From positions 1,063,108-1,127,107 of the forward strand of contig NZ_WTVA01000015.1 in NCBI RefSeq assembly GCF_009882935.1: a stretch of 64,000 nucleotides of DNA. The letters run 5' to 3'. The position numbers and the translations under genes were made by a program. This DNA is from Sneathiella chungangensis. Its GTDB lineage: Bacteria > Pseudomonadota > Alphaproteobacteria > Sneathiellales > Sneathiellaceae. Positions within the stretch are counted from its first letter, which is position 1. Every line of letters starts with the position of its first letter. Of this stretch, positions 1-64,000 are shown one piece after another. The notes below the pieces were generated by a model that was given only the letters and a program-made list of their open reading frames with translations, ran no database searches and was not told the DNA's origin.

Positions 1-18
1 AGGGAGTACGCGGACTAG
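1..18 (+). CDS. Possible C-terminal end of an upstream gene
   Basis: Frame 1 reads Arg-Glu-Tyr-Ala-Asp and then a TAG stop at 16-18. Its position just before the methyltransferase would suit an upstream member of the same operon. Six codons are far too few to identify a family, and the reading could be chance. Confidence 0.25.
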   Translation, partial: REYAD

Positions 19-42
19 TTGGCAGTTTGCGTAAGATGTCGG

Positions 43-738
43 ATGAACCGCGAAACCACGAATAAAATCAGGTTTGTACTGGAAGATTTATTGCCGCCGT
101 TGTTGCGGGATTCGGTTTTGTTCAAATGGCTCGCCAAGGCCATCTGGGGCGACCATATCGTCGCGCTCGCGGAGTTTCGCAAGAATGCGCCTTTTCTGAC
201 CGACGAGGAATATGAGAAGCTCTACCGCCAGCATCCCCGCGTCCATGACCTCACGGATAACTCGGACGCCTGCATTCGCCGCATTGCCGAGGAAGTTGTC
301 GGACGGTCCATAATCGACGTCGGATGCGGAACCGGATATCTGCTCCGGCGAATTATGGAAATCCGCGGGGAAGAATTTGACAGGGTGACGGGAACGGACC
401 TGATCGTCCCCGACGCGCAGGAGGGCATCGAACTCGTCCCGGCGAAAATCGAGAAACTGCCGTTTGCGGACGACGCGTTCGATACGGTGATCTGCACGCA
501 TGTGATTGAACATATCCTCGACTACCGCACCGCGATACAGGAGCTTCGCCGTATCTGCCGCAGGAAGCTTATCATCGTTGTGCCGCGGGAGCGGGAGTAT
601 CGGTATACGTTCAACCCGCATTTCAATTTTTTCCCGTACCCGGAGAGTTTCCTGAGGGCGATGCAGCCGGTGCCCGCCGATTATTCGTGCGAGGACATCA
701 ACCGGGACATTTTTTACTGCGAGACGCGCGAGTCGTGA
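43..738 (+). CDS. Class I SAM-dependent methyltransferase
   Basis: A 231-residue protein with the SAM-binding glycine motif IDVGCGTGY at residues 91-99. The acidic residue ending the second strand follows (GTDL, about 117-120), and then a CTHVIEH segment at about 151-157, as in Methyltransf_11-type enzymes. The substrate cannot be read from the sequence. I chose the ATG at 43; an in-frame TTG at 19 would add eight residues and has AGGGAG upstream, so it remains possible. The gene lies 10 bp before a small EamA/SMR-like membrane protein on the same strand. That pairing suggests a glycolipid or polyprenyl-sugar locus extending to the left of the window, which is inference only. Confidence 0.85.
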   Translation: MNRETTNKIRFVLEDLLPPLLRDSVLFKWLAKAIWGDHIVALAEFRKNAPFLTDEEYEKLYRQHPRVHDLTDNSDACIRRIAEEVVGRSIIDVGCGTGYLLRRIMEIRGEEFDRVTGTDLIVPDAQEGIELVPAKIEKLPFADDAFDTVICTHVIEHILDYRTAIQELRRICRRKLIIVVPREREYRYTFNPHFNFFPYPESFLRAMQPVPADYSCEDINRDIFYCETRES

Positions 739-748
739 GGAGGAAGTA

Positions 749-1102
749 ATGGATTTTGCAAAAGATGCGGCCCTGATCATGCTGCCCATCGTTATTGCCG
801 TTGGGCAGATCCTCTTCAAGATCACCAGCCGCGACGTCGCGGCGCTGGATGTCGCGTCGCTGCTGAAGCTATCCGTGAACGGCTATTTTATTGTTGCGTT
901 GCTGCTGTACGCGGTGGCGACCGTGGCCTGGGTTTATGTGCTGCGGCATTTTCCGCTCAGCAAGGCCTATATGTTCATGGGCCTCACCTTTGTTTTCGTG
1001 CCGCTGTTGAGCTACTGGTTCTTGAAGGAGCCGATAAGTCTCCGGTATCTGGCGGGCGCGGCCTTTATCGTTCTCGGGATCTGGCTGGCCCGGACGGCCT
1101 GA
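749..1102 (+). CDS. Small EamA/SMR-type membrane protein (ArnE/ArnF-like half-flippase)
   Basis: A 117-residue protein made almost wholly of four hydrophobic helices. Its C-terminal pattern (FLKEPIS, then RYLAGAAFIVLGI) is typical of the EamA/small multidrug resistance fold. Family members of this length act as dimers, either as drug exporters or as lipid-linked sugar flippases such as ArnE/ArnF. A GAGGAAG ribosome binding site precedes the ATG. It closely follows a methyltransferase, which slightly favours a role in envelope glycolipid handling over drug export. It has no partner half-transporter in the window. Confidence 0.75.
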   Translation: MDFAKDAALIMLPIVIAVGQILFKITSRDVAALDVASLLKLSVNGYFIVALLLYAVATVAWVYVLRHFPLSKAYMFMGLTFVFVPLLSYWFLKEPISLRYLAGAAFIVLGIWLARTA

Positions 1103-1105
1103 ACG

Positions 1106-1627
1106 TCACATGACCTTGATAAACTGGTAGAAAACCACGAAGCCGGCCGCGGCGATGGCAACGCCATAAGGAAGCTGCAAGCCCAACGCCTTACCGGCCT
1201 GTAACATCGGCGCCGGTTTCTTCAGAACAGTCATGAAAAACCAGTCAACCAGCCCGGAAACGGCCGGCATTCGGTAAATTATCATCGGAATGACATAGAT
1301 CAGGGCGAGAATGCCGCCGGCAAGGCAGGTCATCAGCAAAAGCAGCATCAGTTGATCCGGCCCGGCCCAGAAGGCGAGAGCCGCCAGCAGCTTGACATCG
1401 CCACCGCCGAGCCAGCCCAGCGAAAAAATGAAAATCCCGACGACGAGAACGGCCATTCCGCACAGCAGATGCCAGGGCATTTCCGCCCAGTCTCCGGCAA
1501 ATCCCGCGTCGACGAAGTACAGCGCCGCGATAATGAGCGGCAGCAAATTCGGAATCCGGCGGGAGAATACATCCCATGCCGCAGCAAGAAGAACCAGGCC
1601 ACCGGCGGACATCATCAGGACAGGCAT
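1106..1627 (-). CDS. A24-family prepilin peptidase (CpaA/TadV-like)
   Basis: A 173-residue polytopic membrane protein. The two aspartates expected of GxGD-type aspartic proteases are present: Asp19 before the basic loop SRRIPN, and Asp77 in GGGDVKLL. There is no N-terminal methyltransferase domain with paired cysteines, so it resembles the short TadV/CpaA peptidases that process Flp-type pilins. No pilin or tad secretion gene lies in the window, so it is an isolated copy here. It is convergent with the small membrane protein, with only 3 bp between the stop codons. Confidence 0.85.
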   Translation of the reverse strand: MPVLMMSAGGLVLLAAAWDVFSRRIPNLLPLIIAALYFVDAGFAGDWAEMPWHLLCGMAVLVVGIFIFSLGWLGGGDVKLLAALAFWAGPDQLMLLLLMTCLAGGILALIYVIPMIIYRMPAVSGLVDWFFMTVLKKPAPMLQAGKALGLQLPYGVAIAAAGFVVFYQFIKVM

Positions 1628-1740
1628 TTACGCATCCTCTGGAGCAAAGCAGTAACGATTGCCGTAAATCCTAGCCGCCAGTTATTAGGATATGGTTAAG
1701 GAAAGGCGACCGCGAAAGTGGGAAATCTGCGATATGCCGG

Positions 1741-1826
1741 TGGTGCCCCTGGCCTGACTCGAACAGGCACGCCCTAAGGACAACAGATTTTGAGTCTGTC
1801 GCGTCTACCAATTCCGCCACAGGGGC
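1741..1826 (-). tRNA. tRNA-Leu (anticodon CAA)
   Basis: Read on the minus strand, an 86-nt cloverleaf begins GCCCCTG, pairs with CAGGGGC at its 3' end, and carries an encoded CCA. The anticodon stem ACAGA/TCTGT encloses a CTCAAAA loop, which gives anticodon CAA for UUG leucine codons. The long variable arm is that of a class II tRNA, as expected for leucine. The T arm contains GTTCGAGTC. Confidence 0.95.
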
Positions 1827-1988
1827 CCGTGTGGAAAATCCGCACTATAGCGATGAATTTTGAAGGGTCAATAGGACTTCTCGCCGATGATATCATTAGA
1901 TGAAATCGACGATAAGCATTGTGGCCGCGCGCGAAAACGGCTAGAAAGTTTAGTCTTTATTTGGTTTTGTCTAGCTTTTGGTCCGCCT

Positions 1989-2570
1989 ATGTTGCGACGT
2001 TTGTATGATTTCACGATGGGACTGGCGGCAAAGCCGCGAGCGAAATGGTTTCTCGGCGGCGTTTCCTTCGCCGAAAGTTCGTTCTTTCCGATCCCGCCCG
2101 ATGTTCTGCTGATCCCCATGGTGCTGGCCAATCGCAAGGAAGCCTGGCGCCTTGCGTTTCTCTGCAGCCTGACCTCGGTGGTTGGCGGGATGTTCGGCTA
2201 TCTGGTCGGCTATCTCTTTTTCGACTGGATCGGCGCGCCAATTATCGATTTTTACGGCTATACGGACAAGTTTGACAATTTTACCGACGCCTATAACGAA
2301 TGGGGTGGATGGATCGTCGCCTTTTTCGGGCTGACGCCGTTTCCCTACAAGGTCATCACGATCGCCAGCGGCGTCACCCATCTCGATCTTCTGGTTTTTA
2401 TCGTCGCATCGGTCCTGTCCCGCAGCCTCCGGTTCTTCCTGGTCGCCGGGCTTCTCTGGAAGTTCGGGGCGCCGATACAGCTGTTTATCGAGAAATACCT
2501 CGGCCTCCTGACCATTCTCTTTTTCATTCTGCTCATTGGCGGGTTCGTGGCGATCAAATATATGCTGTAG
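1989..2570 (+). CDS. YqaA/DedA-family inner membrane protein
   Basis: A 193-residue membrane protein of the SNARE-associated/DedA superfamily, in its short YqaA form. Visible hallmarks are the FAESSFFPIPPD segment near the N terminus, a glycine-rich re-entrant region (GGMFGYLVGY), and a PFPYKVITIASG segment. Related proteins are implicated in lipid scrambling and membrane homeostasis; the exact role of this subgroup is not settled. I placed the start at the ATG at 1989, because the 34 upstream in-frame residues do not resemble the family. Confidence 0.8.
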   Translation: MLRRLYDFTMGLAAKPRAKWFLGGVSFAESSFFPIPPDVLLIPMVLANRKEAWRLAFLCSLTSVVGGMFGYLVGYLFFDWIGAPIIDFYGYTDKFDNFTDAYNEWGGWIVAFFGLTPFPYKVITIASGVTHLDLLVFIVASVLSRSLRFFLVAGLLWKFGAPIQLFIEKYLGLLTILFFILLIGGFVAIKYML

Positions 2571-2594
2571 AAGACGAGAAAGGACCCGGCCGCT

Positions 2595-3092
2595 TTGCCA
2601 ATTTTGAGAAAAAACGCACTTTGGGTGGCCCTGCTCGCGAGTATGGGAGCCTTGGGAACTGCTTTTGTCGCACAGTATGTATTTGATCTCTGGCCCTGCG
2701 TCCTCTGCCTCTATCAGCGCTGGCCCTATGCGGCCGTCATTGTGATCGCGATTGCCGGGATCGCCCTGCAACGGCGTATGGGGGCGGGACCCTTCCTCCT
2801 CCTGTGCGCCGTCGGGTTTCTCGCAACCGCCGCAATTGGCGGTTTCCATGTGGGCGTCGAGCAGGGCTGGTGGGAAGGAACCGCGGAATGTGTCGGCGAT
2901 ACCAGCAAGGTGGATAATCTCCAGGATCTGAAGGCCAAGATCATGTCGACGCCGATTGTCCGCTGCGATGAGGTGGCATGGTCGCTCTTTGGCATATCGA
3001 TGGCGGGATATAATGTCATTGCGGCGACGATTCTTGCTGTTTTTTGCCTGTTCTCCGCGCTAACTTCAAGGAAGAGCGAGTTGGAGGCGTAA
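2595..3092 (+). CDS. dsbB: Disulfide bond formation protein DsbB
   Basis: A 165-residue protein with four predicted membrane helices. The first periplasmic loop holds Cys35-V-L-Cys38 just before QRWPY, and the second holds Cys99 and Cys124. This is the two-pair layout by which DsbB reoxidises periplasmic DsbA and passes electrons to quinone. The start is a TTG at 2595. The stop codon is followed directly by the ATG of coq7, so the two genes are probably co-transcribed. Pairing a quinone-reducing enzyme with a ubiquinone biosynthesis gene is functionally sensible. Confidence 0.9.
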   Translation: MPILRKNALWVALLASMGALGTAFVAQYVFDLWPCVLCLYQRWPYAAVIVIAIAGIALQRRMGAGPFLLLCAVGFLATAAIGGFHVGVEQGWWEGTAECVGDTSKVDNLQDLKAKIMSTPIVRCDEVAWSLFGISMAGYNVIAATILAVFCLFSALTSRKSELEA

Positions 3093-3665
3093 ATGAGAAA
3101 AAAGACCGCGAAAGACACCAAACCGGCCTTCGGGCGCCAGCCCGGCGACCTCAGCCCCCGGGAGCAGATTGAACGGATCATCCGTGTCGATCATGCCGGT
3201 GAATTCGGCGCGGTGCGGATTTACGAAGGTCAGCTTGCCGTCCTTGAAAAAACCGAATCCGGAGAGACGCTTCGCCATATGAAAGCGCAGGAAGAGGTTC
3301 ATAGGCAGAAATTCGAGGAATTGCTGAGCGAGAGACGCGTCCGCCCGACTATTTTAAGCCCGCTCTGGCACGTCGCCGGATTCGCTCTTGGCGCCGGCAC
3401 GGCGATGCTGGGCAAGGAAGCGGCGATGGCCTGCACGGAGGCCGTCGAGGAAGTGATTGACGAGCATTATCGCGATCAGCTCGACACGCTGGATGACAGC
3501 GAGGGGGAGCTGAAGGAAATTATATCCAGATATCGCGATGAAGAGATTGAGCATCGGGATATCGCCCGCGAGCAGGGCGCAAGTGAAGCGCCCGGCTATG
3601 AACTTCTGACCTCCGCCGTAAAGGCCGGATCGAAGCTTGCCATCTGGCTGTCCTCACGGATCTGA
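3093..3665 (+). CDS. coq7: Demethoxyubiquinone hydroxylase Coq7
   Basis: A 190-residue di-iron hydroxylase that adds the ring hydroxyl group in a late step of ubiquinone synthesis. The carboxylate-bridged iron site is visible: Glu37 in the HAGEFGA segment, Glu67-x-x-His70, the Glu119/Glu120 region with His125, and Glu151-x-x-His154. The helical ferritin-like spacing matches the family. It begins immediately after the dsbB stop codon. A GAGTTGGAGG stretch inside the end of dsbB provides the ribosome binding site. Confidence 0.92.
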   Translation: MRKKTAKDTKPAFGRQPGDLSPREQIERIIRVDHAGEFGAVRIYEGQLAVLEKTESGETLRHMKAQEEVHRQKFEELLSERRVRPTILSPLWHVAGFALGAGTAMLGKEAAMACTEAVEEVIDEHYRDQLDTLDDSEGELKEIISRYRDEEIEHRDIAREQGASEAPGYELLTSAVKAGSKLAIWLSSRI

Positions 3666-3677
3666 CGATCCATAGAC

Positions 3678-4406
3678 TTACGGGAAATCGCAGCGCGTCG
3701 CCGAAATGGTGGCGAAGCTTTGCTTGCCGGCAAGAATGCTGAAGCGATACTCGTTGGGTCCGAAAACCACGCTTTTATGCAGCGGCAGAACACCGGTGAG
3801 TTTTTCCGTCTGGCCACCCAGCTGCGTGAAGAGGATCTCGACCGGCTGGTTCGGGTCATACCAGGCTTCGACCTTTCCTTCCGAATTGGTAACCGAGGTC
3901 CCGTTTCCCGTTACCGTAATGGTGCCATCGCCAAGGCTGATGGAATTTCCCGGGCTCGAGAAAATCGGGGTATTGACGATAAAGCGCTTCGTTTCGGGCG
4001 CCGCGTCGCAATTCTGGCTGTTCTGCGCGAGCGTAATCAGGGAAATCAGCCGCTCCGGCTCCAGCCCGTCGGCCAGGCGTTTCTGCACCAGATCGAGAAT
4101 ATCGCGCGTCGGCCCGCTCGGGATTTCATTCTCAAACTTGTCGCGCCAGACACGGGCTTCCGCCAGCGCGGCGCTCTGCTTGTCGAGTGCGGCCCGGGCC
4201 TGATCGTTCAGGCGGTCATTTTCTGTCGTCAAAACGATGACCTGGCCTTCGATATCGGCAATGCGCCGATCCGCATTTGCCTGGCCTTCATAATATCCAT
4301 AGACGCCGGCACCGGCCAGCAGCGCGATGTAGAAGACGAACTTGAAGAAGCGGTTGCGCCGTTGCCGCGCTAGTTTTTTTTCTGAAAGACCGAGGCCATA
4401 ACTCAT
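3678..4406 (-). CDS. Single-pass membrane protein with coiled coil, function unknown
   Basis: A 242-residue protein I do not recognise. It has a basic N terminus (LARQRRNRFF), one hydrophobic helix at about 24-42, a charged segment at about 45-100 likely to form a coiled coil, and a C-terminal half rich in beta-strand-like sequence. Two cysteines occur outside the membrane, one near residue 133 and one near the C terminus, and could pair in the periplasm. The topology suggests a membrane-anchored periplasmic protein. It is convergent with coq7, with 12 bp between stops. Confidence 0.7.
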   Translation of the reverse strand: MSYGLGLSEKKLARQRRNRFFKFVFYIALLAGAGVYGYYEGQANADRRIADIEGQVIVLTTENDRLNDQARAALDKQSAALAEARVWRDKFENEIPSGPTRDILDLVQKRLADGLEPERLISLITLAQNSQNCDAAPETKRFIVNTPIFSSPGNSISLGDGTITVTGNGTSVTNSEGKVEAWYDPNQPVEILFTQLGGQTEKLTGVLPLHKSVVFGPNEYRFSILAGKQSFATISATRCDFP

Positions 4407-4503
4407 TGTGCGTCACATCTCAACGGTGAAAGGAACAGGTGTAAATTGGCTATTATATAGACGCCGAAGCGCGGTAAAGGCAAGTGGGGGTTGGGAAAAT
4501 CGC

Positions 4504-5121
4504 TTATTCTTCGAGTTCTGTGTCCCAGTAGAGATAATCCCGCCAGCTTTCATGCAGGTAATTGGGCGGGAAGGCGCGGCCCTGTTTGTTGAGCATTTGC
4601 GGCGTGGGTATGTAAGGACGGATTTCCGGGAACATATTTACTTCCCGGGGAAGCCTGCCTCCTTTCCTCATGTTGCAGGGCGCGCAAGCCGTTGTGATAT
4701 TCTCCCAGACGGTCTGTCCGCCGAGGCGGCGCGGCAGCACATGATCGAAGGTCAGTTCCTCAAGCGATCCGCAGTACTGGCAACGGAATCCGTCGCGCAG
4801 GAATACGTTAAAGCGGGTGAAGGCCGGCTGCTTGCTCTGTTTGATATAGCGCTTGAGACTGATCACGCTCGGCAGGCGCATCTCGAAGCTGGGGGAGCGG
4901 ACGACCCGGTCATATTCAGAGACAATATCGACGCGCTCAAGAAACACCGATTTGAGCGTATCCTGCCAGGACCACAATGACAGCGGAAAATAGCTCAACG
5001 GCCGGTAATCGGCGTTTAAAACCAGGGCCGGATATTTTTCCACGGACGTTTGCAAGGCTATCGTAGTCTCCAAACAGGATGTTTTCGTTGAAAGTTTGGC
5101 CTGTCCCTCCGAAAATTGCAA
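4504..5121 (-). CDS. HNH endonuclease family protein
   Basis: A protein of up to 205 residues with an HNH fold in its C-terminal half. It shows CQYCG followed by LTFDHVLPR, WENITTAC and CAPCNMRKG, giving the four zinc cysteines, the catalytic His of the DH pair and the structural Asn. The N-terminal half (YPALVLNADYRPL onward) is conserved in a widespread group of stand-alone bacterial HNH proteins whose biological role is unclear. The start is uncertain: TTG at 5121, TTG at 5055 and GTG at 5043 are all in frame and none has an ideal ribosome binding site. Nothing around it suggests a restriction system or mobile element. Confidence 0.8.
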   Translation of the reverse strand: MQFSEGQAKLSTKTSCLETTIALQTSVEKYPALVLNADYRPLSYFPLSLWSWQDTLKSVFLERVDIVSEYDRVVRSPSFEMRLPSVISLKRYIKQSKQPAFTRFNVFLRDGFRCQYCGSLEELTFDHVLPRRLGGQTVWENITTACAPCNMRKGGRLPREVNMFPEIRPYIPTPQMLNKQGRAFPPNYLHESWRDYLYWDTELEE

Positions 5122-5256
5122 ACCCTAATACAGCATTTTGTATGAAATATTTTTGAAACTACCGCATGTTGAGGGCTTTATTCTGCCAAACCGACGCTCC
5201 CTTTAAGATAGAGTTGTCCGGGTAGATTGTCGAGCGGTCCGGGAGATAACGCCGCC

Positions 5257-5901
5257 TTATTGCGCGGTGTTTTTCCGGCGTGTTGGCGCCTGGACGACAT
5301 CGGCATAATAGCGCCAGAGGATCCGCGCGGCGAACGTCCGGTAGGGCCGAAGCGGTTCCGCCAGCGCGTCCATTGTGGCGATGTCCGGCCGGTCGGGCAG
5401 TTTCTTAAGATGACCGAGGGCGGCCTGCAGCGCGACATCGCCCGCCGGCCAGATATCCGTCCGGCCGAGACAGGAGATCATGTAGATTTCCGCCGTCCAT
5501 CGGCCAATCCCCTTCACCTGGGTGAGCTGGTCTCGCACGGCGTCGTCATCATGGCCGTGAAGCGCCTCCAGAAGCAGTCGGCCCTCGATGATCTCTTCGG
5601 CGAGGGCGCGGCAATATCGCGCCTTTTGACGACTGAGCCCGAGGGCGCGCAACTCTTCCTCGCCATGCCTGATCAGGCGGTCCGGCGTAAACGGCGTCAC
5701 CGCAGCGGTCAGCCGCCGCCAGATGGCCTCGGCGCTGGCCAGCGACACTTGCTGTTCGACGATGATTTTCGTCAGATGTTCAAACCCAGCCGGTCGCCCG
5801 CGATCCGGCAGGGGTTGAATTAGGGTGAGGGCATGAGCGAAGTCCGGGTCGCGGTCGGCGATAAATGCCAGAGCCGCTGCACTATCGCCGTCCGCCGTCA
5901 T
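5257..5901 (-). CDS. DNA-3-methyladenine glycosylase II (AlkA-like)
   Basis: A 214-residue HhH-GPD base-excision repair glycosylase. The helix-hairpin-helix is VKGIGRWTAEIYM at 129-141, and the catalytic aspartate is Asp155 in WPAGDVALQ. The short length, without the N-terminal domain of E. coli AlkA, matches the common alphaproteobacterial form. It removes alkylated purines from DNA. Its start codon overlaps the end of the S41 protease gene by 4 bp (ATGA), so translation is probably coupled, although no functional link between the two is obvious. Confidence 0.88.
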   Translation of the reverse strand: MTADGDSAAALAFIADRDPDFAHALTLIQPLPDRGRPAGFEHLTKIIVEQQVSLASAEAIWRRLTAAVTPFTPDRLIRHGEEELRALGLSRQKARYCRALAEEIIEGRLLLEALHGHDDDAVRDQLTQVKGIGRWTAEIYMISCLGRTDIWPAGDVALQAALGHLKKLPDRPDIATMDALAEPLRPYRTFAARILWRYYADVVQAPTRRKNTAQ

Positions 5902-7184
5902 TGCGTTGTCGCAAAGGCCGTCGTCATCCCGGTCGAGCAGTTCAGGCTTTGCGCGGCCAGTGCGATCTGCTGCGCATCGCTTTCGCCGTCTTCAACCTTG
6001 TGCGGGATGTCCGGCGTCAGGCCGACGCCGTGGAAGGTCGGGCCGCCGCCTGTGGTAAAGCGTCCGGTGGTCAGGCGGAGCCCGCCGCCATTGCGCAGCG
6101 GCATCAGCGACTGCATCAGGCCCTTGCCATAACTCTGTTCGCCGAACAGCTTTGCCCGGGCCTGATATTTGAGGGCGCCCGCCACGATTTCAGACGACGA
6201 GGCGGATTTCTTGTTCAGCATGACAACGATAGGCGCGCCTTGCGTCTGGTCTCCGCTGTCCGCCTCGCGGGCGACAAGTTCGCGGCCGCGGTTTTCGACG
6301 GAATAGATATTGCCGCCATCGAGAAAGGCATCCGCAACGATCTCGGCGGCGGAGACGAGGCCGCCGGGGTTGTTCCGCATGTCGAGAACGATACCGCAAA
6401 GGCCGGACCCCAGCCTGTACCGGATATCCTGTAGCGCGGTGGTCACGCCCGGGCCGGTTTTCTTGGTAAAGGAGAAAATCCGGATATAGCCGACATTCCC
6501 CTCGATATGATGGGCGACGGCGGCAACTTCCACTTCACGGCGTGTCACGGAAATCTTGAGCGGTGTCGGCGCATTCACCCGTTTGATGGTCAGCGCCGCC
6601 ACAGTATTTTCTGGGCCGCGCAGCCGTTTGCGCGCCTGCGCCAGAGTAAGGCCATCGATCGGATCGCCATCAACATGGGTGATGATATCCTTTTCCTGCA
6701 CGCCGGCTTCCTCGGCGCCGGAGCCGGCAAGCAGGCTCATGACGGTCAGTTGGCCGTCAATCGTCCGGATATGTATGCCGAGGCCGACGAAATGGCCGTC
6801 CAGGCTTTCGCGGTAAGAGGAAAAGCTTTGCGGCGCCATATAGCCGGTATAGCGATCCATCGACGCGAGCATGGCATTCAGCGCGCGGGTGGTCGGATCA
6901 CTCTCTCCTTCATCGTCCTCGGGAATTGCTTTCAGGCCCTCTATGGCCTTGTCGATAAGATCTTCGGGGTTGACGTCATCCACATAGCGCCGATCCACTG
7001 TCTGCAGCACATCGGCCATAATGCCAATATTCTGCGCCATCATGGGATCATTCTTGACCGTCTCGCGATAGGCCATTTCGTACCGGTCCATCGCAACATT
7101 GACATCATGGTCTCTGGTAATCGGAATCGCACAGGCCGTCACCAGCATCAATATGTTCAGTGCGATCAATATTCTTTTAAACAT
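5898..7184 (-). CDS. S41-family carboxyl-terminal processing protease, lipoprotein
   Basis: A 428-residue secreted protease. The N terminus has a lipoprotein signal ending LVTAC, with Cys18 as the lipidation site. A PDZ domain spans roughly 128-215 (VGLGIHI, then VDGDPIDGL). The S41 domain follows, with the nucleophile in the SASSSEI stretch at 327-333 and the general base Lys354 in SYGKGLMQ. Such C-terminal processing proteases trim or degrade periplasmic substrates and peptidoglycan enzymes. Lipid anchoring would hold it at the outer or inner membrane. alkA follows with a 4 bp overlap. Confidence 0.88.
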   Translation of the reverse strand: MFKRILIALNILMLVTACAIPITRDHDVNVAMDRYEMAYRETVKNDPMMAQNIGIMADVLQTVDRRYVDDVNPEDLIDKAIEGLKAIPEDDEGESDPTTRALNAMLASMDRYTGYMAPQSFSSYRESLDGHFVGLGIHIRTIDGQLTVMSLLAGSGAEEAGVQEKDIITHVDGDPIDGLTLAQARKRLRGPENTVAALTIKRVNAPTPLKISVTRREVEVAAVAHHIEGNVGYIRIFSFTKKTGPGVTTALQDIRYRLGSGLCGIVLDMRNNPGGLVSAAEIVADAFLDGGNIYSVENRGRELVAREADSGDQTQGAPIVVMLNKKSASSSEIVAGALKYQARAKLFGEQSYGKGLMQSLMPLRNGGGLRLTTGRFTTGGGPTFHGVGLTPDIPHKVEDGESDAQQIALAAQSLNCSTGMTTAFATTQ

Positions 7185-7324
7185 TTGTCTCGCCCGTTGA
7201 AATTTTTTATAATTAACAAAATATTAACAAAGGCTAGCGCCGGGCCGGTTGGCTGACAAGAAAAACAGATAAAATTTTAGATGTATTTGAGTATTTTTTT
7301 CGGACCGACCTCCTTGTTAACTAT

Positions 7325-8170
7325 ATGGTAACTATAACGCGTTTCGCGCCAAGCCCAACAGGTTTTCTTCATCTCGGACATGTTTATTCGGCATCGCTCG
7401 CCCGCAGGAGGGCGCGTGAGGATGGCGGGAAATTCCTGCTCCGGATCGAGGATATCGATGTCACCAGATGCCGCCCGGAATTCGAGGAGGCGATCTACGA
7501 GGACCTGGCCTGGCTGGGTCTCGACTGGGATGCGCCGGTACGCCGCCAGAGCGATCATTTAGACGACTATGCCGCCCTGCTCGAGAAGCTCAGCGACCGC
7601 GATTTGATCTATCCCTGTTTTTGCACGAGAAAGGAAATTGCGGCGGAGATCGCCCGCAGCAATACCGCGCCGCATGGCCCCGAAGGTCCAGCATATCCGG
7701 GCACTTGCCGTAACATGACGGATGCCGAGCGGCAGTCCCGGTTCGCGCGCGGTGACGCATACGCGCTTCGGCTGAATATGGTTAATGCGGTTGCCTCGGT
7801 TGACCTCGCCGCCCTGCGGTTTGAGGAAATCGGAAAGGGCTTCATCCTATGTGATCCGTTGCCCTTCGGGGACATCGTACTTGCCCGGAAAGAGACACCG
7901 GCGAGCTATCATCTGACGGTCACCTTTGACGATGCGATCCAGAATGTTAACCATGTTATCCGGGGGCAGGACCTGTTCCCCTCGACCCATATTCACCGGT
8001 TACTGCAGGCGCTTCTTGACCTGCCGACGCCCGCCTATTTTCACCATGGACTGATCTCCGACAACAAGGGCCGGCGCCTGTCGAAACGTGACAAGGATGC
8101 AACAATCAAATCTTTACGTGAATATGGTTACCGTCCCGAGGAGGTTCTGAAAATGGTCGATTATGGTTAA
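7325..8170 (+). CDS. gluQ: Glutamyl-Q tRNA(Asp) synthetase
   Basis: A 281-residue class I synthetase paralogue that lacks the anticodon-binding domain. Visible motifs are the HIGH-type HLGH at 16-19 after FAPSPTG, the zinc-site cysteines Cys98, Cys100 and Cys128, and the KMSKS-type sequence RLSKRD near 250. GluQRS charges glutamate onto queuosine of tRNA(Asp). The protein ends soon after the KMSKS region, which separates it from full-length GltX (about 470 residues). The ATG has no clear ribosome binding site; the preceding bases are pyrimidine-rich. Confidence 0.93.
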   Translation: MVTITRFAPSPTGFLHLGHVYSASLARRRAREDGGKFLLRIEDIDVTRCRPEFEEAIYEDLAWLGLDWDAPVRRQSDHLDDYAALLEKLSDRDLIYPCFCTRKEIAAEIARSNTAPHGPEGPAYPGTCRNMTDAERQSRFARGDAYALRLNMVNAVASVDLAALRFEEIGKGFILCDPLPFGDIVLARKETPASYHLTVTFDDAIQNVNHVIRGQDLFPSTHIHRLLQALLDLPTPAYFHHGLISDNKGRRLSKRDKDATIKSLREYGYRPEEVLKMVDYG

Positions 8171-8211
8171 TTTTCGGCACTTTTCTGCGAATCTTCCCAC
8201 CGGGCTTTCTA

Positions 8212-10224
8212 TCAGGCGACATCCTCGTATTTCATGATCATGTCGACCATATCGATAACGATCCCGGCCATGTCGAAATCCTTCGGCGTGTAGATCGCGC
8301 TGACCCCTGCTTTTTTGAGCGTGTCGGCATCCTCCGCCGGGATGATGCCGCCGACGACGACGGGGACATCGCCAAGACCGGCCGCTTTCAGCTTCTCGCA
8401 GACCTCCCTCGCGAGCGGAACATGCGATCCGGACAGGATCGACAGACCGACAAGATCGACGGTGCCGGCCTTGGCCGCCGTGACGATCTGCTCCGGCGTC
8501 AGGCGGATGCCTTCATAGACGACCTGCATACCACTATCGCGTGCAGCAACGGCAATCTGCTCCGCGCCGTTCGAATGGCCGTCAAGGCCGGGCTTGCCAA
8601 CCAGTACCTTGAGCGGACGGCCGAGCTTCTGCGCCGCGAGGGCGACTTTTTCGCGCGCCGGTTCCAGAATGTCATTCTCGGCATTTGAAACGGCGGTGCC
8701 AACACCGGTCGGGGCGCGGTATTCGCCATATACATGACGGAGCGCTTCCGACCATTCGCCGGTGGTAACCCCCGCCTTGGCGGCGGCGATCGACGGCGGC
8801 ATGATATTCTGCCCTTCTTTCGCCGCTCGTGTGAGAGCCTCCAACGCTTTGTTGACGGCGGCGTCGTCCCGGCCCGCGCGCCAGTCGCGAAGCCGTTCGA
8901 TCTGTTCGGCTTCCGCCGCCGTATCGACGGTCATGATGCCGCCATCGGCCTCCTGCGTGAGGGGGGAGGGGGCGGATTCGGTGAATTTGTTGACGCCAAT
9001 GACAGGGAGGTCACCGGCAATGACGGACTGCACCCGCGCGGTATTCGAATTGACGAGGCTTTCCTTGAGATACCCGGTGTCGACAGCGGCAACGGCGCCG
9101 CCCATTTCCTCGATCAGGCGAAGCTCTTCCCGCGCGGCGGCTTTCAGCTCCTCCACCTTGCGGTCGATTTCGACGGAGCCTTCGAAAATATCGCCGAATT
9201 CCAGGAGGTCGGTTTCATAGGCAACGATTTGCTGCAGCCGGAGCGACCATTGCTGGTCCCAGGGGCGGGGAAGGCCCAGCGCCTCGTTCCACGCCGGAAG
9301 CTGAACGGCACGCGCACGCGCCTTCTTGGACAGCACGACTGCCAGCATCTCAAGAAGAATGCGATAGACATTGTTTTCCGGCTGCTGCTCCGTCAGGCCG
9401 AGGGAGTTCACCTGAACCCCGTAGCGGAAGCGGCGGAATTTTTCGTCCTTGACGCCATAGCGGTCCCGCAGGATCTCGTCCCAGAGATCGACGAACGCGC
9501 GCATCTTGCACATTTCGGTGATGAAGCGGATACCGGCGTTAACGAAGAAGCTGATCCGGCCAGTGGCGGAGGGGAAATCCTCGGCGCTGATCTGTCCGCT
9601 CTCTTTCACGGCATCAAGCACGGCAATCGCCGTTGCGAGGGCGAAGGAGAGTTCCTGCACCGGTGTCGCGCCCGCTTCCTGCAGGTGGTAGGAGCAGACG
9701 TTGGTGGGATTCCATTTCGGCATTTCCCGGTAGGTATAGCTGACGACATCCGTAATCAGACGCATGCTCGGCGTCGGCGGGAAGATATAGGTCCCGCGCG
9801 AGAGATATTCCTTGATGATGTCATTCTGCACGGTACCCTGAAGCGCGGAGACGTCGGCGCCCTGTTCCTCGGCAACCGCGACATAGAGCGCAAGCAGCCA
9901 GGCCGACGTCGCGTTGATCGTCATCGAGGTGTTCATTTTTTCCAGCGGGATGCCGTCGAACAGGGTGCGCATGTCGCCAAGATGGCAGATCGGCACCCCG
10001 ACCTTGCCAACTTCACCGCGGGCGAGAATATGATCCGAATCATAACCCGTCTGTGTCGGCAGATCGAAGGCGACGGACAGACCGGTCTGGCCGCGCGCCA
10101 GGTTCGTTTTATAGAGTTCGTTCGACGCTTTCGCCGAGGAATGGCCGGAATAGGTGCGGAACAGCCAGGGGCGATCTTTCCTTTGGGCGCCGGTATTTAC
10201 GGCTTCCTTGTCGTCTTTTGCCAT
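8212..10224 (-). CDS. ecm: Ethylmalonyl-CoA mutase
   Basis: A 670-residue adenosylcobalamin-dependent mutase that converts ethylmalonyl-CoA to methylsuccinyl-CoA. The N-terminal barrel domain carries the RTYSGHSSAKASN sequence and the GLSVAFDLPTQTGYD segment, which follow the Ecm (formerly MeaA) branch rather than classical methylmalonyl-CoA mutase. The C-terminal domain has the B12 base-off motif DGHSNG with the cobalt-ligating His, followed by GLSILSGS and VVGGI. The start is the ATG at 10224; longer readings run into the promoter region. It is divergent from ccr, the previous step of the pathway, which strongly supports the assignment. Confidence 0.94.
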   Translation of the reverse strand: MAKDDKEAVNTGAQRKDRPWLFRTYSGHSSAKASNELYKTNLARGQTGLSVAFDLPTQTGYDSDHILARGEVGKVGVPICHLGDMRTLFDGIPLEKMNTSMTINATSAWLLALYVAVAEEQGADVSALQGTVQNDIIKEYLSRGTYIFPPTPSMRLITDVVSYTYREMPKWNPTNVCSYHLQEAGATPVQELSFALATAIAVLDAVKESGQISAEDFPSATGRISFFVNAGIRFITEMCKMRAFVDLWDEILRDRYGVKDEKFRRFRYGVQVNSLGLTEQQPENNVYRILLEMLAVVLSKKARARAVQLPAWNEALGLPRPWDQQWSLRLQQIVAYETDLLEFGDIFEGSVEIDRKVEELKAAAREELRLIEEMGGAVAAVDTGYLKESLVNSNTARVQSVIAGDLPVIGVNKFTESAPSPLTQEADGGIMTVDTAAEAEQIERLRDWRAGRDDAAVNKALEALTRAAKEGQNIMPPSIAAAKAGVTTGEWSEALRHVYGEYRAPTGVGTAVSNAENDILEPAREKVALAAQKLGRPLKVLVGKPGLDGHSNGAEQIAVAARDSGMQVVYEGIRLTPEQIVTAAKAGTVDLVGLSILSGSHVPLAREVCEKLKAAGLGDVPVVVGGIIPAEDADTLKKAGVSAIYTPKDFDMAGIVIDMVDMIMKYEDVA

Positions 10225-10262
10225 AATTTTCTTTCGTTTTATTACTCTTAAAAGACCGGTTG

Positions 10263-10288
10263 TTACGTGTTCTTGTTGCCGCACGTAA
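10263..10288. promoter_or_regulatory. Inverted repeat TTACGTG-N12-CACGTAA in the ecm-ccr promoter region
   Basis: Two perfect 7-bp arms are separated by 12 bp, 38 bp upstream of the ecm start codon on its strand. The dyad has the size of a dimeric repressor or activator site. I cannot name the regulator, and the spacing does not match a well-known consensus. Confidence 0.4.
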
Positions 10289-10297
10289 TAACATAAC

Positions 10298-10315
10298 TTT
10301 GTGCTGCAGCGCAAA
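10298..10315. promoter_or_regulatory. 18-bp near-perfect palindrome between ecm and ccr
   Basis: The sequence TTTGTGCTGCAGCGCAAA is palindromic except for one mismatched pair. Its centre GCTGCAGC and flanking TTTG/CAAA arms resemble both PhaR/AniA-type CTGC...GCAG sites of polyhydroxybutyrate control and TTTGCAAA-type sites of short-chain acyl-CoA regulators. The match to either family is by eye only. Confidence 0.45.
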
Positions 10316-10495
10316 AAAAACTTGTTATCTGATCAAAGGTCAGTAATCTTCTCATAAACCGGGCCAAAGTAAAGGTCTCTGTTTCGTTTTTTGATGCAAT
10401 GCGATATAAGAGGGCGAGAAAACGGGAATTTATGAATTCTAAATACCGACGCCCTATAAACCAAAAACCATGCAAAAGATGAGGGATGTTTTTTA

Positions 10496-11800
10496 ATGTC
10501 AAATACGCAAGCTTCTGCGCTGTCTGAAGAAGGTATCGAAACGCCGGCCGGCGAGATAAAGGATCTGTACGAAGTCGGGGAAATCCCGCCGCTCGGTCAC
10601 GTCCCCTCCAAGATGTATGCCTGGGCGATCCGCCGCGAACGCCACGGCGAGCCGGAAAAGGCGATGCAGGTTGAGGTCGTCGATACGCCGGAACTGGACA
10701 GTCATGACGTGCTGATCCTCGTGATGGCGGCGGGCGTCAACTATAACGGCGTCTGGGCCGCCCTTGGCGAGCCGATCTCTCCCTTTGATTACCATAAACA
10801 GCCCTATCATATTGCCGGGTCGGATGCCTCCGGGATCGTCTATGCGGTTGGCAACAAGGTCAAGCGCTTCAAGATCGGGGATGAAGTGGTCGTGCATTGT
10901 AACCAGGACGATGGCGACGATGAGGAATGCAACGGCGGCGATCCGATGTTCTCCCCCAGCCAGCGGATTTGGGGTTATGAGACACCGGATGGCTCTTTCG
11001 CGCAGTTTGCGCGCGTGCAGGACCGTCAGCTGATGCCCCGCCCCAAGCATCTGACCTGGGAAGAGAGCGCCTGCTACACGCTCACCCTTGCAACGGCGTA
11101 TCGGATGCTGTTCGGTCACCGCCCTCATATCCTGCGGCCCGGCCATAATGTTCTGATCTGGGGCGCGTCGGGCGGCCTCGGCTCCATGGCGATCCAGATT
11201 TGCGCGGCCGCCGGGGCGAATGCCATCGGCGTTATTTCCGATGAAAGCAAGCGCGAGTTCGTGATGTCCCTTGGCGCCAAGGGCGTTCTCAACCGCAAGG
11301 ATTTTGACTGCTGGGGTCAGCTGCCCAAGGTCAACGGCGAGGGCTTTGGCGACTATATGAAGAAGACCCGCGAATTCGGCAAGGCGATCTGGGAAATCAC
11401 CGGCAAGGGCAACGACGTTGATTTCGTGTTCGAACATCCGGGCGAACAGACCTTCCCGGTATCGTGCAACATCGTGAAGCGCGGCGGTATGGTGGTGTTC
11501 TGCGCCGGAACGACCGGTTTTAACCTGACCATGGATGCCCGCTTCGTCTGGATGCGCCAGAAACGGATTCAGGGGAGCCATTTCGCCAACCTGAAACAGG
11601 CGTCGCAGGCCAACAATCTGGTGGTGGAACGGCGGATCGATCCCTGCATGTCGGAAGTCTTCTCCTGGGACGATATTCCGCGCGCCCATACGAAAATGAT
11701 GAATAATCAGCATAAACCGGGCAATATGGCCGTGCTGGTTTCGGCAAAGTACCCGGGCCTGAGAACGGTCGAGGATGCAATCGAAGCCGGTAACGAATAA
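10496..11800 (+). CDS. ccr: Crotonyl-CoA carboxylase/reductase
   Basis: A 434-residue enzyme of the medium-chain dehydrogenase/reductase superfamily. It reductively carboxylates crotonyl-CoA with NADPH and CO2 to ethylmalonyl-CoA, the committed step of the ethylmalonyl-CoA pathway. The N-terminal domain contains AAGVNYNGVW at 78-87, and the nucleotide-binding motif WGASGGLGSMAIQ lies at 222-234. The later VFEHPGEQTF segment contains the His typical of Ccr. Its length exceeds that of ordinary quinone or enoyl reductases of the superfamily, as expected for Ccr. It is divergent from ecm and 32 bp upstream of mcd. Confidence 0.95.
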   Translation: MSNTQASALSEEGIETPAGEIKDLYEVGEIPPLGHVPSKMYAWAIRRERHGEPEKAMQVEVVDTPELDSHDVLILVMAAGVNYNGVWAALGEPISPFDYHKQPYHIAGSDASGIVYAVGNKVKRFKIGDEVVVHCNQDDGDDEECNGGDPMFSPSQRIWGYETPDGSFAQFARVQDRQLMPRPKHLTWEESACYTLTLATAYRMLFGHRPHILRPGHNVLIWGASGGLGSMAIQICAAAGANAIGVISDESKREFVMSLGAKGVLNRKDFDCWGQLPKVNGEGFGDYMKKTREFGKAIWEITGKGNDVDFVFEHPGEQTFPVSCNIVKRGGMVVFCAGTTGFNLTMDARFVWMRQKRIQGSHFANLKQASQANNLVVERRIDPCMSEVFSWDDIPRAHTKMMNNQHKPGNMAVLVSAKYPGLRTVEDAIEAGNE

Positions 11801-11832
11801 GCGAAAGTCATAACCCAAAAGGAAGAAAAATA

Positions 11833-13527
11833 ATGACAATGTCGGAAATGATTGACGCGCCCGGCGCACTCTTGCTGGACGGGCTGGACGGCCTTTGTGA
11901 AAAAGCACTGGGCGCCGCCGAGTCATTCAAGCAACAGGCGATCATGGCGGTCGCGGATATCACCCGTGGCGGCAACGGCCGGATCAGCGCCGAACTGGTG
12001 GAAGCCAATCAATATGCGACCCACGGCCTTGCCTGGCTTGCGACCTATGTCGAGGCCTTGCGGGAGACCCTTAACTGGTCGCGTCATCTCGCCGCAGAGG
12101 GAAAATATGGCGAGTTGGAGCAATTGATCCTGCAGGCCGGATTCAGCGAGTATTTGAGCCAGATCACCGGCGGCATTCCGATGACGCTCGGCGAAATTAT
12201 CCGTCCGGCCGACCTTGGTCTGGACGACGCGGCGATTGCCAAGTTTAAAACGCCTGCGGTCATGGCGCTGATCGAGGCCGGATATACCGCCGATGTCAAG
12301 GAACGCATCGCCGAGCTGGTCGCCGAAGGCATGGACACCGGCCATTTCGGCGATCCCGGCCTGGACGAGACGTTCGCGATGATTCGCGATCAGTTCCGCC
12401 GCTTCGCCAATGAAGAGGTGATGCCGTTCGCCCATGATTGGCACCTGAAGGATGAACTGATCCCGATGCCGGTTGTCGAGAAAATGTCGGAACTCGGCGT
12501 GTTCGGCCTGACGGTGCCGGAAAAATATGACGGGCTCGGGCTTGGCAAGATGTCAATGTGCGTGGTGTCGGAAGAACTGTCGCGCGGCTATATCGGCGTT
12601 GGCTCCCTCGGCACGCGGTCGGAAATTGCGGCGGAGCTGATTCTGACCGGCGGCACGGAGGTGCAGAAGGAAAAATGGCTTCCCGCCATTGCCACGGGCG
12701 CGATCCTGCCGACCGCCGTTTTCACCGAGCCGAACACCGGATCCGATCTCGCCTCCCTCAAGACACGCGCCGTCAGGGATGGCGATGTCTACAAGGTGAC
12801 GGGAAACAAGACCTGGATTACCCATGCGGCGCGCGCCGATGTCATGACAATGCTGGTCCGCACCAATCCGAATGAGCCGGGCTACAAGGGCCTCTCGATG
12901 TTCCTCGCAGAAAAGCCGCATATGACCGAGGACGAGGATTTCCCGGCCGACGGCATGACCGGCGGAGAGATCGAGGTTCTCGGCTATCGCGGCATGAAGG
13001 AATATGAACTCGGGTTTGATAACTTCGAGATCAAGGCGGAAAACCTTCTTGGCGAGGAAGAGGGCAATGGTTTCAAGCAGTTGATGCAGACGTTCGAAAG
13101 CGCCCGCATCCAGACGGCGGCCCGCGCCCTCGGGGTTGCCCAGAACGCCATGGAACTTGGGCTTCGCTATGCGCTCGACCGTATCCAGTTCTCGCGCCCC
13201 ATCATCAAATTCCCGCGTGTCGCCGGCAAACTCGCCTGGATGGCGGTGGAAATCATGATGGCGCGGCAACTGACCTATGCCTCCGCCCGGGCCAAGGACG
13301 AAGGCCGGCGCTGCGATCTTGAGGCCGGGATGGCCAAGCTTCTCGGCGCCCGCGTCGCCTGGAATGCGGCGGACAATGCGCTGCAGATTCACGGCGGCAA
13401 CGGCTTCGCGCTGGAATATCCGATCAGCCGGGTCTTGTGCGATGCGCGCATTCTCAATATCTTCGAAGGGGCCGGTGAAATTCAGGCACAGGTGATCGCC
13501 CGCCGCCTGCTTGAGGGGGCGAACTAA
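11833..13527 (+). CDS. mcd: (2S)-Methylsuccinyl-CoA dehydrogenase
   Basis: A 564-residue flavoprotein of the acyl-CoA dehydrogenase family that oxidises methylsuccinyl-CoA to mesaconyl-CoA. An N-terminal extension of about 150 residues before the dehydrogenase fold separates it from ordinary acyl-CoA dehydrogenases of about 390 residues and is characteristic of Mcd. The fold shows FTEPNTGSDLASLKT (flavin and substrate loop) and near the C terminus NIFEGAGEIQ, whose Glu is at the usual catalytic-base position. AAAGGAAG precedes the ATG. It lies directly downstream of ccr; electrons would pass to ETF, encoded 4 kb away. Confidence 0.93.
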   Translation: MTMSEMIDAPGALLLDGLDGLCEKALGAAESFKQQAIMAVADITRGGNGRISAELVEANQYATHGLAWLATYVEALRETLNWSRHLAAEGKYGELEQLILQAGFSEYLSQITGGIPMTLGEIIRPADLGLDDAAIAKFKTPAVMALIEAGYTADVKERIAELVAEGMDTGHFGDPGLDETFAMIRDQFRRFANEEVMPFAHDWHLKDELIPMPVVEKMSELGVFGLTVPEKYDGLGLGKMSMCVVSEELSRGYIGVGSLGTRSEIAAELILTGGTEVQKEKWLPAIATGAILPTAVFTEPNTGSDLASLKTRAVRDGDVYKVTGNKTWITHAARADVMTMLVRTNPNEPGYKGLSMFLAEKPHMTEDEDFPADGMTGGEIEVLGYRGMKEYELGFDNFEIKAENLLGEEEGNGFKQLMQTFESARIQTAARALGVAQNAMELGLRYALDRIQFSRPIIKFPRVAGKLAWMAVEIMMARQLTYASARAKDEGRRCDLEAGMAKLLGARVAWNAADNALQIHGGNGFALEYPISRVLCDARILNIFEGAGEIQAQVIARRLLEGAN

Positions 13528-13539
13528 CAAGGGTTCCCC

Positions 13540-13965
13540 ATGGATCAACGACTTTCGCTGATCACGCTTGGCGTCAGGGATCTGGCGCGAAGCACGGCGT
13601 TCTTCGAAAAACTCGGCTGGAAGCGTTCCGTGAAGGACGCTCCCGGCGTCTCCTTTTTTCAGTGTGGCTCGATTGCTTTTGGCCTGTTTCCGCGTGACGA
13701 GCTTGCGAATGATGCGGGCGTCTCGCCGGAGGGGTCCGGCTTCGAAGGTTTCTCCATCGCCTATAACGCCCGCAGCAAGGAAGAGGTCGACGAGGTTCTG
13801 ACGGCCGTCCAGGCGCTCGGCGCGGACATCGTCAAGCCCGCCGCGGATGTCTTCTGGGGTGGCTATTCGGGCTATTTCCGGGATCTTGACGGGCACCTCT
13901 GGGAGGTGGCCTGGAATCCCGGTTTCGAGATCGATGCGACCGGTGCCGTGAACCTTCCGGATTAA
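13540..13965 (+). CDS. VOC-family (glyoxalase/bleomycin-resistance fold) protein
   Basis: A 141-residue protein with two half-repeats of the vicinal oxygen chelate fold, beginning LITLGVRDLARSTAFFEKLGW and ending GYFRDLDGHLWEVAWNP. The last segment contributes the Glu and the aromatic residues usual in the family. It follows mcd by 12 bp and is likely in the same transcript. Ethylmalonyl-CoA/methylmalonyl-CoA epimerase is also a VOC protein and would fit this pathway, but the early HIGIAV-type metal His is missing here, so I do not call it epimerase. Substrate unknown. Confidence 0.75.
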   Translation: MDQRLSLITLGVRDLARSTAFFEKLGWKRSVKDAPGVSFFQCGSIAFGLFPRDELANDAGVSPEGSGFEGFSIAYNARSKEEVDEVLTAVQALGADIVKPAADVFWGGYSGYFRDLDGHLWEVAWNPGFEIDATGAVNLPD

Positions 13966-13974
13966 TCGGGACCG

Positions 13975-14805
13975 TTACCGTTTTTTCATGTCGGCGGTAA
14001 ACTCGAAACCGAGAACGGCGGCGATCGTCGCGCCGAAAAGAACAATCCCCCAGCTGACATAGAGCCAGATGAGAAAGAGCGGAATGGCAGCCATGGCGCC
14101 ATAGACGACCTCATAGGACGGAAAATATTCAAGGTAGAGCTTGAACATGAACTTTCCGAACAGGAAAAGCGCCGTCGCAATTGCCGCCCCGATAAAGGCA
14201 TGCCGCCATTTAACGTCGCAGGCGGGAACGATCCTATACAGTATGAAAAGAATGATGAAGGGCAACAGGATGGGCATAATTGAGCTTAATACCGCCATTG
14301 CGCCCGTCAGGTGAAATCCGGTTGCCTCCTCGCTGATATCAATGATCCAACGAACGAGCGTCAGGCTGGAGCCGACCGCGATGGGCCCGATCAGTGTTAT
14401 CAATATATAGGTCATCAATCGCTTGAACGGATTGCGTGTCGCCGCCACCTGCCATATCTGGCTGAAAATCTCTTCAATGCTTGCCATCAGCATCAGCGCC
14501 GTAATGGCGATACCGGCAAGGCCGATATAGGTCAGCTGTCCCGCATTGACGGCGAAGTTACTCAGCGCCGCGTCGACGGTGGATATCTTCGAGGGCAACA
14601 GGTTGTCGAATAAGAGCGTCGTCACCTTTTGTTTTAAATGGGTGAAGGCGGGAATCGCGGTGAACAGGGCAAAAACAACCGCCGCCAGCGGGACAATGGC
14701 CAGCAGCGTCTGATAGCTGAGCGCCGTCGCCATGCGCAGACAATGCTGCTCCTTGAAGTGACGCCAGATCCGCGCCAACAACGCGATCAAAAAGATTCTC
14801 CGCAC
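13975..14805 (-). CDS. YihY/BrkB-family inner membrane protein
   Basis: A 276-residue protein with about six membrane helices. Early family signatures are visible (RMATALSYQTLLAIVPL at about 24-40, later GLAGIAITALMLMASIEEIFSQIW). The family was once named ribonuclease BN, but that activity belongs to another protein. A transport role has been suggested and its function is unproven. The start is a GTG at 14805 with AAGGGA upstream. It is convergent with the VOC gene and follows the tautomerase gene on the same strand. Confidence 0.85.
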   Translation of the reverse strand: MRRIFLIALLARIWRHFKEQHCLRMATALSYQTLLAIVPLAAVVFALFTAIPAFTHLKQKVTTLLFDNLLPSKISTVDAALSNFAVNAGQLTYIGLAGIAITALMLMASIEEIFSQIWQVAATRNPFKRLMTYILITLIGPIAVGSSLTLVRWIIDISEEATGFHLTGAMAVLSSIMPILLPFIILFILYRIVPACDVKWRHAFIGAAIATALFLFGKFMFKLYLEYFPSYEVVYGAMAAIPLFLIWLYVSWGIVLFGATIAAVLGFEFTADMKKR

Positions 14806-14827
14806 CTCAGTCCCTTACCATCATTGT

Positions 14828-15022
14828 CTAGTCCGGAAATTTTATCGCAGCGAGCTCCCCGCCAAGTCCCCAATCCTCCTTGGCGACATTATTGATGACC
14901 ACATGTACGCTCGCTTCGCTGCATCCGGTGATCCGCACCATTTCAGAGGTAATCGATTTTACCAGTTCCTGCTTCGTCTTGCGGTCCCGGCCTTCAAACA
15001 TATCAATCCTGACAATTGGCAT
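14828..15022 (-). CDS. 4-Oxalocrotonate tautomerase-family protein
   Basis: A 64-residue protein whose Met is followed by Pro, the N-terminal catalytic base of the tautomerase superfamily once Met is removed. The pattern PIVRIDMFEGRD...KQELVKSIT...VHVVINNV matches small homohexameric 4-OT-type enzymes that tautomerise 2-hydroxymuconate-like substrates. No aromatic degradation genes surround it, so its physiological substrate is unknown. Confidence 0.85.
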   Translation of the reverse strand: MPIVRIDMFEGRDRKTKQELVKSITSEMVRITGCSEASVHVVINNVAKEDWGLGGELAAIKFPD

Positions 15023-15042
15023 TCCCTATCCCTCACGTTTAC

Positions 15043-16221
15043 CTAAACGATATTATGCTCAGAAACAGCCTCGCCTGTCACCAGCCGCGAAAAGGAGAGG
15101 CGGGAGAGGTCAAGGCTGCGGTATTCGCCATGGATGATCAGTTCGGCGATGGCGCGTCCGACCGCGGGCGACTGCTGCAGTCCATGGCCCGAGAAACCGT
15201 TCGCAAAGTAAAAATTAGCAATCTCCGGATGGGGCCCGAGGACCGCGTTCTGATCGAGCAGGTTATAGGCATAATGCCCGGCCCAGGCGTTTTCGAGCTT
15301 GATGGCCTCAAAGGCCGGCACGCGATGGGCGAGGATCGGCCAGATATGTTCCTCGAACCAGCCATAGTCGATTTCGAAATCGGTGCAGTCGGGATCATTC
15401 GCGGGATCCGGGGAGCAACCGGCGAGAAACTGGGTGCCTTCGGGGCGAAAATGGACCCCGCTGGGATCGATCACCAGCGGACAGCCCGATATTTCGCTCC
15501 GGCAGCTGAAGGAATAGGCGAAGCGCTTGCGGGACCGGACGGGAAGGTCGATTTTCGCCCAGGTGGCGACGGTGGCCGCGGCGGGACCGGCGGCATTGAC
15601 GACGGCGCCGGCGGCAATGCGCGATCCGTCGGCGAGCCGGACGGCAAGAATCCGGCTTTCCGACCTATCAAGGCCCACGGCCTCGACTGCCCGATATTCC
15701 GCGCCGAGGGAAATTGCCTTTTTCCGAAACGCCTGATTTAGGCTGTAGGCGTCCAGCCAGCCTTCGCCGCTCAGGCCGAGAGACCCGCCGGCAAGGTCGT
15801 GGACATTCATCCAGGGATACCCACTGGCGAGATCGTCCTGATCCAGCAGCGCGACATTAACGCCGAGCCCGCGCTGGATGGCGTTGTTGCTGTAGAGTTG
15901 CGGGATATGGCGGTCCTCGGCGAGGAACAGATAGCCGCGCTCCCGGAAATTCACGTCCACGGGCGTATCATCAATGCCGAGATGGCGCGTAATTTCACCC
16001 AAAAACTCCTCAGTGAATCGGGAAATCAGGATATTCTCGGGTGTTGAGAATTGCTGCCGGACACCGCCCCAGGAGCGCGCCGTGGAGCCGAATTCGTAGC
16101 TCGGGTCTTTTTCCAGAACGGTGACCGTGCCGGCGAACCCTGGCGCCGCCGTCAGAAAATAGGCGATGGCGGAGCCGATAACGCCGCCGCCGATAATTAC
16201 AATATCCCGGGTTGCTTCCAT
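15043..16221 (-). CDS. FAD-dependent oxidoreductase (DAO family)
   Basis: A 392-residue flavoprotein with the dinucleotide-binding motif VIIGGGVIGSAIAYF starting at about residue 8. A GSTARSWGGVRQQFS segment follows, typical of sarcosine/glycine oxidase-like DAO enzymes. The C-terminal NFYFANGFSGHGLQQSPAVG segment is the second FAD contact. Such enzymes oxidise secondary or tertiary amines or amino acids. No partner subunits of sarcosine oxidase are present, so the substrate is open. I chose the ATG at 16221, since a longer in-frame reading adds sequence unlike the family. Confidence 0.85.
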   Translation of the reverse strand: MEATRDIVIIGGGVIGSAIAYFLTAAPGFAGTVTVLEKDPSYEFGSTARSWGGVRQQFSTPENILISRFTEEFLGEITRHLGIDDTPVDVNFRERGYLFLAEDRHIPQLYSNNAIQRGLGVNVALLDQDDLASGYPWMNVHDLAGGSLGLSGEGWLDAYSLNQAFRKKAISLGAEYRAVEAVGLDRSESRILAVRLADGSRIAAGAVVNAAGPAAATVATWAKIDLPVRSRKRFAYSFSCRSEISGCPLVIDPSGVHFRPEGTQFLAGCSPDPANDPDCTDFEIDYGWFEEHIWPILAHRVPAFEAIKLENAWAGHYAYNLLDQNAVLGPHPEIANFYFANGFSGHGLQQSPAVGRAIAELIIHGEYRSLDLSRLSFSRLVTGEAVSEHNIV

Positions 16222-16296
16222 GAAAAATCCTGTCCATATAAGACATGAGGGTGTAGCGTTAGGTGCCGCATTCTTATATGACAGATCGGACCGATT

Positions 16297-16491
16297 ATGA
16301 TCAATTATTTCATTATTGCCGCCGTCGTCGCAACGGCCCTCGTCCTCCTGTTCGGCGTGCTGACATTTGCCCGGGGCGGCGATTTCAACCGCCGCTATGG
16401 GAACAAATTGATGCGCCTGCGCATTGCGATGCAAGCCCTTGCCGTTGTTTTGATCATGGTAGGTCTTTGGATTGCCAATTCGGGCAGCTGA
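16297..16491 (+). CDS. HIG1-domain small twin-transmembrane protein
   Basis: A 64-residue protein of two membrane helices joined by a basic loop containing GGDFNRRYGNKLMRLRI. This is the hypoxia-induced (HIG1_N) pattern found in alphaproteobacteria next to cobalamin adenosyltransferase genes. Mitochondrial relatives (Rcf1 and HIGD) assist cytochrome oxidase assembly; a similar role here is possible but not shown. It lies 20 bp upstream of the adenosyltransferase and probably shares its transcript. Confidence 0.8.
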   Translation: MINYFIIAAVVATALVLLFGVLTFARGGDFNRRYGNKLMRLRIAMQALAVVLIMVGLWIANSGS

Positions 16492-16511
16492 CAGCAAACA
16501 CAAAGGCAATC

Positions 16512-17075
16512 ATGGTAAAGCTGACAAAAATCTATACACGCGGCGGCGATAAGGGAAAAACCTCGCTGGGCGATGGCGCCCGCGTCAGCAAGACGGATGC
16601 GCGAGTCGAGGCCTATGGCGACGTCGACGAGACGAATGCGGTGATCGGCCTGGTGCGCCTGCATGTCGACGGCGAGGCGGATGAAATGCTCGCGCGCATC
16701 CAGAATGACCTTTTCGACCTTGGCGCAGATCTTTGTACGCCGTCGCAAGAAAATCCGAAATATCCGCCGCTGCGCATCGCACAGGAACAGGTCGAGCGGC
16801 TGGAGAAGGAAATCGACCGGCTCAATGCCGATCTGGCGCCGCTGAACTCCTTCATTCTGCCGGGGGGATCGGCGGCGGCGGCATATCTCCATCTTGCCCG
16901 GACCGTTTGCCGACGGGCCGAGCGGCGGATTATCGCGCTTGGTGATTCGGAAGACATCAACCCGGTTGCGATCGCCTATGTGAACAGACTTTCCGATTTT
17001 CTCTTCGTTCTGGGCCGTTTTCTCAATAATAAGGGCAGAGAGGACGTTCTTTGGGTTCCCGGCGCCAACAGATGA
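16512..17075 (+). CDS. Cob(I)alamin adenosyltransferase, PduO type
   Basis: A 187-residue enzyme that transfers adenosyl from ATP to cob(I)alamin. The N-terminal ATP-binding segment YTRGGDKGKTSLGDG (about 7-21) is followed by DVDETNAVIGL. Later come the LPGGSAAAAYLHLARTVCRRAERR active-site helix and the FLFVLGRFLNN terminus. Ecm, encoded 6 kb away, needs adenosylcobalamin, so this gene plausibly supplies its cofactor. The start is the ATG at 16512, immediately before MVKLTKIYTRGG. Confidence 0.92.
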   Translation: MVKLTKIYTRGGDKGKTSLGDGARVSKTDARVEAYGDVDETNAVIGLVRLHVDGEADEMLARIQNDLFDLGADLCTPSQENPKYPPLRIAQEQVERLEKEIDRLNADLAPLNSFILPGGSAAAAYLHLARTVCRRAERRIIALGDSEDINPVAIAYVNRLSDFLFVLGRFLNNKGREDVLWVPGANR

Positions 17076-17144
17076 CGGAATCTGGTGGATTTCGCCCTCG
17101 AAACCGCGCCTTATGGCTGCGTTAAAATGTCCTGCTTGGGCGAA

Positions 17145-17173
17145 TTGACAGATTGTCATTAGCTATTTATTGT
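17145..17173 (+). promoter_or_regulatory. Promoter of etfBA with an overlapping dyad
   Basis: TTGACA (17145-17150) and TATTGT (17168-17173) are separated by 17 bp. A perfect inverted repeat TGACA-GAT-TGTCA (17146-17158) overlaps the -35 box, so a repressor could block it directly. The leader between this promoter and etfB also contains a hairpin with 10-bp arms and one mismatch (17215-17239). Confidence 0.6.
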
Positions 17174-17276
17174 GCACTGCCGAATTTGAGTGTCTTATAA
17201 TCTGAAATTCATGCCTGCGGAAAATGGGTTTCCGTAGGATCTTGAAGAAACTATGACCCCGGGAGTAGACCGATCC

Positions 17277-18026
17277 ATGAAAGTTCTCGTCGCTGTTAAA
17301 CGTGTCGTGGACTACAACGTTAAGATCCGTGTTAAAGCGGACAAGACTGGTGTAGACCTCGCTAACGTTAAAATGTCCATGAACCCCTTTGATGAAATTG
17401 CCGTCGAGGAAGGACTTCGCCTTCGCGAAGCCGGCGTGGCCACCGAAGTTGTTGCCATGTCCGTCGGTCCGCAGGCCGCGCAGGAAACTCTGCGGACTGC
17501 GCTCGCCATGGGCGCCGATCGGGGTATTCTGGTGAAGACTGACGAAACCGTTGAGCCTCTCGGTGTGGCAAAGCTGATGAAGGCGGTCGCCGAAGAGGAG
17601 AAGCCGGACCTGATCATCGTCGGCAAGCAGGCCATTGACGATGACTCCAACCAGACCGGCCAGATGCTGGCGGCGTTGCTGGGATGGTCCCAGGGCACTT
17701 TCGCCTCCGAGGTCAATCTCGACGGCGGCACCGCCAAGGTCACCCGCGAAGTCGACGGCGGCCTGCAGACGATCGAGCTGAAAATGCCGGCGGTCGTTAC
17801 GACGGACCTTCGCCTGAACGAGCCGCGCTATGCCTCGCTTCCGAACATCATGAAGGCCAAGAAAAAGCCGATCGATGAAAAGACGCCGGAAGATCTCGGC
17901 GTTGATATCTCACCGCGTCTGAAGACGCTGAAAGTGGAAGAACCGGCGAAACGCGAAGCCGGCGTAAGGGTAGAGTCTGTCGCCGAACTGGTCGACAAGC
18001 TGAAAAATGAAGCGGGGGTTATCTGA
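17277..18026 (+). CDS. etfB: Electron transfer flavoprotein beta subunit
   Basis: A 249-residue protein starting [19 protein letters not shown], the standard beginning of EtfB. The family signature is present ([14 protein letters not shown], then the [17 protein letters not shown]-binding segment, and [16 protein letters not shown]). With EtfA it forms the soluble flavoprotein that moves electrons from acyl-CoA dehydrogenases, such as Mcd encoded nearby, to the ETF-quinone oxidoreductase. I chose the ATG at 17277 over one eight codons upstream because of the conserved N terminus. Its stop overlaps the etfA start by 1 nt. Confidence 0.95.
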
Positions 18027-18958
18027 TGACTGTTCTTGTTCTTGCCGATCATGACAATAAGGCGCTTGGCGCGGCGACATTGAACGCGGTAACGGCCGCG
18101 ACGGAACTTGGCGGCGATGTTCATGTTCTTGTCGCGGGGAACGGATGTGCGGCGGTCGCGGACGAGGCGGCCAAGGTTGCCGGCGTTGCAAAGGTTCTCC
18201 TGGCGGAAGATGCGATGTATGCCGATGCGCTCGCGGAAAACATGGCGGCGCTGATTGTCTCGCTCGCGGACAGCTACGACGTCATTCTCGCCGCGGCGAC
18301 GACGTCCGGTAAAAATATCCTGCCGCGGGTTGCTGCGCTTCTCGATGTCGCGCAGATTTCCGAAATTGTCGAGGTTGTGTCCCCCGATACCTTTGTCCGT
18401 CCGATCTATGCCGGTAACGCCATGGCCACCGTGCAGTCGAGCGATGCCAAGAAGGTGATCACGGTTCGCTCGACCAATTTTGCGGCTGCGGCAGCGACAG
18501 GCGGCTCCGCCAGCGTCGAAGCGGCAAGCGCGGCGGCGGACACCGGCCTTTCAACATTTGTCGGCGCCGAATTGTCAAAATCCGAACGGCCCGAGCTTAC
18601 TTCTGCAAAGATCGTGATCTCCGGTGGTCGTGGCATGCAGTCGGGCGATAACTTCCATCTGCTTGAGAAAGTGGCCGACAAACTCGGTGCGGCGGTCGGC
18701 GCGAGCCGCGCGGCCGTTGATGCGGGCTTCGTCCCCAACGATTATCAGGTGGGCCAGACGGGCAAGGTTGTCGCGCCTCAGCTGTATATCGCCGTGGGTA
18801 TTTCCGGCGCCATTCAGCATCTGGCCGGCATGAAAGACAGCAAGGTCATCGTGGCCATCAACAAGGACGAGGAGGCCCCGATTTTCCAGGTGGCGGACTA
18901 TGGCCTTGTGGCAGACCTGTTCAAGGCGCTGCCGGAGCTGGATGAAGCTCTCGGATGA
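18026..18958 (+). CDS. etfA: Electron transfer flavoprotein alpha subunit
   Basis: A 310-residue FAD-binding subunit. The C-terminal domain shows the ETF alpha signature ([12 protein letters not shown], then [45 protein letters not shown]). The TGATG overlap with etfB indicates coupled translation and a 1:1 product. The gene for 3-hydroxybutyryl-CoA dehydrogenase follows 61 bp later on the same strand. Confidence 0.95.
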
Positions 18959-19019
18959 CGCGGCAGGGTCAGATTTTCGGCGGTTTAATCGCGCTCAACT
19001 TTATGCTTGGAATGAGGCA

Positions 19020-19892
19020 ATGATAAAAAAAGTAAGTGTGATTGGCGCCGGCCAGATGGGCAATGGTATTGCCCATGTTCTGGCGATTGCCGATATCGAT
19101 GTTTTCCTGAAGGATATCTCCAAGGAACAGCTTGATAAAGCCTTGGAGACGATTGAGCATAACCTGCGGCGGCAAGTCGGCCGCGGGGCGCTCTCTGAAG
19201 GGGATATCACCAAGGCATTGGCTCATATCAATCCCGTAACCGACGATGCCCATCTTGCGGAAGTCGATCTGGTGATTGAGGCGGCGACCGAGAATGAAGA
19301 GATAAAGAAGTCCATTCTCTCTGCTCTCGGCCCGAAACTGAAACCGGAAGCGATTATTGCCACCAACACCTCCTCGATCTCCGTGACGCGCCTTGCCGCG
19401 ATTACGGACCGGCCGGAGAAGTTCATCGGCATGCATTTCATGAACCCGGTTCCGGTGATGCAGCTGGTCGAGCTTATCCGCGGGATCGCAACGAATGAGG
19501 AAACTTTCGAGACCATCCGGGAACTGGCGGTCCGGCTTCATAAAACACCGACGCCAGCAGAGGATTTTCCCGCCTTCATCGTCAATCGCATCCTGTTGCC
19601 GATGATCAATGAGGCGATCTACACGCTGTACGAAGGCGTCGGGTCCGTTCGCGCGATCGATACGGCAATGCGTCTTGGCGCCAACCATCCGATGGGGCCG
19701 CTCCAACTCGCGGATTTCATCGGCCTCGATGTCTGCCTTGCCATCATGCAGGTTCTCTATGAGGGACTGGCCGATACCAAATACCGCCCCTGTCCGCTTC
19801 TCGTTAAATATGTCGAGGCGGGCTGGCTTGGCCGGAAATCTGGCCGTGGCTTTTACGATTACACGGGGGATGAGCCCATTCCGACACGGTAA
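19020..19892 (+). CDS. 3-Hydroxybutyryl-CoA dehydrogenase
   Basis: A 290-residue NAD-dependent enzyme with the Rossmann motif VIGAGQMGNGIA near the N terminus. The catalytic His lies in the MHFMNPVPVMQLVE region, and the C-terminal helical domain has LGANHPMGPLQLADFIGLD. It interconverts acetoacetyl-CoA and (S)-3-hydroxybutyryl-CoA. Together with the thiolase opposite, it could feed crotonyl-CoA to Ccr through an enoyl-CoA hydratase, or serve butyrate oxidation. The start is the ATG at 19020, just before IKKVSVIGAG. Confidence 0.93.
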   Translation: MIKKVSVIGAGQMGNGIAHVLAIADIDVFLKDISKEQLDKALETIEHNLRRQVGRGALSEGDITKALAHINPVTDDAHLAEVDLVIEAATENEEIKKSILSALGPKLKPEAIIATNTSSISVTRLAAITDRPEKFIGMHFMNPVPVMQLVELIRGIATNEETFETIRELAVRLHKTPTPAEDFPAFIVNRILLPMINEAIYTLYEGVGSVRAIDTAMRLGANHPMGPLQLADFIGLDVCLAIMQVLYEGLADTKYRPCPLLVKYVEAGWLGRKSGRGFYDYTGDEPIPTR

Positions 19893-19932
19893 GGCTATTC
19901 CACAAGCCGGTCAAAATTCTTTGAGCCACAAA

Positions 19933-19966
19933 AAAACCCCGGAAAATTTCCGGGGTTTTCTTTTTG
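19933..19966. terminator. Bidirectional terminator between hbd and the thiolase gene
   Basis: Arms AAAACCCCGGAAA and TTTCCGGGGTTTT form a strong hairpin flanked by A-runs on the left and T-runs on the right. It therefore works in both directions for these two convergent genes. Confidence 0.92.
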
Positions 19967-19978
19967 AATGTCGGCGGA

Positions 19979-21163
19979 TCAGTTGACTTCAAACAGTCCT
20001 GCAGCGCCCATACCCCCGCCGATACACATCGTGACAACGACATATTTCGCGCCGCGACGTTTGCCCTCGATCAGGGCATGGCCGGCAAGACGGGCACCCG
20101 ACATCCCGTAGGGATGACCGATGGAGATTGCCCCACCATCGACGTTCAGCAGCTCGTTCGGGATGCCGAGCTTGTCGCGGCAGTAAAGTACCTGCACGGC
20201 GAAGGCCTCGTTCAGCTCCCACAGACCGATGTCATCCATCTTGAGGCCGTTGCGCTGCAGCAATTTCGGCACGGCGAAGACCGGGCCGATGCCCATTTCA
20301 TCCGGCTCGCAGCCGGCGACGACCAGGCCGCGGTAGGTCCCGAGCGGCTCGATATTGCGCTGCTCGGCAAGTTTGCTGTCCATGACGACGCAGGCGGACG
20401 CCCCGTCGGAAAGCTGGCTCGCGTTACCTGCGGTAATGAAACAATCCTCGCCAAGCACGGGCTTCAGGCTGGACAGCCCTTCAAGTGTCGTGCTCGGGCG
20501 GTTGCCCTCGTCCTGGGTGAGGGTCACTTCCTCATGCAGGGTTTCCCCAGTTTCCTTGTTCTCCATCACCTTGATCGTGGTCATCGGAACAATTTCCTTG
20601 TCGAACCGGCCGGCTTCCTGCCCGGCGGCGGTGCGCATCTGGCTCTGGTAGCTATATTCGTCCATTGCCTCGCGCGTGATGCCGTAGCGCGTTGCCACCG
20701 TCTCCGCGGTTTTCAGCATCGGATCATAAATGGACGGCTTATTTTCCAGAAGCCATTCATTCTGCGCCCGGTAACGGTTCATATGCTCGTTCTGGACAAG
20801 GCTGATGCTGTCCATGCCGCCCGCCACCATGACCGGAACCTTGTCGACCAGCACGCGCTGTGCGGCCATGGAAATGGTCTGTAGACCCGAGGAGCAGAAA
20901 CGGTTGACCGTCGTGCCGGACGTCGTGATCGGCAGGCCGGCCCTCAACAATGCCTGACGGGCAATATTGCCGCCTGTCGCGCCTTCCGGGTTGGCGACGC
21001 CGAAGATCACGTCCTCAACTTCCGCAGGGTCCACGCCCGCCCGTTCGACGGCGTGCTTGATGACATGGCCGCCAAGATCGGCGCCATGGGTATTATTGAA
21101 CGCCCCGCGATAGGCTTTACCGATTGGGGTTCTGGCGGTGGATACGATAACGGCGTCTGCCAT
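19979..21163 (-). CDS. Acetyl-CoA C-acyltransferase (thiolase)
   Basis: A 394-residue thiolase with the nucleophile Cys90 in NRFCSSGLQ. The His of [10 protein letters not shown] and the second Cys in [13 protein letters not shown] lie near the C terminus. Enzymes of this family either condense two acetyl-CoA into acetoacetyl-CoA or cleave 3-ketoacyl-CoA in beta-oxidation. The sequence does not settle chain length preference, but the neighbouring hbd favours C4 chemistry. An AGGAG site sits before the ATG at 21163. Confidence 0.92.
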
Positions 21164-21219
21164 AAGAATTCTCCTCGTTTGTTATTATTTATGCGCCCGT
21201 GCCCGGTAAACGCAGGCGG

Positions 21220-21235
21220 GAATTGTCGGCAATTC
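21220..21235. promoter_or_regulatory. Palindromic operator candidate upstream of the thiolase gene
   Basis: GAATTG-CCGA-CAATTC on the minus strand is a perfect 6-bp inverted repeat. It lies just downstream of a TATATA box, near the expected transcription start, and so is well placed for a repressor. Confidence 0.4.
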
Positions 21236-21321
21236 TATATATAGTGGTTGCCGATGAAAAGGCCGAATCTGCATATCCGTGCGAAGTGGCGACAAATCCG
21301 GCGAATAGGCGGTTCTTGCGT

Positions 21322-21669
21322 TTAAAGAATGTCCAGGACGGACTCCGGCGGGCGTCCCACGCGTGCCTTGCCGTTCGCGAAAACAATGGGCCGTTCAATC
21401 AGTTTCGGATGATCGACCATTGCCTGGATAAGTTTGGCATCGCCAAGCGCCGGATCACCAAGATTATTTTCCTTGTATTCCGCTTCGCCTTTTCGCATCA
21501 GGTCGCGCGGTTTCATGTTCAGAAGATCAAGGATTTCCGTCAGCCGTTCCTTGCTGGGGGGCGAAACAAGATATTCCGTGATCACCGGGTCGACCCCGTT
21601 TTCCTGCAACAGGGCAAGTGTCTGGCGGGATTTGCTGCACCGCGGATTATGAAAGATTTCAACCGACAT
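21322..21669 (-). CDS. arsC: Glutaredoxin-type arsenate reductase ArsC
   Basis: A 115-residue protein with the catalytic Cys in HNPRCSKSRQTL near the N terminus. The arginines expected for arsenate binding are present in RDLMRKGE, LIERPIVF and ARVGRP. It reduces arsenate to arsenite using glutathione and glutaredoxin. No arsR, arsB or acr3 accompanies it, so a housekeeping or YffB-like thiol role is also possible. The ATG at 21669 gives the standard length. Confidence 0.88.
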   Translation of the reverse strand: MSVEIFHNPRCSKSRQTLALLQENGVDPVITEYLVSPPSKERLTEILDLLNMKPRDLMRKGEAEYKENNLGDPALGDAKLIQAMVDHPKLIERPIVFANGKARVGRPPESVLDIL

Positions 21670-21823
21670 TATTTGCGTGTCTCCATTGGTGTTTTTTAAC
21701 TGATCTTTCTTGCGCTTCTTTATTAGCGTAGTCCGACGGACAACGCCAGTCTTTGGCGCGGCGGACCGGCGGGAAACAAATTGAGTGCTTGCCTGACTGT
21801 CAGCGATTGCATATTTAAGCCCC

Positions 21824-22663
21824 ATGACCATACAAACCGAAACCTCAAGTGGCGTTCGCGGGCAGAGCGCGTTGTTACATCTTGCCTCAATGATTGGCCT
21901 CGTAAACTGGCGGGGGATGACGACCCTCCTGTGGAAGGAGGTGCGCCGTTTTCTGAAGGTGCCGCTGCAAACAGTGCTGGCGCCGATGATGACGACGATC
22001 CTTTTCCTGGCCATATTCACCCTGGCTTTTGGCGGCAGCGGGCGGTATGTGGGTGAGGTTTCCTACGCGAACTTCCTGGCGCCCGGCCTTATCATGATGG
22101 CCGTCATCCAGAATGCCTTCGCCAATACCTCGTCTTCGATCCTGATATCCAAAATTCAGGGAAATATTGTCGACATCCTGATGCCGCCGCTATCCGCGGC
22201 GGAGCTCACCCTCGCCTATGTCCTCTCCGGCCTTGCGCGCGGCGCGGCGGTCGCCCTGGTGGTCGGACTGTCCATGTGGATACTCATTGATTTCACCGTC
22301 CATTCCTGGCTTGCCATCCTGTACTTTGTCACCGGCGCCGGACTGATGCTCTCCCTTCTCGGGATGATCGCCGGCATCATATCGGAGAAGTTCGATCACA
22401 TGGCGGCAGTGACGAACTTTATCATCATGCCGCTGTCCTTTCTTTCCGGCACCTTCTATTCCATTGAACGGCTGACCGGCGTCTGGTACCAGATCAGCCA
22501 TCTCAACCCGTTTTTCTTCATGATCGACGGCTTCCGCTACGGCTTTATCGGAACGTCGGACAGTAATATCTGGGTGGGGGCCGGTGTGATTGCGGCGCTG
22601 GATATTCTCCTCTACATCGGCGTTTGGGCGTTGATAAAAAGCGGATATCGCCTGAAAGCCTAA
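21824..22663 (+). CDS. ABC-2 type transporter permease, without an adjacent ATPase
   Basis: A 279-residue protein with about six membrane helices. It contains the ABC-2 permease signature region (FNFIIMPLSFLSGTFYSIERLTGVWYQISHLNPFFFMIDGFRYGF-like layout, read in pieces at about 200-235). The family exports polysaccharides, drugs or lipids. The usual partner ATPase gene would be next to it but is absent on either side: arsC lies upstream on the other strand and argD downstream. The ATPase is therefore encoded elsewhere or shared. Confidence 0.85.
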   Translation: MTIQTETSSGVRGQSALLHLASMIGLVNWRGMTTLLWKEVRRFLKVPLQTVLAPMMTTILFLAIFTLAFGGSGRYVGEVSYANFLAPGLIMMAVIQNAFANTSSSILISKIQGNIVDILMPPLSAAELTLAYVLSGLARGAAVALVVGLSMWILIDFTVHSWLAILYFVTGAGLMLSLLGMIAGIISEKFDHMAAVTNFIIMPLSFLSGTFYSIERLTGVWYQISHLNPFFFMIDGFRYGFIGTSDSNIWVGAGVIAALDILLYIGVWALIKSGYRLKA

Positions 22664-22778
22664 AATATTGTATCAGGGTCAAGAGATTGATTGACAGGAA
22701 CCGCTCTCCTGTCAATACTTCCGCGCTTTCTGGCAGCGGAAACTGGCCGGTTGTCCTTTTGTTTCGTGGAGAAAGCAT

Positions 22779-23954
22779 ATGATTCCTGCGTTGTTATCAA
22801 ATTATGCTCCTGCAGACCTTTCCTTTGAAAAAGGGGAGGGCATGTACCTCTACGGGAATGACGGCCGACGATACCTCGATTTCGCGGCCGGCATCGCGGT
22901 GAGCGCCCTTGGCCATGCGCATCCGAAACTGGTGGGCGCGCTGACCGAACAGGCGAAAAAAGTCTGGCATGTCTCCAACCTGTTCCGGATTCCCGGGCAG
23001 GAAGAGCTTGCGAAAAAGCTGGTTGCCGCGACATTCGCCGATGCCGTCTATTTCTGCAACTCCGGCGCGGAGGCCAACGAATGCGGGATCAAGATGGTGC
23101 GGAAATATTTCAGCACCAACGGACATCCGGAAAAATACCGGATTATCGCCTTCGAAAACTCCTTCCATGGGCGGACGCTTGCGACCATCGCCGCCGCCGG
23201 GCAGGAGAAACTTCTGGCGGGCTTCGGTCCCGTCGTTGAGGGATTCGATCATGTTCCGGTCGGGGATATTGAAAAGGTCAAGGCGGCGATTACCGAGGAA
23301 ACGGCAGCCGTCCTGATCGAGCCGGTGCTGGGTGAAGGCGGCATACAGGTCGTCGAGCCGGCATTCCTGCGGGCCCTTCGCAAGCTCTGCGACGAGCATG
23401 GCCTGCTGCTGATGCTGGATGAGATCCAGACCGGCATGGGACGGACGGGCAAACTGTTTGCGCATGAACATGCGGGGATTACGCCGGATATCCTGACCTC
23501 CGCCAAGGCGCTCGGCGGCGGGTTCCCTGTGGGCGCCTGCCTTGCCGTCGAGAAAGTCGCGAAGACGATGACGGTCGGCAGCCACGGGTCCACCTATGGC
23601 GGCAACCCTCTCGCCATGGCGGTTGCGGGCGCGGTGGTCGATGTGATGACGGAAGAGGGGTTCCTGGATCATGTGGTCGAGATGGGAAATCATCTCAAGC
23701 AGGGTCTTACCGGTGTCGTCGACCGTCACCCGGATATCCTGGAGGAGATCCGTGGCATCGGGCTGCATCTCGGACTGAAATGCAAGGTGGAAAACACGTT
23801 GGTCGCCACCAAGCTTCTGGAACATGGGGTTCTGACGGCGAAAGGCGGTGATAACGTTGTTCGCCTGCTGCCGCCGCTGATTGTCGAGGATGCGCAAATC
23901 TCGGAATTCATCGCTGTTCTGGATGACGTTTGCACGGAGCTTGAAAATGGCTAG
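22779..23954 (+). CDS. argD: Acetylornithine aminotransferase
   Basis: A 391-residue PLP-dependent class III aminotransferase. It has [13 protein letters not shown] (PLP phosphate region), [18 protein letters not shown], and the Schiff-base Lys in [14 protein letters not shown]. It converts N-acetylglutamate semialdehyde to N-acetylornithine in arginine synthesis and may also act in lysine synthesis. argF starts 8 bp before its stop codon, so the two are co-translated. This pairing is common in alphaproteobacteria. Confidence 0.94.
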
Positions 23955-24873
23955 GCCGCACCATTTCCTGGACCTGAACCAGCTGTCGAAATCCGACCTG
24001 CGTGCCATCATCGACGACGGCATCGCGCTGAAAAAGGCGCGCACGGGCCTGCCGAAAGGGACAACGGACAAGCAAGCGCCGCTTGCCGGACTGACGCTTG
24101 CGGCGATCTTCGAGTTTCCCTCGACCCGGACGCGCGTGTCCTTCGATATGGCGATGCGCCAGCTCGGCGGGCATACCATCGTTCTCAACAGCAACGACAT
24201 GCAGCTTGGCCGTGGCGAGACGATCGCCGATACGGCGCGGGTTCTCTCGCGCTATGTCGATGCGATCATGATCCGGACCGATGAGCATGCGAAACTGCTC
24301 GAACTGGCGGAAAATGCGACAGTGCCGGTGATCAACGGGCTTACCAACAACAGCCACCCTTGCCAGCTGATGGCGGATGTGATGACGTTTGAAGAGCACC
24401 GCGGCCCCATCAAGGATAAGGTGGTTGCCTGGTGCGGGGATGGCAATAACATGGTGACGTCCTGGATCCATGCGGCGGGTCAGTTCGGTTTCGAATTCCG
24501 CGTTGCCTGCCCGGAGGAACTCTCGCCGGACCCAGCTGCTCTCGCCTGGGCGAAGGAGGCGGGCGCCAACGTTCATGTCACGCAAAGCGCGGCGGAAGCG
24601 GCGGCCGACGCAAATTGCATTGTTGCCGATACCTGGGTTTCGATGGGGGATGACGCAGCGAACCGGCATAATCTCCTGTCCCCCTATCAGGTTGATGATG
24701 CATTGATGGCGCGCGCGGCGTCCGATGCGATCTTTATGCATTGCCTTCCCGCCCATCGCGGGGAGGAGGCGACGGCCGAGGTAATGGACGGCCCCCAGTC
24801 CGTCATCTTCGACGAGGCCGAAAACCGCCTGCATGCGCAAAAAGCGGTGCTGCGCTGGTGCCTTGGCGCCTGA
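23947..24873 (+). CDS. argF: Ornithine carbamoyltransferase
   Basis: A 308-residue enzyme that makes citrulline from ornithine and carbamoyl phosphate. The carbamoyl-phosphate motif STRTR lies at 59-63, and [10 protein letters not shown] with its catalytic Cys lies near residue 265. The ATG at 23947 lies within the end of argD, preceded by the GGAGCTTGAA ribosome binding region. hslO follows after 32 bp on the same strand. Confidence 0.95.
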
Positions 24874-24905
24874 GACTCCTTTAGTAACCGAACGAAAGAC
24901 ATACG

Positions 24906-25811
24906 ATGGCCGATACGGGTCAAAAAATTATTGTCGATAATCTGATCCAGCCTTTTCAAATGGCGAAGGCGGGTGTCCGTGGCCGAACCGTGCGGTTGGG
25001 CAGTGTCATTGACGATATTCTCGGCCGCCACGGTTATCCGGATGCGGTTGCACGGTTTCTTGGCGAAGGCCTGGTGCTCGCCGCGATGCTGGGCGGCGCG
25101 CTTAAATTTGACGGCATCTTCACCGTACAGACCAAAGGCGACGGCGCCATCAGTATGATTGCCGCCGACATGACGACGCCGGGCAACATGCGTGGCTACG
25201 CGTCCTTCGATGAAAACAAGCTGGGCGAGGTTGTCGCGGCTGCGGGCCAGTCGGCGGTCAAATCCTATCTCGGCACCGGCTACATCGCGTTTACAATTGA
25301 CGCCGGATCGGAGCGCAAGCGGTATCAGGGCATCGTCGATCTGGAAGGGGACAGCCTGGCCGACTGCATGGAGAATTATTTCGACAAGTCAGAACAGATC
25401 GACACTCTCCTGCGTGTTGCCGTCGACAAGATCGATGGAAAATGGCGCGCCGGTGGATTTATGATCCAGCGGCTCCCGGATGAAAACGCGAAGGAGTTTA
25501 CGCAGGAGCTCGAAGAGGAAAATTGGCGCAATGCCAAAGCCCTCGCGGCAACAGTGACGCCGGAAGAACTCACCAGCCCGATCCTCAAGTCACCGGAGCT
25601 TTTATACAAGATTTTCCATGAAGAGGGCGTGTGGCTCTACGATCCGCAGGAACTCCTTGATAACTGCAGTTGCAGCGCGGAGCGACTTGTGAATACCCTG
25701 AAAACCTTTGGCGGCGAGGATTTGCGGGATATGGCGAAGGACGGCGTTATCGTGGCCGATTGCCAGTTCTGCTCAAGCAAATACGAGATCCCGATCGACG
25801 ATATTCTCTAA
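24906..25811 (+). CDS. hslO: Redox-regulated chaperone Hsp33
   Basis: A 301-residue protein with the four zinc-binding cysteines near its C terminus, in NCSCS and, about 33 residues later, CQFC. These form disulfides under oxidative stress and switch on holdase activity. The N-terminal domain reads GRTVRLGSVIDDILGRHGYP, as in the alphaproteobacterial group. It follows argF by 32 bp and may share its transcript. Confidence 0.93.
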   Translation: MADTGQKIIVDNLIQPFQMAKAGVRGRTVRLGSVIDDILGRHGYPDAVARFLGEGLVLAAMLGGALKFDGIFTVQTKGDGAISMIAADMTTPGNMRGYASFDENKLGEVVAAAGQSAVKSYLGTGYIAFTIDAGSERKRYQGIVDLEGDSLADCMENYFDKSEQIDTLLRVAVDKIDGKWRAGGFMIQRLPDENAKEFTQELEEENWRNAKALAATVTPEELTSPILKSPELLYKIFHEEGVWLYDPQELLDNCSCSAERLVNTLKTFGGEDLRDMAKDGVIVADCQFCSSKYEIPIDDIL

Positions 25812-25908
25812 CAGCGCCGCTGGCCTGCCGCTAAACAGAGGGTTGAATTCCGCCCACAGACCGTAATAGAGTGAAGCCGGTTTCATCCTTTGTAAAGGCG
25901 AGAGTAAA

Positions 25909-26502
25909 ATGGCAGGCATCCCGCGTTTTCTGGCAATCGTTACCCTATTGATGACCACGGCTCTCTTCGGTTGTGCGAAGGCTCCGCCCAATCCGGTTTA
26001 TCCGGAAATTACCTTTCAGCATCTCAACCCGCTGTATCTGAATGTCGGCGAAATCAAGATCATTGATGAATTCAAGCCGCCGTTGAAGCTGCCGCATGTC
26101 GAACATGAACTGCCGGTGTCGATCGATCAGTCGGTGCGTAACTGGGTCAGGGACCGTCTTCGCACGACCGGAAACAGCAGTGCCGTCGCGACCGTCACCA
26201 TCAAGGATGCCAGCGCAGTCGAAAAGGGCCTGCAAAAGGAAACCGGCCTAAAGGGCATCATCACGAAGGACCAGTCGGAGCTATATGAATTCCATCTTTT
26301 GGTCGAGTTAAAGATCACCGAGATTTCCGGCTCCTCCGCCTTTGTCACCGCCGAAGCGACGCGCAGCAAATCGGTGCCGGAAGGAATAACGCTCAATCAG
26401 CGCGAAAAGATGTATTTCACACAGGTCGAAGCCCTGATGCGGGCGTTCGATCCGGAAATGGAGAAGAATATCCGGACCTTTATGGGCGCCTATTTGCGCT
26501 AG
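25909..26502 (+). CDS. Putative lipoprotein, function unknown
   Basis: A 197-residue protein with a lipoprotein signal sequence ending LFGC (Cys at residue 22), so it is probably membrane-anchored in the periplasm or outer membrane. The mature part has no motif I recognise. It contains a segment SIDQSVRNWVRDRL followed by alternating strands, which recalls small periplasmic assembly proteins. AAAGGCGAGAG upstream of the ATG is a plausible ribosome binding site. It is not obviously linked to hslO or to the efflux operon on either side. Confidence 0.75.
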   Translation: MAGIPRFLAIVTLLMTTALFGCAKAPPNPVYPEITFQHLNPLYLNVGEIKIIDEFKPPLKLPHVEHELPVSIDQSVRNWVRDRLRTTGNSSAVATVTIKDASAVEKGLQKETGLKGIITKDQSELYEFHLLVELKITEISGSSAFVTAEATRSKSVPEGITLNQREKMYFTQVEALMRAFDPEMEKNIRTFMGAYLR

Positions 26503-26593
26503 GGCCACTACCCGCGGCCCATCCGTCCGGGGCTTTTCGGGCGGAGGTCAAAGGTCTGGTTTTGGCGCTTGCCGAGGATGAGACTTTGCCGTA

Positions 26594-26611
26594 GTTTGTC
26601 AAAGTTCAAAC
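26594..26611. promoter_or_regulatory. Inverted repeat upstream of the TetR-RND operon
   Basis: GTTTG-N8-CAAAC lies 15 bp before the regulator's ATG and overlaps a TTGTCA sequence that could be a -35 box. TetR regulators commonly bind dyads of this size in their own promoter. Confidence 0.4.
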
Positions 26612-26626
26612 GATTGACCTAATAAG

Positions 26627-27301
26627 ATGTCAGAGACAAAGCTATCCGCTTCCGACCGGATGATAGAAGCAGCGGGGCGGCTGTTCGCCGACCGGCCCTT
26701 TGATTCTGTCTCGACCCGCGAAATCGCCGCCGCCGCCGACGTAAATCTTTCTGCGATCTCCTATCATTTCGAGAGCAAGGAGGGTCTCTACCGCGCAATA
26801 TTCGAGAAGATCGTGCGGGACATGAAGCCGGTGCGCGTGAATCTGGCGCTGGTACTTGAGCACCAGCTTGCCGACGCGGGGGATGACCGCAAGGCTTATG
26901 CGGATATCCTGGCACTTTTTATTTCCCGGCTGATCGACAGTGCAATTTCGCCGGTCACGCGCTGGCGCATGCGCCTGATCAAGCGGGAAATCGAGATGCC
27001 GACCGAGTGTTTTCAGATTATCATGGACGGGCATATCAATATCATTCATGACCTTCTTGGCATTCTGATCGCGCGGATTTCCGGGGAGTCGCCCACAAGC
27101 GAACGTGTCAGGCTGGAGGCGACATCGGTCCTTGCCCTTTGTTTGCAATATGCGCTCAACGAGGAAATTGTGAAGGTCCGGCTTGGATGGCAGACAATCG
27201 GCCCCGAAGAAATCAGGAAAATAAAGAATTCGATGACAGACATGATTCTCTGCTCCCTCGATCTCGGGGAATATATCGATTTTGTCAGAAAGGGGTCGTA
27301 G
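26627..27301 (+). CDS. TetR-family regulator with CerR-type C-terminal domain
   Basis: A 224-residue repressor. The N-terminal helix-turn-helix reads FDSVSTREIAAAADVNLSAISYHFESKEGLYRAIFEKI (in pieces, about 25-63). The C-terminal region with RWRMRLIKREIEMPTE resembles the DUF1956/CerR group that often sits in front of RND efflux genes. It ends 1 bp before the adaptor gene, so it is in the operon it probably represses. Inducer unknown. Confidence 0.88.
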   Translation: MSETKLSASDRMIEAAGRLFADRPFDSVSTREIAAAADVNLSAISYHFESKEGLYRAIFEKIVRDMKPVRVNLALVLEHQLADAGDDRKAYADILALFISRLIDSAISPVTRWRMRLIKREIEMPTECFQIIMDGHINIIHDLLGILIARISGESPTSERVRLEATSVLALCLQYALNEEIVKVRLGWQTIGPEEIRKIKNSMTDMILCSLDLGEYIDFVRKGS

Positions 27302-27302
27302 C

Positions 27303-28544
27303 GTGAGGCTCGTCCTGAAAATACTGTCGCCGCTCCTCATTCTGGGGGCCGGCGCCGGGCTAGCCGCCTATCTCATTGCGACCAAGCCGGTAGTCGAGCC
27401 CGAGGTTGTCGAAGAAAGGGTCTGGACCGTCGCCGCGGTGCCGGTCGAAATAAAAGATCAATCGGTTGACCTCAATCTCTTCGGATCGCTCAAAGCCGTT
27501 CGCGATGTCGAGTTACGCTCGCTTGTCGGCGGAGAGGTGATCGAGGTTGGCGAAAATTTCCGCGAAGGCGGGCTTCTTGAAAAAGGCGATCTTCTTGTGC
27601 GCGTCGATCCCTTCGAGTTCGAGGCAAGCCTCAACGAGAACAAGGCATCGCTTCTGGAGGCGAGATCCCGGCTCAACGAACTGGTTGCGACCCAGGACTC
27701 GGAGATAGCGGCGCTCAACCGGGAGCGTGAAGTGCTGGAACGGGAAGTCCGCAACGTCGAGCGAGCGGAAAGTCTCGCCAAGCGCGGCAATATTTCGGTG
27801 AAATCCCTGGACGATGCGCGCTCCGCGCTCAGCCGGCAACGGCAGACTGTCGAACTTCGCGAGGCGCAGCTCGAAATTCTGAAAGCGCGGATCGGTCAGC
27901 AGCGCGCGGTTATCGACCGTCTCGAGGTTGGTGTTCTCCGGGCGGAGAGGAATCTGAAAAACACCAGCCTCCGCGCGCCGTTCCGGGGATATGTCACGGA
28001 CGTCAATGCCGAGTTCGGAAAGAATATCGGCGCAAGCGACAAGGTCGCCCGCCTGATTGACGCCACGCAGATGGAGGCACGGTTCTTACTTTCCGACAGC
28101 CAGTATGGCCTGTTGCTTGGCAGTAATGCCGGCATTATCGGACGGCCGATTACCGTCACCTGGCAGTCCGGTGATGCCGAGCTGGCCTTCAGCGGCCGGG
28201 TCGCGCGACTCAGCCCCGAGATTAGTTCCGATACCGGGGGCGTTGAAGTATTTGCGGTGCTGGAGCCCAGCGAATATACCCCCTTTTTGCGCCCGGGCGC
28301 GTTTGTCGAAGTGGTACTGTCCGGCAATCGATATCCGAACGCCGCGAGGCTTTCGGACAGCAGCCTTTTTAATGGCGACACCGTTTACGTTGTCGAAGAG
28401 GGAAGGTTGCAGCCGCGGAAGGTGGAGATCGTCGCCCGGAATGGTGATGAAATATTACTTCGTGGCGATATTTCCGACGGCGATCTCGTTGTGACGACCC
28501 GGCTTCCTGAAATCGGTCCGAACCTTAAAGTCGAGGTGCGTTGA
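27303..28544 (+). CDS. RND efflux periplasmic adaptor (membrane fusion protein)
   Basis: A 413-residue protein with an N-terminal membrane anchor. The first lipoyl half-motif and a long alpha-hairpin (roughly 95-190, rich in Glu, Arg and Leu heptads) follow, then the second lipoyl half ending NTSLRAPFRGYVTD and beta-barrel sequence. It bridges the RND pump to an outer membrane channel; no TolC-type channel gene is present here. The start is a GTG at 27303, right after the TetR stop. Its own stop overlaps the pump start (TGATG). Confidence 0.9.
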   Translation: MRLVLKILSPLLILGAGAGLAAYLIATKPVVEPEVVEERVWTVAAVPVEIKDQSVDLNLFGSLKAVRDVELRSLVGGEVIEVGENFREGGLLEKGDLLVRVDPFEFEASLNENKASLLEARSRLNELVATQDSEIAALNREREVLEREVRNVERAESLAKRGNISVKSLDDARSALSRQRQTVELREAQLEILKARIGQQRAVIDRLEVGVLRAERNLKNTSLRAPFRGYVTDVNAEFGKNIGASDKVARLIDATQMEARFLLSDSQYGLLLGSNAGIIGRPITVTWQSGDAELAFSGRVARLSPEISSDTGGVEVFAVLEPSEYTPFLRPGAFVEVVLSGNRYPNAARLSDSSLFNGDTVYVVEEGRLQPRKVEIVARNGDEILLRGDISDGDLVVTTRLPEIGPNLKVEVR

Positions 28545-31500
28545 TGGACTTGACGCGCTTCGTCAAAATGTTCGTCCGTCATGAGAATGCGGCCAATCTT
28601 CTGATGATCATGATGATCATGATGATCGTCATCGGCGTCGCCTCGATTTTCCGCCTGAATACCCAATTCTTCCCTGACTTCGGCACCGAGGTCATCACGA
28701 CGACGATTGTCTGGCCCGGGGCAAGCGCCGAGGATGTCGACAGCAACATCACGACGGCAATCCTCCCGGAGGTCCGCTTCCTGAACGGGGTAAAACGCGT
28801 GACCTCCTACTCCGTTGAAGGGAGCAGCATTGTCGTCGTCGAATTCGAGCCTGGTACGGACATGCAGGCGGCCCTCTCCGAAGTCGAGCAGGGTATCGCG
28901 CAGATCACCACCTTTCCCGATACCACCGAAACACCCATTATAAATCGAATCGTCTTATATGATCCGATCGCCCGTCTGTCTGTCTCGGGGCCATATTCGG
29001 AAGAGGCGCTCAAAAAATACGCAAAAACCATCCGTGATGACCTGCTTGATCTCGGCATCGACAAAATCACCCTCTTCGGCGCTCGCGATGAGGAAATCTG
29101 GGTCGATGTTGAAAAACGCGACCTTCGCCGGCTTAATCTCAGTCTTACCGATATCGCGACGATCATCCGCAATAATTCTCAGGATGTCCCGCTCGGCACC
29201 GTGTCCGGCAGTTTCGAGCGGCAGCTCCGCTCGCTTGAGCAGAAAGCAAACGCGAAATCGCTTGGGGCGCTCGAGATTAAATCCTTTGATGATGGCCAGA
29301 AAATATACCTCCGTGACATCGCCAATGTCCGCGACCAGTTCGCGGAGAAGGGGCAGACCGGGTGGCATAAGGGCGACAAAGCCATTGAGATCAGCATTCA
29401 GCGCGCCCAGTCGACCGATGCCCTCAAGGCGGCGAAGATTGTCTCCGATTATTTTGAACGCGAGAAGGCCCGGTGGCCGCCAGAGCTGGAAATCAAGCAA
29501 TATGACGTACAGGCCAGTCTGATCGAGGACCGCATCCGTCTGCTCCTGACGAACGGGGCAAGCGGACTGGTGTTGGTGCTGATCGTCCTCTTCATCTTTC
29601 TCAATGTCCGCGTGGCCTTCTGGGTGGCCGCCGGTATTCCCGTGGCGATCCTTGCAACGGCGGGCGTCATGCTGGTAACCGGACAATCGATCAATATGAT
29701 CAGCCTGTTCGCTATCATCATGTCGCTCGGGATTATCGTCGATGACGCCATCGTCGTCGGGGAGCATGCCTCCCATCTGCGATCGACAGGATTGTCCGCG
29801 GCGGAAGCGGCGGAGCGGGGCGCGCTTCGGATGCTGGCGCCGGTGTTCGCGTCCAGCCTGACCACCATTGCGGCCTTCCTTCCGATCTTTCTGATCGGAG
29901 ACGTCATCGGCCAGATAATCCGCGCCATTCCGGCGGTCGTCGTCTCGGTCCTGATCGCAAGCCTGATCGAATGTTTTCTGATCCTGCCCGGCCATATGCG
30001 CCAGGCGCTCCGCGCCCAGGGCGCCCGAACCAGCCGGCTGCGCGAATGGTTCGATGCGAAATTCTTCTATTTCCAGACGCATCTCTTCCGCCGCGTCGTT
30101 GAAGCGACGGTGAACTGGCGGTATGCGACCCTTGCCGCGGCTTTCGCCATGCTGATCATTTCGGTCGGATTCATGCTTGGCGGACGGGTTGGATTTACCT
30201 TCTTTCCGTCCCCGGAGGCCAATGTCGTGAATGCAAATGTCGTCTTCGCGCCGGGCAGTGCGCGAAGCGGGACGGAAGCCATGGTCAAGGAACTTGAGAG
30301 GGCGTTGTACAAGGCGGAAAATGACCTGACGGACGGCGAGGGCGGATTGATTGTCATGGCGCTTGGCAAGGTTGGCGTCAGCACGGGAGACCAGTTCAGC
30401 GCTGTTTCTGGCGATAATCGCGGCGGCATGATGGTGGAGCTCATCTCGGCGGACCTTCGCGATGTCCGCACGGCGGATTTCATCGCCGCCTGGCGACAGG
30501 AAATCAGGGAAATGCCGGGGCTGCAGCGCATCGCGCTGACGGAAAGAATTGGCGGGCCGCCGGGTCGGGAGCTCGATATCCGTCTCAAGGGGAACAATGT
30601 CGAAGGGCTGAAGAACGCGGCGGAGGAGGTAAAGGCACTCCTCACGAAATTCCGCGGCGTATCCGATATTGAGGACGACCTGCCCATCGGCAAGCAGGAA
30701 ATCATTCTCGAATTGACCCCGCGCGGTCGCGCGCTCGGATTCACGACGGAAGATATTGCGTCGCAGGTACGGGCCGGGTTCGAAGGCGTCATCGCGCGGA
30801 AATTTGCCCGTGGCGATGAGGAAGTGACCATCCGGGTCCAGCTTCCACGTGACCAGGTCGCCGCCGAAGCCCTGCAGGATTTCTATCTGAAAAGCAGCTC
30901 CGGTGTCGAAGTACCGTTGTCGGCGGTGGTGACGGAACGCACCCAGGTCGGCTTCGCCCGCATCAAGCGCGAAGACGGCGTGCGGGAAGTCGCGATTACG
31001 GCTGAAATAGACGAGAACCTGACATCCTCGGATCAGGTGCTGAGCGCATTGCCCGAAAGTGGGCTGGAGGCGATCGCCGCGAAATACGATCTCCGGTACC
31101 GTTTCGCCGGAAAGTCGGAAGAACAGGCGGATACCATAGCCGACATGAAATTCGGCGCCATTGTGGGACTGTCGGCAATTTACCTTGTCCTCGCCTGGGT
31201 GTTTTCCTCCTACTGGCGTCCTGTTGTTGTGATGTCGATTATTCCCTTCGGTCTGGTCGGCGCTATTCTTGGTCATTACCTGCTTGGCTTTAACCTGACG
31301 ATCCTTTCGCTGATTGCCTTGCTGGGGCTGTCGGGCATTCTGGTCAATAATTCGATCATTCTTGTCAGTGTGATTAACGAGCGGCTCACCAAGGGGGAAG
31401 AATATTCTTCCGCGGTTATCGGCGGGACATGTGACCGGCTCAGGGCTGTCCTGCTGACCTCCCTGACGACCATCGGCGGATTGACACCCCTTCTTTTCGA

Positions 31501-31675
31501 GACGAGCCTGCAGGCCCAGTTCCTGATCCCGATGGCGATTACCCTCGTCTTCGGCCTGATGGCCGCGACTTTCCTCGTGCTATTTCTGGTGCCCGCGCTT
31601 CTCCTGATCCAGCAGGACATTGGCTTTATCTCAGAGTGGATAAAATCGCTTTACCGTCCAAAGGCGAGAAGCTGA
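28544..31675 (+). CDS. RND efflux transporter, HAE-1-like
   Basis: A 1043-residue inner membrane pump with the twelve-helix, two-large-periplasmic-loop layout of the AcrB/HAE family. The proton-relay aspartates are in SLGIIVDDAIVVGE of helix 4. In helix 10 the residue matching AcrB Lys940 appears to be Asn (ILVNNSIIL), a variant seen in several RND subfamilies. The first helix is unusually rich in Met and Ile, encoded by a short ATGATC repeat. Substrates cannot be deduced. It forms an operon with the TetR regulator and adaptor. Confidence 0.92.
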   Translation: MDLTRFVKMFVRHENAANLLMIMMIMMIVIGVASIFRLNTQFFPDFGTEVITTTIVWPGASAEDVDSNITTAILPEVRFLNGVKRVTSYSVEGSSIVVVEFEPGTDMQAALSEVEQGIAQITTFPDTTETPIINRIVLYDPIARLSVSGPYSEEALKKYAKTIRDDLLDLGIDKITLFGARDEEIWVDVEKRDLRRLNLSLTDIATIIRNNSQDVPLGTVSGSFERQLRSLEQKANAKSLGALEIKSFDDGQKIYLRDIANVRDQFAEKGQTGWHKGDKAIEISIQRAQSTDALKAAKIVSDYFEREKARWPPELEIKQYDVQASLIEDRIRLLLTNGASGLVLVLIVLFIFLNVRVAFWVAAGIPVAILATAGVMLVTGQSINMISLFAIIMSLGIIVDDAIVVGEHASHLRSTGLSAAEAAERGALRMLAPVFASSLTTIAAFLPIFLIGDVIGQIIRAIPAVVVSVLIASLIECFLILPGHMRQALRAQGARTSRLREWFDAKFFYFQTHLFRRVVEATVNWRYATLAAAFAMLIISVGFMLGGRVGFTFFPSPEANVVNANVVFAPGSARSGTEAMVKELERALYKAENDLTDGEGGLIVMALGKVGVSTGDQFSAVSGDNRGGMMVELISADLRDVRTADFIAAWRQEIREMPGLQRIALTERIGGPPGRELDIRLKGNNVEGLKNAAEEVKALLTKFRGVSDIEDDLPIGKQEIILELTPRGRALGFTTEDIASQVRAGFEGVIARKFARGDEEVTIRVQLPRDQVAAEALQDFYLKSSSGVEVPLSAVVTERTQVGFARIKREDGVREVAITAEIDENLTSSDQVLSALPESGLEAIAAKYDLRYRFAGKSEEQADTIADMKFGAIVGLSAIYLVLAWVFSSYWRPVVVMSIIPFGLVGAILGHYLLGFNLTILSLIALLGLSGILVNNSIILVSVINERLTKGEEYSSAVIGGTCDRLRAVLLTSLTTIGGLTPLLFETSLQAQFLIPMAITLVFGLMAATFLVLFLVPALLLIQQDIGFISEWIKSLYRPKARS

Positions 31676-31681
31676 ACGGGC

Positions 31682-33133
31682 TCACAGTTGCCAGAACCGG
31701 CGCGAAAAAAGCACCAGCACCGTGAAAAGTTCGAGGCGCCCCAGCAGCATGGCCAGTGACATCAGCCATTTCGCCGTATCAGAGAGGGACTGAAAGGTTC
31801 CGGAGGGACCGACAACTTCACCAAGCCCCGGGCCAACATTGGTGATGGAGGTGGCGGCGCTTGAAATCGCGGTCAGAAAGTCGAGACCGGTCAGGCTGAG
31901 CCCGATCGTTATCAGGGCAAAGATGGTCAGGAAGAGAAAGACAAAGCTCGCGACCGAGGAGATGGTTTCATCTGCAAGCGCCTGTCCGTTATAGCGTGGC
32001 TTGAAAATTGCGCTTGGCCGGAGGAGCTGCATCAACTGGCATCGAACGGTCTCCACGAGAATCTGGATACGAAAAACCTTGATGCTGCAGGACGCCGATC
32101 CGGCGCAGCCGCCGATAAACATGAAGAAGAAGAAGGATGCGGTGCCGAATCCGCCCCAGTCGCTGTAATCGACCGTGGCGTATCCCGTGCCTGTGATAAT
32201 CGATGTGACATTAAAGGTCGCGTGACGCAGGGCGATCCAGAAGGGCACGTTTTCGCTCAGGATCTGCCACCAGACCATGGCGGCAATGCCGACCAGAACC
32301 AGCGACAGGAACCAGCGGACCTGACTATCCATCAGGAAGCTTCCCGGCTTGCCCTTGACGATATGCAGATACATCAGGAAGGGCAGCGCCCCCATGATCA
32401 TGAAGACGACCATGATGCTTTCGACCAGCGGACTTTCAAAATCACCGGCCGATCTATCCGACGTCGAGAAACCGCCCGTAGAAATGGTCGTCATGGCATG
32501 GGTGACGGCGTCGAACAGACTCATTCCCGTCATCCACAGGGCCATCGTGCAGACGAGGCTGAGAACCAGGTAGATATAGCCAATGGCCTTGACGATATCG
32601 GCGACGCGGGGCAGGGCCTTCTCGGAGGTCGCCTCGGAAGCTTCCATCCGGAACAGCTGCATGCCGCCGACGCGCAGCAGCGGCATGATTGCAATGGCCA
32701 TGACGATGATGCCGATGCCGCCGAACCATTGCAAAAGCGCCCGCCACATGAGAATGCCGGGCGGTGCGTTGTCAAGGCCCGTCAGCACCGTCGAGCCCGT
32801 GGTGGTCAGGCCCGACATTGCCTCGAAATAGGCATCCGTATAGGGAATATTCATCTCGCTGAAGGTAAAGGGCATCGCCGCGGCCGCCGGCATCAGGACC
32901 CATACGGCGGTCGTTAAAATGAAGGCTTGCTGGCGGCCAAGAACGAGGCTGCCGCCGCGGCTGGTGAGGAACAGTCCGCCGCCGATAAACAGCGAAACCG
33001 CCGCAGACACGAGAAACACCTGCCAGTCCCTGTGTCCGGCGAACAGATCGACGGCCGCCGGAATAAGCATCGCCAGCCCGGTAACAACGAGCATAATCCC
33101 GAGAATGGCGAAAATCAGGCGAAAATTAATCAC
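31682..33133 (-). CDS. TrkH-family potassium uptake protein
   Basis: A 483-residue channel-like transporter with four P-loop filter segments in order: TTTGS near 110, STGGF near 220, TGTGY near 315 and TNVGPG near 430. Such TrkH/TrkG proteins take up potassium and are gated by the cytoplasmic TrkA ring, which is not encoded in this window. It is convergent with the RND pump gene and lies 13 bp downstream of folE on the same strand. Confidence 0.92.
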   Translation of the reverse strand: MINFRLIFAILGIMLVVTGLAMLIPAAVDLFAGHRDWQVFLVSAAVSLFIGGGLFLTSRGGSLVLGRQQAFILTTAVWVLMPAAAAMPFTFSEMNIPYTDAYFEAMSGLTTTGSTVLTGLDNAPPGILMWRALLQWFGGIGIIVMAIAIMPLLRVGGMQLFRMEASEATSEKALPRVADIVKAIGYIYLVLSLVCTMALWMTGMSLFDAVTHAMTTISTGGFSTSDRSAGDFESPLVESIMVVFMIMGALPFLMYLHIVKGKPGSFLMDSQVRWFLSLVLVGIAAMVWWQILSENVPFWIALRHATFNVTSIITGTGYATVDYSDWGGFGTASFFFFMFIGGCAGSASCSIKVFRIQILVETVRCQLMQLLRPSAIFKPRYNGQALADETISSVASFVFLFLTIFALITIGLSLTGLDFLTAISSAATSITNVGPGLGEVVGPSGTFQSLSDTAKWLMSLAMLLGRLELFTVLVLFSRRFWQL

Positions 33134-33146
33134 GGACTTGCCGCAC

Positions 33147-33770
33147 TCAGCCTTTGTCGATGAACGCGAGTAACTCCCGCCGGGTGATATCGGATCGTCG
33201 GAAGATACCGAGCATGGTGCTGGTGATCATGGTCACCCCGTCCTTGTGAACGCCGCGCGTCGTCATGCATTGATGGGCGCTTTCGATGATGACTGCCACG
33301 CCCTTCGGCTGCAGTGTCCGTTCGATCGTCTCGGCAATCTGGCGGGTCAGTTTTTCCTGTATCTGGAGCCGTTTCGAATAGGCATCGACGACGCGGGCGA
33401 GCTTCGAGATGCCGACGACCCGGCTGCTCGGCATATAGGCGACATGGGCGACGCCGATAATCGGCACCATATGGTGCTCGCAATAGCTTTCGACACGAAT
33501 ATCCTTCAGAACAACCATTTCGTCATAGCCGTTCACCTCTTCGAAGGTGCGGGAAAGATAGGCGTCCGGGTCTTCCTTGTATCCGGCGAAGAATTCGAGA
33601 TAGGAGCGGGTCACCCTGTCGGGCGTGCCGACGAGACCCTCGCGTGCGGGATCATCCCCCGCCCAGCGGATAAGTGTCCGCACGGCTTCCTCGGCTTCTT
33701 CTTTGGTTGGCCTGTCGGTCGTCGGATCGTTCGGATGACAATGCTTGTTCATTTTAAAATTATTTCCCAA
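33147..33770 (-). CDS. folE: GTP cyclohydrolase I, type IA
   Basis: A 207-residue enzyme that opens GTP to dihydroneopterin triphosphate for folate and related pterins. The zinc and active-site signature is visible: SYCEHHMVP, then GISKLARVV with [11 protein letters not shown]-like sequence, and [11 protein letters not shown] with the second zinc Cys. The N-terminal tail is longer than the E. coli form and rich in acidic residues, as is common in alphaproteobacteria. Confidence 0.94.
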
Positions 33771-33790
33771 AACGTGGTTTGCGCCGCCGA

Positions 33791-34198
33791 TCAGTGAAGG
33801 GCCGAGATAGCGTCAGGGCTATCGAGTGAGAAGGCTGGGATATCGACTGCGAACAGAATACCCTCTTCCGATTCCATGTCATAGGATCCGACCATTATCC
33901 CGGACGGCGTTGAAAGGGGTGTCCCGCTGGCATATTCGTAGACTTCGCCCGGCGCGAGGACCGGCTGTTCGCCAACGACGCCCTCGCCATCGACGGTTTC
34001 CGTCCGTCCTTCCGCATCCGTAATTCGCCAATGCCGGTTTCGGAGCGTTACCGTGCCCGTGCCCTGATTTTCGATCCGGACCTGATAGGCCCAGACATAC
34101 AGGCCGTCATCCGGGCGTGAGCGGTCCTGAAGATAAACAGGCGTCACTGAAACCCGGATATTCTCCGTGATCTTGCTGTAGGCGCCAGCGATCCCCAT
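33791..34198 (-). CDS. apaG: ApaG-domain protein
   Basis: A 135-residue beta-sandwich protein with the ApaG signature: [14 protein letters not shown] near the start, [20 protein letters not shown], and [20 protein letters not shown]. Family members are linked to cobalt/magnesium sensitivity, and the fold occurs in F-box proteins; the biochemical role is not settled. I chose the ATG at 34198, since the longer reading from 34252 adds an atypical 18-residue tail. Confidence 0.88.
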
Positions 34199-34328
34199 GT
34201 GAAACTCCGTCCTTATGCCCGATTGGCTCCGTTCCCTTGAATATTGCGCCATAGGGACGCTTTGTCCAGTAAATCGGTAAACCGGCCCTGCCGGGGGCGG
34301 CGCCTTGTGGTCACCGCCGTATCCCGAT

Positions 34329-35546
34329 TTAGGCGTTCTGACGGCTCAGCGCGTAACCCAGATCCTCGATCAGGTCATCGACATCCTCGAGCCCGACCGA
34401 CATCCGAACCATGCTCTCGGTAATGCCGAGTTCCTGCTTGGTTGCGTCATCGACGCTTGAATGGGTCGTTGTCGTCGGATGGGTAATCAACGACTTGGCA
34501 TCGCCGAGATTGTTGCTGATGTCGATCAGCGACAGGCGGTTGAGGAACGCAAAGGCGTCACCTTGATTGTCGGCGACCTCGAAGGTCACAAGCGTGCCGC
34601 CGTGCGACATTTGCCGCTTGGCGAGGGCATGCTGCGGATGATTTTCCTGCCCCGGATAAATGACCCGTTTTACCGCCGGATGGCCATCAAGAAACGCGGC
34701 GATCTTCTCCGCGTTGTCGCATTGCTTCTCGACGCGAAGCTTCAGCGTTTCAAGACCTTTCAGAAGGTTCCATGCATTGAACGGGCTGAGCGCCGGACCG
34801 GTATGCTTGAGATAGGGCGCGAGGGTATCCTCGACATATTCTTCGGAGCCAAGGACGATCCCGCCAAGACAGCGGCCCTGCCCGTCGATATGTTTGGTCG
34901 CGGAATAGACGACGATATCCGCCCCGAGCATGATGGGTTGCTGCAGGATAGGCGTTGCGAAAACATTGTCGACAATGACCTTGGCGCCGACTTTATGGGC
35001 AAGCTCGGAAATGGCGGCAATGTCCATGACCTCAAGCGCCGGATTGGAGGGCGTTTCAAAAAAGACGCAGGTCGTCTTTTCATTAATCGCGTTCTTCCAT
35101 TGATCAATATCCGTTCCGTCTATCAGCGAAATATTGACGCCGAATCGCGGCAAAATCGTCTGGATAATATAGAGGCAGGAGCCAAAAAGGGCCTTCGGCG
35201 CCACCACATGATCCTCGGCCTTGACCAGAGACATGAGCGCACCGTTCACCGCCGCCATGCCGCTCGCGGTGGCGCGCGCGGCCTCCGCTCCCTCTTCCAG
35301 CAGGATCATCCGGTCCTCGAACATGGAAAGGGTCGGATTGGCGTAACGGGAGTAGATAAATCCCTCGTTCTCGCCCTTGAAGCGTCCCGCCGCCTGTTCG
35401 GCGCTGTCGTAAACGAAGCCGGAATTCATAAAAATGGCTTCGCTGGTTTCTTTAAACTGGGAGCGTTTGGTGCCACCGCGCACTAGTTTTGTCGCGGTTC
35501 TGCAATCACTGATGCGCGTGGGCGCTATCTCTTTTTTGTCTGTCAT
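34329..35546 (-). CDS. metZ: O-succinylhomoserine sulfhydrylase
   Basis: A 405-residue PLP enzyme of the Cys/Met metabolism family that makes homocysteine from O-succinylhomoserine and sulfide. The Schiff-base Lys is in YSATKHIDGQGR, and YSRYANPT and ETPSNPALEV are the substrate and cofactor contacts. The family is hard to subdivide by eye, but metZ is the usual gene under a SAM-II riboswitch in alphaproteobacteria, and one is present upstream. GAGGAAG precedes the ATG at 35546. Confidence 0.92.
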   Translation of the reverse strand: MTDKKEIAPTRISDCRTATKLVRGGTKRSQFKETSEAIFMNSGFVYDSAEQAAGRFKGENEGFIYSRYANPTLSMFEDRMILLEEGAEAARATASGMAAVNGALMSLVKAEDHVVAPKALFGSCLYIIQTILPRFGVNISLIDGTDIDQWKNAINEKTTCVFFETPSNPALEVMDIAAISELAHKVGAKVIVDNVFATPILQQPIMLGADIVVYSATKHIDGQGRCLGGIVLGSEEYVEDTLAPYLKHTGPALSPFNAWNLLKGLETLKLRVEKQCDNAEKIAAFLDGHPAVKRVIYPGQENHPQHALAKRQMSHGGTLVTFEVADNQGDAFAFLNRLSLIDISNNLGDAKSLITHPTTTTHSSVDDATKQELGITESMVRMSVGLEDVDDLIEDLGYALSRQNA

Positions 35547-35562
35547 GTCTTCCTCGAGGCAT

Positions 35563-35590
35563 AAAAAAACCCCGACCATCGATCAGGGTT
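35563..35590 (-). terminator. Riboswitch-linked terminator in the metZ leader
   Basis: On the minus strand a 10-bp hairpin with two G-U pairs (AACCCTGATC with GGTCGGGGTT, loop GAT) is followed by a run of T. It ends about 17 nt before the metZ ATG and downstream of the SAM-II core. A second GGTCGGGG copy, just after the riboswitch, could compete for pairing. Confidence 0.8.
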
Positions 35591-35600
35591 CCTGCGAGCC

Positions 35601-35660
35601 CCGACCTTTTAGCGTTTCTTTTAACGTGGCCGCAAGCCGGTCGGCACAAATCACCACGGA
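35601..35660 (-). ncRNA. SAM-II riboswitch
   Basis: The minus strand carries the conserved SAM-II elements in order: CGTGGTGATTTG, GCCGACCGGCTTGC, GGCCACGTTAAA and CGCTAAAAGG. The 5' CGTGG pairs with CCACG. The downstream CGCTAAA segment forms the pseudoknot in known structures. It sits in the leader of metZ, the classical target. With an intrinsic terminator after it, SAM binding is expected to lower metZ transcription. Confidence 0.92.
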
Positions 35661-35664
35661 AAAA

Positions 35665-35693
35665 TCTTTAGCGAGACGGTTCTCGGCTGTCAA
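35665..35693 (-). promoter_or_regulatory. Promoter of metZ
   Basis: On the minus strand TTGACA is followed, after exactly 17 bp, by TAAAGA. The start of transcription would fall at the 5' edge of the SAM-II core, so the whole leader is accounted for. Confidence 0.7.
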
Positions 35694-35742
35694 GAATTTC
35701 TATTGCGGAAAAACGCGTCTTTCTGTAGTTACAAGAGACATC

Positions 35743-35816
35743 GCGGGCGTAGCTCAATGGCAGAGCAGAAGCTTCCCAAGCTTACGACGAGGGTTCGATT
35801 CCCTTCGCCCGCTCCA
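35743..35816 (+). tRNA. tRNA-Gly (anticodon CCC)
   Basis: A 74-nt cloverleaf with acceptor GCGGGCG/CGCCCGC and an encoded CCA. The D arm is GCTCAATGGCAGAGC and the T arm contains GGTTCGATTCC. The anticodon loop TTCCCAA gives CCC, reading GGG. The sequence closely follows the usual tRNA-Gly(CCC). Confidence 0.95.
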
Positions 35817-35828
35817 GCTTTCTTCCGC

Positions 35829-37217
35829 TTACTCCCCTACCATATCCTCGGGCCGGACCCAGTCGTCGAATTGGTCTTCGGTGAGGAGGTTCAGCGCAAG
35901 GGCGGCCTCTTTCAGGCTGCTGTTGTCCGCATAGGCTTTCTTGGCGATTTTTGCCGCCTTGTCATAGCCGATATGCGGATTGAGCGCGGTCACCAGCATC
36001 AGCGATTGCGCCATCAATTCCCTGATCCGCCCTTCATTGGCTTCAATCCCGACGACACAGTTGTCGGTGAAGCTGCGAAGCGCATCCCCCAGCAGCCGTA
36101 TCGATTGCAGGACGTTATAAATGATCACCGGCTTGAAAGCGTTCAGCTCGAAATGACCGGTTGAACCGGCGATGGTGACCGTGACGTGATTCCCCATGAC
36201 CTGGGCGCAGACTTGCGTCACCGCCTCGCACTGGGTCGGATTGACCTTGCCCGGCATGATGGAGGAGCCGGGCTCGTTCGCCGGCAGGATCAGCTCGCCA
36301 AGGCCGCTTCTCGGGCCACTCGCGAGGAAGCGGATGTCGTTGGCGATTTTCATCGAACTTGTCGCGATGACATTTAGAACGCCGGAAAGCTCGACCAGCG
36401 CGTCATGAGCCGCAATTGCCTCGAACTTGTTTGCCGCGCTGGAAAACGGCAGCCCGGTAAGGTCGGAGACAGTGGTAACGAAAAGGTCTGCAAATCCGGG
36501 CGCGGCGTTGAGGCCGGTCCCGACCGCCGTGCCCCCCTGCGCGAGTTCCATGACGCGCGGAAGGACGTCCCTTAGCCGCTCCATCGCAAGTTCGACCTGA
36601 CGCATATAGCCTGAAAATTCCTGGCCGAGCGTGATTGGCACGGCATCCTGCGTATGCGTCCGGCCGATCTTGACGATATCCTTGAACGTCGCCGATTTCT
36701 CCGACAGTGCCTGATAAAGGTGATTGAGCGCCGGGAGAAGATGGTGGGTCACCTGCTCGGCGGCGGCAATGGACATGGCGGTCGGAAAACTGTCATTGGA
36801 GCTTTGGCCCATATTGACATGATCGTTGGGGTGAACCGGGCTCTTGCTGCCGAGCGGCGAGCCGAGGATTTCATTGGCGCGGTTGGCGATGACCTCGTTG
36901 GTGTTCATGTTGCTCTGGGTGCCCGAGCCCGTCTGCCAGATCACCAGCGGGAAATGGTCGAGAAGGTCGCCATTGATCACCTCGTCCGCCGCCAGAACGA
37001 TGGCATCGGCGAGGCGGGACTCGAGCCGGCCGAGGCTCTGATTACTGAGCGCCGCCGCCTTTTTCTGAGTCCCGAGAGCCCGGATGAGCGGCACGGGCAG
37101 ATGCTCGGTGCCGATCCTGAAATTTTCAAATGACCGTTCCGTTTGCGCCCCCCAGTAACGATCTGCAGGAACAGAGACATCTCCCATGGTGTCGGTTTCC
37201 GTGCGCATTGCGGGCAT
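35829..37217 (-). CDS. fumC: Fumarate hydratase class II
   Basis: A 462-residue oxygen-stable fumarase that interconverts fumarate and malate in the TCA cycle. The superfamily signature [11 protein letters not shown], with the catalytic Ser of the mobile loop, is present. So are [19 protein letters not shown] and [14 protein letters not shown] (read in pieces) and [10 protein letters not shown] with the active-site His. AAGGAGATT precedes the ATG. The neighbouring 57-residue membrane protein gene lies 44 bp upstream on the same strand. Confidence 0.95.
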
Positions 37218-37261
37218 GTGTAATCTCCTTTTGAAACTTCAGAATGTCCAGCTATGTGGTA

Positions 37262-37435
37262 TTACACCATCGCATATACAAGCAATGCCTGCAAACCGAG
37301 ATAGATGGCAATAGCGATCAGGAACAGATTAAGCGTGCGGTCGGCCACCTTGCCCATTTCCTTCAGCTTTTTCGCAAAAAGAATACGCGCGATGAACAGG
37401 ATGACGAAAGCGACGGAAAGTATTTTCAGGATCAT
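37262..37435 (-). CDS. 57-residue two-helix membrane protein, coupled to the GGDEF gene
   Basis: The minus strand encodes a 57-residue protein beginning MILKILSVAFVILFIARILF and ending ALLVYAMV, with two hydrophobic helices and a basic middle (FAKKLKEMGKVADRT). I do not recognise a named family. Its ATG overlaps the TGA of the upstream GGDEF gene (ATGA), the usual sign of coupled translation, which supports it being a real gene despite its size. It might modulate the membrane part of the GGDEF protein, but that is inference. Confidence 0.65.
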   Translation of the reverse strand: MILKILSVAFVILFIARILFAKKLKEMGKVADRTLNLFLIAIAIYLGLQALLVYAMV

Positions 37436-38634
37436 TCCGCGGCCGCCAGATCATCGCCACTGTTTGCGTCCGCATCGGTTTCCTCCGCCGGGATATAGAC
37501 GGAAATATCGTTGCCGCCGCGGGATTTTACCTCATACATCTGATTGTCGGCAATATCGACCAGCGCCGTCCAGTCGCCGACATTGGCGCTTTGCCGGTCG
37601 ACGATGCCGAAACTTGCCGTGACCATCTTGCCGTCGGGCCGGGTGCCGAGACCGATGTTGCGCAGCCGGCGAACGGATTTCAGCGCGCCTTCGGCATCTG
37701 TATTGGGCAGAAGAATGACAAACTCCTCCCCGCCCCAGCGGATCAACACATCGGATCCGCGGGCGTTGCGGCGGATATTCGACGCCGCCCCGGCAAGCAC
37801 CCGATCCCCCGCCTCGTGGCCATATTTGTCGTTGATCGATTTAAACCTGTCGAGATCGACGAAGACGATGGAGAAGGGCGTATTCTGCCGCTTGGAAATT
37901 TTAAACTGAACATCGATGATTTCCTCGCCACTGTTACGGCTATAGCAATGGGTGAGGGCGTCGATGGACGCCTGATCGATGAGAAGCGACATATAAAGCA
38001 GCTGGCTGATCGCCGCAAAGGTGCAAAGCCCACCGGTAACCGTCAGCGTCAGGAGAAGGCCCAGCCTTTGATGCGGATCGGCATTCTCCGGCATCAGGAT
38101 GAGGACCAGCATCTGGATCACGAAGAGCAGGACGAGGGTAAGCACGGATTCCTTGACCGTAAGCGGGAAAACCGCGATGCAGGCAATGATCAGGAAGGGA
38201 AACAGCACATACCCGGCGGCGGCGAGGCTGGTCACCTCAAAGACATCCGAAACATCCAGCAGGGGCTGATACATGGTCTGGAATGTCAACAGAATGGCAA
38301 AAAAGATGCCGAGCGCCCGATAGGCGTCCCGCAGCGTTTCCCCGCCGCTGATCCCGAAGAACAGGGCGAGAAAGAGGGCCGCCATCAGGATGCGCGTAAT
38401 GCCGAGGGTGACATAGCTTTCGACATCGAATGTCGCCATGTCGAGCAGGATCCCGAGGGGAAAGGCGAAGACGCATATAAGGCTTAGGAAACGGACCCGC
38501 GAGATGATGACGCGCGCGCGGCGGCGGCGGAGAAGGGGAGAATGGCTCTGGTTTGAAAAAAGACGCTCCAGCCCCTCGACCGACAGTGACTGGCGGCCGC
38601 CCCCCGAAAAAACGTCATACAAATAAACCAGCAC
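37432..38634 (-). CDS. Membrane-bound diguanylate cyclase (GGDEF)
   Basis: A 400-residue protein with about six hydrophobic helices in its first 220 residues and a C-terminal GGDEF domain. The active-site motif is GGEEF in RWGGEEFVILLP. The inhibitory-site motif RGSD sits five residues before it, exactly where the RxxD c-di-GMP-binding I-site is expected. It should make c-di-GMP under product feedback. The membrane domain does not match a sensor I can name. A small membrane protein gene follows with a 4 bp overlap. Confidence 0.9.
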   Translation of the reverse strand: MLVYLYDVFSGGGRQSLSVEGLERLFSNQSHSPLLRRRRARVIISRVRFLSLICVFAFPLGILLDMATFDVESYVTLGITRILMAALFLALFFGISGGETLRDAYRALGIFFAILLTFQTMYQPLLDVSDVFEVTSLAAAGYVLFPFLIIACIAVFPLTVKESVLTLVLLFVIQMLVLILMPENADPHQRLGLLLTLTVTGGLCTFAAISQLLYMSLLIDQASIDALTHCYSRNSGEEIIDVQFKISKRQNTPFSIVFVDLDRFKSINDKYGHEAGDRVLAGAASNIRRNARGSDVLIRWGGEEFVILLPNTDAEGALKSVRRLRNIGLGTRPDGKMVTASFGIVDRQSANVGDWTALVDIADNQMYEVKSRGGNDISVYIPAEETDADANSGDDLAAAE

Positions 38635-38735
38635 TGGATGCCTTCCCCCGACGCGGCAGATCCGATGCCCCTTTCATAACAAATAAACGCGGGGATAGGT
38701 AATTTTTTCGGCCGCCTGAAGGGGTGCGATACAGA

Positions 38736-39506
38736 TTACCGCGGGCGGTTCAGGAACTTTTCCATCATCCGCTGCGGCTCGTCACTCTCGTAGGAGCGGG
38801 AGAAGGCATCGATACCGAGCTGGATACCATCGCGTAGTGAATTGTTTTCCCAGTCATTGCAAAGCTGTTTCTGGATGGCCATTGCGGTGCGCCCGCCCTC
38901 GAGAATTTCATCCACCGCCTTCTCGACCTCCGCATCAAGCGCGTCATCCTCGGCAAGGCGCTGGACAAGACCGGCATCAAATGCTTCCTGCGCGCTGAGG
39001 CTCCGACCGGTCAGCACCAGATCGCGCGCAAGATTGAAACCGAGGATCCGTGGCAGGAGGGCGGCGTCGATAACCGAGGGGATGCCGACACGCACTTCCG
39101 GCATGGAAAATTGCGCGGATTTGCAGGCGATAACCAGATCGCAGGCCGCCGCAAGCTCCATTCCGGCACCGAGGGAGAATCCGTTCACCCGCGCGATGAC
39201 CGGCGCATGAAAAAACCGCGCCCGGCGGCAGGCGTGATGCATATTGGTGATGAAGGTACGCGCCGTCGCCGGGTCAAGGCCGACCATTTCGGAGATGTCG
39301 GCGCCGCCCACAAAGCTTTTCTCGCCGGCCCCGGTTAGCACCAGAACGGCAATATCCTTGTCGTCATCGAGGCTCGCGAGCGTATCGTTGAGTTCCCCAA
39401 TAACCCTGGAATTCAGGGTGTTGAGCTTGCGCTGATTATCGATTGCGACACGTGCTACCTTGCCTTCCGGCCTTTCTTCCAGTACCGTCCTGACAAAATT
39501 GGCCAT
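38736..39506 (-). CDS. Enoyl-CoA hydratase/isomerase family protein
   Basis: A 256-residue crotonase-fold protein. The oxyanion-hole segments FVGGADISEM (66-75) and NGFSLGAGMELA (108-119) are present, and both hydratase glutamates are kept, Glu117 and Glu137. The usual GAGGTQR loop after the second Glu is replaced by PSVIDAALLPR, so it belongs to a side branch and the substrate is uncertain. A C4 hydratase role that would feed crotonyl-CoA to Ccr is possible. The ATG has a GGAG site, and the gene is divergent from the NifU gene. Confidence 0.85.
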   Translation of the reverse strand: MANFVRTVLEERPEGKVARVAIDNQRKLNTLNSRVIGELNDTLASLDDDKDIAVLVLTGAGEKSFVGGADISEMVGLDPATARTFITNMHHACRRARFFHAPVIARVNGFSLGAGMELAAACDLVIACKSAQFSMPEVRVGIPSVIDAALLPRILGFNLARDLVLTGRSLSAQEAFDAGLVQRLAEDDALDAEVEKAVDEILEGGRTAMAIQKQLCNDWENNSLRDGIQLGIDAFSRSYESDEPQRMMEKFLNRPR

Positions 39507-39609
39507 TGTTTTCTCCGTTATTATTATTAATTTACAGCTATATGGATGCCGCCTTTATGGCAGCAACACGATGTTCCGTCATCCCTTAAGTGGCAACAGA
39601 GACAAAAAG

Positions 39610-40425
39610 ATGTTTATTCAGACGAAGCCAGGCGAAAATGCTACCGAGCTCGAATTTTTTCCCGCCGAGAAGGTCTATGAAAATGGACCGCTCGCGATTG
39701 CGCGTGAGGAGGCCGACAAAAAGTCGCCGCTGGCGGCGCGCCTTTACGGGATCGAGGGCGTATCGGCCGTGACGCTGACGGCCGACAGCATTATTGTCGC
39801 CAAGGCGGATACGCGAGACTGGGCGTCGCTTCGGACGGAAATCTTCGGCGCCATCGTCGCGCATTTCCAAAGTGGCGATGATACGATGACCGATGCCGGC
39901 GATGCCCCCGGTGAGTTCGATGCCGAGATAATCGACCAGATCAAGGATTTGCTGTCGACCCGGATCGTTCCGGCGGTCACGCAATCGGGCGGCGATGTCG
40001 CTTTTCACAGCTACAAGAACGGCAAGCTTTACCTGAAGTTCCAGGGTCCGGCCTTCTCCATGCTGACCGGCATTCAGAATATGCTGCGCCATTATATTCC
40101 GGAAATCACCGCCGTTCTTGACTACCGCGAAGCGCTGCCGAAGCCGGGGCTTAAAACGCCGGAAGGAGTCGCCATCCGCAAGCTGCTGGAGGAAAAGATC
40201 AATCCGTCCATTGCCGCGCATGGCGGGCGCATCACGCTGGTCGACCTGCAGAAGGATCGCGCCTATGTCCGGCTGGACGGCGGATGCCAGGGTTGCGGCA
40301 TGGCCGATGTGACGTTGAAGCAGGGGGTTGCCGTCGAAATTCAGAACCTCGTTCCCTCAATCACCGAGGTTCTGGACGTGACCGACCATGCCGACGGCAC
40401 CAACCCCTATTATCAGCCGGCGTGA
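39610..40425 (+). CDS. NifU-family Fe-S scaffold/carrier with tandem NifU domains
   Basis: A 271-residue protein. An Nfu N-terminal domain (about 1-88, starting MFIQTKPGENATELEFFP) is followed by a NifU-like domain at about 103-172 in which the cluster-binding CxxC is missing, with GPAFSMLTG in its place. A second NifU domain at about 184-257 has an intact Cys226-x-x-Cys229 in GGCQGCGMADVTLK. Ordinary alphaproteobacterial Nfu proteins have one NifU domain and about 190 residues. The intact domain should still carry an Fe-S cluster for delivery to target enzymes. Confidence 0.88.
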   Translation: MFIQTKPGENATELEFFPAEKVYENGPLAIAREEADKKSPLAARLYGIEGVSAVTLTADSIIVAKADTRDWASLRTEIFGAIVAHFQSGDDTMTDAGDAPGEFDAEIIDQIKDLLSTRIVPAVTQSGGDVAFHSYKNGKLYLKFQGPAFSMLTGIQNMLRHYIPEITAVLDYREALPKPGLKTPEGVAIRKLLEEKINPSIAAHGGRITLVDLQKDRAYVRLDGGCQGCGMADVTLKQGVAVEIQNLVPSITEVLDVTDHADGTNPYYQPA

Positions 40426-40434
40426 TAAAGCGGA

Positions 40435-42243
40435 TCAATCCAGACGGTAGATCGTGACGGGATCATGCCGGCCCTTCAGCCGGTAATCCCCGATCCTTTC
40501 CGCCTTTACATCGGTGGTGGCCTCGAAGGTGGCATCGGTCACGAGTATCAGGACGTCATCGGTCTGATCGGGGGAGAGTGTTTTGCCATACTGCTCCATC
40601 CGCTGGGCGATATTCACCGTGTCGCCGACAACGGTGTAGTTGAGCCGGCCCGCCGATCCGATATTGCCGACGACCAGCGGTCCGGTATGAATTCCGATGC
40701 GCATATGCACATCGCCAAGGCCCTGTTTTCTGCGCTCTTCATTGTCCGCGATAATGGCTTTTTTGATGGCGAGACCGGCGCGGCAGGCGCGGGCGGCGTG
40801 GTCCGGCTGATGATCCGGCGCGCCCCAGAACGCCATTACGGCATCGCCGATGAATTTGTCGACAGTGCCGCCCTCCGCCTCTATGCAGCTTGTCACGAGT
40901 TCGAAATGGTGATTGAGGAAGTCGGCGACGTCTTCCGACGACATGCTCTCGGCCTGCGGCGTAAATCCGGCGATATCCGTGAACATCACCGTCACGACGC
41001 GCTCTTCTGACCTCGCCTCCCCGCTTTCCATCAGCTTGCGGACAAGGGACTTTGGCACGTAGGTCTCGAACCAGGTGAGTCCGCGCAGCATGCGATTATA
41101 GGCGTTATTCGCTTCATCGACCTCGGTAAACCGGCTGCGGGGGAGAGATTTGACGGTGCTGAAATCGAGCTGTGAGATCTGCCGGGATGCGGCGGATAAG
41201 GCAAGCACGGGGCGGGAAATGCGCCGCCCGATCACAATTGCGACGACAGCGCTGAGCAGCATGATACCGAGTCCCGCAAATCCGGCGATCATCAGCCGGC
41301 GCAGCTCGACCGCGACATCGTCATTGAGAATGTAATAGCCAATCGTGAAGGGCCGATCGGCATATCCCTCCAGGTCCTTATAGACGAAGATATATCCCTT
41401 TCCACCCACCTCCAGGTAATGGCTGTTGAAAGTCGCGTCATCGCCCAGCAATTCGAGCTTTTCCCCGTTCTTCGACCAGATGTTCCGCAATACGGGATCG
41501 TCTATTTCTTCGAGCTTCGGAATGACATTATCCATGCTGAGGCCCGTATCCGGTTTGTCGATGCCCTCCTGCGTCAGAACGCGGCCTGTTCCATAGAGAA
41601 TAAAGCGTTTGCCGTTGGTCAGCAGGGGACCCGCATTCATCCTGGCATTGACGATTGTTGCCGGGACAGTCGCAATCAGCGCGCCGATAAATTCACCATC
41701 CCGGATAACCGGCTCTCTATAATTGAGGACTGTCTCCGCCAGCGTCGAAACATAGACAAGCGGGCCCCAGCTCCCGTCCTTGCGGCCGGAAATATCGGCA
41801 AGGCCCCGCCTTGCAACCGGATCGTTGCTTTCATCAAGGGTAATCACCCGGCGGCTTGTGCGGTTGGCGGCGGTCACCTGAAAATTGGGGGCAACGAAAG
41901 TGAGAGAGGAAATCTGCGGCGTTCCGGCGAGGGCGCCCAGAAGAAAGTCGGAGAGCTGATCCCTGTCGTCGATTTTCAGCTGGCCCGATGTGATCAACCG
42001 CGAGATATAGGTTGTCTGAAAAGCCGCCGGATCCAGAAGGTCACGAAGGTCGTATTCCGTTGTCTTCATCGCCGCTTCGGCCTTGTCCGTCAGGAGGTCG
42101 CGCGTATTGCGAAGGCCTGATACAAGGCTTATACCGAGGACAATAACGACCGTGATGACAACCAGCGTACCGAAGCTGACGGCGAGGACCGTCGCGATCG
42201 GCAAGGATTTCATCGGTTTATCCGGTGAGGTCGAAATCGGCAT
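40435..42243 (-). CDS. Membrane-bound class III adenylate/guanylate cyclase
   Basis: A 602-residue protein. It has a first helix at about 14-36, a large extracytoplasmic sensor region (about 40-320) with Cache-like sequence, a second helix and HAMP region (GRRISRPVLALSAASRQI), and a C-terminal class III catalytic domain. The catalytic domain has VTVMFTDIAGFT with the metal Asp, DKFIGDAVMAFWG and NYTVVGDTVNIAQRME. It probably makes cAMP in response to an external ligand. The ATG at 42243 has AGGAG five bases upstream; the longer in-frame reading from a TTG at 42294 is less likely. Confidence 0.88.
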   Translation of the reverse strand: MPISTSPDKPMKSLPIATVLAVSFGTLVVITVVIVLGISLVSGLRNTRDLLTDKAEAAMKTTEYDLRDLLDPAAFQTTYISRLITSGQLKIDDRDQLSDFLLGALAGTPQISSLTFVAPNFQVTAANRTSRRVITLDESNDPVARRGLADISGRKDGSWGPLVYVSTLAETVLNYREPVIRDGEFIGALIATVPATIVNARMNAGPLLTNGKRFILYGTGRVLTQEGIDKPDTGLSMDNVIPKLEEIDDPVLRNIWSKNGEKLELLGDDATFNSHYLEVGGKGYIFVYKDLEGYADRPFTIGYYILNDDVAVELRRLMIAGFAGLGIMLLSAVVAIVIGRRISRPVLALSAASRQISQLDFSTVKSLPRSRFTEVDEANNAYNRMLRGLTWFETYVPKSLVRKLMESGEARSEERVVTVMFTDIAGFTPQAESMSSEDVADFLNHHFELVTSCIEAEGGTVDKFIGDAVMAFWGAPDHQPDHAARACRAGLAIKKAIIADNEERRKQGLGDVHMRIGIHTGPLVVGNIGSAGRLNYTVVGDTVNIAQRMEQYGKTLSPDQTDDVLILVTDATFEATTDVKAERIGDYRLKGRHDPVTIYRLD

Positions 42244-42349
42244 ACTCCTGAAAAGCGAATATTCTGCCTTAGCATGAGACGTGACGGCGTTCAAAGCCTA
42301 ACCTGCGCCCTTTAGTAGACAAAATTCCGTAAGTCGGTATACTCGCGCC

Positions 42350-42937
42350 ATGAATCTGGTCGTTGCGTTCGAAGCAATTTTGGTGGTTTGTTGCCTGATT
42401 TCCCTGAATCTGGCGCGCCAGGCCTTTTTTCCAGCCAGTCTTTTCTGGGCTTTCGGTATTATAACCATTGGCATTACGGCGACCCTGGGCGGCTTCAAGT
42501 TCGCCGGTTACAGTGGTGTCGAGACATATCACACGACAGCCAAATATTTTTCCGGATCGATCGGAATCGCTGCCTTGACCCTTGGCGCCGTCGCGGGCCT
42601 GTTCGCGAATTTCTTCATCCGATTTTACTGGTGGATATTGCTGCTTTTGATTGTCGTCCTGTGCGTGGCGATGCTACTGGGGCAGTGGCGGCTGTCCTCA
42701 AATATCCAGATGGGGCTGGTGGGCGTCATATTGCTCGTCGGGCTGGTCCGGCTGATATCGTCGGGAATGTTGGCGGTATATCTTCTTCTGGCCGTCGGCT
42801 GCCTGCTGCTTTCCGATATTGCCGTCAAATGGCTTGCACTGAATAGCGGAATGGAAGAGGTCAATATCTATCACGTCCTGATATCGCTCGCCGTGGTCTC
42901 GTTCGGCCTGTCGGCATCGCGCGATAACTGGGAGTAA
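42350..42937 (+). CDS. Polytopic membrane protein, function unknown
   Basis: A 195-residue protein with about seven closely spaced hydrophobic helices and little else. I recognise no motif; the only polar stretch of note is GGFKFAGYSGVETYHTTAKYFSG between helices. It lies divergent to the cyclase gene and upstream of the DUF4170 gene. It could be an uncharacterised small transporter or a membrane sensor domain standing alone. Confidence 0.65.
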   Translation: MNLVVAFEAILVVCCLISLNLARQAFFPASLFWAFGIITIGITATLGGFKFAGYSGVETYHTTAKYFSGSIGIAALTLGAVAGLFANFFIRFYWWILLLLIVVLCVAMLLGQWRLSSNIQMGLVGVILLVGLVRLISSGMLAVYLLLAVGCLLLSDIAVKWLALNSGMEEVNIYHVLISLAVVSFGLSASRDNWE

Positions 42938-43014
42938 AGATTTTCGTCATATTGCATGCCGCGCATTGCTTCTTTGAATATTCCCGCTATAACCGGCGCA
43001 TATTATTTAGGAAA

Positions 43015-43034
43015 CCCGTCGTCTGATCGACGGG
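43015..43034 (+). other. Leader hairpin before the DUF4170 gene
   Basis: CCCGTCG-TCTGAT-CGACGGG forms a perfect 7-bp GC-rich stem 28 bp upstream of the DUF4170 start codon. No T-run follows, so it is not an intrinsic terminator. It may stabilise the mRNA or bind a protein. Confidence 0.5.
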
Positions 43035-43062
43035 GGATCAAACTTTAATGTAAAGAGGTGTC

Positions 43063-43278
43063 ATGACGGAGACGGCTTCAAAGTCTGAAAACGGATTGTT
43101 CGTTGTATTTGGCGGCAAAGTGGCGGACACGCGGGGCAAGGATTTCATTGATCTGAAGGAAATGGATGTCCGGGGTTTTTTCGACAACTACGATGACGCC
43201 CTCGCAGCCTGGCGGGCGGCAAGTCAGTTGCAGGTGGATGACGCCTTCACAAAATATGTGATTGTCCGTCTCTGGTAG
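43063..43278 (+). CDS. DUF4170 family protein
   Basis: A 71-residue soluble protein with LFVVFGGKVADTRGKDFIDL and a C-terminal DAFTKYVIVRLW, the DUF4170 pattern found in alphaproteobacteria, often near inositol monophosphatase genes. No function is established. AAAGAGGTG stands before the ATG. It has no evident operon partner here. Confidence 0.82.
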   Translation: MTETASKSENGLFVVFGGKVADTRGKDFIDLKEMDVRGFFDNYDDALAAWRAASQLQVDDAFTKYVIVRLW

Positions 43279-43328
43279 TCGAACTTGTTCCGTACCGCGG
43301 AAAAACTTCCAAAACAGTCTTTGCGCTT

Positions 43329-43357
43329 TTGCACATCGTCCTGACATGGCGTAATCT
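43329..43357 (+). promoter_or_regulatory. Promoter of the gamma-glutamyltransferase gene
   Basis: TTGCAC (43329-43334) and TAATCT (43352-43357) are spaced by 17 bp, 36 bp upstream of the TTG start codon. Confidence 0.55.
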
Positions 43358-43392
43358 ACGTCGTCCCCAACAATAAAGAAAAAAGGTGTCCC

Positions 43393-44982
43393 TTGCGCAA
43401 TTTCTATCAAGCCGGCCGTTCCGTGACCTATGGTGTGAATGGCGCTGTCGCCACGTCGAGTACGCATTCCAGTCAGGCCGCCCTCAGCATTCTTAAATCG
43501 GGCGGTAACGCGATGGATGCCGCCATTGCGGCCTGCGCCATTCAATGCGTTGTCGATCCGATGCAGACCGGCATCGGCGGGGATTGCTTTGCCCTTGTTG
43601 CCGTGGGCGGCGGCGGCGACATCGAGGGGCTGAATGGGTCCGGCAAGGCGCCGGCGGCGTTGAGTGCGGATTATCTGATGTCAAAGGGCATCAACAAACT
43701 CGACCCCGAGAGCGCTCATTCCGTCACTATTCCCGGCGCGATTGTTGCCTGGACGCGGCTCCATGAAAAATACGGCAGTATGGATTTCGCCGACCTTCTT
43801 GCTCCCGCCATTGACTATGCGGAAAACGGATTTCCGGTTACGCAGCGTACGTCTCTTGATTGGGAAATGGGCGTCAAGCGGCTTTTGAAGAACAAGGCAG
43901 CGAGTGACCTGTATCTGAAAGGCGGCAAGGCGCCAGCGGCAGGCTCCATCTGGCGATTGCCGAAGTTGGCCGCCACGCTCAAAGCCGTGGCGAAGAAGGG
44001 TCGTAGCGCCTTCTATGAAGGCGAGATCGCCGAACAGATGGCGGAAACTCTCCGGGCCGTCGGCGGTGTGCATGAGGCGGCGGATTTCGCGGCTACCCAT
44101 GCGGATTTCGTCACGCCAATTCATTCGGAATATGAGGGTCACCACGTCCACCAGATTCCGCCGAACGGTCAGGGTATTACGGCGCTTATCATGTTGAATA
44201 TCCTGAAAAGATATGATCACGACGGACTGGATCCCAACGGCGCGATGCGCCTGCATCTGGAAGCGGAGGCGGCGCGGCTCGCCTATCTTGCGCGGAACAA
44301 GTATGTCGCGGACCCGACCAAGGCGGACGTCCCCATCGATATGCTGCTCTCCGATGAATTTGCCGAACATCTCTGCGGCTATATAGAAGTTGGAAAAGCC
44401 GGCGATCCGACCGGCGCCAACGCGCTCGAGCGGCATCGCGATACTGTTTATATCTCGGTCGTCGACAAGGACCGTAACGCGGTTTCCTTCATCAATTCGC
44501 TCTTCCAGGGATTCGGCTCCGGCATCGCCTGCGCGAAGACCGGTGTGATCTTTCAGAACAGGGGATATGGATTCGTGGTTGATCCCGACCATCCGAACTG
44601 CATCGCGCCCGGAAAACGCCCGATGCACACGATTATTCCGGGAATGGTGACCAAAGGCGGAAAGGCGGCGATCAGCTATGGCGTCATGGGCGGCGGCTAT
44701 CAGCCCGTGGGCCATGCGCATGTGCTCACGAATATCTGGAATTTCGGCATGGACGTGCAGGAAGCGATCGACAGTCCGCGCGCCTTTTACGATGCGGGTA
44801 TTCTGGAAGTCGAGGAGGGCATCCCCGCCTCTGTCCGCGCGGAGCTTGTCGGCATGGGATATGAGCTTGCCGACACGACGATGCCGCTTGGCGGTGGCCA
44901 GATGATCGCCATCGATCCGGAAACGGGCGTTCTCTCCGCCGGCTCGGAAAGCCGCAAAGACGGCTGCGCCATCGCCTATTGA
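43393..44982 (+). CDS. ggt: Gamma-glutamyltransferase family protein
   Basis: A 529-residue member of the Ntn-hydrolase gamma-glutamyltransferase family. It self-cleaves before the catalytic Thr, here Thr351 in RDTVYISVVD, to give two subunits. The GGNAMDAAIAA and TGIGGDCF segments near the N terminus are typical. I see no signal peptide, unlike periplasmic E. coli Ggt, so it may act in the cytoplasm. The start is a TTG at 43393 with AAAAGGTG upstream. The real substrate could be glutathione or another gamma-glutamyl or acyl compound. Confidence 0.88.
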   Translation: MRNFYQAGRSVTYGVNGAVATSSTHSSQAALSILKSGGNAMDAAIAACAIQCVVDPMQTGIGGDCFALVAVGGGGDIEGLNGSGKAPAALSADYLMSKGINKLDPESAHSVTIPGAIVAWTRLHEKYGSMDFADLLAPAIDYAENGFPVTQRTSLDWEMGVKRLLKNKAASDLYLKGGKAPAAGSIWRLPKLAATLKAVAKKGRSAFYEGEIAEQMAETLRAVGGVHEAADFAATHADFVTPIHSEYEGHHVHQIPPNGQGITALIMLNILKRYDHDGLDPNGAMRLHLEAEAARLAYLARNKYVADPTKADVPIDMLLSDEFAEHLCGYIEVGKAGDPTGANALERHRDTVYISVVDKDRNAVSFINSLFQGFGSGIACAKTGVIFQNRGYGFVVDPDHPNCIAPGKRPMHTIIPGMVTKGGKAAISYGVMGGGYQPVGHAHVLTNIWNFGMDVQEAIDSPRAFYDAGILEVEEGIPASVRAELVGMGYELADTTMPLGGGQMIAIDPETGVLSAGSESRKDGCAIAY

Positions 44983-45002
44983 TGGCGGTCGAGGCTAAAG
45001 GG

Positions 45003-46727
45003 TTACGGTTTTTCCGACTGACGGGCGAGGGCGAAGCGTTTCGCGTCCTCGAAGCTGGCGGCCAGCAATAGATTGCCGCCATTCTTCTCCTCCTGCATCC
45101 GCGTGAGCAATTTGAGCGGCGTCGGCTGCGCTTCGGAAAGTATGATCACCTGACCTTTGCTGAGGCTGCGGTCGACAAAATCCGAAAGCGCCGTTGCGCC
45201 GGTTGCGTCAATCATCGGGACCTTGGCGAGACGGAGGATGATAACCTCGGTCGTGACGTCAATCCTGTCCAGCACGTCGGCGAGAAGCGAAACGGTGCCG
45301 AAGAAAAACGGGCCGGTAATCTCATAGGTCTCTATCCCTTTGGGCAGTCCGTGGCCCGGAACATAGGCGCTTTGGGACGAATCTGCGAGATCATCCCGGT
45401 CGCCTTCGAGGAGGGTCACATGGGTCGCGATTTCCACAGCCCCGGCCATCCTGTGCATAAAGACAAGCGCCGCAAAGACAACGCCGACTTCAATAGCGAC
45501 CGTGAGATCGACAAGCACGGTGAGAAGGAAGGTTGTGACAAGCACAAGCCGGTCGCCCATGGGCGCTTTCAGGAGATTAACGAAGCGGTCAAATTCGCTC
45601 ATATTCCAGGCGACGATCACCAGAACGGCCGCAAGGCAGGCGAGGGGCACATAGACGGCGAGCGGCGCGAAGAGCAACATGATCAGCAACAGGAAAACCG
45701 CATGCAGCATACCGGCGACCGGCGTGCGCCCGCCCGACTTGATATTGGTGGCGGTTCGCGCGATGGCGCCGGTGGCGGGCATGCCGCCAAAAAAGCCGGA
45801 CGCCATATTTGCTACTCCTTGCGCCACCAGCTCACAATTGGACCGGTGACGGCGACCGGTCATGCCATCGGCGACGACGGCGGAGAGCAGCGATTCCACG
45901 CCGGCGAGAAAGGCAATGGTGAAGGCGCTTGGCAAAAGTGCCGGTATCTCCTGCAGGCTGAATTGGGGCAGCGACGGTGCCGGTAGAAATTTCGGAAGGT
46001 CGCCAAACTGTGAGCCGATGGTTGCCACCGGCAGGCTGAAAAGCACCGCGATGACTGCGCCGAGCATCAGGGCGACCAGGAATCCGGGCGCTTTGGGCAT
46101 ATAAACGCGCATCAGGATAATCAGCGCGAGCGTAGCGGCCGCAAGACCGGATGTGATGGGGTCAATGCGGGACAGGCTGGAAAGATAGGTCGTCCATTCG
46201 CCGATCACATTGGCGGACAGCCCGTCTATGCCAAAACCAAAGAAGGCATTTAGCTGACTTGAGAAGATGATAACGGCGATTCCGCTCGTGAAACCTGTGA
46301 CGACCGGCTGCGGGATATATTTGATGAAGGTGCCAAGGCGCATCAGGCCCGCGATGACCAACATGAAGCCCGCCATGATGGTCGAAACGATCAAGCCGTC
46401 GTAGCCGTGCCGATTGATGACGTCGAAGACAACGACGACAAAGGCGCCCGTCGGTCCGCCGATTTGAAACCGGCTCCCGCCGAGGGCGGAGATGAGAAAA
46501 CCCGCGATGATCGCCGTTATCAGACCCTTGTCGGGCGTCGCACCGGATGCGATCGCCAGTGCCATGGCGAGCGGCAGGGCGACAATCGCAACGGTCAGCC
46601 CGGCGATGGCGTCATGGCGCAAATCCGTCCATGAATATCCAAGACGGAGGAGAGTATAGAGCTTGGGTACGAAGAGATGCCATGTCGGCGCACTCTTGGC
46701 TGTTTTTGCCTTATCATTTTGGTACAT
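45003..46727 (-). CDS. SulP-family anion transporter with STAS domain
   Basis: A 574-residue protein. The membrane part shows the SulP signature region near the start (AGLTVAIVALPLAMALAIASG and QIGGPTGAFVVVV), and a cytoplasmic STAS domain follows at about 465-565. Family members move sulfate, bicarbonate, C4-dicarboxylates or other anions; the substrate cannot be read here. It lies 9 bp downstream of a marR gene on the same strand, so the two are probably co-transcribed and the MarR protein may control it. Confidence 0.9.
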   Translation of the reverse strand: MYQNDKAKTAKSAPTWHLFVPKLYTLLRLGYSWTDLRHDAIAGLTVAIVALPLAMALAIASGATPDKGLITAIIAGFLISALGGSRFQIGGPTGAFVVVVFDVINRHGYDGLIVSTIMAGFMLVIAGLMRLGTFIKYIPQPVVTGFTSGIAVIIFSSQLNAFFGFGIDGLSANVIGEWTTYLSSLSRIDPITSGLAAATLALIILMRVYMPKAPGFLVALMLGAVIAVLFSLPVATIGSQFGDLPKFLPAPSLPQFSLQEIPALLPSAFTIAFLAGVESLLSAVVADGMTGRRHRSNCELVAQGVANMASGFFGGMPATGAIARTATNIKSGGRTPVAGMLHAVFLLLIMLLFAPLAVYVPLACLAAVLVIVAWNMSEFDRFVNLLKAPMGDRLVLVTTFLLTVLVDLTVAIEVGVVFAALVFMHRMAGAVEIATHVTLLEGDRDDLADSSQSAYVPGHGLPKGIETYEITGPFFFGTVSLLADVLDRIDVTTEVIILRLAKVPMIDATGATALSDFVDRSLSKGQVIILSEAQPTPLKLLTRMQEEKNGGNLLLAASFEDAKRFALARQSEKP

Positions 46728-46736
46728 GTTTTTGCG

Positions 46737-47180
46737 TTATGTCCGCTCTTGCGCGTTGAGGAGGTTGGTCTTGACCTGATCCAGCAGTGACAACAGTTTC
46801 TCCTGATCCTGCTTGGAGATGCCGGCAAGGGCATCGGCGCGAACGCCGGCACCAACCTGTTCAAGTTCGGAGAGAATTGGCTGGGCCGATTCGGCGAAAA
46901 ATATCCGGAAGACGCGCCGGTCCTTCGGATCTTTCCGGCGGACAACGAAGCCCCGCTGCACCAGTCGGTCGATCAGTCGGCCGACCGTCGATTTATCCAG
47001 CTCCAGATACTCGGCCAGTTCCGTCTGGGTGATCCCTTCGCGGCGGTCAAGAACGCCAAGGGCGAGCCATTTCGCCCGTGTCAGATTATAGGGGTCAACC
47101 CGCCGGTCAATGAGTGTGCGCAGTAAATGCGCGACCTCGTGAACCAGCGTGCCCAGGGTATTTTCATCCTTGCTCAGCAT
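46737..47180 (-). CDS. MarR-family transcriptional regulator
   Basis: A 147-residue winged-helix protein with the recognition region ITQTELAEYLELDKSTVGRLIDRLVQRGFVVRR (in pieces, about 50-85) and the wing sequence KDPKDRRVF. The ATG at 47180 gives the standard length. It is transcribed into sulP. An inverted repeat directly upstream of its start codon suggests autoregulation. Confidence 0.9.
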   Translation of the reverse strand: MLSKDENTLGTLVHEVAHLLRTLIDRRVDPYNLTRAKWLALGVLDRREGITQTELAEYLELDKSTVGRLIDRLVQRGFVVRRKDPKDRRVFRIFFAESAQPILSELEQVGAGVRADALAGISKQDQEKLLSLLDQVKTNLLNAQERT

Positions 47181-47192
47181 AATCCCGGCAAT

Positions 47193-47212
47193 ATAGTTGC
47201 TATACCTACTAT
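47193..47212. promoter_or_regulatory. Inverted repeat upstream of marR
   Basis: ATAGT-N10-ACTAT, with a smaller nested ATAG-TTG-CTAT dyad, begins 13 bp before the marR ATG. Size and position suit binding by the MarR dimer. Confidence 0.45.
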
Positions 47213-47224
47213 TGGCAAGGCAAC

Positions 47225-47251
47225 AAAAAAGGCCGCGCAATCTGCGCGGCC
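47225..47251 (-). terminator. Terminator of the fructose-bisphosphate aldolase gene
   Basis: The hairpin GGCCGCGCA...TGCGCGGCC is followed on the minus strand by six T, 24 bp after the aldolase stop codon. It separates that transcript from marR. Confidence 0.9.
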
Positions 47252-47274
47252 CTTTCCTGGTAATCCGGAGGTGT

Positions 47275-48357
47275 TTACACGTCGGCGATCGACTTGCCGG
47301 TGGCGCCCAGCTCCTGGCAGGCCTGCTGCACGCGATCGGCCATCGACTTTTCGCATTCCCGCAACCAGGCGCGCGGATCGTAGTGTTTCTTGAATGGCGT
47401 GCCGTCAACCGGGTCGATCTGGTATTTGAAGGCTTTCGGATGCGCCTCCACATAATCGCCGACCGGTTTGGAGAAGGCGAACTGCGTGTCGGTGTCGACA
47501 TTCATCTTGAACACGCCATAGCTTACGGCCTCTGCAATTTCTTCGGGGCTGGAGCCGGAGCCGCCATGGAAAACGAAGTCGAGTGGCTTTTCCTTCGTGT
47601 CGTAAATACTTTGCACGTGCTGTTGCGACGCCTGGAGGATTTCGGGGCGAAGTTGGACATTTCCCGGCTTGTAAACGCCATGTACGTTGCCAAAGGCCGC
47701 GGCGACAGAGAAATGCCCGATTGGCGAGAGGCGTTCATAGGCCTGCAATACTTCTTCAGGCTGGGTATAGAGCTTGCTGTTGTCCATGGCATCGACATCA
47801 CTGCCGACGCCATCCTCCTCGCCGCCGGTCACGCCAAGCTCGATTTCGAGGCTCATGTCGATTTTTGCGAGGCGTTTCAGTATGCGTTCGCATTCCGCGA
47901 GATTTTCCTCAATCGGCTCTTCGGAAAGATCCAGCATATGGGAACTGAAAAGCGGTTTTCCGGTCGCAGCAAATTCGGCTTCGCTCGCATCAATCATGCT
48001 TTCCACCCAGGGAACAAGTCCCTTGTTCGCATGGTCGGTATGCAGGACGACGCAGATGCCATATTCTTTGGCCACGGTATGCGCGTGACGGGCGGCCGAG
48101 ATTGCGCCGACAACGCGGGCCTTGTCGACATCCTTGATGCCCTTGCCCGCAAAGAACTGCGCGCCGCCGTTGGACAGCTGAATGATAATGTCAGACTTGC
48201 TGAGCATTGCCCCTTCCAGTGCCGCATTCAGCGTATTGGTGCTGGTGACGTTGATCGCGGGCAGTGCAAAGCCCTGCGCCTTGCAGTTTCGAACGAGAGT
48301 CAGATAGTCGCTACCTGTAACGACACCTGGTTTAAGTTTCTTCATTTCCTCTTGCAC
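47275..48357 (-). CDS. fbaA: Fructose-bisphosphate aldolase class II, type A
   Basis: A 360-residue zinc-dependent aldolase of glycolysis and gluconeogenesis. The zinc and catalytic residues are visible in VLHTDHANK, EIELGVTGGEEDG, NVHGVYKPGNV and VFHGGSGSS. The length and the long C-terminal region are those of the class IIA E. coli-like type. A GTG at 48357 with AAGAGGA eight bases upstream is the better start; an ATG four codons later has the purine tract too close. Confidence 0.93.
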   Translation of the reverse strand: MQEEMKKLKPGVVTGSDYLTLVRNCKAQGFALPAINVTSTNTLNAALEGAMLSKSDIIIQLSNGGAQFFAGKGIKDVDKARVVGAISAARHAHTVAKEYGICVVLHTDHANKGLVPWVESMIDASEAEFAATGKPLFSSHMLDLSEEPIEENLAECERILKRLAKIDMSLEIELGVTGGEEDGVGSDVDAMDNSKLYTQPEEVLQAYERLSPIGHFSVAAAFGNVHGVYKPGNVQLRPEILQASQQHVQSIYDTKEKPLDFVFHGGSGSSPEEIAEAVSYGVFKMNVDTDTQFAFSKPVGDYVEAHPKAFKYQIDPVDGTPFKKHYDPRAWLRECEKSMADRVQQACQELGATGKSIADV

Positions 48358-48426
48358 GATGTATTCCTCTTGATTACGGGTTACGCAGTTTGCGCGAAAA
48401 GATATGAGACAAGTATTTAAAATTCT

Positions 48427-50196
48427 TTACATTCTTTCAGGAACGTCAATTCCGAGAACGAAAAGTATCTGCTCCATCTGCCGAAGCGTAATGGCGCAGA
48501 GACGGAGGCGGGACGCGCGGATGTCAGCATTCGCTTCACCCAGCACCGGGCATTCATGATAGAAGGCGTTGAATTCCTGACTTAAGGAATAGACGTGATC
48601 GCAGAGAATGTTAGGCGCGTTTTTCTCACTGGCTCCCGCCACGGCTTCCGGAAGTGCCGCAAGCGCCAGCATCAGGTTCCGCTCCGCGTCATGCGTTGCC
48701 ATCAGGCGCCCGTCAACGAGTTTTTGTTCCGCCGCCTTTCGCAGCATCGACTTGATACGGACGGCAGCATACATCTGATAAGGACCCGTCCGGCCCTCGA
48801 ATTTCGTAAATCTCTCCAGATCGAAGATGTAATTCGACATTCGCTGGTTCGATAGGTCGGCAAATTTGATCGCCGCAATGCCAACCTTTGTCGCGATATC
48901 GTCAAGTTCCGCCGGCTCAAAACGTTCGGCCATGCCGGTATCGCGGACCACCTTCCGCGCTTCGTCGACTGCGTCCTCTATGAGACTGCGCAGGCGAACG
49001 ACGCCGCCATCGCGGGTTTTAAGCGGCTTTCCGTCGCGGCCATTGACGGTGCCGAAGCCGATATGTTCCAGATGGCATGCCGGTTTCAGGCTGTGGCATT
49101 TTCTCGCCGCGCGGAACACCTGCTCGAAGTGCAGGCTCTGCCGCGCATCGACCACATAGAGGATGCTATCGGGATCATGGAGTTCGCTTCGTATCTCGAT
49201 GGTGGCCAGATCGGTGGTGCCATACATCACCGCGCCATCCGACTTTTCGAGAATAAGCGGCGGCATTTCCTTTTTATCGCCCTCTTCCGCCACATTGACC
49301 ACGATGGCGCCTTCGGACATTTCCGAATAACCCTCCGCTTTCAGGCGGGCCAGCATCACCGGAATATGGTCGTTCGTATCCGCCTCGCCCTTCCATTCGG
49401 TGAACTGCGCGCCCAGCAGATCAAAATCCGTGCGCGTTTCGGCGATGGAGATATCGCGCATATGCTGCCACAGTGCGCGATAGCCGGGACGGCCCTTTTG
49501 CAGGTCGAAGGTGGCAAGGCGCGCCGCTTCAAGAAAGGCCGGATCCTCTTTGCTGCGGGCGGAGGCGGCGGGATAAATCTCCTGAAGCTCCTCGACCGTC
49601 ACGGGCGACGTGTCGGGATAGGGCCCTGCGAATTTCTCATCGAAATAGGGCAGGTCGGGGTTTCGCCGCTCGATTTCCTTGATCAGCAGGCCCATGGGCA
49701 GGCCCCAGTCACCGAAATGCACATCGCTGATCACCTCATCCCCGAGAAAGACCCGCAGGCGACGGAGGCTTTCGCCGATGATGGTCGCGCGCAAATGCCC
49801 GACATGCATCGCCTTGGCGACATTCGGTCCGCCGTAATCGAGAATGACTTTCTGCGGTGTATGGAAGCTCCGGCATCCGAAATGAGGGTCTTCGGCAAGA
49901 TCGCTGATATGGCCGAGAAGGAAATCATCGGTAAGCCGCATATTGATAAAGCCCGGCCCGGCGAGCGTAATCTCGGAAAATAGGCCTGACTTCTCGAGTT
50001 CAGCCATGACCTCCGCGCCGATATCCCGCGGGTTCCGCCCGGCCTGCTTCGCCGCCGCAAGGGCACCGTTGCACTGGAACTGGCCCAGATCGCGCCGCTG
50101 CGAGGGAAAGGTCGTGCCGAAAGAGGGATCGATTCCAACCGCCCCGAAGGCCTGACCGACGATGTGACTGAGTTGCGTAAGGAGGGATGTCGTCAC
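48427..50196 (-). CDS. argS: Arginine-tRNA ligase
   Basis: A 589-residue class I synthetase. The N-terminal Add1 domain is followed by the HIGH-type motif [14 protein letters not shown] from residue 131. The catalytic core contains [15 protein letters not shown], and the C-terminal DALR anticodon-binding domain begins around residue 460. KMSKS is replaced by a diverged [10 protein letters not shown] segment, as usual in ArgRS. The start is a GTG at 50196 without a clear ribosome binding site. It is divergent from groES. Confidence 0.94.
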
Positions 50197-50383
50197 GGAA
50201 ATTTTGCGCCTTTTAACGATTCTTCACTTGTATGGACACCGCCCATAACTTATGTGCGGGGCAGGCGTTGGGGCTTTATCTACTGGAAAATCCGGATCAC
50301 GCCAAGAAATTTGGCGCTCATTGACGGCAAATCGTCGAATAATTCACGGAACGACGGTTTACAAAGGAATTTTTTCTCATCCC

Positions 50384-50412
50384 TTGACAGCCGCTTAGCT
50401 TTTTATTACATC
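50384..50412 (+). promoter_or_regulatory. Promoter of groESL
   Basis: TTGACA (50384-50389) is followed after 17 bp by TACATC (50407-50412), placing transcription initiation just before the CIRCE element. The CCCTTGACA sequence could also serve a heat-shock sigma factor. The rest of the 300-bp argS-groES gap (50197-50383) shows nothing I can name. Confidence 0.6.
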
Positions 50413-50425
50413 CCTAGCGAATTTG

Positions 50426-50452
50426 TTAGCACTCTTACCTGGAGAGTGCTAA
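50426..50452. promoter_or_regulatory. CIRCE element (HrcA operator)
   Basis: TTAGCACTC-N9-GAGTGCTAA matches the CIRCE consensus exactly. HrcA binding here represses groESL until heat or misfolding removes HrcA. Confidence 0.97.
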
Positions 50453-50496
50453 CAATCAATTTAACGACTACTTATTCTAGGATGAGGGAGACTTTA

Positions 50497-50784
50497 ATGA
50501 AATTTCGTCCATTGCACGATCGCGTATTGGTGAAGCGCGTTGAGGCTGAAGAAAAAACAGCCGGCGGCATTATCCTTGTGGATAGTGCGCAGGAAAAACC
50601 ATCTCAAGGCGATGTTCTTGCCGTGGGTAACGGCGCGATTGCGGAAGATGGAACCGTCCGACCGCTCGACGTGAAAGTCGGCGACAAGGTTGTTTTCGGA
50701 AAATGGTCCGGAACCGAGATCAAGGTCGACGGTGAAGACGTCTTGATCATGAAAGAATCAGACATCATGGGCATTTTGGCCTAA
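50497..50784 (+). CDS. groES: Co-chaperonin GroES
   Basis: A 95-residue protein that caps the GroEL ring. It starts [16 protein letters not shown] and contains the mobile loop [12 protein letters not shown] at about 18-29. A GAGGGAG site precedes the ATG at 50497. groEL follows after 31 bp, and both are under the CIRCE promoter. Confidence 0.97.
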
Positions 50785-50800
50785 ATCAGCACATTTGTGA

Positions 50801-52462
<1,662 letters not shown>

Positions 52463-52487
52463 GCTCTTCGCCATATCGAAGATAATC

Positions 52488-52514
52488 GGGCCGCCCCTCG
52501 GGGCGGCCCTTTTT
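52488..52514 (+). terminator. Terminator of groESL
   Basis: GGGCCGCCCC and GGGGCGGCCC form a 9-10-bp GC-rich hairpin followed by five T, 25 bp after the groEL stop codon. Confidence 0.93.
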
Positions 52515-52527
52515 CATGGCCCGGCTT

Positions 52528-53151
52528 TCAGGTTTTTTCGAAGAGATGCAAAAAATTATTCGCGGGCATCGGTCTTGCGATCAAATGCCGAATGCCGTTC
52601 TTTGACGCTTCGTCCATTACATCCCGGATGTCCCGCACGCCAAATTCGCCGTCACGCGCCTTCAACCAGCCATCGAATTCCTCATTGGACCGGGATGTGT
52701 GCTCGCCATCGTATTTGAAGGGACCGTAGAGAATAAGCCGTCCACCCTTCGGCAGGATGCGACCGGCACCCGCCATCAATCCTTCGCAGGTTTGCCAGGG
52801 CGAGATATGGATCATATTGGCATTAAAGATCGCGGTAATGGGCGCGCCATTGTAGTGAGCCTCTTCAACGGGCCAGAGCGGATCCGTCACGTCAAGCGTC
52901 ACTGGCGGCAACAAGTTCTCAGAGGGGCTGTGGGCGATCCAGTCGGTAACGCTCTCCATCTGGTCTATCTCGCGGTTGCTGGGTTGCCACTTGACTGGCG
53001 TGATGCGGGGCGCGAAAAATACGGCATGCTCGCCGGTGCCGCTGGCGATTTCCAGCACCGTACCCGTCTCCGGCAGCCAGGCTTTAAGGACATTCAGAAT
53101 CGGGGTCCGGTTTCGCTCCGTTGCGGGAGCGAATTGTCTGCGGTCCGTCAT
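52528..53151 (-). CDS. DUF938 family SAM-dependent methyltransferase
   Basis: A 207-residue protein with FAPATERNRTPIL at the start, the SAM motif VLEIASGTGEHAVFFA at about 32-47, and NANMIHISPW in the middle. Together these are the DUF938 (METTL26-like) pattern. Substrate unknown. Its ATG overlaps the end of the metal-sensor-like gene by 4 bp, so it is the last gene of the sigma-factor operon. It is convergent with groEL. Confidence 0.88.
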   Translation of the reverse strand: MTDRRQFAPATERNRTPILNVLKAWLPETGTVLEIASGTGEHAVFFAPRITPVKWQPSNREIDQMESVTDWIAHSPSENLLPPVTLDVTDPLWPVEEAHYNGAPITAIFNANMIHISPWQTCEGLMAGAGRILPKGGRLILYGPFKYDGEHTSRSNEEFDGWLKARDGEFGVRDIRDVMDEASKNGIRHLIARPMPANNFLHLFEKT

Positions 53152-53624
53152 TCAGCGGCGTCTTTTTTCGGCTTTGGCGCTTTTTTCGGCGGGTGGAAGC
53201 CCTTCATGAAAAAAGCCGCGCGTTTGTCCTCCGGCAGAGATTTCGCGAGCTCCAGCATCGTCGCCTGTAAATAGCTTTCGATCTGGATCTGCTTGGCGAT
53301 CATGTCCGCATAGGTCTGGTTGATGGCCGGAAGATCGAGAGTTTCGGCACTGAACAATTCCGCGAGTTTCTCACGATATTGACGGAACTCCTTGAAATAG
53401 GGACGGAGGCTGCTCCGTCTTTCCTTCCAGAGCTGCTCGAATTTTTCCTGCTGCTCATCGCCGAGAACGGTCGCGGCGGCCCGTCTGTCGAAATGAAACC
53501 TGTCGTGACGCCGCTTGTCGCCGTGATCAACCCATTGAGTGATGACGAAACCGCCGATGACGACATTAACGGCAAGCGACAAGATCAGCGCGGCGGAGAG
53601 TATTTTTTGCCTAGAGATTCTCAT
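53148..53624 (-). CDS. Periplasmic heavy-metal-sensor/CpxP-like protein
   Basis: A 158-residue protein with an N-terminal membrane anchor (about 8-30) and a helical periplasmic domain (LGDEQQEKFEQLWKERRSSLRPY, then a second helical pair). This is the pattern of the metal-resistance/CnrX-Spy superfamily. The C terminus is Lys- and Pro-rich. A His-rich stretch follows the anchor (HGDKRRHDRFHF), which could bind metal. It overlaps the preceding gene by 14 bp and the following DUF938 gene by 4 bp. Confidence 0.8.
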   Translation of the reverse strand: MRISRQKILSAALILSLAVNVVIGGFVITQWVDHGDKRRHDRFHFDRRAAATVLGDEQQEKFEQLWKERRSSLRPYFKEFRQYREKLAELFSAETLDLPAINQTYADMIAKQIQIESYLQATMLELAKSLPEDKRAAFFMKGFHPPKKAPKPKKDAAE

Positions 53625-54063
53625 ATTCAGTTTCCAAATCGATCATGGTTCCGCCGCTGAACACGGTATCATTCAGCGTATATTCATCACCATTGTTGAG
53701 AATATTGGGGCTCGAAAAACCCAGCAGGATACCGATACAGGCCGCCACTGCCATTCCCGCCGCAGGCTGCCAGAGGGAGCCGAAGGGCCAGAGGCTCCGG
53801 AAGAGAGAACCCTGGTTGATGTCCTCGGCATTGACCAGCACGCGACCCAGCAAATCCGACGACGCGACGATAGGCCGCGACTGTTCCTGAAGAAGCAGGT
53901 CGAATTTCTTTTCCTGGCGCAGCAGGCTCCGGGCAACATCGGAGGTCTCCAGCAGCCTTTGCATCATCTCGTGATCGGCCGCCGGCCAGGCTTCCTCACG
54001 CGCGCCGTATGTCTCTACGACCGCCTTGAACCGTTCAAGATCTGTCGACAGGATATCCTTCAT
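53611..54063 (-). CDS. Probable membrane anti-sigma factor
   Basis: A 150-residue protein with an N-terminal cytoplasmic part of about 95 residues rich in charged helices, one membrane helix (AAGMAVAACIGILLGF, about 101-116), and a short periplasmic tail. It overlaps the ECF sigma gene by 4 bp, the usual place for its anti-sigma factor. No zinc-binding HxxxCxxC motif is present, so it is not a ZAS protein. The identification rests on topology and context. Confidence 0.7.
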   Translation of the reverse strand: MKDILSTDLERFKAVVETYGAREEAWPAADHEMMQRLLETSDVARSLLRQEKKFDLLLQEQSRPIVASSDLLGRVLVNAEDINQGSLFRSLWPFGSLWQPAAGMAVAACIGILLGFSSPNILNNGDEYTLNDTVFSGGTMIDLETEYENL

Positions 54064-54635
54064 CTGTCCTCTCCATCCATCAAGCGCCGGGCGGGCAGCA
54101 GCAGTTCCTTCAATTTACGCCGGCCCCGCGCAAGCAGGGATTCCAGAGCGTCAACCGAAATATCCATAATGGCCGCTGCCTCTATATTTCCACATTCCTC
54201 AAAATGCACCAGCGAAATCGCGATACGCTGCCGGGCCGGAAGCTTTTGCAGGGCTTCGGTGACTTTGTCGCCGAGCTGCTGCTGTGCCTTAATCTCTAGC
54301 ACACCTGGCCTGGGATCTTCCACATCCGGAATTTCATCATCACTATACCGCTTTTGCTTGCGCAAATAATCAACACATAAATTATGGGTGACGCGATGCA
54401 GCCAGGTTTTTATCTGGGCTTTCGCCTGCCATTTCGGTGCCTGTTTCCACAGCCGGATAAAGGCCTCCTGCGCCATATCTTCAGCGAGGCCGTTATCTCC
54501 CAGAATACGCATCGCCAAGCGGTAGGATCCGTTAAGATACAGATCGGCAATGATCCGGCTCGCGGAAGCGTTGCCGTCGGCGACTTCCTGCATAAGCGCA
54601 GCATCTTTATCAATCTCGCTTAGACTATGCATCAT
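54060..54635 (-). CDS. ECF-type RNA polymerase sigma factor
   Basis: A 191-residue sigma factor. Region 2 reads DNGLAEDMAQEAFIRLWKQ and the -10-recognition helix TWLHRVTHNLCVDYLRKQ. Region 4 reads LPARQRIAISLVHFEECGNIEAAAIMDISVDALESLLARGRRKL (in pieces). I placed the start at the ATG pair at 54635/54632, preceded by TCAGGTG; a longer form from 54686 lacks a ribosome binding site. The adjacent anti-sigma and sensor genes suggest it answers an envelope or metal signal. Confidence 0.9.
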   Translation of the reverse strand: MMHSLSEIDKDAALMQEVADGNASASRIIADLYLNGSYRLAMRILGDNGLAEDMAQEAFIRLWKQAPKWQAKAQIKTWLHRVTHNLCVDYLRKQKRYSDDEIPDVEDPRPGVLEIKAQQQLGDKVTEALQKLPARQRIAISLVHFEECGNIEAAAIMDISVDALESLLARGRRKLKELLLPARRLMDGEDR

Positions 54636-54760
54636 CACCTGACGGTTCCATGGAAGGGCGGTCTGCCGCACGTCACGATTATCCATTGAACGGGCGGCAG
54701 GCAGAATTCCGTCGCGAAAAAGGCTTCAATGCGACGCAAGGACGGAAAAAACGGGGAAGC

Positions 54761-55354
54761 TTAGGCAGATTCCTTTTCTTCGTCAGCGTCAGCCGCTTCT
54801 TTCGACTTGTCCTTGCTGTTTTCCATTTCCGCGAGGAGGCTTCCCTGCTCCCCGGCGATTTTTTTCATTGTCCCGCCGATTTCTCCGCCCGGTTCAATCT
54901 CGATCTCGCCGTAGCTGATGTTACCGGTGACCTTGCCGGTCTTGCGGATGACGAGGCGCTTGCGGGCCTTCATGGTGCCATCAAACTGGCCGGAAATATC
55001 GGCCGTATCGATATCGACGGTGCCATTGAAGATGCCGCTCTTGCTGATCTCGATTTCCTTGCTGGTCATCGAGGCCTCGACCTTGCCTTCGACGATCAGG
55101 CGATCGCAGGAGGTAATTTCACCTTTCAGATGAATATCCGCGCCGACATGAAGCTTGCTGCCTTCCTTTTTTTCCTCTGCCCCCATGCCGTAGGGGGCGG
55201 GTTTCGGACGCAAACCATTATCAATGCCAAAGCTTCTTGTTCCGCCAGTTGTAGTCATCGGTTTTACTCTGCTTTCCAGTTTCTGTTCCGGTGTAGATGA
55301 TGTTTCCTGCTTTTCCTCGGGAGCATCCGTCAATTTCGGTTTCTTGTGAAACAT
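54761..55354 (-). CDS. Bactofilin-family polymer-forming protein
   Basis: A 197-residue protein with a central bactofilin beta-helix of short repeats (about 70-165: LHVGADIHLKGEI, LIVEGKVEASM, GIFNGTVDIDTADISGQFDG, KVTGNISYGEIEIEPGGEIGG). The N- and C-terminal tails are disordered and charged. Bactofilins polymerise without nucleotides and scaffold cell-wall enzymes at stalks, poles or curved zones. It lies upstream of the sigma-factor gene on the same strand with a gap of about 125 bp, so co-transcription is possible but unproven. Confidence 0.9.
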   Translation of the reverse strand: MFHKKPKLTDAPEEKQETSSTPEQKLESRVKPMTTTGGTRSFGIDNGLRPKPAPYGMGAEEKKEGSKLHVGADIHLKGEITSCDRLIVEGKVEASMTSKEIEISKSGIFNGTVDIDTADISGQFDGTMKARKRLVIRKTGKVTGNISYGEIEIEPGGEIGGTMKKIAGEQGSLLAEMENSKDKSKEAADADEEKESA

Positions 55355-55524
55355 ATTAATCCTCAATAGTACTCTTTCTAAATATGCCGGATTTGGCCAT
55401 ACAATAATGTCCGGCATGCGTTGGCTTTTTGTCAAAAATATGGCAATCGCCGCGTGTTTTCCTTTATGTGGCGCGCCACTATGGTTAACATGACGACTGT
55501 AATTAATACCGCAAAATTCGCTGG

Positions 55525-55734
55525 ATGACGATGAACTCTCGAAAAATAATTGGGCTGGCAGGACTGCTCGTTCTTCTGACCGCCTATTGCGCAATATGCC
55601 TGTTCATCGCCGTGCAGTTTCTGCCCGCCAACAAGCTCGCGGAACTGATTTTTTATCCACTCGCGGGCGTCATCTGGATATTCCCGGCAATGAGAATAGT
55701 AAAGTGGATGCAATCACCGCCCGGTTCCAAGTAA
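55525..55734 (+). CDS. DUF2842 small membrane protein
   Basis: A 69-residue protein with two hydrophobic helices and the segment ELIFYPLAGVIWIFPAMRIVKWM, the pattern of the alphaproteobacterial DUF2842 family. Its function is unknown. The start at 55525 could also be the ATG two codons later. Confidence 0.82.
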   Translation: MTMNSRKIIGLAGLLVLLTAYCAICLFIAVQFLPANKLAELIFYPLAGVIWIFPAMRIVKWMQSPPGSK

Positions 55735-55740
55735 CGGCAT

Positions 55741-55779
55741 AAAAAAAGCCGGACCGAGAGGGGGGATCGATCCGGCTTT
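55741..55779 (-). terminator. Terminator hairpin ending the candidate small RNA
   Basis: Arms AAAGCCGGA and TCCGGCTTT enclose a 17-nt loop and are followed on the minus strand by seven T. On the plus strand the T-tract is interrupted, so it is a weaker terminator for the DUF2842 gene. Confidence 0.8.
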
Positions 55780-55838
55780 ATATTGCCTTTCGATGGGAGA
55801 GGGGGACTTTCCCAAGGATCAGCAAAGGTTTGATAGCG
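55741..55838 (-). ncRNA. Candidate trans-acting small RNA with two C-rich loops
   Basis: On the minus strand two hairpins follow one another and the second is an intrinsic terminator. The first is closed by CCTTT/AAAGG and an inner GGG/CCC. Each loop displays the same nine bases CCCCCTCTC (complements at 55797-55805 and 55756-55764), which are complementary to purine-rich ribosome binding sites. A TATAGC or TAGTAC box lies just upstream. No reading frame of note covers it. A 3'-UTR of the hydrolase transcript upstream is an alternative origin. The rest of the 329-bp gap (55735-56063) shows only the CRP-like palindrome. Confidence 0.55.
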
Positions 55839-55887
55839 TCTGTACTAAGCTATACACCCTATTTGGTGCTTTTTTTATTAATGTCCA

Positions 55888-55901
55888 GTGATCGATATCA
55901 C
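55888..55901. promoter_or_regulatory. CRP/FNR-type palindrome
   Basis: GTGATCGATATCAC is a perfect palindrome in its outer five bases on each side (GTGAT/ATCAC). It fits GTGA-N6-TCAC, the core of CRP sites, and is two bases off the FNR site TTGAT-N4-ATCAA. Its centre is about 60 bp upstream of the candidate sRNA 5' end. Confidence 0.45.
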
Positions 55902-56063
55902 TCTTTTTTCAGGTGCGTAGCCGGATCAGGACGCCAAATCAATGTCGCCGCCAAATAGGTTTTTATTTTAATGGCTTAGCGAACAATCGCCTACTCGACT
56001 GCAAGTAAAAACTAGGCGAAAAATATGACCGATTTACGGCAGTTTAGTATAAATTTTCCTAAG

Positions 56064-56822
56064 CTAGCGCATATTGCCGATACGCTCCGTTGCCAGGATC
56101 AGACGCGTAATGTCATCCGGCTCGGAGAGGCGATGGTCGCCGTTTTTTATCAGGGACACGGTCACATCTTCGCTGACCAGCGCTTCCTGTATCTTGAGGG
56201 CGGTTTGCCAGGGTACGCTATCGTCCTTCATGCCCTGAAGCAGATGAACGGGGCAGGTCACATCGATCGGCCCGTCCAGCAAAAAGTTGCGCGGCCCGTC
56301 ATCCAGAAGCTTTTTGGTAATGATATAGGGTTCGTCCGAATATTCCGATGGCTGTTCCCAGAATCCCTTGCTTTTGATCGCCTCTTTCCCGTCTGGCGGC
56401 ATATCCTCCCACATGCGCGCGGTAAAATCCGGCGCGGCGGCAATACCGACGAATCCGGCAATGCGCTCCGGACGCAGCAACGCCATGCGCAGGCCGATCC
56501 AGCCGCCCATGGAAGAGCCGACGATAATTTGCGGGCCCGCCGTGCAATCGTCGAGGATCGCAAGCGCATCATCTGTCCAGCGGCTGATCGTGCCGTCGGT
56601 AAAATTACCGGTCGATTGCCCGTGCCCCAGATAATCAAATCGTGTATAGCTGCGGTGAAGGGCTTTCATCGCCTTTTCAAGGGCGGTGGCTTTTGTCCCT
56701 TCCATATCCGACATGAAGCCCGAGCAGAATATTACTCCGGGCGAGAAGCCGGCGGTATGATGATAGGCGAGGGATTGACCATCCGGCCGGGGCAGCATAC
56801 TAGGTGTGTCAGTCGAAGTCAT
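56064..56822 (-). CDS. Alpha/beta hydrolase
   Basis: A 252-residue serine hydrolase with the nucleophile elbow GSSMGGW and the acid near CPVHLLQGMKDDSVPW. The catalytic His is in NGDHRLS, and FDYLGHGQS is typical of palmitoyl-thioesterase/acyl-ABHD-like members. The substrate is unknown. The start is uncertain: the ATG at 56822 leaves only 22 bp to the divergent glycosyltransferase start and has no ribosome binding site, so the ATG at 56798 is also possible. Confidence 0.85.
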   Translation of the reverse strand: MTSTDTPSMLPRPDGQSLAYHHTAGFSPGVIFCSGFMSDMEGTKATALEKAMKALHRSYTRFDYLGHGQSTGNFTDGTISRWTDDALAILDDCTAGPQIIVGSSMGGWIGLRMALLRPERIAGFVGIAAAPDFTARMWEDMPPDGKEAIKSKGFWEQPSEYSDEPYIITKKLLDDGPRNFLLDGPIDVTCPVHLLQGMKDDSVPWQTALKIQEALVSEDVTVSLIKNGDHRLSEPDDITRLILATERIGNMR

Positions 56823-56844
56823 TTTTGAGCAATAGTAACCGTTG

Positions 56845-58026
56845 ATGAACGAAACCGATCCCGAGCATAGCACTCCTTCACCTGAGGGTGAAAGGCGTCA
56901 TCCGACTGTTTTGCAAATTCTGCCAAGTTTAAATGGCGGCGGCGTTGAGCGCGGCACCATCGAGATGGCGTCGGCGCTGAAGGAAAGGGGCTGGACACCT
57001 ATCGTCGCTTCGTCTGGCGGGATCATGACTCATGAGCTGAAAAGGATCGGCGTTCGCCATATCACGCTTCCGGTTGCGTCGAAGAACCCGTTTGTCATGC
57101 GCCGCAATATTAGCCGGATCGCGGCGATCATTGAGGAATATGATGTTGATATCGTTCATGCGCGAAGCCGCGCGCCCGCCTGGAGCGCCTATTTCGCCGC
57201 GAAAAGGACCGGCGTGCATTTCGTAACCACCTTCCATGCCGCCTATAACCGCGGCGGTTATTTCAAGAACGCCTATAACGCGATCATGGCGAAGGGCGAG
57301 CGTGTCATTGCAATTTCCGATTTCATCGCCGACCATATCCGTGCGCATTATGATGTGGCGCCGGAGAGGATAGTGACCATTCCGCGCGGCGTCGATTGCC
57401 GTAAGTTCAATCCCGCCGCTATCCATGCCGAACGGATCATGGATATGTCGCGAAGCTGGGGTTTGCCGGACGGAGTTCCCGTGATCATGTTGCCCGGCCG
57501 TCTTACGCGGTTGAAAGGCCATACCACCTTTATCGAGGCGCTGGCGAGGATCAGGGACAAGGAATTTCTGGCGCTGCTTGTCGGCAGCACGGAAGGGCGG
57601 GAGGCCTATTGCGCGGAGCTCAACAAACTGGTGGTCTCCTTTGGTCTTGAAGGCCGGGTCCAGATAAAAGGGCATTGCGATGACATGGCGGTGGCGCTGA
57701 TGCTTTCCGACGTTGTTGTCTCGGCAACCTCGGTACCCGAAGGCTTTGGCAGGATTGCAGTCGAGGCGCAGGCAATGGGGCGGCCCGTGATCGCGACGGC
57801 GCATGGCGGGTCGATGGAGACGATCCTCGACGGGGAAACTGGATGGCTGGTGCCGGTTGGCGACGTCGAGGCGATGGCGGATGCGCTGGCCGCGGCGATT
57901 GACCTGTCATCGGATGCGCGTGAAGCTGTGGCCTCGCGGGCGCGCCAGCATGTCCTCGCGCATTTCGCGATTGAGCATATGTGCGCTTCTACAATTGCAC
58001 TTTATGAGGACGTGCTCGGAAACTAG
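56845..58026 (+). CDS. Glycosyltransferase family 4 protein
   Basis: A 393-residue GT-B fold enzyme. The N-terminal acceptor domain begins [18 protein letters not shown], and the C-terminal donor domain has [17 protein letters not shown]. The nucleotide-sugar motif is [25 protein letters not shown], containing the E-x7-E glutamates. It probably adds a sugar to a lipopolysaccharide core or other envelope glycan. It lies upstream of thrS and divergent to the hydrolase. A TTG directly before the chosen ATG is an alternative start. Confidence 0.88.
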
Positions 58027-58082
58027 TCTCTTCCGGGATGCAACCTTTTCCACGTTAATTGGGTTTCCCGGGCGGCTATCGC

Positions 58083-58110
58083 TTGACATGCCCCGCCAGT
58101 TTTCTAAAGT
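58083..58110 (+). promoter_or_regulatory. Promoter of thrS
   Basis: TTGACA (58083-58088) and TAAAGT (58105-58110) are spaced by 16 bp, giving a leader of about 60 nt before the thrS ATG. Confidence 0.65.
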
Positions 58111-58177
58111 CCCCCGCATGATCGCGGATCCAGGACAGGGTGTTGTTCGGGACCGGTCATGGAATGGATGGTACCCA

Positions 58178-60109
58178 ATGGCAAACGGACAAGTAGAGAT
58201 TACGCTCCCCGACGGGAGCAAGCGGGTTTTCGATAATCCGGTTTCAGGCGCGGAGTTGGCGCAGGATATCGGACCGGGCCTTGCGAAAGCGGCGCTTGCG
58301 CTGCGCATTGATGGCGAGATGAAGGATCTGAAAACGGTTCTGGATCAGGACACTGCGATAGAAATTGTCACGTCGCGCGATGAGGATGAAGGTGTTCTTG
58401 AACTTCTGCGTCATGACGCCGCGCATGTGATGGCGGAAGCCGTGAAAGAGTTATATCCGGAAACCCAGGTGACGATCGGTCCGGCCATTGAGAATGGCTT
58501 TTACTATGATTTCGCCCGCAAGGAGCCCTTTACTCCCGACGATCTTGAAAAGATCGAAAAGCGGATGCATGAAATTGTCGACCGGGATGAGGAAATTACC
58601 CGCGAGGAATGGTCCCGCAACGATGCCGTCGAGTTTTTCAAGAACTCCGGCGAGCATTACAAGGCGGAGATTATCCATGCGATTCCGGAAGATCAGCCGA
58701 TCGGCATCTATCGCCAGGGTGATTTTCAGGATTTGTGCCGGGGGCCGCATCTTCCCTCAACCAAGAAGCTTGGTCATGCCTTCAAGCTGATGAAGCTGGC
58801 GGGCGCCTATTGGCGTGGCGATTCCCGCAATGAGATGCTGCAGCGGATTTACGGCACCGCCTGGCGGAATGAGAAGGAACTGAAGGCCTATCTCCATCGG
58901 CTGGAGGAAGCGGAACGCCGCGACCACCGGAAACTCGGCCGTGAGATGGATCTCTTCCATTTGCAGGAAGAGGCCGTCGGCATGGTCTTCTGGCATGAGA
59001 AGGGCTGGACCCTTTACCGCACCCTTGAACGGTACCTCCGCCACAAGCTGGAAGAGGCCAACTATAAGGAAGTGAAAACCCCGCAGCTTGTCGATCGCAA
59101 GCTCTGGGAGGCGTCGGGCCATTGGGAGAAGTTCGGTGAGCATATGTACACCACCGAATCCGAGGAACGGACCTTCGCGCTCAAGCCCATGAACTGCCCC
59201 TGCCATGTGCAGATCTTCAATCAGGGCATCACCAGTTACCGGGATCTGCCGCTCCGGATGGCTGAGTTCGGGTCCTGTCACAGGTACGAACCATCGGGCG
59301 CCTTGCATGGCATCATGCGGGTTCGCGGCTTTACGCAGGACGATGCGCATATCTTCTGCACTGAAGACCAGATCATGTCCGAGACCGAAATCTTCTGCGA
59401 GCTCCTGCTCGATGTCTACAAGGATTTCGGCTTCACCGAAGTGAAGGTGAAATTCTCGGACCGACCCGCGGTGCGGGCGGGCGAGGACGCGATCTGGGAT
59501 AAAGCCGAAGGCGCCCTTCGGGATGCAATCGAGGCGACAAATATCGCCTACACCATGAATCCGGGCGAAGGCGCCTTCTATGGCCCGAAGCTGGAATTCG
59601 TGCTGACCGACGCGATTGGCCGTGACTGGCAATGCGGGACGCTGCAGGTCGATTTCGTGCTGCCGGAACGTCTGAATGCCAATTATATCGGTGAGGACGG
59701 AGCGAAACATCGTCCGGTCATGCTGCATCGGGCCATTTTCGGTTCGATGGAGCGGTTTATCGGCATTCTGATCGAGGAATATGCGGGGCGCTTCCCGCTC
59801 TGGCTGGCGCCGGAGCAGGTGGTCGTCGCCACCATCACCGACGAGGCGGATGATTATGCCCGGGAAGTGCTGGCGGCGCTGAAGGCAAATGGGATACGCG
59901 CGAGCCTGGATCTTCGCAATGAGAAGATTAACTACAAGGTTCGCGAGCATTCTCTCGCCAAGGTTCCGGCATTGCTGGTTGCCGGCAAGCGTGAATCGGA
60001 AGAAAAGACAATCTCGATCCGACGGCTGGGTGAAAAACACCAGAAAGTTTTACCACTTGACGAGGCGATTGCCGCCCTCGTCGCGGAAGCAAAGGTGCCC
60101 GGGCAATGA
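58178..60109 (+). CDS. thrS: Threonine-tRNA ligase
   Basis: A 643-residue class II synthetase. It has an N-terminal TGS domain ([11 protein letters not shown] onward) and an editing/SAD domain with [16 protein letters not shown] near residue 80. The catalytic core has [10 protein letters not shown] (zinc Cys), [14 protein letters not shown] and the motif 3 region [17 protein letters not shown]. The C-terminal anticodon domain begins around residue 540. The ATG at 58178 gives the standard N terminus, although the ribosome binding site is weak. infC follows after 115 bp. Confidence 0.96.
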
Positions 60110-60224
60110 ATTGTTCCGGGCACCTAAAGAAGCTGTGGCAATAAATCATTAAAAAATATAGAGTAACAAGGTTAAACTCTTTCCGTGAAAGAGGACGTGG
60201 ATCAATTATTCAAGGAGAAAGTAA

Positions 60225-60761
60225 ATAGCTCGCCCACAGAGAAATACGGTTCCCACAAAAGAGGGGCCGCGCACCAATGAAGATATCAATGTCGTCAGCG
60301 TTCGGTTGATTAACGAGGAAGGCGACAATATTGGCCTGGTTTCCATACAGGCCGCCATGGGACTGGCCGACGAGGCCGGACTTGATCTTGTGGAAGTGTC
60401 TCCCGGCGAAACACCGGTCTGCAAACTGATGGATTTCGGGCGTGCCCGGTTCGAGGCCCAGAAAAAGGCTGCCAAGGCCCGCAAGAAACAGAAAACCTTC
60501 GAAATCAAGGAAATAAAGATGCGCCCGAACATCGACCAGCATGACTATGAAGTCAAAATGCGGGCGGTGAACAAATTTCTGAACGCCGGTGACAAGGTCA
60601 AGGTGACAATGCGCTTTCGTGGCCGCGAAATGGCTCATCAGGAACTCGGCATGAAGCTTCTGAACAAAGTTCGCGACGAGACGGAGGAGCTTGCGAAGGT
60701 CGAGCAGCATCCGAAAATGGAAGGCCGTCAGATGACGATGGTCATCGCGCCGACCAAATAG
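60225..60761 (+). CDS. infC: Translation initiation factor IF-3, AUA start
   Basis: A 178-residue protein if read from ATA at 60225. The homologous sequence [22 protein letters not shown] lies upstream of the first conventional in-frame start (TTG at 60306), and a TAA at 60222 closes the frame just before. AAGGAG stands seven bases ahead of the ATA. The N domain contains [14 protein letters not shown] and the C domain [20 protein letters not shown]-3 discriminates against non-canonical start codons, and in E. coli infC starts with AUU and is autoregulated through it. The same logic would apply here. Confidence 0.9.
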
Positions 60762-60784
60762 AGCTACTCTGAGTTTGTAATTAT

Positions 60785-60823
60785 AAGGCCTGCATCTGTT
60801 CCCGGACAATGCAGGCCTTTTAT
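60785..60823 (+). terminator. Terminator after infC
   Basis: AAGGCCTGCAT and ATGCAGGCCTT form an 11-bp hairpin with a 13-nt loop followed by T-rich sequence, 23 bp after the infC stop codon. It divides the thrS-infC part of the cluster from hsp20 and rpmI. Confidence 0.88.
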
Positions 60824-60844
60824 TGTTCAGAACGCGTCATCTAT

Positions 60845-60858
60845 TGACCCGAGTCAAT
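60845..60858. promoter_or_regulatory. Inverted repeat upstream of hsp20
   Basis: TTGAC-CCGA-GTCAA (ATTGAC...GTCAAT with flanks) is a perfect dyad about 70 bp upstream of the hsp20 start. It lies where a promoter or repressor site would be expected; no standard heat-shock promoter is evident. Confidence 0.35.
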
Positions 60859-60880
60859 GTTTTGTCCCGGCGAGAAGCTA

Positions 60881-60915
60881 TTTTATGAAGCCTCAACCCA
60901 TTGAGTTTCATAAAA
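60881..60915 (+). promoter_or_regulatory. 5'-UTR hairpin abutting the hsp20 ribosome binding site
   Basis: TTTTATGAA pairs with TTCATAAAA in a 9-bp AU-rich stem, and CTCAA pairs with TTGAG above a small internal loop. The hairpin ends one base before the GAGGTG ribosome binding site. An AU-rich lower stem at this position resembles RNA thermometers of small heat-shock genes, but here the site is next to the stem rather than inside it. Confidence 0.5.
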
Positions 60916-60926
60916 GAGGTGTAATC

Positions 60927-61355
60927 ATGTCTAGAAAAATTTCTGTTCATCGCAATACTGACTGGTGGCCGGATGTTTTCGAGCCATTTCGTTCTTTCGG
61001 ATATCGCGTTCAAGATTTTTTCTCACCTACCGCGGAAGCTGGCTCGACAGAGAATGATTATGATATTTCCATGGAACTTCCAGGCGTCAAGGAGAAGGAT
61101 ATTGAAATTTCCCTTGATGATAACGTGCTGACGATTAAGGGAGAGAAGCATTCGGAAAAGGAAAAAAAGGGAAAGACCTTTTATTTTTCCGAGCGGGCAT
61201 ACGGCTCCTTTGAACGGACTTTCCGGCTGCCGGCCAATGTTGATTCGAATAAGATAGAGGCCGATTTTGAAGATGGCGTGCTGCGTATAAAAATGCCAAA
61301 ATCAAAAGAGATTTCAACGTCGACCAAGAAAATTGCGATTGGCAAGAAAGGCTGA
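60927..61355 (+). CDS. Small heat-shock protein, Hsp20 family
   Basis: A 142-residue protein with an alpha-crystallin domain at about 40-132: DISMELPGVKEKDIEISLDDNVLTIKGEK (in pieces), then FERTFRLPANVD and DGVLRIKMPK. The C-terminal tail lacks an obvious I-x-I motif apart from KIAI. It is an ATP-independent holdase. The ATG at 60927 follows AGAGGTG. It sits inside the thrS-infC-rpmI-rplT-pheST cluster with terminators on both sides, so it is an independent unit. Confidence 0.92.
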   Translation: MSRKISVHRNTDWWPDVFEPFRSFGYRVQDFFSPTAEAGSTENDYDISMELPGVKEKDIEISLDDNVLTIKGEKHSEKEKKGKTFYFSERAYGSFERTFRLPANVDSNKIEADFEDGVLRIKMPKSKEISTSTKKIAIGKKG

Positions 61356-61369
61356 TGTAATTTGATTTA

Positions 61370-61406
61370 AGGGCCGCTCTCAGATTTTATCTCGGGGCGG
61401 CCCTTT
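61370..61406 (+). terminator. Terminator after hsp20
   Basis: AGGGCCGC and GCGGCCCT form the stem of a hairpin followed by a short T-run, 15 bp after the hsp20 stop codon. The following stretch (61407-61547) shows nothing I can name. Confidence 0.8.
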
Positions 61407-61547
61407 CAATTTGATGAGCCGAAGAAACCAAAGCTAGAGTCCTTGTAGAATTCACGCGCGCTGACAGCCGAACCTGGAACCGTCGCGCCTTCATGGCGGC
61501 GGGGAATGGCTATTGTCAAATCCGCTTCAAAAAGACCCTAAAAAGGC

Positions 61548-61576
61548 TTGAATTTGGCGGAAGGCAAGAGTATAAC
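61548..61576 (+). promoter_or_regulatory. Promoter of rpmI-rplT
   Basis: TTGAAT (61548-61553) and TATAAC (61571-61576) are separated by exactly 17 bp, giving a leader of about 77 nt before rpmI. Confidence 0.7.
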
Positions 61577-61587
61577 CCTCGCTTCGC

Positions 61588-61625
61588 TGAGCATTCCGGC
61601 CAATTGGGGCTGCCGAGTCTGCTCA
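61588..61625 (+). promoter_or_regulatory. Structured leader of rpmI-rplT, possible L20 autoregulation site
   Basis: TGAGCA pairs with TGCTCA around an inner CGGC/GCCG stem, 34 nt before the rpmI ATG. In E. coli and Bacillus, ribosomal protein L20 represses this operon by binding its leader. This hairpin is a candidate for a similar site, but I cannot match it to a known L20-binding fold. Confidence 0.4.
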
Positions 61626-61659
61626 ATTGCTTCAATGGTTATTTTAGAGGAAGCCAGAA

Positions 61660-61857
61660 ATGCCCAAGTTAAAGACCAAGAGCAGCGTGAAAAAGCGTTT
61701 CTCTCTCACCGCATCGGGGAAAGTCCGTGCCAACCAGGCTGGCAAGCAGCATGGCATGATCAAGCGGACCCAGAAACAGATCCGTAATCAGCGCGGGACG
61801 ACTATTCTCGCTGATCAGGATGCCCGCATCGTCAAAAAATTTATGCCTTACGGCTAA
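61660..61857 (+). CDS. rpmI: 50S ribosomal protein L35
   Basis: A 65-residue basic protein starting [20 protein letters not shown], the standard L35 sequence. A GAGGAAG site precedes the ATG. rplT follows after 12 bp. Confidence 0.97.
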
Positions 61858-61869
61858 GGAGAGAGATCC

Positions 61870-62232
61870 ATGGCACGTGTAAAACGCGGCGTCACCACGC
61901 ACGCCCGCCACAGAAAAGTCATCAAGGCAGCCAAAGGTTACTATGGCCGCCGCAAGAACACCTTCCGCACGGCAGTACAGGCAGTTGAAAAAGCCGGCCA
62001 GTATGCTTACCGGGACCGCCGGGCCAAGAAGCGGAATTTCCGCAGCCTGTGGATCCAGCGCATCAACGCAGCCTCGCGCGAGCTGGGCATGACCTATGGA
62101 AACTTTATGCACGGCCTCAAGCTGGCTGGCATTGAAGTAGACCGCAAGGTTCTTGCCGATATTGCCGTACGCGAGCCTGAGGCCTTCAAGGCATTGGTTG
62201 ATGCAGCACAGCAGGCTGCCGCCAAAGCCTGA
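61870..62232 (+). CDS. rplT: 50S ribosomal protein L20
   Basis: A 120-residue protein starting [23 protein letters not shown] and containing [28 protein letters not shown] (in pieces), typical of L20. It is essential for early 50S assembly and is often the autoregulator of this operon. GGAGAGA precedes the ATG. Confidence 0.97.
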
Positions 62233-62280
62233 TAATCCGGGCCCTCGAAAACCTAGACATTTTCGTAGACCACTTTATTA

Positions 62281-62310
62281 AAAGGGGGCCCAGTTTGTGG
62301 CCCCTTTTTT
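62281..62310 (+). terminator. Terminator or attenuator between rplT and pheS
   Basis: AAAGGGGGCC and GGCCCCTTT form a hairpin followed by six T, ending 10 bp before the pheS ATG. An upstream GGGCCC (62239-62244) could pair with the 5' arm instead, and a CGAAAA/TTTTCG hairpin (62246-62265) lies between. This layout could allow conditional readthrough into pheST. Confidence 0.75.
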
Positions 62311-62320
62311 ATTGCGAGTT

Positions 62321-63400
62321 ATGATGCAGGATATTGAAAAGCTTGAACAGGAATTGCTGGAGCAGATCGGGAACGTAACCGATCTGGAGGCGCTCGAATC
62401 TTTGCGAATTTCGGCGCTGGGCAAAAAGGGCAGCGTCAGTCTGATGATGCGCGGCCTCGGCCAGATGGACCCGGCGGAACGCCAGATCGTTGCGCCGAAG
62501 CTTAACAAGTTGAAAACCATCGTCGGTGACGCGATTGACAATGCCAAGGCGGCGCTTCATGCGGCGGCGCTCGATGCGAAGCTGGCTGAGGAACGGATCG
62601 ACATTACCCTGCCGGTCCGACCGGAGGCGATGGGTCGCATTCACCCGATCAGCCAGGTCATGGATGAGATCACGGAGATCTTTGCCGGCATGGGTTTCGA
62701 TGTTGCCGAAGGCCCGGACATCGATGACGATTTCCACAATTTCACCGCGCTCAATATCCCGCCGGAACATCCGGCGCGGCAGATGCATGACACCTTCTAC
62801 CTGCCGGAAAAGGAAGACGGCTCGCGCCAGCTTCTGCGCACGCATACATCGACGGTTCAGATCCGGACCATGCAGTCGAAGAAGCCGCCGCATCGCATTA
62901 TCGTGCCGGGGCGTACCTTCCGATGCGATTCCGACCAGACGCATACCCCGATGTTCCACCAGATCGAGGGGCTTGTTATCGACAAGACCAGCCATATGGG
63001 TCATCTGAAAGGCGTGCTCGCGGAATTCTGCAAGGCCTTTTTCGAGCTTGATGAGGTCACCATGCGGTTTCGCCCGTCCTATTTCCCCTTCACCGAACCG
63101 TCGGCGGAGATGGATATCCGCTGCACGTTCGCCGGCGATCATATCAAGGTCGGCGAGGGTGAGGACTGGCTCGAGATTCTTGGTTGCGGCATGGTCAATC
63201 CGCGGGTTTTGGAGCATTGCGGCCTTGACCCGGCGGAATATCAGGGCTTTGCCTGGGGTATGGGCATCGACCGGATCGCCATGCTGAAATACGGCATTCC
63301 GGATCTTCGTGCCTTCTTCGATTCAGATCTGCGCTGGCTTAAACATTACGGATTTGTCCCGCTGGATGTCCCGACGCTGGGGGGAGGGTTGTCACGATGA
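62321..63400 (+). CDS. pheS: Phenylalanine-tRNA ligase alpha subunit
   Basis: A 359-residue class II synthetase subunit. An N-terminal coiled coil (about 1-90) is followed by the catalytic core with [24 protein letters not shown] (motif 2 region), and [22 protein letters not shown] (motif 3). I chose the first of two tandem ATG codons at 62321, since the in-frame extension from 62297 lies in the terminator. There is no strong ribosome binding site. The stop overlaps pheT by 4 bp. Confidence 0.95.
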
Positions 63401-64000
63401 AATTCACGATATCCTGGCTGAAAGAGCATCTTGACTATGATGCGCCCTTGGAGGCGCTGTCCGACCGCCTGACATCCATCGGGCTCGAGGTTGAGGGGAT
63501 TACGGATCGCGCAAAGGAACTGGCCGCGTTTCGAGTTGCCCATGTGGTTGAGGCCGTCCAGCATCCCGATGCGGACCGTTTGCGGGTCTGCAAGGTTGAT
63601 ACGGGCAGCGAAGTCGTCCAGGTGGTGTGCGGGGCGCCCAACGCGCGAACGGGGATGAAGGGTGTCTTCGCGCCGTCCGGCTCCTACGTGCCGGGGACGG
63701 ATCTCTGGTTGAAACCGTCAAAAATCCGCGGTGTCGAAAGCAACGGCATGCTGGTCTCGGAGCGCGAGATGGGCATATCAGACGAACATGACGGCATTAT
63801 CGAAATGCCGGAGGATACGGAAATCGGCGCGTCGTTCGCGGCGCTCGCCGGTCTGGATGATCCGGTCATTGAAATCGCCATTACGCCCAACCATCAGGAT
63901 GCCCTCGGCGTTTACGGAATTGCGCGGGATCTCGCAGCGAGCGGCTTTGGCACGTTGAAACCGCTCGATACCAGTCCGATTGCCGGAAAATTCAAGAGCC
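63397..64000 (+). CDS. pheT: Phenylalanine-tRNA ligase beta subunit (N-terminal part)
   Basis: The first 201 codons, cut by the window edge (the full protein is about 800 residues). It begins [20 protein letters not shown] and then shows the tRNA-binding OB-fold ([45 protein letters not shown]) and the start of the B3/B4 editing region ([23 protein letters not shown]). The ATG overlaps the pheS TGA (ATGA), preceded by GGGAGGG, so the two subunits are made together. Confidence 0.96.

Follow-up and report, generated by a model that had tools for sequence, protein, structure and literature searches.

A gap between two convergent genes in the 64,000-nucleotide stretch of DNA analysed here (the window), from the marine bacterium Sneathiella chungangensis, carries a predicted small RNA (sRNA) gene on its minus strand. 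With a probability of roughly 0.7, it is best explained as a genus-specific, single-copy, trans-acting sRNA with its own promoter and terminator, whose transcription and 5′ end are predicted and which would block translation of tolC. The complementarity between the sRNA and tolC is conserved at the level of sequence, as are the structure, the seed and an upstream palindrome, and the sRNA probably turns tolC down. The likely tolC target, conserved genus-wide, is new here, and beside it we report a promoter that appears to differ between two Sneathiella groups.

A conserved two-hairpin RNA gene in Sneathiella

The locus comprises the following elements:

55735-56063, intergenic gap of 329 bp between the DUF2842 ORF and the alpha/beta hydrolase ORF
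55525..55734, plus strand, DUF2842 gene (PF11003, 63.6 bits), convergent neighbour and synteny marker
56064..56873, minus strand, alpha/beta hydrolase gene, neighbour upstream of the RNA
55741..55852, minus strand, small RNA gene of about 112 nt, the promoter layout giving its predicted 5′ end
55783..55825, minus strand, hairpin 1, bearing the tolC-complementary stretch
55745..55779, minus strand, hairpin 2, the intrinsic terminator stem of 13 bp
55741-55747, minus strand, T run of the terminator (7 T)
55794..55804, minus strand, seed CCCCUCUCCCA, complement of the tolC start, in the loop and 3′ arm of the hairpin-1 upper stem
55756..55765, minus strand, hairpin-2 motif CCCCCCUCUC, kept as at least CCCCC in all 20 relatives

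Beyond the DUF2842 gene lies a bactofilin gene (window 54764-55354, minus strand).

The minus strand folded into two hairpins at -35.6 kcal/mol, against a mean of -19.5 for shuffled sequences (z -5.8; none of 200 as good), which confirmed the original prediction of a 329-bp gap with two minus-strand hairpins, the second a terminator with seven T. A simple pattern scan reported neither the terminator of the sRNA nor a promoter at this gap. We regard the terminator as supported, and the promoter is proposed from conservation only.

A covariance model of the sRNA, built from 16 sequences, found one strong copy in 19 of 24 Sneathiella genomes (E at most 6.1e-6), and the DUF2842 gene lay within about 45 nt of the sRNA in all 19. 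The same locus occurs in Sneathiella litorea, S. sedimenti, S. chinensis, S. glossodoripedis and Sneathiella sp. The five Sneathiella genomes without the sRNA also lack the DUF2842 gene in their assemblies; four of them are 56-86% complete, and the fifth (G007) is rated 98% in 580 contigs. These counts leave out the weak best matches of G003, G009 and G012 (E 0.05-0.6) and the second-place matches in other Sneathiella genomes (E 0.02 and above). Among 385 genomes drawn across Alphaproteobacteria, the model matched five Sneathiella genomes and, doubtfully, two outside the genus (E 5.6e-4 and 1.5e-3). Neither of these two was counted as a member: L028 combines a CUCCUCUCCC stretch with a terminator in another layout, and L029 has a terminator without the C/U motifs. 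Among named genomes, a pattern scan picked out 22 stretches, of which 13 fit the covariance model, 10 from Sneathiella and one from Sneathiellales among them; the remaining nine failed it and were taken as chance.

The alignment used for covariation analysis held 20 sequences (18 distinct) and was fitted to the model, so it leans towards the model's structure; standard pairs filled 98.5% of its pair cells, and 10 of 22 pairs had changed on both sides. None of 500 shuffles reached the paired fraction or double-change values, and slid controls were 29.9-49.3% paired with at most two double-changed pairs. The double changes fell in the outer stem of hairpin 1 (three pairs) and in the terminator (seven pairs), which covary while the C/U motifs stay fixed. 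Double changes were absent from the upper stem of hairpin 1 in these 20 sequences; covariation across relatives was thus borne out for the outer stem and terminator but not there. Because it is conserved (19 of 24 genomes), covaries and carries the palindrome in 10 of 20 relatives, the sRNA locus is above chance expectation.

A position amid convergent genes, with hairpin 2 a terminator, would also suit a mere bidirectional terminator of those genes, and the hydrolase gene upstream on the same strand would suit a processed 3′ UTR of its mRNA. Such an origin is very improbable, as hairpin 1, the motifs and the promoter block are all conserved, whereas the roughly 50 aligned bp preceding the promoter block have diverged. 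We therefore favour an sRNA gene in its own right.

Exposure of the C/U motifs

The nonamer CCCCCTCTC occurs exactly twice in the window, both times on the minus strand (55756-55764 and 55797-55805), which is weak evidence alone (shuffles expect 0.68, and 13 of 100 reach at least two). The original prediction had placed it in both loops; it is indeed duplicated in both hairpins, but pairing probabilities put the motifs only partly in the loops. In the window RNA, the hairpin-1 motif opens with four unpaired C (probability 0.99-1.0), the following bases are mostly paired except for one C, and UCCCA is held in the upper stem at rest; hairpin 2 leaves CCCCCCUC unpaired and keeps the final UC in the stem. 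Across the 20 members, every RNA leaves three or four C at the head of the 11-mer open, plus one or two further bases, with L027 and L043 exposing more of it than the others. Of the 20 sequences, 19 have the seed CCCCUCUCCCA unchanged and one reads CCCCUCUUCCA. Since mainly the C run is open at rest, pairing with a target would have to begin at CCCC/GGGG and displace the upper stem.

tolC as the probable target

Target candidates were sought by exact-seed patterns. A search of the window organism's genome for GAGAGGGG before ATG yielded a TolC-family channel gene (TIGR01844, 295 bits); the pattern GAGAGGGG-N3-12-ATG gave 16 rows versus 3 for the control, and by eye only the TolC gene looked like a real start. 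Its start reads UGGGAGAGGGGC-AUG, and the seed CCCCUCUCCCA of hairpin 1 is the exact 11-nt complement of UGGGAGAGGGG, which stops one base short of the start codon. Efflux pumps and type I secretion share TolC-type channels as their way out through the outer membrane. The window itself holds an HlyD-like membrane-fusion gene beside an AcrB/AcrD/AcrF-type pump gene (window 27282-31675, plus strand), and HlyD-like/AcrB-type systems usually need a TolC-type channel.

The tolC gene was found in 22 of 24 Sneathiella genomes, giving 21 loci with a start. At 20 of these UGGGAGAGGGG is intact, and the remaining one differs by a single base. Leader columns -12 to -2 are 95-100% identical, versus 29-71% for the 48 columns from -60 to -13. 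As an ordinary Shine-Dalgarno element, the GGGAG part of the 11-mer would be conserved in any case; the DUF2842 starts of the same genomes had no comparable conserved block in the 11 of 19 loci read. Among 13 TolC-like loci from 10 alphaproteobacterial genomes outside the genus, GAGAGGGG was absent from the start, the copy in L239 lying elsewhere. As far as searched, then, the range of the tolC 11-mer is that of the sRNA. Four genomes without an sRNA match (G003, G007, G012 and G016) keep the 11-mer; as these genomes also lack the DUF2842 gene, the absence of the sRNA is most simply put down to an assembly gap.

Pairing energies of the 14-nt hairpin-1 stretch ranged from -23.9 to -26.3 kcal/mol at 20 of 21 tolC starts and reached -18.9 at the other, against a background with a mean of -8.2 (sd 3.8) and a best value of -16.1 kcal/mol. 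This background comprised 56 of the 58 window ORFs, with mechanical ORF starts, and the partner for all tolC starts was the window's sRNA, not each genome's own. Net of their own folds, the window sRNA gained -9.5 to -18.3 with 20 of 21 tolC starts (-12.0 with its own), while the 56 background starts averaged -4.2 and reached -8.9 at best; the exception was the L130 tolC start, at only -4.3. Raw full-length duplex energies did not discriminate (tolC -29 to -43; background mean -27.5, best -44.4). In the predicted complex with tolC, hairpin 1 is opened and the terminator is still folded.

Other genes may also be targets. In the window organism's genome, an IclR regulator (L226:1501-1515) has the same UGGGAGAGGGG before its start codon (-25.7) and is a second possible target. 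A Porin_4 gene stands behind an AGAGGGG site (-18.3), as do, by eye, a carbonic anhydrase gene (-18.9) and a lipoprotein gene (-15.3). One further candidate, GGGAGAGGGGACATG in five relatives, was rejected because, in the three loci read, the frame ran on upstream of the site, without a stop, for 36 to 504 codons.

Such sites raise an alternative, namely that the sRNA is a genuine anti-Shine-Dalgarno regulator with many weak targets and that the tolC leader is conserved for translation. The duplicated C/U motifs would suit a broad regulator, the four genes just named offer it candidate targets, and AGAGGGG-N3-11-ATG is in excess in the window organism's genome (58 rows versus 19 for the reversed pattern). 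That excess is not taken as proof, because AGAGGGG is partly ordinary Shine-Dalgarno sequence. We consider the alternative improbable, since the 11-mer in 20 of 21 tolC starts far exceeds what is seen at DUF2842 starts (11 of 19 read), and tolC was the sole recurrent gene start identified in the genus-wide GGGAGAGGGG-N1-10-ATG list (30 loci read). An sRNA that blocks tolC translation remains our preferred reading, and the earlier claim of a trans-acting sRNA with motifs complementary to ribosome binding sites is well supported, now with a conserved target.

Two promoter groups and a candidate activator

The upstream region and the candidate source of a signal were assigned as follows:

55887..55902, minus strand, CRP-like palindrome AGTGAT-N4-ATCACT, putative binding site of a class II activator
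55882..55887, minus strand, putative -35-like box TGGACA (TGGAAA in most relatives), from the upstream-region alignment
55860..55865, minus strand, putative -10-like CAAATA, at the place of the other group's TATAT box
40435-42294, minus strand, class III nucleotide cyclase (PF00211; dCache and HAMP matches below cut-off)

The GTGAT-N4-ATCAC core of the palindrome is present at 55888-55901, just as first described, and its occurrence alone is weak evidence. With a variable centre, AGTGAY-N4-ATCACT occurs in 10 of 20 sequences, including the window's, and abuts the -35-like box; this group has a constant distance to ACCA and a poor -10 box. The other 10 sequences are without the palindrome and have a TATAT -10 box, as CTATAT in eight. 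The groups were defined by the palindrome pattern and coincide with an independent difference, a one-base change in length 5′ of the seed, which argues against a conserved reading frame. The predicted 5′ part of the RNA carries UACAGACGC (55836-55844, minus strand), the same in all 10 palindrome-bearing sequences and not seen in the 10 without.

With CAAATA as the -10 element, the RNA would start near 55852, which would put the centre of the palindrome at about -42, where class II activators bind. The conserved promoter layout thereby revises two earlier figures: the palindrome had been put about 60 bp upstream of the 5′ end, and the transcript, now predicted at about 112 nt, had been given as about 95 nt.

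CRP recognises GTGA-N6-TCAC (the E. coli CRP core) through RExxxR. A Crp-type HTH search of the window organism's genome gave, by eye, four full Crp/Fnr-type proteins, of which only one (L115) was scanned further. This protein carries RETVAR in the recognition helix, together with a cyclic-nucleotide-binding domain. Its best full-length PDB match was catabolite gene activator (E 5.6e-22); against NCBIfam CRP it scored 92 bits, under the cut-off of 266. The class III cyclase, noted in the window from the outset and identified here by PF00211, is a possible sensor cyclase.

Alternatively, an FNR-like or NnrR-like member of the Crp/Fnr family could bind the palindrome, with oxygen or nitric oxide as the signal. 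The FNR site consensus is TTGAT-N4-ATCAA, from which GTGAT-N4-ATCAC is one base per half off, and by eye one of the four Crp/Fnr-type proteins is FNR-like, with a Cys cluster. We judge this assignment unlikely, if worth keeping in view, as GTGA-N6-TCAC is the E. coli CRP core and the L115 protein combines a matching RExxxR helix with a cyclic-nucleotide-binding domain. CRP-type control of the sRNA, with the L115 protein as the candidate activator, is plausible. For the cAMP control first envisaged, the palindrome conserved at a class II position, the CRP-like protein and the cyclase speak in favour, but half of the members lack the palindrome.

Proposed mechanism and meaning

In the window organism's group, a CRP-type activator bound at about -42 would most likely drive the sRNA. 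The unpaired C run of hairpin 1 would make first contact with the G run of the tolC leader, and pairing would then spread into the hairpin-1 upper stem, opening it, to 11 bp of CCCCUCUCCCA with UGGGAGAGGGG. This duplex, at -12 to -2 of the tolC mRNA, would cover the Shine-Dalgarno element and block translation, with the result that TolC would fall as cyclic AMP rises. In the terminator, the C/U loop could serve as a second seed for further targets, and we infer an involvement of Hfq.

In its most specific form, the proposal is of an anti-Shine-Dalgarno sRNA driven by cAMP-CRP, evolved independently of CyaR, that silences tolC by near-invariant 11-bp pairing, with its promoter rewired within the genus: one group would pair a weak -10 box with a class II CRP site, and the other would have a sigma-70 promoter without the site. 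We advance this version tentatively, at slightly under even odds. If true, a genus-wide sRNA devoted to TolC would bring export capacity under the influence of a global signal. The sRNA-tolC pair would offer a clean test system, with one seed and one near-invariant target site, and the two promoter designs on the same sRNA a natural contrast.

Comparison with known sRNAs

The sRNA represents a new family among the trans-acting anti-Shine-Dalgarno sRNAs, a known kind; it lies below every Rfam threshold and would add a further alphaproteobacterial lineage to those with the C/U anti-Shine-Dalgarno design. A covariance search of the window against Rfam at gathering threshold returned no sRNA family, only a SAM-alpha riboswitch and two tRNAs. 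The riboswitch lies at window 35589-35667 (minus strand, 72.6 bits).

In its proposed working, the Sneathiella sRNA is most like enterobacterial CyaR, a likeness of proposed function that implies no shared ancestry. Rfam holds a CyaR model, and no CyaR match was found in the region, whether at the gathering threshold or with E relaxed to 5. CyaR differs in its target and in its bacterial class, and half of the Sneathiella members are without a CRP-like site.

The best Rfam matches of the sRNA were αr14 and αr7, both far below threshold. Membership of αr14/NfeR1 (RF02344) was rejected at 24.7 bits versus 58.8. According to the consulted parts of PMC10746234, NfeR1 has hairpins repeating one anti-Shine-Dalgarno motif, a feature shared with the Sneathiella sRNA, and silences ntrB at its translation start. 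It differs, as far as the consulted descriptions go, in its LsrB/NtrC control and in carrying CCUCCUCCC in three hairpins, whereas the Sneathiella sRNA has CCCCUCUC, CCCC(C)UCUC, in two. The RNAs of the CCUCCUCCC family, SmelA075/SmelA099 and RS0680a, are described in the consulted portion of PMC3927594 as having two to four hairpins with anti-Shine-Dalgarno loops. Within the same limits, their loop motif differs from that of the Sneathiella sRNA, and SmelA075 is multicopy with fragmented synteny, whereas the Sneathiella sRNA is single-copy and syntenic.

The original prediction likened the RNA to AbcR-type sRNAs, which the excerpts consulted describe as alphaproteobacterial anti-Shine-Dalgarno sRNAs (PMC8844928; PMC10746234; PMC3927594). 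We found no tie, as no family named AbcR-type is among the Rfam matches of the sRNA region, judged by name. The αR8 RNAs SisA-D of Caulobacter are another alphaproteobacterial sRNA family, according to the part of PMC12559287 consulted. Literature searches combining Sneathiella, or CCCCUCUC, with sRNA gave nothing relevant among the entries listed, judged from those listings.

The αr7 family (RF02342) is likewise alphaproteobacterial, and the Sneathiella sRNA matches its consensus CCCCCUCUCC in the hairpin before the terminator. Membership was rejected at 22.1 bits versus a gathering score of 60 for a model of 145 positions. The αr7 model gave no match at E 0.001 in four Sneathiella genomes, in a search run without a positive control, and was above cut-off in none of 289 genomes and none of 14 controls. 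In another alphaproteobacterium, a sub-threshold αr7-like RNA with ACACCCCUCUCC (L244:1501-1623, 39.2 bits) lies close behind an ORF that resembles Hsp20 by eye.
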